Origin: Planctomycetia bacterium
GTDB lineage: Bacteria; Planctomycetota; Planctomycetia; Gemmatales; Gemmataceae
DNA length: 33,822 nt
Direction of reading: 5' to 3'
Assembly (NCBI GenBank): GCA_005808665.1
Contig: SYLG01000077.1
Coordinates: 1 to 33,822, forward strand
The notes beneath the pieces were generated by a model. The model was not told the origin of the DNA and searched no databases. It saw only the letters and a program-made list of their open reading frames with translations. This document shows positions 1 through 33,822 of the stretch, in pieces (positions within the stretch are counted from its first letter, which is position 1; every line of letters starts with the position of its first letter). The translations under genes were made by a program, and so were the position numbers.

Positions 1-1
1 A

Positions 2-1183
2 AGCAGCGACGTACCCGACGAACGCGAAGCACGGCTGGTCATCCTCGGCCCCGAGTTCCCACACGCCAACCGCGACGAGAAGAGCGCCGCCAGGAAGGAA
101 GCGGCGGGCATCCTCGATTCCCGTGGAAGCTCGCCCCGAAACTTCAAGAATACGCTCGTCTTCCTCGCCGGCGACGGCAACCGCTTGCGGGAACTGGAGC
201 AGTCCGCACGACAGTTCCTTGCTTGGTCCTCAATCTCAGACGACCGCGTTACCCTGAATCTCGACGAGTTCCAGAAACGGCAGGCCGAGACCAAGAAGAA
301 GAGCGCCGATGAAGCGGTCGATCTGCGAATCACCGAAGCCTACCACTGGCTTCTCGTTCCGGGGCAACCCGACCCGAAAGGCGAAGTCACCTGGACGGAC
401 CTGAAGCTCCAGGGGCAGGACAGCCTTGCCACCCGAGCCGCTAAAAAGCTCAAGAACGAAGAATCACTCGTCACCCAAATGGGCGGCGTCAGGCTTCGGA
501 CGGAACTCGACCGCATTCCACTGTGGACCGGCAACCATGTCAGCATCAAGCAGCTTTGCGAGTACATGGCCCGTTACCTCTATCTGCCAAGGCTCAGAGA
601 CGAGCAGGTATTGATTGCCGCCATTCAGGAAGGGGCAACCAGCCTGATGTGGCAGAGCGAAACCTTCGCATATGCCGAAGGCTGGGACGAACCGCGCCAA
701 CGATACCAGGGTTTACGAGCTGCACAGGCAATTCGCGTCGTCGTTGACGACCGCAGCCTGATCGTAAAGCCGGAATCAGCACTTGCCCAAATGGAGAAGG
801 ACCGGCTGGCCGCTGAGGCCGCCGTGAAGGCAACAGGATCGGCCACCATTGGCGATCCTGTTACGCCAACCCCTGGCCCGATACCTGTGCCAGGCGGTAC
901 TACGGCAACCCAACAGACAGCCCATCCGGGGCCAGCACTCGCTAGAAAACTGTCGAGGTTCCACGGTTCCGTGCAGGTAGATCCGCTCCGACTTGGCCGG
1001 GACGCAGGCCGTATCGCTGAGGAAATCGTTCAACATTTGACCGGCTTGGTGGGGTCGAAAGTCGAGATCACCCTCGAAATCCAAGCCCACCTTGCCGAGG
1101 GAGCCGGGGACAAACTGGTGCGGGATGTAACCGAAAACTGTCGAACCCTGAAGTTTACAGACTATGGGTTTGAGGAAAAGTAG
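2..1183 (+). CDS. DUF499-family AAA+ ATPase, C-terminal part (truncated by window edge)
   Basis: The frame is open from the first bases of the window, so the 5' end lies outside it; 393 residues are visible. Near the visible N-terminus is a segment reading 'NTLVFLAGDGNRLRELEQ', typical of the late ATPase part of DUF499 (COG1483) proteins. The C-terminus has the family's usual ending: a 'FHGSVQVDPLRLGRDAGRIA' block, then a predicted helix and 'ENCRTLKF'. A low-complexity Pro/Gly/Thr linker at about residues 285-315 separates the two parts. DUF499 ATPases are often encoded next to DUF1156 DNA methylases and helicases in defence islands; such partners would lie upstream, beyond the edge. The next gene is a carbohydrate enzyme, so this is the 3' end of the putative island. 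The family call rests on remembered motifs. Confidence 0.75.
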   Translation, partial: SSDVPDEREARLVILGPEFPHANRDEKSAARKEAAGILDSRGSSPRNFKNTLVFLAGDGNRLRELEQSARQFLAWSSISDDRVTLNLDEFQKRQAETKKKSADEAVDLRITEAYHWLLVPGQPDPKGEVTWTDLKLQGQDSLATRAAKKLKNEESLVTQMGGVRLRTELDRIPLWTGNHVSIKQLCEYMARYLYLPRLRDEQVLIAAIQEGATSLMWQSETFAYAEGWDEPRQRYQGLRAAQAIRVVVDDRSLIVKPESALAQMEKDRLAAEAAVKATGSATIGDPVTPTPGPIPVPGGTTATQQTAHPGPALARKLSRFHGSVQVDPLRLGRDAGRIAEEIVQHLTGLVGSKVEITLEIQAHLAEGAGDKLVRDVTENCRTLKFTDYGFEEK

Positions 1184-1291
1184 TCCGGGTTTTTGGACAG
1201 GTCGTATCGCTGGAAAGATCCACCCGGATCAAGTAAAATCAGAAGAAACCTGCAAACGGAATACCCTGTTTTTCCAAAAGGCCTGCCTTCC

Positions 1292-3394
1292 ATGACCACC
1301 CTGTTAATGCTCCTATGTTTGTATCAAACCCCCAGGCCGGATATTGTTTTCGCCGATTTCGAAGGGCCCCATTACCAGGGTTGGATCCTCTCCGGCACGG
1401 CCTTCGGCCTGGTGCCCGCACGAGGCACTCTTCCCGGTCAAATGCAAGTCGAAGGCTACCAAGGCAAGGGGTTGGTCAATTCCTTTCTGGGTGGGGACGA
1501 TTCCACCGGGAGCATCGTTTCGCCGCCTGTCAAAGTAGAACGCCCCTATCTCAATTTTCTCATAGGGGGAGGCTACAATGCGGATCACCTCGCCTTGAGA
1601 GTGATCCGCAATGGCAAAACCATTGCCTCGGCCACCGGGCCCAACAGCCAACCGGGGGGAACCGAGCGACTCGCATGGAACCATTTCGATCTCTCCGCCC
1701 ACCAGGGGGCCGAGGTCAAGTTTGAAATCGTTGATTTCGTCAAGGGGAGCTGGGGCCATATCAACATTGACCAGATCACCTTTTCGGACAAACCCAAAGG
1801 CGATCTCCCGGTCAAAAGAACCCTTGCCGCGGGATCCTTCCTCCACCTTCCTGTGAAAACCGGGGCTACCATGCGAAGGCTCAAGGTATTTGAACAGGGT
1901 ACCGGCAAAACATTGGCAGATATGGATATTGAACTTTGTCCTGTGGGTGAGGAACCATCGTTCTGGACCTTTGCCGACCTTGGAAAACGAAACTTTCCGG
2001 GTCAGGTAATCCTCGAAACCAGACTGGAGGCTAATGATAAATCCCTTGACAGGATCCTTGGTACCGAGGAGGGACCGGGAAGGCAAAACTGGTTCACCGA
2101 GCCGATGCGACCCCTGGTCCATTTTACGGCACCCAAAGGATGGCTCAACGATCCCAACGGGCTCGTCTTTGATGGCAAAAACTATCACCTTTTCTATCAA
2201 CACAATCCTTACGGATGGAACTGGGGTAACATGCATTGGGGCCACGCTACAAGTACGGACCTCCTACGCTGGACTGACCAGCCGGAAGCCCTTGCCCCCA
2301 GGAAACATGGCGATTGGGCCTTTTCCGGATCCGCCATCATCGACAAGGACAATACTTCAGATTGGGGCGAAAAGGGCAAGGCCCCCATGGTTTTGGCATA
2401 CACCAGCACCGGCAGAGGGGAGTGCATCGCCTTTTCCAACAATGAAGGCCTCACCTGGACCGAATTCGATGGCAACCCGGTGGTTAAACATAGGGGGCGC
2501 GATCCAAGACTCCTCTGGCATAAACCGACCAAAAAATGGATCATGGCTGTTTTCAATGAAGACAAGGGAAATGTTCTTCATGTTTACAGTTCGCCTGATC
2601 TGAAACGCTGGACCTTTGAAAGCGAACTCAAAGACCTTTACGAATGTCCCGACCTCGTTCGCTTTCCCGATCCCGCGGATATTCAAAAAGACCTTTGGGT
2701 TCTTTATGGAGCGGACGGACTCTATTGGGTGGGGGATTTTGATGGCAAACGCTTTCAGCCCAAGGGGCCCAAGCAACGGCTTTGGCACGGAAATTTTTAT
2801 GCGGCACAAACCTTTACCAATTTGGATGACAACCGGGTGGTCCAAATCGGATGGGGACAGGGGATCACTTTCCCCGGAGCCCCATTCAATCAACAGATGG
2901 CCATCCCCGTGGAACTTTCCCTTGTAGCAGGAAAAACCGGCCCCAGGCTGCGTGCCCTACCTGTGAGGGAACTCAAGGGACAAATCCAATCCAAAATCGT
3001 CAAAGAATCTTTTCCGGGACAAAACGCATCCTTCGACCTATCCGGTGGTGCTCAGCTTGTGGACATCAGCTGGAAGGTGGGCACGGGTGAAACAGGATTG
3101 CGCCTGCCCGGTTTGACCATTCGCCAGGATCCCAAAGCAGGAAAACTTTTCGTGGGAAAGGTCGCCTTGGAAAGCATCAAGGAGGGAACCCTTACTCTGC
3201 AAATCGTATTGGACCGGGGCTCGGTCGAGGTGTTTACCCAATCCGGGGACCAGGCCGTCAGCCTGGCCCGTGACCCCAAGTTGACCAAAGGGATCTTGAC
3301 TTTCCTTCCAGGCGACTCGAGCATGGAAATATCCAGGCTTTCTGTCGCCGAGTTGGCCCCTGGCCGGAATCCAAGATTTGGACCCACAAAATGA
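1292..3394 (+). CDS. Glycoside hydrolase family 32 (levanase/invertase-type beta-fructosidase)
   Basis: A 700-residue protein expected to hydrolyse beta-fructofuranosyl bonds in sucrose, inulin or levan. The three GH32 signatures are present: WLNDPNG with the nucleophile Asp at about residue 287, RDP with the transition-state-stabilising Asp at about 404, and ECPD with the acid/base Glu at about 451. Before the five-bladed propeller is an N-terminal region (about 15-270) that includes a 'FEG..YQGW' jelly-roll-like module seen in many planctomycete and Bacteroidetes GH32 enzymes. A beta-sandwich follows the catalytic domain. The frame is open from a TTG at 1193, but ATG 1292 is preferred because it gives a short hydrophobic leader (TLLMLLCLYQ); export is therefore likely but the leader is weak. 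The stop overlaps the next start (ATGA), so the downstream small exported proteins are probably co-translated. Confidence 0.93.
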   Translation: MTTLLMLLCLYQTPRPDIVFADFEGPHYQGWILSGTAFGLVPARGTLPGQMQVEGYQGKGLVNSFLGGDDSTGSIVSPPVKVERPYLNFLIGGGYNADHLALRVIRNGKTIASATGPNSQPGGTERLAWNHFDLSAHQGAEVKFEIVDFVKGSWGHINIDQITFSDKPKGDLPVKRTLAAGSFLHLPVKTGATMRRLKVFEQGTGKTLADMDIELCPVGEEPSFWTFADLGKRNFPGQVILETRLEANDKSLDRILGTEEGPGRQNWFTEPMRPLVHFTAPKGWLNDPNGLVFDGKNYHLFYQHNPYGWNWGNMHWGHATSTDLLRWTDQPEALAPRKHGDWAFSGSAIIDKDNTSDWGEKGKAPMVLAYTSTGRGECIAFSNNEGLTWTEFDGNPVVKHRGRDPRLLWHKPTKKWIMAVFNEDKGNVLHVYSSPDLKRWTFESELKDLYECPDLVRFPDPADIQKDLWVLYGADGLYWVGDFDGKRFQPKGPKQRLWHGNFYAAQTFTNLDDNRVVQIGWGQGITFPGAPFNQQMAIPVELSLVAGKTGPRLRALPVRELKGQIQSKIVKESFPGQNASFDLSGGAQLVDISWKVGTGETGLRLPGLTIRQDPKAGKLFVGKVALESIKEGTLTLQIVLDRGSVEVFTQSGDQAVSLARDPKLTKGILTFLPGDSSMEISRLSVAELAPGRNPRFGPTK

Positions 3395-4002
3395 AGTCCT
3401 TTGGTACCTGGCTGCTGATTGGGTTTATGATGGAAGTGGGGGTGATCGCCCTGCCCGCTCAAAATCCCGTCCCAGAGCAGGTGAATAAAGGCTTTTCGCA
3501 ACCTGATGCCTCCTCCCAAAAAACAACTTTGGTTGCCAAGGCGTACATGGGGGTGATTGAAAAGGAACCACGGGATGGATGGTTGACTCTTAAGGATTTG
3601 GCGCCTCCCAAACCTGAAAACCTGAACCTTGGGAATTCGCTAAGGTTAAATAAAGCCCAAATGGCGAACCTTCAACGGATGCGTTTTATGGCCCAAGCCC
3701 TAAAGGATACTCCTCGACTGGAAAGGGAATTTTTCCTGGGCGAAAAAACTCCCATCCGATTCAAAATCCTTGCCCAACCCTATGACGATAAAGGCAATAT
3801 CGTCCAACCCACCAAAGAGGTCATCAGGAAACTCAAAGGCCCGGGAATCGAAGGCAAATGGGACCAGATTCGCCCAGGCCATTTGGTTCGTGTCGAACAA
3901 ATCAACAAAAATGGATCCATTCAGGTAAAGATGGTAACCGTCCTTGGTGAAACCCCCTTGCCAATCGACGACTTCTCAGGGTCTATCAAAAGGTTTCCCT
4001 AA
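3391..4002 (+). CDS. Small exported protein of unknown function (paralogue of next gene)
   Basis: 203 residues beginning with a signal peptide: a hydrophobic stretch ends at 'ALPAQ', a plausible cleavage site near residue 24. I do not recognise the family. The C-terminal half (about 105-195) matches the next protein closely: both have 'PIRFK(I/V)L', 'YDDKG', 'PTKE', 'LKG.GI', 'IR.GH(L/I)VRVEQ' and 'MVT(V/I)LGE'. The pattern of short beta strands and charged loops suggests a small beta-rich domain. The start overlaps the GH32 stop by 4 bases and its own stop abuts the next ATG, so all three genes form one translationally coupled unit. A role in the envelope alongside the fructosidase is inferred from position only. 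Confidence 0.85.
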   Translation: MKSFGTWLLIGFMMEVGVIALPAQNPVPEQVNKGFSQPDASSQKTTLVAKAYMGVIEKEPRDGWLTLKDLAPPKPENLNLGNSLRLNKAQMANLQRMRFMAQALKDTPRLEREFFLGEKTPIRFKILAQPYDDKGNIVQPTKEVIRKLKGPGIEGKWDQIRPGHLVRVEQINKNGSIQVKMVTVLGETPLPIDDFSGSIKRFP

Positions 4003-4629
4003 ATGCTACCCCATCGAAATTGGTTGCTTTTACCCCTCTTGTTTGGTTTGACCGCTGTGTCGGTTCCTGCCCAGGATCAGGAAAAAACCAAAAAAAGCTC
4101 GGGCAAAAAAGCTCCTCCAGAGGAAAAAGTTGCAGCATTCAAAGGAATCAACCTGGGAACCGGAGTTTTCATTGGGTTGGCGGAAAGTGTTCCCATTGGG
4201 GACCGACTGATCCTTCGGGACGCTCCTCCCCCCAAGCCCGATGAACTCAACAGGATTAAGCCAAAAAACCTGGACGCCAACCAGAAACAGGAATTGAAAA
4301 AGGCCAAACAAATAGTCGCCTACCTCAACAACCTCCCCCGCAAGGAAATTGAGTTCTCCGTCGGTCCAGAGGTTCCCATCCGCTTCAAAGTCCTTCCCAA
4401 GATCTACGATGATAAAGGATACATCATCGTCCCTACCAAGGAGGAAAAGGCCTTGCTGAAAGGCCTTGGGATTCCCGGATCGATTGAGCAAATTCGTGAA
4501 GGACACATCGTTCGGGTAGAGCAAAAGGGTGAAAAAGGGGCCGCCAGGATCAACATGGTGACCATCCTGGGAGAAGCCCCTATGCCAAATACACCTGTGC
4601 CACCCGCTCCCAAAAACAAGAAAAAATAG
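4003..4629 (+). CDS. Small exported protein of unknown function (paralogue of previous gene)
   Basis: 208 residues with an N-terminal signal peptide (LLLPLLFGLTAVSVPAQ), then a lysine-rich linker (about 25-45) and the same domain as the preceding gene, including 'VPIRFKVL', 'YDDKGYI', 'PTKEEK' and 'EGHIVRVEQ'. A Pro/Lys-rich tail ends the protein. No catalytic motif or metal-binding pattern is visible, and I do not recognise the family. ATG 4003 follows the preceding TAA with no gap. The gene converges on the minus-strand DUF1501 gene with only 9 bases between the stops. Tandem duplication of one ancestral gene is the simplest explanation for the pair. Confidence 0.85.
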   Translation: MLPHRNWLLLPLLFGLTAVSVPAQDQEKTKKSSGKKAPPEEKVAAFKGINLGTGVFIGLAESVPIGDRLILRDAPPPKPDELNRIKPKNLDANQKQELKKAKQIVAYLNNLPRKEIEFSVGPEVPIRFKVLPKIYDDKGYIIVPTKEEKALLKGLGIPGSIEQIREGHIVRVEQKGEKGAARINMVTILGEAPMPNTPVPPAPKNKKK

Positions 4630-4638
4630 AAATCCCTT

Positions 4639-6069
4639 TCAGGCCAGAATGTCTTTGACGATTTCTCCGTGAACATCCGTCAGTCGGTAATCGCGCCCGC
4701 CATATCGGTAGGTAAGTTTGGTGTGATCCAGTCCCATCAAGTGAAGCATGGTGGCATGGAGGTCATGAACATGGACTTTTTTCTCCATCGCATGCCAGCC
4801 AAATTCGTCGGTTGCCCCATGGGCCATGCCCCCCCGGATGCCCCCACCTGCCAAAAACATGGAGAACCCAAAGGGGTGGTGTTCGCGACCATTATTTCCC
4901 TCGGCGGTGGGAGAACGGCCAAACTCTCCCCCCCAAAGGACAAGCGTGTCCTCCAGCAATCCACGACCTTTCAGATCTCTTAACAAGGCAGCAATGGGTT
5001 GATCGACCGCCTTGCAGCGGGCGGGCAAACTTTCCCTTAGTCCCCCGTGATGGTCCCAGGCATTATTGGCCGGTGCATCAAAGAGCTGAACAAATCGGAC
5101 TCCCCGTTCCACCAGTCGCCTGGCCATCAGGCATTGTCGGCCAAACATATCGGTGGTGGGTGAATCGACTCCATACATTTGCCTGGTCGCCTTGTTTTCC
5201 CCGGAAATGTCAAACGCTTCAGGTGCTTCCGTTTGCATGCGAAACGCCAGTTCAAACGAGGCGATCCGGGCATCAAGGGCGTGATCCATCACCCTTTCCC
5301 GCCGATGGAGTTGGTTGAGTTGGCGAAGAGAATCGAGTTTCTCGCGTTGGCGACCAAGGCTCCCCGAGCCCGTATGCAGGTTGGCAATGGGATTTTTCAG
5401 GTCTCTCACCAGCGTACCCTGGTAGGCACTTGGCAGGAAACTGGACGCCCAAAGTTGTGCCCCCTGAAACACCTCGGCGGGGCTTACAACAACGAACCCA
5501 GGCAGGTTTTGGTTTTCGGTGCCAAGGCCGTAGTTCAACCACGATCCCATGCTTGGCCTTGAAAATGCCTGCTCTCCCGTACACATCTGAAGGGCAGCAC
5601 CCGTGTGATTAATGTTGTCGGCATACATCGACCTGATGACACAGATATCGTCGATGTGGGCAGAAATACCGGGTAGTAGTTCGCTGACTTCGACACCCGA
5701 CTTGCCGTGTCTGGCAAATTTCCAGGGCGACGCAAGCAAGTTACCTGTTTTGGTTCGCTCCAATTTGGGTTTGTCAAAAGGAAGCGGTTTGCCATTGTCC
5801 CGAGCCAGCCGTGGTTTGGGATCAAACAGGTCGACATGGGAAGGCCCACCGGGCATATAGAGAAAAATGATCCGCTTGGCTTTGGGAGCATGATGGGGAG
5901 AGCGAACGGCATAAGGATGGGCGGCACGGTTGCCCGATTCTATTGTCGCTTTGGGTTCCTGGGCCGAAAGCAAATCCCGCAGGGCCAACAGGCCAAAGCC
6001 AGTCCCGGCGGTCTGCAGGATTTCACGCCGGGACAACCCGCCTGGAATCATGGACATTTTCTTTATCAT
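4639..6069 (-). CDS. DUF1501 protein (Tat-type leader)
   Basis: 476 residues from ATG 6069; the frame also opens at GTG 6096, three bases after the upstream stop. The N-terminus carries 'SRREIL' followed by a hydrophobic segment, a twin-arginine type leader, so folded export is likely. The body is a typical DUF1501 (PF07394) protein, a family related to the sulfatase/alkaline-phosphatase fold: 'MPGGPSHVDLFDPKP' near the start of the mature part, 'WDHHGGL' in the middle, 'LWGGEFGRSPTAEG..GREHHP' and 'HATMLHLMGLDHTKLTYRYGGRDYRLTDV' at the end. The biochemical role is unknown. It lies immediately downstream of a haem/DUF1549/DUF1553 gene, the standard planctomycete pairing, and a second such pair occurs at 15059-18858. 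Confidence 0.9.
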   Translation of the reverse strand: MIKKMSMIPGGLSRREILQTAGTGFGLLALRDLLSAQEPKATIESGNRAAHPYAVRSPHHAPKAKRIIFLYMPGGPSHVDLFDPKPRLARDNGKPLPFDKPKLERTKTGNLLASPWKFARHGKSGVEVSELLPGISAHIDDICVIRSMYADNINHTGAALQMCTGEQAFSRPSMGSWLNYGLGTENQNLPGFVVVSPAEVFQGAQLWASSFLPSAYQGTLVRDLKNPIANLHTGSGSLGRQREKLDSLRQLNQLHRRERVMDHALDARIASFELAFRMQTEAPEAFDISGENKATRQMYGVDSPTTDMFGRQCLMARRLVERGVRFVQLFDAPANNAWDHHGGLRESLPARCKAVDQPIAALLRDLKGRGLLEDTLVLWGGEFGRSPTAEGNNGREHHPFGFSMFLAGGGIRGGMAHGATDEFGWHAMEKKVHVHDLHATMLHLMGLDHTKLTYRYGGRDYRLTDVHGEIVKDILA

Positions 6070-6099
6070 GGGCCATTCCAATTTCCAAGGTGCCACAGG

Positions 6100-8421
6100 T
6101 CAATCCAGATAGACAAACTCATTTGCACAAAACAGCACATGGGCCAAATCATGCAAAAGTGTTTTGGGATCTCCCTTGGGTTGGTTGCCAAGGAGCCTGC
6201 GGGCGACACCCCATTCCTTTTCCGTGGGAGGACGGGATAAAGTCAATTCAAACAGCCGACGAATGCGAGCATCATTGTCACTAGCCGCTTCACGAATCAC
6301 CCGGTCGGCAAGGTACCCCGCCTGGCTGTTGACGAAATCGTGGTTGAGAAGGAATAATGCCTGGGGAGCCACGGTACTAGTGTCCCGCTTTTCTACCGAA
6401 GCATCTGGGTTGGCCGCATCAAACAGGGATCCAAAGTTGTTCCGGTCCCACCGGGCCGTCTGCACATAAAGCGAACGGCGGGAAGTGTTCAGGTTGTCTG
6501 TTGCGGGCCCCTCGTGGCTCAAATCCAGCCGACCCGTAACAAACAACATCGAATCGCGGATAGCTTCCGCATCCAAACGGTGCGAGCTGTATCTGCCCAA
6601 CCATCGGTTATCAGGGTCCAAGGCAAGCAGGTCCATTCCAACCAGGCTTGATTGTTGATAGGTGGCTGACAATACCATGAACCGGTGCAGCTTTTTCAGT
6701 GACCACCCCTCCTCGACAAACCGGGTCGCCAACCAATCGAGCAACTCCGGATGGGAGGGTGGTTCGGAAAGGATGCCAAAGTTGTTGGGCGTTCGGACAA
6801 GACCCGTTCCGAAATGCCATTGCCAAACCCGGTTGACGATGACCCGAGCGGTAAGGGGGTTTGATTTTGAGACCACCCAGGACGCCAACTCTTGACGACC
6901 GCTTCCCTTGGTTATGACGGGTTGATTATCGCCGGCAAAAAACCCGGGCATTCGGCGAGGTACAACCGGTCCAAGTCTTGTGTAACTGCCTCGGATGTGA
7001 ACGGGAACATCCTGGATCCCGGGGAAAAGGCTGCCTGGGACGCCCCCCTCACTGACACTAAGCGTCACCGGTGGTTCCGGCAGCAATTCTTTTTGCAAAC
7101 GATCCCTTTGATCCACCAGCTTTTTCCGCCCGGGATCTGTTGGGGGTATTTTCGGAGTTTTTTTATCCAGTTCAGAAATCTTGGCACTCAATTCGGCAAT
7201 CTGTTTGACCTGGAGAGCCCGTTTGTCCACGACATCTTTGGAGACCAAGGGGCGGCGTTGCAAAGTAATCTCGCCCCCTTTGGTCCCCAATTCCAAAAGC
7301 ATCCTGGTGCTGTAAAAAATCCCGGCAAGGCCATAGTAATCGTTCTGGGAAACCGGGTCAAACTTATGGTCGTGGCAGCGGGCACAACCAAGAGTGAGAC
7401 CCATGAACGCCTTGCCCACCAGGTCAATCTGGTCATCGACCATGTCGCTTACCATTTTTTCCTTATCCGCATCTCCCCGATCCCAGGCTCCATTCACCAG
7501 AACCGAGGTGGCGATCAGGCCGTTGGCATAGGGCTCCTTGCCATCCGGTGGCGGGAGCAAATCCCCTGCGATTTGATGCACGATGAATTGGTCAAAGGGC
7601 ATATCCTGATTCATGGTGCGCACTACCCAATCACGGTATCGGTATGCCTCCAAGGGCTCACAAATGGGGTTTCTTGCCTTGGGGTTGCCATCGTGATAGT
7701 CGGCGTAGCGAACGACATCGAGCCAAAGCCGTGCAAACCTTTGACCATGTGCGGGGGAGGCCAACAACCGATCCACCACTTTTTCAAACGCGCCGGGAGA
7801 TTGGTCGTTCAGAAAGGCGTCCATCTCTTCAAGGGATGGAGGCAAACCGGTAAGGTCCTGGGTCACACGCCGCAAAAGCATCCGCTTGGCCGCTGGTTGG
7901 GCTGGTGTTCGTGCCTGCTTTTCAAGATCTGCGAGAATGAAACGGTCAAGGTCGTTTTTGGCCCATGGGTTATTATTGACCTTCGGCACGGTTACCTTGG
8001 CCAAGGGTTGAAAGGCCCACCAGCGACTCTGCTCTTTGGAAACGATATGTTTGTCACTTGGTGGCCGTAATTTGTCCGCATTGGGCCACACCGCTCCCTG
8101 GGCGATCCAATGGCCAACCGTATCAACTTCTTTATCCGATAACTTGGCCTTTGGGGGCATTTTCAGATCGCCCTTATGGCCAAGGGCACGCATCAAAAGA
8201 CTCATGTCCTTATTCCCGGGTACAATGGCTGGGCCACTCTCCCCACCCTTGAGCAAAGCCTCCCTCGAGTCAAGCCTAAGGCCCCCGGACATTTTTAACG
8301 GACCATGACATTTGATACAGGTGTTGACAAGGAGGGGCCGAATATGCTTTTCGAACTCCTCATCGGAACTGGAGGCTACCATGGAAAAACCGGTCAAGGC
8401 CATCACCAGGGCAGGGATCAT
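6100..8421 (-). CDS. Cytochrome-like haem domain + DUF1549 + DUF1553 exported protein
   Basis: 773 residues with a short signal peptide (MIPALVMALTGFSMVASS). A planctomycete cytochrome C domain (PSCyt1) follows, with one CxxCH haem site (C35, C38, H39) and the usual 'SGGLRLDSRE' and 'MPPKAKLS' blocks. Next comes DUF1549 (PSCyt2; 'DLTGLPPS', 'WLDVVRYADY', second 'CARCHDHKFDP' motif around residue 345-355), a Lys/Glu-rich probable coiled coil (about 395-440), and DUF1553 (PSD1; 'LTARVIVNRVWQWHFG', 'PPSHPELLDWLA', 'SATYQQSS', 'RRSLY'). Two CxxCH motifs suggest c-type haem binding outside the cytoplasm. A Shine-Dalgarno-like AAGGAT lies 5 bases before ATG 8421. It is followed after 30 bases by the DUF1501 gene. 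The substrate is unknown. Confidence 0.92.
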   Translation of the reverse strand: MIPALVMALTGFSMVASSSDEEFEKHIRPLLVNTCIKCHGPLKMSGGLRLDSREALLKGGESGPAIVPGNKDMSLLMRALGHKGDLKMPPKAKLSDKEVDTVGHWIAQGAVWPNADKLRPPSDKHIVSKEQSRWWAFQPLAKVTVPKVNNNPWAKNDLDRFILADLEKQARTPAQPAAKRMLLRRVTQDLTGLPPSLEEMDAFLNDQSPGAFEKVVDRLLASPAHGQRFARLWLDVVRYADYHDGNPKARNPICEPLEAYRYRDWVVRTMNQDMPFDQFIVHQIAGDLLPPPDGKEPYANGLIATSVLVNGAWDRGDADKEKMVSDMVDDQIDLVGKAFMGLTLGCARCHDHKFDPVSQNDYYGLAGIFYSTRMLLELGTKGGEITLQRRPLVSKDVVDKRALQVKQIAELSAKISELDKKTPKIPPTDPGRKKLVDQRDRLQKELLPEPPVTLSVSEGGVPGSLFPGIQDVPVHIRGSYTRLGPVVPRRMPGFFAGDNQPVITKGSGRQELASWVVSKSNPLTARVIVNRVWQWHFGTGLVRTPNNFGILSEPPSHPELLDWLATRFVEEGWSLKKLHRFMVLSATYQQSSLVGMDLLALDPDNRWLGRYSSHRLDAEAIRDSMLFVTGRLDLSHEGPATDNLNTSRRSLYVQTARWDRNNFGSLFDAANPDASVEKRDTSTVAPQALFLLNHDFVNSQAGYLADRVIREAASDNDARIRRLFELTLSRPPTEKEWGVARRLLGNQPKGDPKTLLHDLAHVLFCANEFVYLD

Positions 8422-8605
8422 GATTTATCCTTGTCCCTTGGGTTTGCCCTCGGGAAGGGCACCGGGCATGGGGGCATAAGGTTCCAAGTCATTTGCACAT
8501 CCGGGTAGGGAAGGCCAGGGTGGGAGGGACTAAACCGTCATCTTTGTAATCTTTTCGTATTCCAAGGGGCGGGAATCGTCCAATCCAATCCCTTGTATTA
8601 GGGCA

Positions 8606-8781
8606 AGTTACCCAGTTGGAGTGATTTTTTACGATTTTTGGGCCTGTTTTGGAACCAGAATTGCGGTTTTTCCCAAGGTTTTGGAGTATGTCGAGTTCAA
8701 AACGCCATATTGTTCCGACCATGTGACCTGATATTTACCGCTCTTTGTGCCATTTTAACGAAGGAGCTTGGAATTGTTCGC
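8606..8781. repeat. Dispersed intergenic repeat, copy 1
   Basis: This lies in the 461-base gene-free spacer 8422-8882, between the 3' end of the CoA-transferase gene and the 5' end of the haem/DUF1549 gene. It aligns without gaps to 26796-26971. My hand count gives about 27 differences in the first 120 positions and 16 in the last 56, near 75% identity. Shared blocks include 'GAGTATGTCGAGTTC', 'TTTTTTACGATT' and a final 'TGTTCGC'. Short frames are open on both strands but substitutions are not concentrated at third codon positions, so coding is doubtful. The rest of the spacer (8422-8605, 8782-8882) holds the AAGGAT ribosome site and a 6-bp hairpin (8445-8461) and nothing else I can name. Confidence 0.75.
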
Positions 8782-8882
8782 AGGATCCCTGGAGGGGGAT
8801 TTGCAGTCCCGAATTTTGCAGGTTGATTTAACTTTTTCCCGGGAAATCCTCTGTTTTCATGGTCCCAACTGCGTAACTTGGC

Positions 8883-10415
8883 CTAACAAAACATTTGCGG
8901 AGACATCAACCTGGGTTGACGAATGATGGGCGCAAAACCCATCTTGTCCAATACTTGACTCTTCAGGTCGATTCCCGGGGCGATTTCGGTGAGTTCAATC
9001 CCCAAAGGATGGACCTCAAACACCGCCCGCTCGGTTATGTAATGAACCCTCTGGCCCCGCCGACGGGATTGATCGGCATTGAAACTGATCTGATCGACCG
9101 AGGAAACGAATTTTGGGATCGCACCTTCGGAAACAATGCGCAAACGACCCGATTCCACAACCACCTTCAGGCCGCCGGTGGTAAAAGTTCCACAAAAGAC
9201 CAAATGCTTGGCGTTTTGGCTGATGTTGATAAAGCCGCCCACGCCGGCAAGCCGACTGCCAAAACTCGATACATTGACATTGCCCTTTTGGTCCACTTGG
9301 GCCGCTCCCAAGCCTGCGAAATCCAGTCCTCCCCCATCGTAAAAATCAAACTGGGCAGGCTGGTCAATGATGGCCTGGGGAAAATAGGAGGCACCAAAAG
9401 AAAGCCCACCGGCGGGTAGGCCCCCGATGGGCCCGGACTCAAGGGTAAGCGTTATCTGATCCAACAGATTTCGTTCAGCAGCAATGCGTGCAATCCCTTC
9501 GGGCATCCCGATTCCCAGGTTGGCAATCGCACCTGGGCAAAGTTCTTCCATGCACCTTTGGGCAATGATGCGCCTCTCATCCAAAGGCATGGGGACAACG
9601 GTCCCCAATTGGGCAGGGCCAGCGGATACAAATGCCCGGTTTTCAACCTCGGCAAAGGTTTGCTCATGATCCGCCGGTTCGGCTACCACGATCTTGTCCA
9701 CCAAAATCCCTGGTACACGGACCCGTTTTGGATTGGCCGGTTTGTCGAGAAGGTAGGCGGCTTGGGCAAGGACGATTCCACCACCATTTCGGACCGCTTG
9801 GGCCATGGCTAATATCTCACCAATAATGGCCTCATCATCCATAACCAGATTGCCAAATGGATCCGCAGCAGTGGCCCGGATCAACGCCACATGAATGGGA
9901 AATGCCTTGTACCAAAGCCACACCTTGTCCCCCAAGGTCACTCGTTCGACAAGGTCTTCCGTTGTTTTGCTGTTGAGTTTGCCGCCTTGAAACAAGGGGT
10001 CAACAAATGTATCGAGCCCGACATGGGTAATGCAGCCAGGTCGTTTGGCGGCAATGTCACGGAACAATTGGCAAAGGACCCCTTGGGGAAGGTTGTAGGC
10101 TTCGATTTCTCCTGCAAGGGCAAGTTTTCCCATCCTGGGCACCAAGCCCCAGTGACCGCCGATGACCCGCTTCACCAAACCACGATGGGCAAGGTGATTG
10201 ATGCCCCGGGATTTGCCATCTCCTTGCCCGGCCGCATAAACCAGAGTGAGATCACGAGGCAGGCCCTTTGCCAAAAATTGTTCCTCGAGGGCTCGGGTCA
10301 AGGCTTCAGGATGGGCGGCACCTATGAAACCGCCTGTGGCAATGGTCTGTCCATTTTGAATTAACGCAATTGCTTCAGCAACATTGGCCAGTTTTGCATC
10401 ACGGGGAACGCTCAT
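8883..10415 (-). CDS. Family I CoA-transferase (fused alpha/beta, propionate/acetate/3-oxoacid type)
   Basis: 510 residues containing both halves of a family I CoA-transferase. The N-terminal half begins '[21 protein letters not shown]' and includes '[24 protein letters not shown]'. The C-terminal half carries the catalytic glutamate in '[11 protein letters not shown]' (about E326), the context seen in propionate CoA-transferase and YdiF-type acetate CoA-transferase. The enzyme moves CoA between short-chain acyl-CoA and a free acid; the exact pair cannot be told from sequence. ATG 10415 overlaps the SDR stop (ATGA), so the frame extension to 10478 is unlikely to be used. It is the last gene of the eut-type operon. 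An SDR followed by a CoA-transferase also resembles a 3-hydroxybutyrate/acetoacetate pathway, which is the main alternative role. Confidence 0.88.
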
Positions 10416-11164
10416 GCGTACCATCCCCCATTGACATGCAGGGTTTGGCCGGTGATGTAGGAGGCCAATGGACTGCACAGAAAAACGATCGCATTGGCAA
10501 TATCCTCCGGTTCGCCAAATCGTTCCAGGGGAATCTGTTCTATCATGGCCATTTGAACCTTTTTGGGGATACTCTTACCCATCTCGGTAAGAACAACTCC
10601 GGGAGCGACAGCGTTAACGGTGATTCTTTTTTTTGCTAGCTCCCTGGCAAGGACCCGGGTCATTGCCTCGACGCCGGCTTTCGCCGCAGCATAGTTGGCC
10701 TGTCCAAAAAAACCAAGGGATGCGGCAATGGAACCAAGGCTCACAATGCGGCCATCCGTGCGTAATGTTTCGGCGGCCTGGCGGCAAACATGGAACACCC
10801 CTGTGAGGTTGGTATCCAGAACAACCTGCCAATCCTCATCGGACATCTTTTTGATGGTCCTGTCCCGCAGGACGGCGGCGTTGTTGATGACAATATCCAC
10901 CCCGCCAAATGTCTGGATGGCTTGGTCAAATAGTGCCCTGACGGCTTCCTTGTCACGAACATCACCAGCCACGCACAGGACCCTTTCGCCCAGTTCAAGG
11001 GCAATGGCGGTGGCCTTGGCGCAGTTTTCTCCCTTGGGATCGGGGAAATAGTTGATCACCACCGAAGCCCCGGCTTGGTGGAGTCTTTTCACGGTCGCCT
11101 CGCCCAGTCCCTGACTGGCGCCGGTCACAATTGCGGTTTTTCCCTCAAGCGAGATGAAAATCAT
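10412..11164 (-). CDS. Short-chain dehydrogenase/reductase (FabG-like)
   Basis: 250 residues with all classical SDR features: the Rossmann motif TGASQGLG at about residues 13-20, 'AGDVRD' for the adenine pocket, NNA in the middle, a catalytic Ser in 'SLGSIAAS', Tyr and Lys in 'NYAAAK', and a C-terminal '[12 protein letters not shown]' block typical of FabG-like 3-oxoacyl reductases. It is an NAD(P)-dependent oxidoreductase acting on a carbonyl or hydroxyl group. ATG 11164 places the glycine motif at the usual distance from the start and overlaps eutC by 20 bases. In this operon it could act on a product made from acetaldehyde or on 3-hydroxybutyrate; both are inferences. A housekeeping fabG is less likely because no acyl-carrier genes are nearby. 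Confidence 0.9.
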
Positions 11165-11981
11165 TGGGTTTACCCAAAAGTGTTTCCTTGGGCATTTCTT
11201 CGCGGATGCCCACACCGCTGGAGCTTGTATTCTTTAATGTTTCAGCAAGGTTAACAATGCGCCTGGCTGCCCAGGCGATGCCCACTCCCCGGTTATGAAT
11301 GCTTGCGATCAGGTTGCGGTGGGCATCCGTGTCGCCCGGTTTGGGTCGATAAGCCAGATAGGCCGATAGGCTTTCCGCGGTGGAAAGCCCCGGCCTCTCG
11401 CCTAGGAGGAGGACCACTATCAATGGTTCAAGGAGCGAACCAATATCATTCATGATCCCCACGCGGGCACGGCGGATAAAGATCGGGCGGCCTACCTGCC
11501 ACCCCATTGAAAGAGCCATGGGAACAAGTGCGGTATATAGTGGAAATCCTTGCTTTTGCAGGGCCAGGGCGGAAAGCCCATCCGCAAGGAGGATTTGCAT
11601 TTGGGGAGACCTTGGGCACTCGGCAAGGATGCGTTCCCGGTCCATGGGATGAACCTTCCGACCAAGATCAGGCCGAAGCAGATATTCCGTTTGGGTGCTG
11701 GCCTGACTCGAGACCAAAAGCGGCGGGTGAACAAACCCCTCCTTGTCCTTTTCCCGAACTGCTTTGGGAAAGGTAGCTATCCAGGATGGGTCCTTTTCGG
11801 GCTTGGTTTCCTGAAACACGGCATCTCGGGCTACGGCATGGTCGGCCCGAAGGGCTAAACAATCGGCAGTGGAAAGGGATGCTCCATGTCGCGGAGAAAA
11901 GACCCTGGCTGGAGTCAACCTGGCTGCCAAAGTGGCAAGTTTCAAGGAAAGAGGTTCCTCTTCCTTTGCCGGATTGTTCAC
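11145..11981 (-). CDS. eutC: Ethanolamine ammonia-lyase small subunit
   Basis: 278 residues matching EutC: 'LTPARVFSPRHGASLSTADCLALRADHAVARDAV' at the N-terminus, 'ILLADGLSALA' in the middle, and the strongly conserved end 'GERPGLSTAESLSAYLAYRP', 'DAHRNLIASIHNRG' and 'AARRIV'. With EutB it forms the adenosylcobalamin-dependent enzyme that converts ethanolamine to acetaldehyde and ammonia; EutC contributes to the cobalamin site. Translation starts at GTG 11981, overlapping the permease stop by 4 bases (GTGA). The N-terminus lacks the long extra segment of enterobacterial EutC that targets it to microcompartments, which fits the absence of shell genes here. Confidence 0.95.
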   Translation of the reverse strand: MNNPAKEEEPLSLKLATLAARLTPARVFSPRHGASLSTADCLALRADHAVARDAVFQETKPEKDPSWIATFPKAVREKDKEGFVHPPLLVSSQASTQTEYLLRPDLGRKVHPMDRERILAECPRSPQMQILLADGLSALALQKQGFPLYTALVPMALSMGWQVGRPIFIRRARVGIMNDIGSLLEPLIVVLLLGERPGLSTAESLSAYLAYRPKPGDTDAHRNLIASIHNRGVGIAWAARRIVNLAETLKNTSSSGVGIREEMPKETLLGKPNDFHLA

Positions 11982-13474
11982 CTGGGTTCCCCCTGAATGG
12001 TTTTGAGGTCAACCGGTGGACCACGAAAGATTTTCTTTGCGGATATAAACCATGCCAAAACAAGGATAATCAGGAAGGCGATAACCACATGGCCTGCCTT
12101 TTCCGAAGGTGGCTGGGTGCCGATTACCACCAAACCAAGGCATCCAACCAGGCTCAGGACGGCCAGCGGTTTGAACCAGATTCCCAATTGCCAAGGCCCC
12201 ATTGCAGTCCAACTTCGGCCATGGGCCAACAGACCCAGGAAAGTAGGAAGCACATAGGATAAATATAAAAAAATCGTACAGGCCGCCGTGATGGTGGCAT
12301 AAACCTCGGCGTAGACCGTGAACAAAACCGAGGCGATGGCAACCACCCAAACCGCATTGGCGGGAATTTGGGTTCCATTGCGAACCTTGCGCAGCCACTC
12401 CGAGCCAGGGAGTCCACCATCCCGGGCAAATGCAAACACCATCCGGGACGCTGAGGTAATGGTCGCCATTCCGCATAGATATTGGGCCAGGAGGATAGCC
12501 AGGTAGGCGGTGGTTTCCAAATGGGCCGGAAGGTTTTGTTCGAGAATTTCGACAAAGGTCCGTTCTCCCTGAAGGGCGATCTGTGGGATGTCATCAATCA
12601 CCAAAACCGCCACTCCCAAGAGAATCCAACCGACTATTCCCGACACCAGCACGGATCGGATTATCCCCCTTGGAACATTGATTGCCGCATTTTTGGTTTC
12701 TTCCGCCGCATGAGCGGAAGCATCAAAGCCTGTGATGGTATAGGCGGGAAATAGAAGCGCCAAAAGAAACAACCAGGTCATCGACTGGGTGATGGGCCAA
12801 ACCGGGGTTACCCCTTTCGCTTCATCCAAAGGGGGAAGCCCGCTGAAATTATGAAATTCAAAAAGGCGTAGGGGGTGACTTGGTTCTCCAAACGCCAAAA
12901 AAGCAACCACCAGGAACACGGAAACCCCAAGAATCCACCAGCCACTAAACGAGGTTAGGGGCCCGACAAGGCGGGTCCCCATCAAGTTCAGTACTACCTG
13001 GGTCAAGGTAATGATCGCAACCGCAAGAAGCTGGATGATTTCGCCCGGATCTTCCCCATTAAAAAGTCCACTGACAACAAACCGCCAGGTTCCAACATTG
13101 ATTGCTGCCAACACGGTTACCAGACCCGCCAAATTTAACCAGGCGGTCAGCCAGCCCATGGCTCGGCCTCCCAATAGGGAAGCCCAATGATACAGCCCAC
13201 CCGAGGTTGGAAACGCCGAGGCAATTTGGGCCATGGTCGCCGCCACGCAAAGTGAAAAAAACAAGGCTACTGGCCAACCGATGCCTATCGCCGCCGGCCC
13301 CACCGCACAATAACCCAGATGAAACGAAGTGATCCCCCCTGAAAGAATGCAGATGATCGAGAGCGAAAGGGCGTAATTGGAAAACCCTGAAAACCCCCGG
13401 TACAGCTCTTGGGAATATCCCATTTTGGAAAGGACAGATTCATCCGTTTGATGATTGGAATCGCCTACATTCAT
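11978..13474 (-). CDS. APC-superfamily permease, probable ethanolamine/amine importer
   Basis: 498 residues with about 12 hydrophobic segments from around residue 30 to 480, in the style of the amino acid/choline transporter branch of the APC superfamily: 'FSNYALSLSIICILSGGITS' in the first membrane helix, 'ASAFPTSGGLYHWAS' after the second, and 'TGFDASAHAAEETKNA' near the sixth. It sits between eutB and eutC and is coupled to both (ATGA with eutB at 13471-13474, GTGA with eutC), so ethanolamine is the likely substrate, in place of the usual EutH or Eat transporter. The frame is open to 13582 but ATG 13474 fits the overlap and starts directly before a hydrophilic N-terminus. The family call is firm; the substrate is inferred from context. 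Confidence 0.87.
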   Translation of the reverse strand: MNVGDSNHQTDESVLSKMGYSQELYRGFSGFSNYALSLSIICILSGGITSFHLGYCAVGPAAIGIGWPVALFFSLCVAATMAQIASAFPTSGGLYHWASLLGGRAMGWLTAWLNLAGLVTVLAAINVGTWRFVVSGLFNGEDPGEIIQLLAVAIITLTQVVLNLMGTRLVGPLTSFSGWWILGVSVFLVVAFLAFGEPSHPLRLFEFHNFSGLPPLDEAKGVTPVWPITQSMTWLFLLALLFPAYTITGFDASAHAAEETKNAAINVPRGIIRSVLVSGIVGWILLGVAVLVIDDIPQIALQGERTFVEILEQNLPAHLETTAYLAILLAQYLCGMATITSASRMVFAFARDGGLPGSEWLRKVRNGTQIPANAVWVVAIASVLFTVYAEVYATITAACTIFLYLSYVLPTFLGLLAHGRSWTAMGPWQLGIWFKPLAVLSLVGCLGLVVIGTQPPSEKAGHVVIAFLIILVLAWFISAKKIFRGPPVDLKTIQGEPR

Positions 13475-14895
13475 TTTTGGGTCCCGTCTGTCAAAAGGGG
13501 CATTAGATCCGTAAATATCCTGGAATTTCGCGATTGGCCCAACAGGGTAGGACCCTTGGCAATCGAATGCGATTCCAGCCATTCCTGGAATTCGGGAGCA
13601 GCTTTCAGCCCCAATAGCGATCGTACATAGGCACCATCATGGAAACTGGTGGTTTGGTAGCTAAGCATGACATCATCACCACCCGGTACACCCATGATGT
13701 GGTTGCACCCCGCCTGGGCCAACAGCAACAACAGGTTGTCAAGGCTGTTGTGATCCGCCTCGGCATGGTTGGTGAAGCAGACATCCACTCCCATGGGAAG
13801 CCCTAGCAGTTTGCCCATGAAATGATCCTCAAGGCCCGCACGAATGATCTGTCTTTCGTCAAATAGATATTCCGGTCCGATGAACCCCACCACACTATTC
13901 ACCAAAAACGGGTCAAACTCCCTGGCCAAACCATAGGCCCTGGCTTCCAGCGTGAGTTGATCCACCCCATGGTGGGCTCCCGCGGAAAGGGAACTCCCCT
14001 TGCCGGTTTCAAAATACATCAACTGATTTCCAAGCCAGGGAACATTCCGGTTCAAATGGTGCTCCAAGGCCTGTTCTTGTCCCTCCCTCAATAAGGAAAG
14101 GCTCACTCCAAAGCTCCCATTGGTCAATTGGGTCCCTCCGATGGACTGAAACAAAAGGTCCACCGGGGCACCGCGGCGAATCGCCTCTAGCTGGGTCGTG
14201 ATATGAGCCAGGCAACAGTTTTGGGTGGGGATGGCCAACGAGGTAATCACTTGATCAAGGGTCTGAAGGATGGTTATAACGGACTCCACCGATTCCACGG
14301 CAGGGTTGACCCCAATCACGGCATCACCTGCCCCCATCAGCAGTCCATCAAGGGTAGAAGCAACGATACCACGGGGATCATCCGTGGGATGGTTGGGTTG
14401 AATCCGAATACCAAGCGTTCCCGGTAAACCAGTCGTGTTTCGACACCGGGCGACATTTTGTATGCGGGCGGCAATCCCGACAAGCTCTTTGTTGGATAAT
14501 AGTTTGGTTACCGCAGCGGCAATCTCTGGAGTAATGGCCCAAGCCAGAGCCTTCCAATCGGGAATGCTAGCATCGGTTTCAGGACCACCCCGAAGGAGCC
14601 ATTCCCGAAACTCCCCCACACAAAGGGTGCCTAGGGGTCCCAATGTGGTTTTGTCGTGTCGATTTTGGATTAGCTTGGAAACATCGTCCTGATCCGGGTC
14701 AATCAAGGGTGAGCCAGCAATGGAGGCAAGGGTAACCTCTGCAAGAGCCAGCTTGGCGGCGATTCGTTCGCATTCGCTTTGGGCGGCAATGCCGGCCAGA
14801 ACATCGCCCGATTTCGGTTCATTGGCTTTGGCGAAAAGCTCTGCCAGCGTGGCAAAGGAAAATCGTTCACCCCGGATTGTATGGGCATAAGCCAT
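13471..14895 (-). CDS. eutB: Ethanolamine ammonia-lyase large subunit
   Basis: 474 residues, close to the family's usual 450-470. It is recognised by the strongly conserved C-terminal stretch: 'GFIGPEYLFDERQIIRAGLEDHFMGKLLGLPMGVD', 'CFTNHAEAD', 'HIMGVPGGDD', 'LSYQTTSFHD' and 'LGLKAAPEFQEWL'. 'GDAVIGVNPA' in the middle is also a EutB signature. The protein forms the TIM-barrel catalytic subunit, where substrate radical chemistry is started by adenosylcobalamin. It is the first gene of the operon; the 163-base spacer upstream (14896-15058) should hold the promoter. I looked there for a cobalamin riboswitch and found no convincing core. No strong ribosome site precedes the ATG (weak GGGTGA). No EutA reactivase gene is in the operon. 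Confidence 0.96.
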   Translation of the reverse strand: MAYAHTIRGERFSFATLAELFAKANEPKSGDVLAGIAAQSECERIAAKLALAEVTLASIAGSPLIDPDQDDVSKLIQNRHDKTTLGPLGTLCVGEFREWLLRGGPETDASIPDWKALAWAITPEIAAAVTKLLSNKELVGIAARIQNVARCRNTTGLPGTLGIRIQPNHPTDDPRGIVASTLDGLLMGAGDAVIGVNPAVESVESVITILQTLDQVITSLAIPTQNCCLAHITTQLEAIRRGAPVDLLFQSIGGTQLTNGSFGVSLSLLREGQEQALEHHLNRNVPWLGNQLMYFETGKGSSLSAGAHHGVDQLTLEARAYGLAREFDPFLVNSVVGFIGPEYLFDERQIIRAGLEDHFMGKLLGLPMGVDVCFTNHAEADHNSLDNLLLLLAQAGCNHIMGVPGGDDVMLSYQTTSFHDGAYVRSLLGLKAAPEFQEWLESHSIAKGPTLLGQSRNSRIFTDLMPLLTDGTQK

Positions 14896-15058
14896 GAATA
14901 ATCACCCGTACCAGGGTTCCCCATTGGGAGATATTTTAGGGGAATCCGATTGCAGTTCTAGAAAGGAATGTCGAGCAATAATCAGGTACCGGCTGCTCAT
15001 AACATACGCAAAGAAGCACGATCCTTCTCTTTGTCTTTTTAGGCTTTGACCCTTATCC

Positions 15059-16516
15059 CTAAGAAAGTGCTTCGGTCAATACCCGGGCGGTTTCCACTCC
15101 CGTAAGGCGCATATCCAGGCCTTGATTGCGGACACTTAAAAGATCATGGCGGATTCCCATTTGGTGAAGAATCGTCGCATGAAGGTCCCGGACATGAACC
15201 ACATTCTCCGAGGCGTTGTACCCTAATTCATCCGTACTACCAATGCTTGTTCCGGGCTTTATGCCTCCTCCGGCCATCCAGAGGGAAAAACCCTTCATGT
15301 GGTGGTCGCGACCTGGTCCACCTTTGCCTTGAAACATCGGCGTGCGCCCAAACTCCCCGCCCCAAATCACCAGCGTTTCCTCGAGCATTCCCCGTTGTTT
15401 CAGATCTGTCAGGAGTGCCCAGGTAGCCCTGTCTGTGGCCTTGCAACACATGTCCATGTATAGTGCCAAGTCGCCATGGTGGTCCCAGTCCCGGTGATAA
15501 AGCTGGATAAACCGCACTCCTTGTTCGGCCAATTTCCTGGCCAAAAGACAATTGGAAGCGAACGATCCGTCTCCCGGGGTGGCTCCATAACTGTCAAGTA
15601 CGGATTTGGTCTCATCGGCAAGGTTCAGCAAATGGGGAACACTCGTCTGCATCCGGAAGGCCATTTCATAGGCCGCAATGCGGGTGCGAACCTCGGGTTG
15701 GTCCCTTTCCCGATTGTGAATCGCATCCATGGTTTGTATGCGGTGAACCAATTCCCCCTGAAGGGAATCCGAAATGCCACGGGGAGGTCGGAGGTAATGC
15801 ACAGGTTCGCCACCCGATTGAAACTCAACCCCCTGGTAGCGGCTGGGAAGAAACCCAGGCCCCCACATCCTTTGCGAAATCGGTTGGGGATTGCGGCCTG
15901 CGAAACTGGTCATCACCACGAAACCAGGCAGGTTGTCACACTCGCTTCCAAGGCCATAGGTCAACCAGGACCCGATCGAAGGCCGACCTGAGATTTGGGT
16001 ACCTGTGTTCATCACGGTATGGGCCGGGTCATGGTTGATCTGATCGGTCACCATCGACCGGATGATGCATAAATCATCGGCCATTTTTCCGTGCCAGGGA
16101 AGGAAGTCGCTAATCCATTGTCCCGATTGTCCATGACGGCGAAACTTGGACAAATGCCCCTGGACCTTGAGGGCTTGGCCCTGAAGTTGGGCAATAGGCT
16201 GGCCTTTTGTGAACGACTCGGGCATCGGTTTGCCATCAAGGCGATCCAGCTCGGGTTTGTAATCAAAGGTTTCCAGGTGGCTGGGCCCGCCTGACATGTA
16301 GAGATAAATCACCCGCTTTGCCTTGGGGGCAAAGTGGGGTAAACCAGCAATACCGGGAGGCACACCCCTTTCCGAAAGAGTGGACTTGGGTTTATTGTTC
16401 GCCTGGAGGGATTGCTGAAACAATCCTTTTACGGCAGCGACACCAAAACCGAGCCCTCCCTGGGACAGGAAGGCCCGCCTGGCCAATGCCCTTTTATGAA
16501 CTCTGGTTTTGGACAT
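15059..16516 (-). CDS. DUF1501 protein (Tat-type leader)
   Basis: 485 residues. The N-terminus 'RALARRAFLSQGGLGFG' looks like a twin-arginine leader. The body has the same DUF1501 landmarks as the protein at 4639-6069: 'YMSGGPSHLETFDYKP', 'RSMVTDQINHDPAH', 'GLGSECDNLPGFVV', 'RDWDHHGDL', 'IWGGEFGRTPMFQG' and 'HATILHQMGIRHDLLSVRNQGLDMRLTGV'. The two proteins are paralogues rather than recent duplicates. The ATG shares one base with the stop of the upstream haem/DUF1549 gene (TAATG), which shows translational coupling. It is the last gene of a three-gene operon. Exported, function unknown. Confidence 0.9.
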   Translation of the reverse strand: MSKTRVHKRALARRAFLSQGGLGFGVAAVKGLFQQSLQANNKPKSTLSERGVPPGIAGLPHFAPKAKRVIYLYMSGGPSHLETFDYKPELDRLDGKPMPESFTKGQPIAQLQGQALKVQGHLSKFRRHGQSGQWISDFLPWHGKMADDLCIIRSMVTDQINHDPAHTVMNTGTQISGRPSIGSWLTYGLGSECDNLPGFVVMTSFAGRNPQPISQRMWGPGFLPSRYQGVEFQSGGEPVHYLRPPRGISDSLQGELVHRIQTMDAIHNRERDQPEVRTRIAAYEMAFRMQTSVPHLLNLADETKSVLDSYGATPGDGSFASNCLLARKLAEQGVRFIQLYHRDWDHHGDLALYMDMCCKATDRATWALLTDLKQRGMLEETLVIWGGEFGRTPMFQGKGGPGRDHHMKGFSLWMAGGGIKPGTSIGSTDELGYNASENVVHVRDLHATILHQMGIRHDLLSVRNQGLDMRLTGVETARVLTEALS

Positions 16517-18858
16517 TAGTTTCTCGTGTTGGTTTCCGCCAAATTGAGCAGTAGCCGGCAGACCACAGTCAATGCCGCAAACTCGCCTTCCCTGGCCTCC
16601 TCCCCTGTGAAGCTTCCACCAAGAAAGCTCCTTGCTTCCTTTGGATTTTGGGTGAACCAGGCAAGGGCTGACTTTTGAAGCTCCTCCATTTCGTTCATTT
16701 CAGCCGCAATGGGTAGCCGACCTGTGACCCGCTGGAAAAGATTCGCCAAACCCGATTGGGCAGAAGGTGGCTTGGGGTTTTGTTGCCTTGCCAGACTTTT
16801 GGCCGCCTCAATGAAAGTCGGATCATTGAGCAGTACCAGGGCGGCCCGGGGTGTGTTTGCGTTGGGCCTCCTCACCGAACATTCCTCCCGACTAGGGGCA
16901 TCAAAGGCCCGAAGCATCGGGTGCAGGAATTGTCTTTGCCAATGAATATAAAGACCCCGGCGAAATTGATCTGTACCCACGGAAGGTTTGTAGCCTCGTT
17001 TGGGAAAATTCAATAAGGAATAGTATCCCTCGGGTTGATAGGGTTTGATGCTTGGACCCCCCACTTTTTGATCAAGCAATCCGGACAAGGACAGGGCACT
17101 ATCCCTGATCATTTCTGCGGGAAGTCGAAAGCTGGCCTGCCTGGCAAAAAGGAGATTGTTGGGATCCCGCTGACGCTGGGATGGAGAGGCAGAGGAAGAC
17201 TGCCTGTAGGCATGGCTAGAAACGATTTTCTTGATGAGACTCCGCATATCCCAACCCGAATGAATCAATTCGTTCGCCAAATGATCCAAAAGTTCCGGAT
17301 GGGTGGGTGGGTCTCCCTGACTTCCAAGGTCTTCCAGGTTGACAGAAATTCCTTCTCCAAAAAAGAGGGCCCAAATCCTGTTTGCCAGAACTCTGGCAAC
17401 AAGGCGGCCTGCCCCTGATTGGGTTTCGGTAAGCCAAAGAGCCAAGTCCAGTCGAGAGGCCCGGCCTTTAGGATTCTTCAACATTCCCAAAAAGGCAGGA
17501 ACCCCGGAATCGACCAATTCGCCTGTTTCGTCCATCCAATTGCCACGGGCCAGAACCCGGGTGGGACGGGGAGGAATCGATTGGGTGATCATTACCAGCC
17601 GTGGCTTGGATAATTTGGTAACCTCCGCATGGTGGAAAGATGCCATGGCTTGCTTGAGGGATTCGGGAACACTCGGGTCAAGTACTTTATCCCGCCGCAA
17701 TTGGGCTTCTTTCAGGGCCAAAATGTCACGATCGGTGACCACGGCCATTTCCGGAGGGCGCCTGGTTGGAACGGTGTCGCCCCCTCCTCCCCGAAGATGT
17801 TTTTCCTCGTCGATGTCCGCAAAGAAGGCGGCTATTGAATAAAAATCCCGTTGGGTATAGGGATCAAATTTGTGGGAGTGGCATTGGGCACACCCTACCG
17901 TCGCACCCAGCCACACGGTAGAAAGATTGCGCACCCGGTCCGCAGCATAGATCGCCAAATATTCCTTGGGTTGTACGCCACCCTCGTGGCTTGTTTGGAG
18001 AAGTCGATTGTAACAGGAAGCGATTTTGGCACGAACCACCTCCGGCCCCTTTAGGTCCAACAAGTCCCCAGCAAGTTGCATTTGCGTGAACAGGTCAAAG
18101 GGCATATTTTGGGCAAAGGCATCGATCACCCAATCCCGATAAGGACTGGCATTGTGATCCTGATCACCATGGTAACCCACTGTGTCCGCATACCGAACAA
18201 GGTCCAACCACCAGGATGCCATCCGCTCGGCATAGGCGTCCGAGGCAAGCATGGCGTCGATCGCTTTTTTCCAATCCCTGGAGGTTTTGGGACTCGGGGA
18301 AAGATGGAATTTTTCCGGATCTTTGGCAATCATGCCAAGGAGGTCGAATTGCAAGCGCCGAACCAGGGTAACCTGGTCCGCTTCCTGGGAGAGTTCAAGG
18401 GAGTTGTTTTTCAGGCTCCTGGTCAAGAGTCCGTCAATCGTCTGTCTTGAATCGAATGGTGCCAAGGATGCATAGGACCAGTGAATGGACCACGGAGCAC
18501 CCCCTTCCACCCACTGGGTGAGGAGGGTTTTTTGTTCCGGACTGAGAGATTTGTTGTTCTCAGGAGGTGGCATAACCTCCTCCGAATCCTTGCTTAGGAT
18601 TCGTTTCAATAACAAGCTATCGTTCACCCTTTCAGGAGCAATCAGGCCGTTTTTTCGTGGAGCCTTGGCGGCAACCTCATCGTCCAGGCGTAGGCCACCT
18701 TTGCGCCTGGCCTGGTCAGGCCCATGGCAGGAAAAACACTTGTCGGCAAGGATGGGCCGGATATCGCGGTTAAAGTCGATCTTTGGAGGAATTGTTTCCT
18801 CTGGCTTGGCAAAGGCAGCCAACAAAAAAATCAGGACCGCAATGCCCGGACCCATCAT
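16516..18858 (-). CDS. Cytochrome-like haem domain + DUF1549 + DUF1553 exported protein
   Basis: 780 residues with a hydrophobic leader (GIAVLIFLLAAFA). The cytochrome-like domain has CFSCH (C41, C44, H45) with 'KGGLRLDDE' and 'MPPPENNKSLS'. DUF1549 follows ('WWLDLVRYADTVGYHGDQ', then 'CAQCHSHKFDPYTQRDFY', a second CxxCH), then DUF1553 ('GRLVARVLANRIWALFFGEG', 'PPTHPELLDHLA', 'SSHAYRQSS', 'RRGLYIHWQRQFLHP', 'LLNDPTFIEAA'). Domain order matches the protein at 6100-8421. The ATG overlaps the stop of the giant upstream gene (ATGA) and the stop overlaps the next start. A role in redox processing of a substrate outside the cytoplasm is generally assumed for the family but not demonstrated by anything visible here. 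Confidence 0.92.
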   Translation of the reverse strand: MMGPGIAVLIFLLAAFAKPEETIPPKIDFNRDIRPILADKCFSCHGPDQARRKGGLRLDDEVAAKAPRKNGLIAPERVNDSLLLKRILSKDSEEVMPPPENNKSLSPEQKTLLTQWVEGGAPWSIHWSYASLAPFDSRQTIDGLLTRSLKNNSLELSQEADQVTLVRRLQFDLLGMIAKDPEKFHLSPSPKTSRDWKKAIDAMLASDAYAERMASWWLDLVRYADTVGYHGDQDHNASPYRDWVIDAFAQNMPFDLFTQMQLAGDLLDLKGPEVVRAKIASCYNRLLQTSHEGGVQPKEYLAIYAADRVRNLSTVWLGATVGCAQCHSHKFDPYTQRDFYSIAAFFADIDEEKHLRGGGGDTVPTRRPPEMAVVTDRDILALKEAQLRRDKVLDPSVPESLKQAMASFHHAEVTKLSKPRLVMITQSIPPRPTRVLARGNWMDETGELVDSGVPAFLGMLKNPKGRASRLDLALWLTETQSGAGRLVARVLANRIWALFFGEGISVNLEDLGSQGDPPTHPELLDHLANELIHSGWDMRSLIKKIVSSHAYRQSSSASPSQRQRDPNNLLFARQASFRLPAEMIRDSALSLSGLLDQKVGGPSIKPYQPEGYYSLLNFPKRGYKPSVGTDQFRRGLYIHWQRQFLHPMLRAFDAPSREECSVRRPNANTPRAALVLLNDPTFIEAAKSLARQQNPKPPSAQSGLANLFQRVTGRLPIAAEMNEMEELQKSALAWFTQNPKEARSFLGGSFTGEEAREGEFAALTVVCRLLLNLAETNTRN

Positions 18859-21800
18859 TTTGTCTCGTCCGAATGGAGTGGACTACTTTCAATTGTAAGA
18901 GCCATTACCACGGGGGCTGAGGCATCACTTCCTTTGACAAACTCTATCGCCTTGAGGGAAAGAGACTTTTTGGGAAGGATGCTCAAATAGCGAATCTGTT
19001 TGCCCCTGAGGTCGAAAGCAAACTGCGAGCCTGGTACATCCACCCTGCGGATATAATCGGAAAAGTGTTCCCCGTTTTTCAGGGGGTGATCTTCTGTTGT
19101 TCCATCCTCGTATTGAAGCCTGACAATCATGCTGGTGGAGCCTTTGGCAATTGCCGGGAAATTCCAGCCCCCCACACCCGAAAGCATATGAATCGCCTTG
19201 GCCGGACCCTTAATGGGCAGGGAAACACTCCTTGGCATCTTGGGTGCGGTTGTGCCATTGGGTCCGTTGAGCAATAAAGCATTCGGTTTTGTTCCGTTGC
19301 TTGGGTCGATTAGAACGAACGGAACGCCCGCAAAAGTTTTGGGTTTCCAATCGTCAAAGACCATCCTGTCCCCCCTTGATTCGGGCCCAAAAAACATCCC
19401 CCGATCGGTGGCAATGGTGGCGATTTTGTCGATCGGAATGGTGAGAAACCTGCCCCGTTTGGTGAGGAATTCGAGAAGGTCCGTCAGGTCTTTCAAGGAC
19501 ACCTGTTTTTCAAATCCTTCGGGCATCAACGATTTGGGGCTCACCCCGATTTCGTCGATGTCCAAACGGGCAAGGATGTGCTTCTTGCCTTCCGAGTCAA
19601 TCAATTCAAGCGATGTTTTCGTTTCCGATGACATCAGACCATTTATGAGTTGCCCTTTTTTGGTGACCACTGTCCAGGCACGAAAGTTCCCTTCCACCCC
19701 ACGGCTTGGGTCAATGATATGAATGAGAAGTTCTTCTTTGGGATGGGCCGCCATGCCGGAAAGGTCGGGCCCAATGCCACCGGGGGGCACCCCGGCCCCG
19801 GTTACCTGATTGTGCAAGTGACATTTGGCACAATGTTGGAGGTAGACCGCCTTGCCATGAATCGCATCGCCTGTCGTTCTGGTGGTCGATACCAGCCCCT
19901 CAATCACCTTTTGGCGATCGGCGTTGGGAAGGCCTCCCCCTTTTTCCAGCAATGCTTTGGCCCGGGTTGCTATCCTGCGATTGGGATGACTGGCCATGGC
20001 CCGCTGTTGATCCAGGGGCAAGTCTGTCAAACGCACCGTGCCTGCTTCACAGGCATCGAGCAGGACCGGAGTCCAAGCAGGCCTTTGAGCCAAAAGTCTC
20101 ATGGCCGCCCCCCGGATCGCAGGACTCCAACCGGAGGATGCCGCTAATAGGTCCTTGGCTATTGGAGCCTCGGATCGTCCCAAAACCTCCATCACCTCGG
20201 TGGCAAAGTCTCCATCCGATTGGGGAGTGATCAGAGCCAGAACGGCCTTGGCAAGAGGTGTGTCCGTTTGGCGAAAGTCAATGGCCTGGCCGGCCGCCAC
20301 GATACGATCCGCACCAGATTTCTTTTCGTCCCTGATCACCGTTAAAAGATCTCCCACCAGCTTTTCGGTAAAGGCAAGGAGGCTTGCCACCTGCCACCTA
20401 TCCCCCAGGCGAATGAGGTCAACCCGGGCATTTGGTGGAAGCTTGTCAACCAGTCGATTTAAGGCTTTTTCTGCCTCGGGAGTAAACGCTACCTTGACTG
20501 CGGGCCAACCCTTGATGAGCCCTTTGAGAACGATTGCCGCCCGTTCGGGCCTGGCCTTTTCAAGGGCAACGATCAGATCCGAAGCACTATCCCCATCAGG
20601 ATTTCCCCTGGCAACATGTTCGGAGACAACCGTGATGACCTTTATCTCCGCCGCATTCACCAAACCTATTTCGTCTTCGGCTGTAGGCCCATTATGCCAT
20701 AGCCACGCCTTTAGGAAGGAATTCTGCTGCTTGGCGGCGGCCGCAGTTAGCGCATCCGGAAGCCACTTGTCGTTTGTAACAACGGGGTCGGCAAGGGCCT
20801 TCACCAACGCTGGGGACGCTTTTTCGCATGCAGGGCGTTCGGCCAAACCCAAAAACGCGGCAAGGCGGACCTGACCGTTGGGATCTGCCAGCAACCCAAC
20901 GATTTGATTGGCGGACTCCCTGGTTGCCGGTAATGCAAGGATAGCGTTTCGGCGCACACCGGCCGAGGTATGCCCAAGGGCCTTGGTGATGGCGGCCAAG
21001 GTTGGTTCCTCTTGGGCAACACCCAAGCCCACCAAGGTCCAAAGGGCGTGCATCGCCCCTACATCAAGGCCAATGGCATCGGGTTTGGGCGATTGGAGAA
21101 TCTTCAAAAGGGCGGGAACCACATCCTTGTTTCCCCTTTCCACCAATAGCCTCTGGGCGTGTTGTCGCCAAAACAGGTTGTTGTTTTGAAGGGTCGCCAC
21201 GAGTTTTTCCGGACTGGCATCTTTGAGGGTAAATGTCAACTCGCCAGGATTCTCCTTCGACACGATCCGATAGATTCTACCATGGGTCTTATCACGCAAG
21301 GGGGTTTCATAGGCGTTGCCTTTCCCTGTGGAAAAACCGGCTGGTGTGGGGTTGTGCTGAACGATGTAGTTGTACCAATCAAGCATCCAAACATTGCCAT
21401 CCGGGCCAACCTCACCCATGGTCGGTGATGTCCATTCATCCTCGCTTACAGCAAGGTTAAACGCCTGCCTCGAGCGAAAGTTGGCACCTTCAGGTTCGAT
21501 CTCGAAGGTGGCAAGGAGGTGCCCGGTGGGTTCGGCAACAAAGGCAGTGCGATTCCAATATTCCCTGGGATAATTTCGGGCCGTATAAAGGGCATGACCG
21601 GCTGCGGCCGTGTAGCCACCATGGTGGTCCACCTGGCGTACTTTATCAGTAATCGCCTGGAATTTCGGGTTACCCCCGATCCCGGTCAACACGCCAGAGG
21701 ACCAACCCCTGACACTTTCATAGTAACGATTGGCAATAGACATATATTCACTTGGATTGCCGTTGGCGGTGGACCCAAAAAGCACTCCTTCCTCGGAAAG

Positions 21801-23255
21801 GCCAATTCCCCATGAATTGTTGTTGGTGTTTCTCAGGAATTCCATTTTTGACCCATCGGGCTTCATCCGCACAAAACCTGTCCGAAAATCGAGATCTTCC
21901 CCTCCAACGGTTCCCCGAAATCCGGCATAACCTGCCATGAAATAGAGCCAATTGTCCAAGCCATAGTGGAGGTTGCTTGGCCCGGCGTGGGTGTCCGCCG
22001 CCGACCAACCCCGGAAGAGGACCTTTCGTTCATCCGCAACATCATCCCCATTGGTATCCCTGAGAAAAAGGGTTTCAGGTGCCTGATGGACAATCACCCC
22101 ACCATTGGCAAAGATAATCGAGGTCGGGATGGACAAATTTTCCGCAAAGAGAGTGGTTTTGTCCGCTTTTCCATCCTTGTCTGTGTCTTCCAGGATCCTG
22201 ATACGATCACGGCCTTGACCTACGGACCGCTTTTCGTTGGGATAGTCGATGGTTTCCACAATCCAAAGGCGACCCCTTTCATCCCAGTTCATGCACATGA
22301 TTTTCCCGGAGATCATGGGCTCACTGGCAAAAAGTTTGCATTCAAATTCGATGGGGGTGGACAAGTGCTTCATGGAAAGGAGCGGTTCGACCGGCTTTTG
22401 CATTTCCCCCAGGGGCTGGGTAGTGGTCCCCCAGTTTTTCCCTGCCGGATAAAAGGGGACCTTGGCTGGTTGGAACTCAAAGGGTGGAAGGCCCTTTGGG
22501 ATTTTGGTCATGACAATTTCGCCACGCACCGTCCCAGCGTCAACCGGATTTTTGCCTACCGCCCAGTAGAGGCCCCGCTGCACCAGCTTTTGAAAACCGG
22601 GGTGACCAAATGTTCGTTCATCATGACCCCATGCCGTGTAAAATACCCTCCCTTTGCCTTCTTCACGGATCCAGGTCCATGGCTCCTCGCCTCTGCCCTC
22701 GGTACGCGTTTCCAAAACGGTCCGACCCAAGGGATTGTGCTTGGTGTGGACATAGGTTTCATCCCAACTTTCAATCCCGGGGAGGCCTTTCCATATGGGG
22801 TGCAGGGGCTCTTTCAGATTGGTCCGAAAAATGCCTGTTCCATGCCTTTGGAATTGGGCACCAACCAGCTTGATGTACTCCGGTGAATTGAGGAAGCAAT
22901 ACGAGGCACAATGCAAGGGAAGGAATCCTTTCCCCGAGCGGACATATTCCAGCAGGGCCTTTTCCTGATCGGGTTCAATGGCCGGATGATTGGCATAAAC
23001 CATCAAGGCATCATATTTTTCCAGCGTTTTACCATTGAGAACCTTGAGATCCTCGGTGTATTCCAGAAAGATCGGTTGGTTGGCCCATGCCGCCGCCAGC
23101 TGACGATACCTCATCGCCGGCTGATGATGTCCCTTATCCCCCAAAAAAAGGACCCTGATCCTTGGGGCATTTTCCTGAGGCCCCGCCTGGGCAGGAAGGC
23201 AATAGACAAGCGAAAGAAGTAGGGTTCCAAGCATGAATGATTTCCAAAAAGCCAC
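18855..23255 (-). CDS. Giant exported ThuA / PVC beta-propeller / HEAT / haem-domain protein
   Basis: About 1466 residues. Order: signal peptide (MLGTLLLSLVYCLPAQAG region), ThuA-like domain (about 25-245; 'HCASYCF', 'WGHDERTFGHPGF'), a planctomycete-verrucomicrobial membrane-bound dehydrogenase-type beta-propeller (about 300-690; 'MNWDERGRLWIVETIDYPN', 'LHYGLDNWLYF', 'DGNVWMLDWYNYIVQHNPTP'), HEAT-like repeats (about 710-1090), a haem domain with CAKCH (C1142, C1145, H1146) and 'GIGPDLSG', and a C-terminal beta-rich, possibly carbohydrate-binding module (about 1270-1466). The start is uncertain: the frame opens at 23348, with ATG codons at 23288 and 23234. I prefer GTG 23255 because AAGGAGA lies 10 bases before it and the signal peptide begins there. 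It is the first gene of a coupled three-gene operon. The substrate is unknown; a sugar is plausible for the family. Confidence 0.9.
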   Translation of the reverse strand: MAFWKSFMLGTLLLSLVYCLPAQAGPQENAPRIRVLFLGDKGHHQPAMRYRQLAAAWANQPIFLEYTEDLKVLNGKTLEKYDALMVYANHPAIEPDQEKALLEYVRSGKGFLPLHCASYCFLNSPEYIKLVGAQFQRHGTGIFRTNLKEPLHPIWKGLPGIESWDETYVHTKHNPLGRTVLETRTEGRGEEPWTWIREEGKGRVFYTAWGHDERTFGHPGFQKLVQRGLYWAVGKNPVDAGTVRGEIVMTKIPKGLPPFEFQPAKVPFYPAGKNWGTTTQPLGEMQKPVEPLLSMKHLSTPIEFECKLFASEPMISGKIMCMNWDERGRLWIVETIDYPNEKRSVGQGRDRIRILEDTDKDGKADKTTLFAENLSIPTSIIFANGGVIVHQAPETLFLRDTNGDDVADERKVLFRGWSAADTHAGPSNLHYGLDNWLYFMAGYAGFRGTVGGEDLDFRTGFVRMKPDGSKMEFLRNTNNNSWGIGLSEEGVLFGSTANGNPSEYMSIANRYYESVRGWSSGVLTGIGGNPKFQAITDKVRQVDHHGGYTAAAGHALYTARNYPREYWNRTAFVAEPTGHLLATFEIEPEGANFRSRQAFNLAVSEDEWTSPTMGEVGPDGNVWMLDWYNYIVQHNPTPAGFSTGKGNAYETPLRDKTHGRIYRIVSKENPGELTFTLKDASPEKLVATLQNNNLFWRQHAQRLLVERGNKDVVPALLKILQSPKPDAIGLDVGAMHALWTLVGLGVAQEEPTLAAITKALGHTSAGVRRNAILALPATRESANQIVGLLADPNGQVRLAAFLGLAERPACEKASPALVKALADPVVTNDKWLPDALTAAAAKQQNSFLKAWLWHNGPTAEDEIGLVNAAEIKVITVVSEHVARGNPDGDSASDLIVALEKARPERAAIVLKGLIKGWPAVKVAFTPEAEKALNRLVDKLPPNARVDLIRLGDRWQVASLLAFTEKLVGDLLTVIRDEKKSGADRIVAAGQAIDFRQTDTPLAKAVLALITPQSDGDFATEVMEVLGRSEAPIAKDLLAASSGWSPAIRGAAMRLLAQRPAWTPVLLDACEAGTVRLTDLPLDQQRAMASHPNRRIATRAKALLEKGGGLPNADRQKVIEGLVSTTRTTGDAIHGKAVYLQHCAKCHLHNQVTGAGVPPGGIGPDLSGMAAHPKEELLIHIIDPSRGVEGNFRAWTVVTKKGQLINGLMSSETKTSLELIDSEGKKHILARLDIDEIGVSPKSLMPEGFEKQVSLKDLTDLLEFLTKRGRFLTIPIDKIATIATDRGMFFGPESRGDRMVFDDWKPKTFAGVPFVLIDPSNGTKPNALLLNGPNGTTAPKMPRSVSLPIKGPAKAIHMLSGVGGWNFPAIAKGSTSMIVRLQYEDGTTEDHPLKNGEHFSDYIRRVDVPGSQFAFDLRGKQIRYLSILPKKSLSLKAIEFVKGSDASAPVVMALTIESSPLHSDETK

Positions 23256-23265
23256 CCGGGAAAGT

Positions 23266-23272
23266 TCTCCTT
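23266..23272 (-). promoter_or_regulatory. Shine-Dalgarno site favouring GTG start of the giant ThuA/haem gene
   Basis: AAGGAGA on the minus strand, 10 bases before GTG 23255. The alternatives ATG 23288 and ATG 23234 have no comparable site, so this supports the GTG start. Confidence 0.5.
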
Positions 23273-23377
23273 CCCAGAAGATCCACATTCGTTCTATTGT
23301 TATGATAAGAAAGTATCGAACCGGGGACGAAATACCCTGTCCAACCATTTCACCTGAATTCTCTGGATATACTCCCC

Positions 23378-23839
23378 ATGAACCCCATTGATGCCTCGGT
23401 CATCCAATCATTCGACCAAACAGCGGAGGAAATTTTTGATGCTTTTCTCGACCAGGAACTGATCGGGCAGTGGATGTTTGGGCCACTTTTGCGCGAGGAA
23501 ACCGTCTTGCACATTGCTCTGGAGAGTCGGGTGGGAGGTGCTTTTTCTTTTTTGGTTCAAAGAAACGGCGAAGAGATCGACCACGTGGGCCAATATGTAA
23601 CCATCAACCGGCCCAAACGGCTTGTTTTTAGCTGGGATATAGGCACTTTTAACGCCAACAGTAGCCAAGTCACCTTAGACATCCAGGCTAACAGCGGCTT
23701 GGGTTGCACAGTAACCTTGACCCATTCTTTGCCTGCAGAATGGGCCGATTACGCCGACCGAACAAAAAACGCCTGGAATTTGATGCTGGGGGCCCTTAAA
23801 ACGGTGAAAACAAACCAGAAAAAGGTGGGGATCGGTTAG
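23378..23839 (+). CDS. SRPBCC / AHSA1-like domain protein
   Basis: 153 residues forming one START/Bet v1-like domain of the AHSA1 type. 'SVIQSFDQTAEEIFDAFLDQELIGQWM' opens the domain (helix-grip start with the conserved Trp), 'ESRVGGAFSFLVQRNGEEIDHVGQYV' and 'KRLVFSWDI' form the central strands, and 'VTLTHSLPAEWADY..R..NAWNLMLGALK' is the last strand and long C-terminal helix. Bacterial members bind hydrophobic ligands or are of unknown role; no signal peptide is present, so it is cytoplasmic. The 122-base spacer upstream is shared with the divergent giant gene. Confidence 0.88.
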   Translation: MNPIDASVIQSFDQTAEEIFDAFLDQELIGQWMFGPLLREETVLHIALESRVGGAFSFLVQRNGEEIDHVGQYVTINRPKRLVFSWDIGTFNANSSQVTLDIQANSGLGCTVTLTHSLPAEWADYADRTKNAWNLMLGALKTVKTNQKKVGIG

Positions 23840-23941
23840 GCTTTGGAAGTAGGCCCCCTCCTTGGCAAAATGGGAATATCGGGACTGGTTGACGAACGAA
23901 GGGTTTTTGCGTATTTTTAAGTACTTGGTGGCAACGCCAGT

Positions 23942-24028
23942 GGAGAGGTGACCGAGCGGCCGAAGGTGCAGCATTGGAAATGCTGTGTACGAGTAATTGT
24001 ACCAAGGGTTCAAATCCCTTCCTCTCCG
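23942..24028 (+). tRNA. tRNA-Ser (anticodon GGA)
   Basis: A full cloverleaf of 87 bases can be drawn. The acceptor stem is GGAGAGG (23942-23948) with CCTCTCC (24021-24027) and discriminator G 24028. The D arm is ACC/GGT. The anticodon stem CAGCA/TGCTG closes the seven-base loop TTGGAAA, giving anticodon GGA (reads UCC and UCU). There is a long variable arm (GTAC...GTAC) typical of class II tRNA-Ser, and the T arm is AAGGG/CCCTT with loop TTCAAAT. CCA is not encoded. A T-run follows (24029-24033). Composition becomes strongly AT-rich directly after the gene. Confidence 0.95.
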
Positions 24029-24131
24029 TTTTTATTGTAATCAGGATTCGATTTGGATTGTTTTAAATAAAAGGTATCTCTGCCATTTAAAATATGCGCA
24101 CAAAAACCAACTTTTAAAATGAGGATTTTAC

Positions 24132-24767
24132 ATGAGATCAATTTTAGAGGGCTTGTTTCGCTTAATTTATCTAATAACATGCGGTCCATTTCAGAAAAAA
24201 CACACTTTTTCAAGATTTAAAATGTATGAGTCTATTATAAAAGAAAGCCGATCGATAAAATTTTTAGGGCCTGTGCTTTCAATTAGTCATTCAGACAAAT
24301 TGGCAATTATGATTGGTCGTGATGTTTCGGAAATTGTTAAAGGAAATTATCCAGATGTAAATATATCAAATCTTCCATATGCTGATAATTCATTCAATTT
24401 AGTTGTAAGTGATCAAGTATTTGAGCATATTGATGACCTCCCATCTACGGCGATGAAAGAATCATTAAGAGTATGTAAACCTGGTGGGTGGGTTTTGCAT
24501 ACAACTTGTTTTTGTACGGCTTACCATGGCCCCGGAGATTTTTGGAGGTTTACGGCTGAGGGTTTAAAAAGTTTAGCTTTAAGATGCGGGGCGAGTGTGG
24601 CAATATCAAAAACGGATGGTCATCCTGTCGAATTGATATTTAATTATATTGGCTGGACGCGCTATGGCGTTCCGACTATGAAATTTCATCCATTAAATAT
24701 ACTATGTCGCTTAAATAGACCATCCTATGGATCTACAGTTTGGGTTTTGGCTCAAAAACCAGCTTGA
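24132..24767 (+). CDS. SAM-dependent class I methyltransferase (AT-rich, probably acquired)
   Basis: 211 residues of the Methyltransf_11 type. The usual glycine motif I is degenerate or missing at the N-terminus, but the second half of the fold is clear: 'ISNLPYADNSFNLVVSDQVFEHIDDL' (motif II region), 'ESLRVCKPGGWVLHTTC' (motif III), and 'GDFWRFTAEGLKSLA', common in methyltransferases of glycan gene clusters. The likely substrate is a sugar or lipid precursor, by family only. TGAGGA lies 7 bases before ATG 24132. Codon use is far richer in A and T than in the flanking genes, and the gene sits just downstream of tRNA-Ser, both signs of transfer. No glycan operon surrounds it. Confidence 0.82.
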   Translation: MRSILEGLFRLIYLITCGPFQKKHTFSRFKMYESIIKESRSIKFLGPVLSISHSDKLAIMIGRDVSEIVKGNYPDVNISNLPYADNSFNLVVSDQVFEHIDDLPSTAMKESLRVCKPGGWVLHTTCFCTAYHGPGDFWRFTAEGLKSLALRCGASVAISKTDGHPVELIFNYIGWTRYGVPTMKFHPLNILCRLNRPSYGSTVWVLAQKPA

Positions 24768-24859
24768 GGAAACAAAAAATGGGGAGCCTTTTTTCCACCT
24801 TGGCGGTTAATGGTTTGGAATTGGATTCCAGACCCATTTGAGAAGTAGTGCCCCTAATT

Positions 24860-24867
24860 AAAGGAGG
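24860..24867 (+). promoter_or_regulatory. Strong Shine-Dalgarno site
   Basis: AAAGGAGG ending 8 bases before ATG 24876. It is among the best ribosome sites in the window and shows that translation of the TGA-interrupted gene is still well initiated. Confidence 0.75.
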
Positions 24868-24875
24868 CAACCTGA

Positions 24876-25982
24876 ATGCGATCGATCCTTTCCTTGACAC
24901 TTTCCTTCGTAATGTTCCTTCCGGCGTGGGCCCAGCCTCCCGAGGTGGTTCAAATCCAAAAGCGATATGAAGCCGCCAAACCAGACGAGAAAAGTCTTGG
25001 TTTTTATTCGCTCGATTGGGCCATGAATCTAAAGGATGCCAGGGCGAGGGCCCTTAAAGAAAATCGACCTGTCCTCCTGATCCTGAACACCAACATTACA
25101 GCCGGAACCAACTTTTTTTCAGGCCATACCTGAGCCAACATGGATCATGTGCGGGGGAGTTCCCTCGCCTGGCCCGAATCCCTGGAAACCCTCCGTCCCT
25201 TTATCCTGACTTGGTGGAGTGGTCGAACCATCCGGGAAATGCCCACGGATGTCCATGCCCTTTTTGACGAAGCAGGATTGGGAAATCGGCATATCAATTT
25301 AGCCTTGGTGGTCTTAAGCCCAAAAGGCAAGGTATTACGGTCAACCGTCCCCACCATCAATCCAGGTTATTTTCGCGGAAATCCCGATAACCAGGGACGG
25401 GATTTCAAAGACCAGCTCGATGAACTGTTTCATGGTTTGCCTTTGCCAACAATTAAACTCCCTTCCCATCCCAAGTTGACCCTTCCTGACATCTGTTCAG
25501 GCGGACAACCAGCGGGAGTGCGGATTTCTTTGAAATTTGCCACCAACCGACTCAATCATTTTCGAACCCCAGTCATAGAGGCGGTGGCCTTCACGGATGA
25601 ATTGGTGAAATCCCTCCAATTCCCTTCGAAAGTGGTATACCTCGATGCGGCAAGATTACACCCTTGGCTGGAGCAGATGTATCCCCCGGCAATCATGGAC
25701 GGCAAAGGTGGGTTTCACAAAATAACAGGAAAACTTAGGCTATCCCCCGTGGATGGAAAGGAATCCGGCAATGGCCCCCGCTTTGCTATCCTGACTGGGG
25801 ATGTACAGTTTTACCTTGATAATCAAAGCCGTACCAATTATCAGGGATCCCTTCAGGTGGCCTTGGAATATCGAGGTATTGGTCCCGACCTATTTGCCCT
25901 GAGAGGGGTCCTGGATGCGGTAGTTCCCAAAGGGCCTGAACGGATTGCAATGACCGCAGCTATTGAATCCCGCCCAAAGTAG
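24876..25982 (+). CDS. Secreted thioredoxin-like protein with in-frame TGA at codon 86 (candidate selenoprotein, or broken gene)
   Basis: Two frames, 24876-25133 (85 codons) and 25140-25982, are in the same register and separated only by one TGA (25131-25133), so together they read as one 368-residue protein. It has a signal peptide (LSLTLSFVMFLPAWAQ) and a thioredoxin-like opening: 'DARARALKENRPVLLILNTN', then 'SGHT-(TGA)-ANMDHVR', followed by 'HINLALVVLSPKGKVL'. The TGA falls where thioredoxin-fold proteins carry the active cysteine. The C-terminal half (about 210-368) is beta-rich and unrecognised. A hairpin at 25151-25168 fits a bacterial SECIS. The second frame has no ribosome site of its own. 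Alternatives are a nonsense mutation or true termination. Whether Sec is inserted depends on sel genes that are not in this window. Confidence 0.65.
25151..25168 (+). promoter_or_regulatory. Hairpin downstream of in-frame TGA (candidate bSECIS)
   Basis: GCGGGGG and CCCTCGC form a 7-bp stem (one G-U pair) closing the loop AGUU, beginning 17 bases after the TGA with the loop 24 bases after it. A further 4 bp (GGAT 25142-25145 with ATCC 25178-25181) could extend it across an internal loop. Bacterial SECIS elements have an apical loop with G in its first two positions, 16-37 bases from the UGA; this fits both rules. In GC-rich DNA a 7-bp stem can also arise by chance. Confidence 0.45.
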
Positions 25983-26071
25983 AAAGGAGAGGTCGAAACT
26001 CTTCGGCCCAATCAAATAAGGGCCGATTCACGATCTTCTCCAAAAAATTCCACAAGGGAACCGTACCAGGC

Positions 26072-26578
26072 ATGACAACGATTCGACCGGAAACTGCAAA
26101 CGACCACGCCGACATCTCAAAGGTCAACCGGCTCGCCTTTGGCCAAGATGCCGAATCCAGGTTGATGGGGACTCTGCGTGACGGTGGCTTCGTTGGTCTT
26201 TCACTCGTTGCCGGGAGCGGCGGCAACATCGTTGGACACATCCTTTTCAGCAAGTTACGGATCCTTACTGAAACCAGGCCCATCGAAGCGCTGGCCTTGG
26301 CTCCGTTAAGTGTGCTTCCGACCCACCAGCGGTGTGGGATTGGGACGAAACTCGTGAGTGAAGGGCTTCGGCTCTGTCGGGAAGCCGGACACAGAATCGT
26401 GCTTGTCCTGGGGCACCCTGCCTTTTACCCAAGATTTGGGTTCTCGGCTGGATTGGCAGTCCCGCTTTCTTCTCCCTTTGGGGGAGGCGAATCGTGGATG
26501 GCGGCAGAATTGGTGTCGGGTGCCTTGGTGGGTGTGGTGGGAAAGGTGGAGTATCCGGATCCGTTTATGGCGTTCTGA
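26072..26578 (+). CDS. GNAT-family N-acetyltransferase (YhbS-like)
   Basis: 168 residues. The acetyl-CoA binding motif A is 'LSVLPTHQRCGIGTKLV' (Q/RxxGxG), preceded by the 'IVGHILFSKL' strand and followed by 'VLVLGHPAFYPRFGFSAG', a combination typical of YhbS-type acetyltransferases. The N-terminus 'TIRPETANDHADISKVNRLAF' is the usual first strand and helix. The protein is cytoplasmic and the substrate cannot be predicted. AAGGGAA precedes ATG 26072 at an acceptable distance. It is separated from the thioredoxin-like gene by 89 bases, so co-transcription is possible but not shown. Confidence 0.9.
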   Translation: MTTIRPETANDHADISKVNRLAFGQDAESRLMGTLRDGGFVGLSLVAGSGGNIVGHILFSKLRILTETRPIEALALAPLSVLPTHQRCGIGTKLVSEGLRLCREAGHRIVLVLGHPAFYPRFGFSAGLAVPLSSPFGGGESWMAAELVSGALVGVVGKVEYPDPFMAF

Positions 26579-26795
26579 GAAAGGGGATTTGGTACATCCG
26601 CATCGGGCTTCGGTAATTTGCTGAATATAAAGCCATGATCGTCCCAATCGATTGCTGGTTTGGCAAAAAACCTCACTTCCAAGAATTAACCAAGATGCTT
26701 CCGTTGACGCATCCGGAAGGCAAATTCCCAATCGCTTGAATCAACCTATCGCTCTCTTGATCGCCCTCAAAAAAAGCCAGCCACCAACCAGACCA

Positions 26796-26971
26796 AGTTA
26801 CCCGGTAGGAGTGCTTTTTTACGATTCGTTTGCCTATTTTGGATCTTGGATTATGGTTTTGCCCGAAGTTAGGGAGTATGTCGAGTTCCAAACGGCAGGT
26901 AGTCCCGACCAGGTCTCTTGTTATTGGCTGTTCCTTGTGCGTTTTTAACAAGGGAGTTTGCACATGTTCGC
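26796..26971. repeat. Dispersed intergenic repeat, copy 2
   Basis: Direct repeat of 8606-8781 in the same plus-strand orientation (see copy 1 for the alignment). It occupies the middle of the 460-base gene-free spacer 26579-27038, between the convergent 3' ends of the GNAT gene and the multihaem cytochrome gene, and ends about 67 bases past the cytochrome stop. A plus-strand frame (26652-26948) and a minus-strand frame (26673-26999) both run through it. The minus-strand peptide resembles the one from copy 1 in the same register ('VGT..R.ELDIL.N.G.N'). I see nothing else in the spacer. Confidence 0.75.
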
Positions 26972-27038
26972 TGATACCCTGAACCGTTTCAATCAACATC
27001 TGGTTTTGGAATGATCGATTTATCGAAATTTGTTTTGT

Positions 27039-30000
27039 TTATTTCACTTTGCGATAAAGCGGTGATTTTGGGTCGTCCTCGACAAACCAGGGCGTGCCTT
27101 GGTTCAGGTACATTTTTTGTGTTTCGATTAGGTTTAATGGACGAGCACCAATTCTGCCAAAAACAGCGATCTGGTGGCCCGATTCATCCATGGCCCGATC
27201 CCGATCCATCCCCCGGGAAATGGCCAAAGCATCATTTCCGTGTTTGGATTTGTGCCTGGCAATGAGGACCGGCATGGGCCTTGGGGAAAAACCCGGGCTC
27301 CCCGGCGTTTCCGGAGAGGTAAGCTGGACGACCTTCATGCCATTTTTTCCATCAGCCAAATAGGCAAATTGACTGGAGTAGGTGATACCCAACTTTACAT
27401 CGTAAAGGTCATTGATGGTCCCTTGGGCATCATAGATCTGGTCCACTTTTGGAGATTCGGGTTTTTCGATGTCAAGGATGACCAGGCCCTGGCTTCCGCC
27501 CGCGACGAACGCATAGGTCCGGGCCAGATAAATGTTTCTGGCATCGTTGAGTGGCAAGGTCGCCTTGAGTTGGGGATTTTTGGGATGGGTAATGTCAAGT
27601 ACCTTGACTCCCCTTTCATCACAGACAAACGCATAGCGAAACTGCGCCTGCACCGCCCGGGCCCCCTGGATCTCCTTGTCCCCCAGAATGGATACCACCT
27701 TGGGGTGGGCCGGATCGTCAAAGTCCACCACAACCAACCCGGCATCGCAACAGACATACCCCAAGGTTCCCACAAAACAGAGGGACTTGGCGCCATTCAG
27801 GATGCCATTGGGATTGAAGGCAAGATCCTTCTTCAAGAAGTTGTTGGTTGGATCCCCATCCAGAAGGGTTGCCGCATTTACCATGACAACCCCTTCGTAA
27901 AGGTCTGTCACATACAAATACGCATAGGCCATATGTATGGCAGGTTCCTTGTTTTCGGGATGTTTCAATCGGGTCGTTTCGCGGGTGGGATCGGGAGCAA
28001 TCGTGGCCGGGGCACATACCGAAGTGGCATGGCGTGTGTTGACTTGAAACCTTTGCCCAAGCGGGGAGACAGGAGCGGTTGCAAACCTTTCGGAAAATCC
28101 TTTGTGATCTGTAAAAGCAATATCAAATACCCTTAGTCCTGCCTCGCCACAGGCGGCATACAGGTATTCGCCACGGGCAAAAACCCCCTGAACCCGGGCT
28201 TTGGCCTTGGACTTGAAAAGATTGTCGACAATATCGCTCCCTGTATGATGATGGGCAATTTCCAGATGCCCGTTTTGTTGACGATGTTTGGCAAATCTTT
28301 GGGGATAGGCCACTTTTTGAAAGGTGCTTCCTTTGACCGTTTGGGGTTCATCCCGTTCGGTCACCTCAACGGCCTCTAATCCATGTTCCCCCTGGGCTAC
28401 CCAGGCATACCGACCAATGAAGTTAACCGAGCCTGTTCCCAACATGAGAAGCTGGGCCATGATTGCGTTGTTGTCGCCGGATTTTGACAAGTGGCAATCG
28501 GTACATTGTTTGGTCCCATCTTTGCCCCGCACGGTGTGGGGTACATTCGTGGAAAAGGCGATGCCCGAGGGCCCCATGGCGGAAATGGTTTGTTGTTGAT
28601 AGTAGATTGATTCCCGATTGTTGTTGTAGCTGCCCACATGAAGGGCACAGGAACTGCGGGCAGGCCCGATCCGGTTTCCTGAGACATCCCCATCGCGTCC
28701 AAGCATGAACACATCTTCCCGAAGAGTTTGAAAGCAGTACGAAATCTGGTTGCGACTGACGGTTCCTTCGTTATGAAGCATGGGGGTCTTGGCGTTGGCC
28801 TTTTGGGGCAAATGACAGCCAAAACAGCTTGGATTCCAGGAGGTATGGCAGGCAATGCAGCTCATATTGGAGTTTTGATGGGCCAGACAAGATTCGGTGT
28901 CTTTGGTTACCGGACCAAATTCGATGGTGCCGTTTTTGCCCATGCGGGCGGTTTTGGCAAGGTGTGATTTTTCGCTATAGCGGGGATGTCCAGGAGTAAT
29001 GGTGTGAATGGTCTGGGGAACTTCCCAGCTAAGGTTTGCCTCCACCATGCTGTTTTGAATGATTTTGTCGCCGTGGCGTTCGAAGCGTCGTTTCCCCGAT
29101 GCCGTGCGAAGGGCCTCCAGATTTCGGCCCGCATCGATTGGCCCGCCTGGAGGACTGGAGGTGTATGCCGCCGGGCCACTGGTGCGTAGGGTAGGGCCGG
29201 CGGTAATGGTTCCGTGGCAATCAATGCACTGAATCTCCACTGCGGCCCGAACTTCCTGTTGGAGTTTGGTATTGCCGTGATTGTCCTGGGTAAAGTGGCA
29301 ATCCACGCAGTGCATACCCCTTTCCAGGTGAATGTCCATAAGGTGAACCGGCACACCATCCATGACCTTCCGGTCTTTTGGTTCAAGGGATTGGTGGCGC
29401 ATGGCCTGTTGCAATTGAGGGTTTTCCACATCGGTCAGAACCTTGCCTTTGTGATCCAGAAAATGGCCCTTGCGGTCGCGGCGAAATACCGCCCGAAACG
29501 CCCAACCGTGACCATGAAAATCGGCGAATTGGCTATGTTTGGCTACCTGGTTAAGGTCAGTCAGGTTTTCCAGAAATGCCGGATCACTGAGGTAATTCCT
29601 GGCTGCCGATTCGTTCGGATTGGACATTTGGCTTTTGACAAACTCTTCCGCTGTGGGATTGCGTTCGGTGGTTGGGTAAAAGAGATCGGCATCGGTTTCC
29701 TCGTCCCACCACATGAACCCGGGAAAACTGTTCATAACGGTGGTTCCCGGATGAACATGGCAAACCAGACATTGGCTGGTGGGTATGCCACCACCCTTGG
29801 CGAATTTGTGCTCGATCGGATGACCGGATTCGCCCTTGGGAATGGTCGGGTCCTTTCCACTACTGCGCCCTTTGTTGCCAAATGCGGCAAAGGGACCAGA
29901 TTGCACCCGGGACCGATCATTGGCATAGACCATATGACAGGCGGTACAACCGGAGGAACGATAGTCCCCGGCATGATCGTTGGTACCCAGAAAATTAAGG

Positions 30001-30905
30001 GTTGGGTCGTGCAATCGTGTTTTTTGCAAACCCAAAAAGACGGGATCCGTCCGGTTTTGTGTTCCCAATCCGCGAGTCGAAAGGCGACTGAGAATGGGCC
30101 TGCCTGGGTCCTCGAACAATTCGGGAATACCCACCTCCGGCCGGAATCTTCCGCCTGTTTCAAAGATGCGGAGGATATTACCGGGCTGGGTGATTTCAAA
30201 ACGAGGCAAGGGATCAAGTCGTTCCAGGACCCCTTTTTTATCCTTTTCAAAGGCACTGGGCGGGGGAATCGTTATCAGGGTTAGGGGGGTGCCGTGCATC
30301 GAGTACGATTCGCCATACTGCGCTTTTTTATGGGGCACTGCACCATTGTTGTAAAGGGCCGCTCCCCAAAGCATACACCCATGGGTCATCATGCTCTTTT
30401 TGACTTGGAGGGTTTCGTTAGGGTGACAACCCGTCGTACCACAACTGATGTGGGCAATGCGCAGGTCGCCTGGATTGACAAACCGGATAAATTCGGGCCG
30501 TTCACGATTGAGCAAGGTGTAGGACCGCACCGGGTTGGCCGTATTTTTCCAGGCATTGGCGTATTTTGGTTGAACATGCGAGCGATCTTTGTTCATGGAC
30601 GCAGGATCGCCTCCATGGCAATCCACACATCCAATATGCAAGGTGTCCTTGTCGTGGGGATCGTGCGTTTCTCCGTGACAAACTATGCAGGATTGCGATT
30701 TGGCGAGTGCGTCACTGGTGGACTGTTTGAGCAGTTCAACGCCGAGTAACCCGGGCGGAAGCGGGAAGGGTTCAGCGAGTCCTTGAGTCGGTGGCGGTTC
30801 TGCCCAAGTGGTCGGCGCCATTTTGTGGGGCAAAAAGGGCAAAATCAACCCATAGGCTACCGCCGCAATGCACATTCCCAATGCACTCATCCGCCAAAGG
30901 GTCAT
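27039..30905 (-). CDS. Multihaem c-type cytochrome with C-terminal LVIVD repeats
   Basis: 1288 residues from ATG 30905 (frame open to 31193, which would run into the divergent gene). An N-terminal hydrophobic helix (about 6-25, 'SALGMCIAAVAYGLILPFLP') is an anchor or signal. Nine CxxCH sites lie between about 73 and 805 (CIVCH, CVDCH, CTACH, CLVCH, CVDCH, CIDCH, CIACH, CFGCH, CTDCH), plus one CX4CH site (C155, C160, H161). From about 900 to 1210 there are LVIVD-type propeller repeats: 'YLYAACGEAGLRVFDIA', 'LGYVCCDAGLVVVDFDDPAHPKVV', 'YAFVCDERGVKVLDITHPKNPQLK', 'YAFVAGGSQGLVILDIEKPESPKV', 'FAYLADGKNGMKVVQLTSPE'. It is likely an electron carrier on the outer side of the cytoplasmic membrane. 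Divergent from an outer-membrane barrel gene. Confidence 0.9.
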   Translation of the reverse strand: MTLWRMSALGMCIAAVAYGLILPFLPHKMAPTTWAEPPPTQGLAEPFPLPPGLLGVELLKQSTSDALAKSQSCIVCHGETHDPHDKDTLHIGCVDCHGGDPASMNKDRSHVQPKYANAWKNTANPVRSYTLLNRERPEFIRFVNPGDLRIAHISCGTTGCHPNETLQVKKSMMTHGCMLWGAALYNNGAVPHKKAQYGESYSMHGTPLTLITIPPPSAFEKDKKGVLERLDPLPRFEITQPGNILRIFETGGRFRPEVGIPELFEDPGRPILSRLSTRGLGTQNRTDPVFLGLQKTRLHDPTLNFLGTNDHAGDYRSSGCTACHMVYANDRSRVQSGPFAAFGNKGRSSGKDPTIPKGESGHPIEHKFAKGGGIPTSQCLVCHVHPGTTVMNSFPGFMWWDEETDADLFYPTTERNPTAEEFVKSQMSNPNESAARNYLSDPAFLENLTDLNQVAKHSQFADFHGHGWAFRAVFRRDRKGHFLDHKGKVLTDVENPQLQQAMRHQSLEPKDRKVMDGVPVHLMDIHLERGMHCVDCHFTQDNHGNTKLQQEVRAAVEIQCIDCHGTITAGPTLRTSGPAAYTSSPPGGPIDAGRNLEALRTASGKRRFERHGDKIIQNSMVEANLSWEVPQTIHTITPGHPRYSEKSHLAKTARMGKNGTIEFGPVTKDTESCLAHQNSNMSCIACHTSWNPSCFGCHLPQKANAKTPMLHNEGTVSRNQISYCFQTLREDVFMLGRDGDVSGNRIGPARSSCALHVGSYNNNRESIYYQQQTISAMGPSGIAFSTNVPHTVRGKDGTKQCTDCHLSKSGDNNAIMAQLLMLGTGSVNFIGRYAWVAQGEHGLEAVEVTERDEPQTVKGSTFQKVAYPQRFAKHRQQNGHLEIAHHHTGSDIVDNLFKSKAKARVQGVFARGEYLYAACGEAGLRVFDIAFTDHKGFSERFATAPVSPLGQRFQVNTRHATSVCAPATIAPDPTRETTRLKHPENKEPAIHMAYAYLYVTDLYEGVVMVNAATLLDGDPTNNFLKKDLAFNPNGILNGAKSLCFVGTLGYVCCDAGLVVVDFDDPAHPKVVSILGDKEIQGARAVQAQFRYAFVCDERGVKVLDITHPKNPQLKATLPLNDARNIYLARTYAFVAGGSQGLVILDIEKPESPKVDQIYDAQGTINDLYDVKLGITYSSQFAYLADGKNGMKVVQLTSPETPGSPGFSPRPMPVLIARHKSKHGNDALAISRGMDRDRAMDESGHQIAVFGRIGARPLNLIETQKMYLNQGTPWFVEDDPKSPLYRKVK

Positions 30906-31036
30906 TTCCTTACCCCAATACAAACGCAGATTTCCGGTTCTGGGGACCGCATAGGCAAAAACCAGGTTGGCCGTCAATACCGATATTGGGGTTGCGTCCT
31001 CATGGAAAAATCCCCTATGGGGCCATTTTGATGTTG

Positions 31037-31046
31037 AAAGGGGGGA
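31037..31046 (+). promoter_or_regulatory. Shine-Dalgarno site for the barrel gene
   Basis: AAAGGGGGGA lies just before ATG 31054 and selects this ATG over the upstream in-frame start at 30967. The 148 bases 30906-31053 between the divergent genes should hold both promoters; I cannot assign -10 and -35 boxes. Confidence 0.6.
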
Positions 31047-31053
31047 GAATGAC

Positions 31054-32148
31054 ATGAGCATTCCGGGACGCATTTTAGGGCTAATGGGGTGGATTATTGC
31101 GGGAATGGTTGGTGCCCAAAGCCCCCTTCCCTTGGATTCCACCCCTTTGGTGATTCCCGATGGAGTGGTGCCCCCAAAGTATACAGCAGCCATCGGGGTT
31201 GATGAACTTCCGCCTGATCTTTCCGCAAAAGCGGACCGGGTTGTGACCAGGAAATTGGAGGGAGAATATCTCCTTTTGGCTGTTCGTGGTCTGCCTCAGT
31301 CTTATGCCATTTCCGGTACGGTTCCCCAGCTTGGGCCAATAGGTGGCACCCAAACCATTCCCTCGGGTTATGAAAGCGGCTTTCGGGTTGGTTTTGGTTT
31401 GCAGACGGCCGATTCCGGTGCGGATGCCGTCTTGCGTTACACCTATTACAGCAATCAATCCGATACCTCGGTCGCAAGCCCAGGGATAATAAACCCTGAT
31501 CCCGCCGCCCTTTATATGCCTCCTCGCAATGTCTTTCCAACCCTTACGGTGCCCGGACTGGTGGCGGCAGTCGCCACAGCCAATGCCCAAAGCAATGTCA
31601 CTTTTTATCTTGGCGATTTTGAGATTGGTCAATCGTACCAGGCTTTTGATTGGAGTGAATCGCTATTGCTCCGCATTTTTGCCGGAGGCCGTTTCGCCAA
31701 CATGAGTCAGAATTTGACGGCAACCTACAACGGTGGAGATGTGGATTTTGACACGGTCAGCCGAAAAATTACCTTTAATGGCGGCGGATTGCGCTTGGGT
31801 GGAAGTATTGAAAACTCGTTTGGCGGTAACTGGGGGTACCGGTTTACCGGGTCCGCATCGCTGATCACCGGGGCTTTTGCCGGCTCCCAAACAGAGGTTG
31901 CCAATAACGCCTATGTTCTATCCATTACCGACAAATATGTAGGGGTCGTTCCCATTGCCGATTTGGGCCTTGCCATTACTTACCGAAGTGGAGGCTGGAA
32001 CCTGTCCGTCGGTTACGAGTTTCAAAACTGGTTCAATATGCTGCAAGGATTTAACATTGTCGATGATTCCAATCCCGCCAAACTGATGCGGGATATAGGT
32101 GGCATCGGCTTTGATGGCATGGCCCTTCGCGCGGAATATGTGTGGTGA
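31054..32148 (+). CDS. Outer-membrane beta-barrel protein (BBP7/Lpg1974-like)
   Basis: 364 residues with a signal peptide (GLMGWIIAGMVGAQS). The mature protein has alternating hydrophobic and polar strands rich in Gly, Tyr and Phe: 'GYESGFRVGFGLQ', 'AVLRYTYYSNQSD', 'LLLRIFAGGRFANMSQN', 'LRLGGSIENSF', 'GYRFTGSASLITGAFAG', 'DLGLAITYRSGGWNLSVGYEFQNWF' and a last strand ending in a terminal Trp ('ALRAEYVW'), as in the beta-signal of outer-membrane proteins. The style matches planctomycete BBP7 and Lpg1974 pore-like proteins. It is divergent from the multihaem cytochrome gene, with 148 bases between them. A channel or a sheath for electron transfer is possible; only the barrel nature is supported directly. 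Confidence 0.72.
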   Translation: MSIPGRILGLMGWIIAGMVGAQSPLPLDSTPLVIPDGVVPPKYTAAIGVDELPPDLSAKADRVVTRKLEGEYLLLAVRGLPQSYAISGTVPQLGPIGGTQTIPSGYESGFRVGFGLQTADSGADAVLRYTYYSNQSDTSVASPGIINPDPAALYMPPRNVFPTLTVPGLVAAVATANAQSNVTFYLGDFEIGQSYQAFDWSESLLLRIFAGGRFANMSQNLTATYNGGDVDFDTVSRKITFNGGGLRLGGSIENSFGGNWGYRFTGSASLITGAFAGSQTEVANNAYVLSITDKYVGVVPIADLGLAITYRSGGWNLSVGYEFQNWFNMLQGFNIVDDSNPAKLMRDIGGIGFDGMALRAEYVW

Positions 32149-32423
32149 TAGCCAATGGGGTCTGGGGCGACCTTTTGTGCATGAACTCAAGATTGTTCGA
32201 GGACCAAAAGCAATTTTGTAGGCCTTCAAGGGTTACCAAGGATTTAATTGAAATGGGTGGGTCTTTCCAGCGATAAAACTTCTCGTCCGGTACTCAGGCT
32301 ACCTTTAGAAACAGAAATCGAACCATGGCGCATATCCAAATGGAATTGCGAGCGGAGTCCGGGCTTTAGTATCAAAAGAGTTGACCCAGTAAGAACGAAA
32401 TCAAATTTTGCCTCTAAACCTTT

Positions 32424-33371
32424 TTAGCAAATTGACATTTTTGTATTTTTTAATAGGTCTTTTAATTCTAGTGGGTTATGTTTGCAAAAAAGCCAATTGT
32501 ATTCAGGTGAAACATACTCGTACTCTCCATTTTTTGACCTAATTAGTTTGTAATCATTTATGTAGTATGCATTAAAATCAAATTCGTCAATCAATTTTTT
32601 TACAAAACCTGTTTTAGAAGCTTCACCAAGTACTTCAATTATCAAAAAATCAATTTTATTTATTTCAGCTTTAGCTCCCTCTAAAAATTCAAATTCAGCC
32701 CCTTCAATATCAACTTTAACACATAAATTATTTAGGTTTGTATTTTTTAAGAAATCAGAAAACCGAATAGATTCAACTGAAATTATATCTGTATGGCTTA
32801 GTAAGCTAAAATCTTTTTTAATACTTCCCATTAAAGCACTTTTATTATTATAGAATTCAATCGGTCCATTTGTATTTCCTACAGCTGCCATTGTTCCACT
32901 AATATTATTAAGCTTGTTAGAAGTTACATTGTTGTTAATAATATTAAAAAGGTCCTGATTAGGTTCGAAATAAAAAATAGGCTTTCCTTGATTAAAATTT
33001 TGTACATAAAAAACAAAGTATCCTAAATGAGCCCCAATGTCAACAAACCCATTTGCGTGTCGAGTTAAAGATGAAGCCAATTCCAATGGCCCCCTCTCAC
33101 CTCTATATTCATTGGGTTTTCCAAATACTATTAAGTGCTCGGAGATTGGGATAAAACACTTGTAATCAGCATCTATCCCCATGTTTGTTTCGATAGATTT
33201 TTTATTTTTTATTTTGTTTGCTATTAAACCTAATGCTCTAGTTTTTAATTCAGTTTTATGGATTGGATCTATTTTAGCAAAATATTTAAGGATACTCCAT
33301 TTAAATGGAATTAATGTAATTGCCAAATTTACTATAAATTTAAGCAATGGATTATTCTTTGCATTTTGCAT
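32424..33371 (-). CDS. FkbM-family methyltransferase (AT-rich, probably acquired)
   Basis: 315 residues. The FkbM (Methyltransf_21) landmarks are clear: 'FVDIGAHLGYF' as the SAM-binding motif at about residues 108-118, 'FYFEPNQDLFNIINNNV' as the acidic loop, and 'CVKVDIEGAEFEFLEGA' followed by 'IDFLIIEVLG'. These enzymes usually O-methylate sugars or other small hydroxyl groups. GGGGAC lies just before ATG 33371. The coding sequence is rich in A, T and Asn/Lys/Ile codons, in contrast to its neighbours, which points to transfer. The spacer after the stop (32149-32423) and the one before the start (33372-33669, about 298 bases) contain nothing I recognise. Confidence 0.9.
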   Translation of the reverse strand: MQNAKNNPLLKFIVNLAITLIPFKWSILKYFAKIDPIHKTELKTRALGLIANKIKNKKSIETNMGIDADYKCFIPISEHLIVFGKPNEYRGERGPLELASSLTRHANGFVDIGAHLGYFVFYVQNFNQGKPIFYFEPNQDLFNIINNNVTSNKLNNISGTMAAVGNTNGPIEFYNNKSALMGSIKKDFSLLSHTDIISVESIRFSDFLKNTNLNNLCVKVDIEGAEFEFLEGAKAEINKIDFLIIEVLGEASKTGFVKKLIDEFDFNAYYINDYKLIRSKNGEYEYVSPEYNWLFCKHNPLELKDLLKNTKMSIC

Positions 33372-33669
33372 TTTGTCCCCACTCCGTTATTCCCTAATTA
33401 CTAGGAATACCAAGGCAGATAAATTTAGGTATCCGTACCCGGGTTTCTGTGATTTTAAATGAAACTGAAGTATTTTTCTACCCATACCACCAGTCCTTCA
33501 GCCAATACTAAACCCTTCTTAAATGGAAATCGATCTAAAGTTCGCCGACAATTACCTTTCCCCATGGAAGGCAAACCTAAGGAAACCGGCTTTTCTTCTA
33601 AAATGCCCTGTGGAAGCCCAAAGGGAGCGGTTTCGTCCAAGGTGTGTCACCCGAAGGAGTCTATTGCGC

Positions 33670-33822
33670 ATGGACGCCATGGCGGTCATCGACTTTGAAA
33701 CCACTGGAATTTCGCCGAATATGGGAGACCGGGTTACCGAGGTGGCCATCGTTCTGGTCAAGGACGGAAAGATCGTGGACCATTACCAAAGTCTGGTCAA
33801 TGCCAGGGTGCGGATACCCTAC
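33670..33822 (+). CDS. DnaQ-like 3'-5' exonuclease (5' end only, truncated by window edge)
   Basis: 51 codons are visible. 'MAVIDFETTGISP' carries the ExoI motif (D-x-E-T-T-G) of DEDD exonucleases, and 'DRVTEVAIVLVKDGKIVDHYQSLVN' is the usual following strand pair in the epsilon subunit of DNA polymerase III and related proteins. AAGGAG lies 10 bases before ATG 33670; TTG 33664 and ATG 33679 are alternatives. The rest, including ExoII and ExoIII motifs, is outside the window, so polymerase III epsilon, a PolC-like or a stand-alone exonuclease cannot be told apart. Confidence 0.82.
   Translation, partial: MDAMAVIDFETTGISPNMGDRVTEVAIVLVKDGKIVDHYQSLVNARVRIPY

Follow-up and report, generated by a model that had tools for sequence, protein, structure and literature searches.

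A predicted family of exported thioredoxin-fold selenoproteins in Planctomycetota, with selenocysteine encoded by a conserved in-frame TGA

The window analysed here, a stretch of 33,822 nucleotides from a Planctomycetia bacterium of the family Gemmataceae (GCA_005808665.1, contig SYLG01000077.1), carries on its forward strand a gene that is interrupted by one stop codon (Table 1). The sequence-only reading had described two frames in the same register separated by a single TGA, and the frame is indeed otherwise open throughout, the TGA at codon 86 being its sole internal stop. Judged by the frequency of stop trinucleotides in the window, 282 stop-free codons past the TGA would arise by chance with p about 3e-4. 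The strong ribosome site and the signal peptide that had been claimed for the gene are both present on inspection: the former lies shortly before the start codon, and the first twenty residues of the product are hydrophobic and signal-like, ending in AWA/Q. The earlier count of a single other Cys in the whole product was likewise correct (DIC-SGG, near residue 206). This architecture is repeated in the full-length homologues. Open reading frame calling with translation table 11 returns just a downstream ORF of 280 aa starting at 25140, which contains neither the signal peptide nor the active site; standard gene calling would give such a truncated ORF only. Elsewhere in the window, at 10415-14892, the reverse strand carries the ethanolamine ammonia-lyase genes eutB and eutC together with genes for a short-chain dehydrogenase and an amino-acid permease, which probably form an ethanolamine utilisation operon.

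Table 1. Features of the gene at 24876-25982 and its upstream region, in window coordinates.
Feature	Position	Strand	Remarks
Ribosome-binding site AAAGGAGG	24860..24867	+	8 nt before the ATG; sequence inspection
Predicted selenoprotein gene	24876..25982	+	368 codons with the TGA read as Sec; ATG start, TAG stop
Putative signal peptide MRSILSLTLSFVMFLPAWAQ	24876..24935	+	By inspection; N-termini of homologues hydrophobic
Thioredoxin-fold domain, DsbH/DsbD-gamma type (predicted)	24996..25451	+	About residues 41-192; AlphaFold and structural matches
TGA, predicted to be read as selenocysteine 86	25131..25133	+	Motif SGHT-U-ANMDH; same column in 19/19 members
bSECIS hairpin	25151..25168	+	Stem 25151-25157/25162-25168, loop AGUU 25158-25161; rule, covariation, synonymous test
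C-terminal beta-barrel-like domain (predicted)	25479..25979	+	Conserved in all full-length members

The TGA occupies the identical codon in all 19 members of the family, the window protein included, and neither Cys nor TAA nor TAG was found at this position in any of them. The members are 26-63% identical to the window protein and derive from nine families of Planctomycetota and one Armatimonadota metagenome-assembled genome (MAG). A first scan of the genome contigs with the single protein gave no relatives, and an alignment-based search gave five, all with the TGA. When 99 genomes, including the one that holds the window, were searched with stops tolerated, five more full-length members came to light (35-62% identical); in every one of these a single TGA was the only internal stop. 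A phylum-wide profile search of 392 genomes added others. No Cys form of the family appeared, although searches that read through stops would have revealed one. Cys homologues at the Sec position are usual, but not obligatory, for bacterial selenoproteins. The tree has two clades, one around the window protein, with GHT-U and in some members GHC-U, and another with GHC-U. Aligned homologues of the two halves, which the sequence-only reading had proposed as a check, are joined into one frame across this TGA, and in none of them is it replaced by Trp, Arg, Gly or Cys.

This pattern bears directly on the alternative that had been raised with the first description of the gene, a nonsense mutation, and equally on a sequencing error, the gene in these readings being a pseudogene. 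Such a reading would accord with the short downstream ORF that standard calling returns, and with the fact that the gene is missing from many planctomycete genomes. However, the same TGA recurs in every one of the 19 members, across ten taxonomic families and two phyla and with no other stop, and the halves on both sides of it diverge at similar rates in amino acids (dN was compared, dS being saturated); independent errors cannot produce such a pattern. On these grounds we reject the pseudogene, which we regard as extremely improbable. Mixed stops and general decay, which had been named as possible signs against a selenoprotein, are not seen among the members. The sole frame-broken copy is L042 (genome G223), a fragmentary MAG copy in which the N-terminal part, ahead of the TGA, is encoded in a different frame, probably as a result of an assembly error or the decay of this one copy.

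The gene might also be two genes, a short exported peptide followed by a protein of 280 aa restarted at the ATG at 25140 (the codon of Met89), which in the window stands soon after the TGA. This ATG is, however, not conserved, the corresponding codons in L018-L021 being GCA, GTC, GCC and GCA, and no ribosome site precedes it. Moreover, the two parts co-occur in every full-length member, and they make up one predicted thioredoxin fold, whose active-site helix begins at the TGA. On these grounds we reject a restart, to which we give next to no credence.

The genome from which the window was taken (G000; 4.48 Mb, 100% complete) encodes the full machinery for which a search had been suggested: SelA (533 bits), SelB (335 bits), SelD (354 bits) and a tRNA-Sec with the anticodon UCA (70 bits). 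Its selD gene itself contains a TGA at ASCAG-U-AGKLP, the known canonical UxxK Sec site of this enzyme. In view of this TGA, UGA is very probably translated as Sec in one or more standard selenoproteins of the organism; SelD, an unrelated enzyme, serves as a positive control only. A tRNA-Sec above the gathering score is also present in the genomes of L017-L021 and in the Armatimonadota MAG of L031. Among the genomes searched with the profile, a selA match was found in 14/14 strong carriers of the gene, compared to 276/392 genomes overall (p about 0.007-0.009).

Downstream of the TGA lies a hairpin that conforms to the published rule for bacterial SECIS elements, which demands a stem of 4-16 bp and a loop of 3-9 nt with G in its first two bases, 16-37 nt from the UGA, at an energy of <= -7.5 kcal/mol (PMC13188914). 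The window hairpin satisfies all four published constraints at -11.9 kcal/mol, in accordance with the match claimed by the sequence-only reading. Two details of that claim need correction: the stem has the seven base pairs reported, and the loop AGUU stands, but the stem is not perfect, as one pair is G.U, and the 24 nt counted from the TGA lead to the start of the loop and not of the stem. When the same peptide is recoded synonymously, a rule-conforming hairpin of equal stability results in only about 1% of cases (p = 0.011). Within the family, 16/19 members possess a hairpin that follows the rule within the energy limit, and in 13/19 genes the hairpin is better than 95% of synonymous recodings (p <= 0.05), which argues that the hairpin is kept for its own sake. 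It is not merely a by-product of the protein; codon choice favours the hairpin beyond what the protein needs. The hairpins of L039 and L041 are no better than their synonymous recodings. In L017, a U.U mismatch interrupts the stem; as the strict stem finder breaks at one mismatch, this hairpin scores low and misses the strict threshold, although it is visible.

In six members of the family, compensatory changes occur at three stem pairs. Covariation was further examined in a set of 19 sequences that includes paralogues and was picked for the same spacing. Here changes on both sides are found at four of the seven pairs and amount to 15 cells, against a mean of 6.1 in shuffled alignments, with none of 500 shuffles as high, a comparison to be taken as support and not as a probability, because of this choice by spacing and because related sequences can exceed shuffles without any structure. 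The signal is destroyed when the partner is slid by one to three columns.

An AlphaFold model computed from an 18-row alignment reached a pLDDT of 87 and a pTM of 0.85. The top structural matches of residues 41-192 are 2ju5, 3fk8, 1sen and DsbD-gamma (Z 9-10); they include DsbH, ERp19 and a disulfide isomerase of Xylella. The predicted fold is that of the DsbH, DsbD-gamma and ERp19-AGR proteins (2ju5, 3fk8, 1sen, 2fwf; PF03190, PF13899). The sequence-only reading had placed the TGA where thioredoxin-fold proteins have their active Cys. Profile alignment bears this out, as Sec86 falls on the first, nucleophilic Cys of the CxxC motif in an ordinary thioredoxin domain (L059), and in the predicted model it immediately precedes helix 87-96. 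The resolving Cys, however, is missing: position +3 is Met89 (U86-A-N-M89), the motif thus being UxxM and not UxxC, and Cys occurs at +3 in none of the aligned members. Gly83, His84, the Sec column, Arg93 and Gly94 are invariant. Many relatives have a Cys directly before the Sec or in the preceding loop, whereas the window protein has neither. In contrast to proteins of the DsbH/DsbD-gamma type, the family shows neither CxxC nor UxxC (the motif is UxxM or UxxA) and possesses an extra C-terminal domain. Modelled alone, this small domain gave a pLDDT of 84 and no confident match in the PDB; the middling likenesses to barrel or START-like folds (Z <= 7.3, Foldseek E >= 0.035) do not suffice to classify it.

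Another reading of the codon would be as a different amino acid, through reassignment of the genetic code, or as a stop subject to plain regulatory readthrough, and the open frame alone does not identify the residue. Several observations speak against this. L017, L018 and L019 terminate normally in TGA, which means that UGA still acts as a stop within these very genes and that no reassignment of the code has taken place. The selA and selB genes of the window's genome contain no internal TGA. In addition, the hairpin obeys the SECIS rule and covaries, and alignment places the codon at the catalytic Cys position of thioredoxins, where some distant paralogues have Cys. Reassignment or readthrough was rejected on these grounds and appears to us very unlikely.

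The selenoprotein reading came through each of the checks that had been set against it with the first description. The window gene almost certainly encodes an exported thioredoxin-fold selenoprotein, with the internal UGA decoded as Sec86 via SelB and the downstream hairpin. Computation shows that the TGA is conserved, that the SECIS element is conserved and covaries, that the Sec machinery is present and that a thioredoxin fold is predicted; Sec insertion, export and a redox reaction are what we infer. SelB bound to the hairpin would bring Sec-tRNA(UCA) to the internal UGA, and the product would have 368 residues, among them Sec86, which would replace the nucleophilic Cys where the helix after the first thioredoxin strand begins. 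After export, the single selenol would most likely act as a redox nucleophile outside the cytoplasm, where it may reduce or isomerise a disulfide, a sulfenate or a peroxide. In relatives, the Sec may be resolved by the adjacent Cys (GHC-U) or by a nearby one. The window protein has no Cys near Sec86, so that a classical UxxC cycle is impossible; in such a one-selenol mechanism, resolution would presumably fall to an external or low-molecular-weight thiol.

Comparison with existing catalogues gave no counterpart. The window protein matches neither Pfam PF03190 nor PF13899 at the curated cut-off, no hit to them being obtained at all, and does not match any NCBIfam selenoprotein family (NF041199, NF041382, NF041383 and others). 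The VPGUxxT (NF041382/NF041383) and Trx7/PDZ (NF041199) families are likewise predicted bacterial thioredoxin-like selenoproteins with one Sec. Weak matches to them, at 10-25 bits against cut-offs of 275-350, occur among the paralogues of the window protein. Their motifs differ, however, being VPGUxxT or CxxU in the NCBIfam selenoproteins and GH[T/C]-U in the window family. No family with the window motif is among the 119 prokaryotic families and subfamilies catalogued in 2026, and Planctomycetes are not mentioned in that review (PMC13188914). The main text of a paper on planctomycete selenoproteins names fdhA and fmdB (PMC4807772). Within the openly licensed literature, this is therefore a new predicted selenoprotein family, with an unusual UxxM site and no Cys form seen, which adds to the 2026 catalogue, Pfam and NCBIfam an entry that they lack. 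It also points to a blind spot, as current selenoprotein finders depend on Cys homologues; the authors of deep-Sep state that their own method may not correctly identify selenoproteins without them (PMC12013277). The apparent absence of Cys versions makes the family a natural test case for the question whether selenium chemistry is indispensable at some active sites.

The profile also matches paralogous exported thioredoxin-like proteins in 37/102 genomes of the window's order, the named relatives within this order belonging to Gemmataceae. The paralogue families show one in-frame TGA at the active-site column, and some genomes hold several copies. Among the fetched paralogues, the Sec column (counted by eye) contains U in 31, C in 4, G in 1 and D in 1; Cys stands there in the distant paralogues L054, L056 and L072 and in the ordinary thioredoxin domain of L059. 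At least six motif types occur across the group (GH[TC]U, GRCUGGA, ERCUGYAAG, NGHPLGxTUNNG, GLUSAGH/GYTUSAA and GYVUGNG). GRC-U-GGA is found in L064-L070, L073, L074 and L046; ERC-U-GYAAG or DRC-U-GYAAG in L075, L076, L078-L080, L082 and L083; GH..xx-U-NNG in L022, L050, L052, L053, L077, L081, L085 and L086; and U-SAGHSLR and its kin in L048, L049, L051 and L060. L058 has an in-frame TGA in a UxxC motif (SYSP-U-PPC) and matches VPGUxxT type 2 weakly (1.7e-5). In L071, L072 and a second copy in L046, the Sec is replaced by Gly, Cys or Asp; these are possibly Sec losses, and could serve to date the gain or loss of Sec.

Paralogue representatives score below every Pfam and NCBIfam cut-off, and several of these TGA-containing families appear to consist of selenoproteins not described so far. 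We lean towards regarding them, together with the window gene, as a large undescribed radiation of exported thioredoxin-like selenoproteins in Planctomycetota, in which Sec is old and near-obligatory and not a late exchange for Cys. If this is true, discovery that depends on Cys homologues would have missed the radiation for that very reason. Planctomycetota appear to employ selenium across an entire suite of exported redox proteins.

The gene is missing from two genomes of the same genus, which indicates that it is dispensable or patchy in distribution. No conserved neighbour was found between the window and L027-L031, and gene order thus gives no operon clue to the substrate. The Armatimonadota member, L031 (Chthonomonas sp. 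UBA2362, DDTO01000004.1), is 60% identical to the window protein, has the TGA together with an identical SECIS stem-loop, and its gene adjoins a type II secretin. This MAG contains only two PSD1 genes, compared to 56 in the window's genome. L031 is likely to reflect a transfer between phyla, from Planctomycetota, in which both the TGA and the SECIS element were retained.
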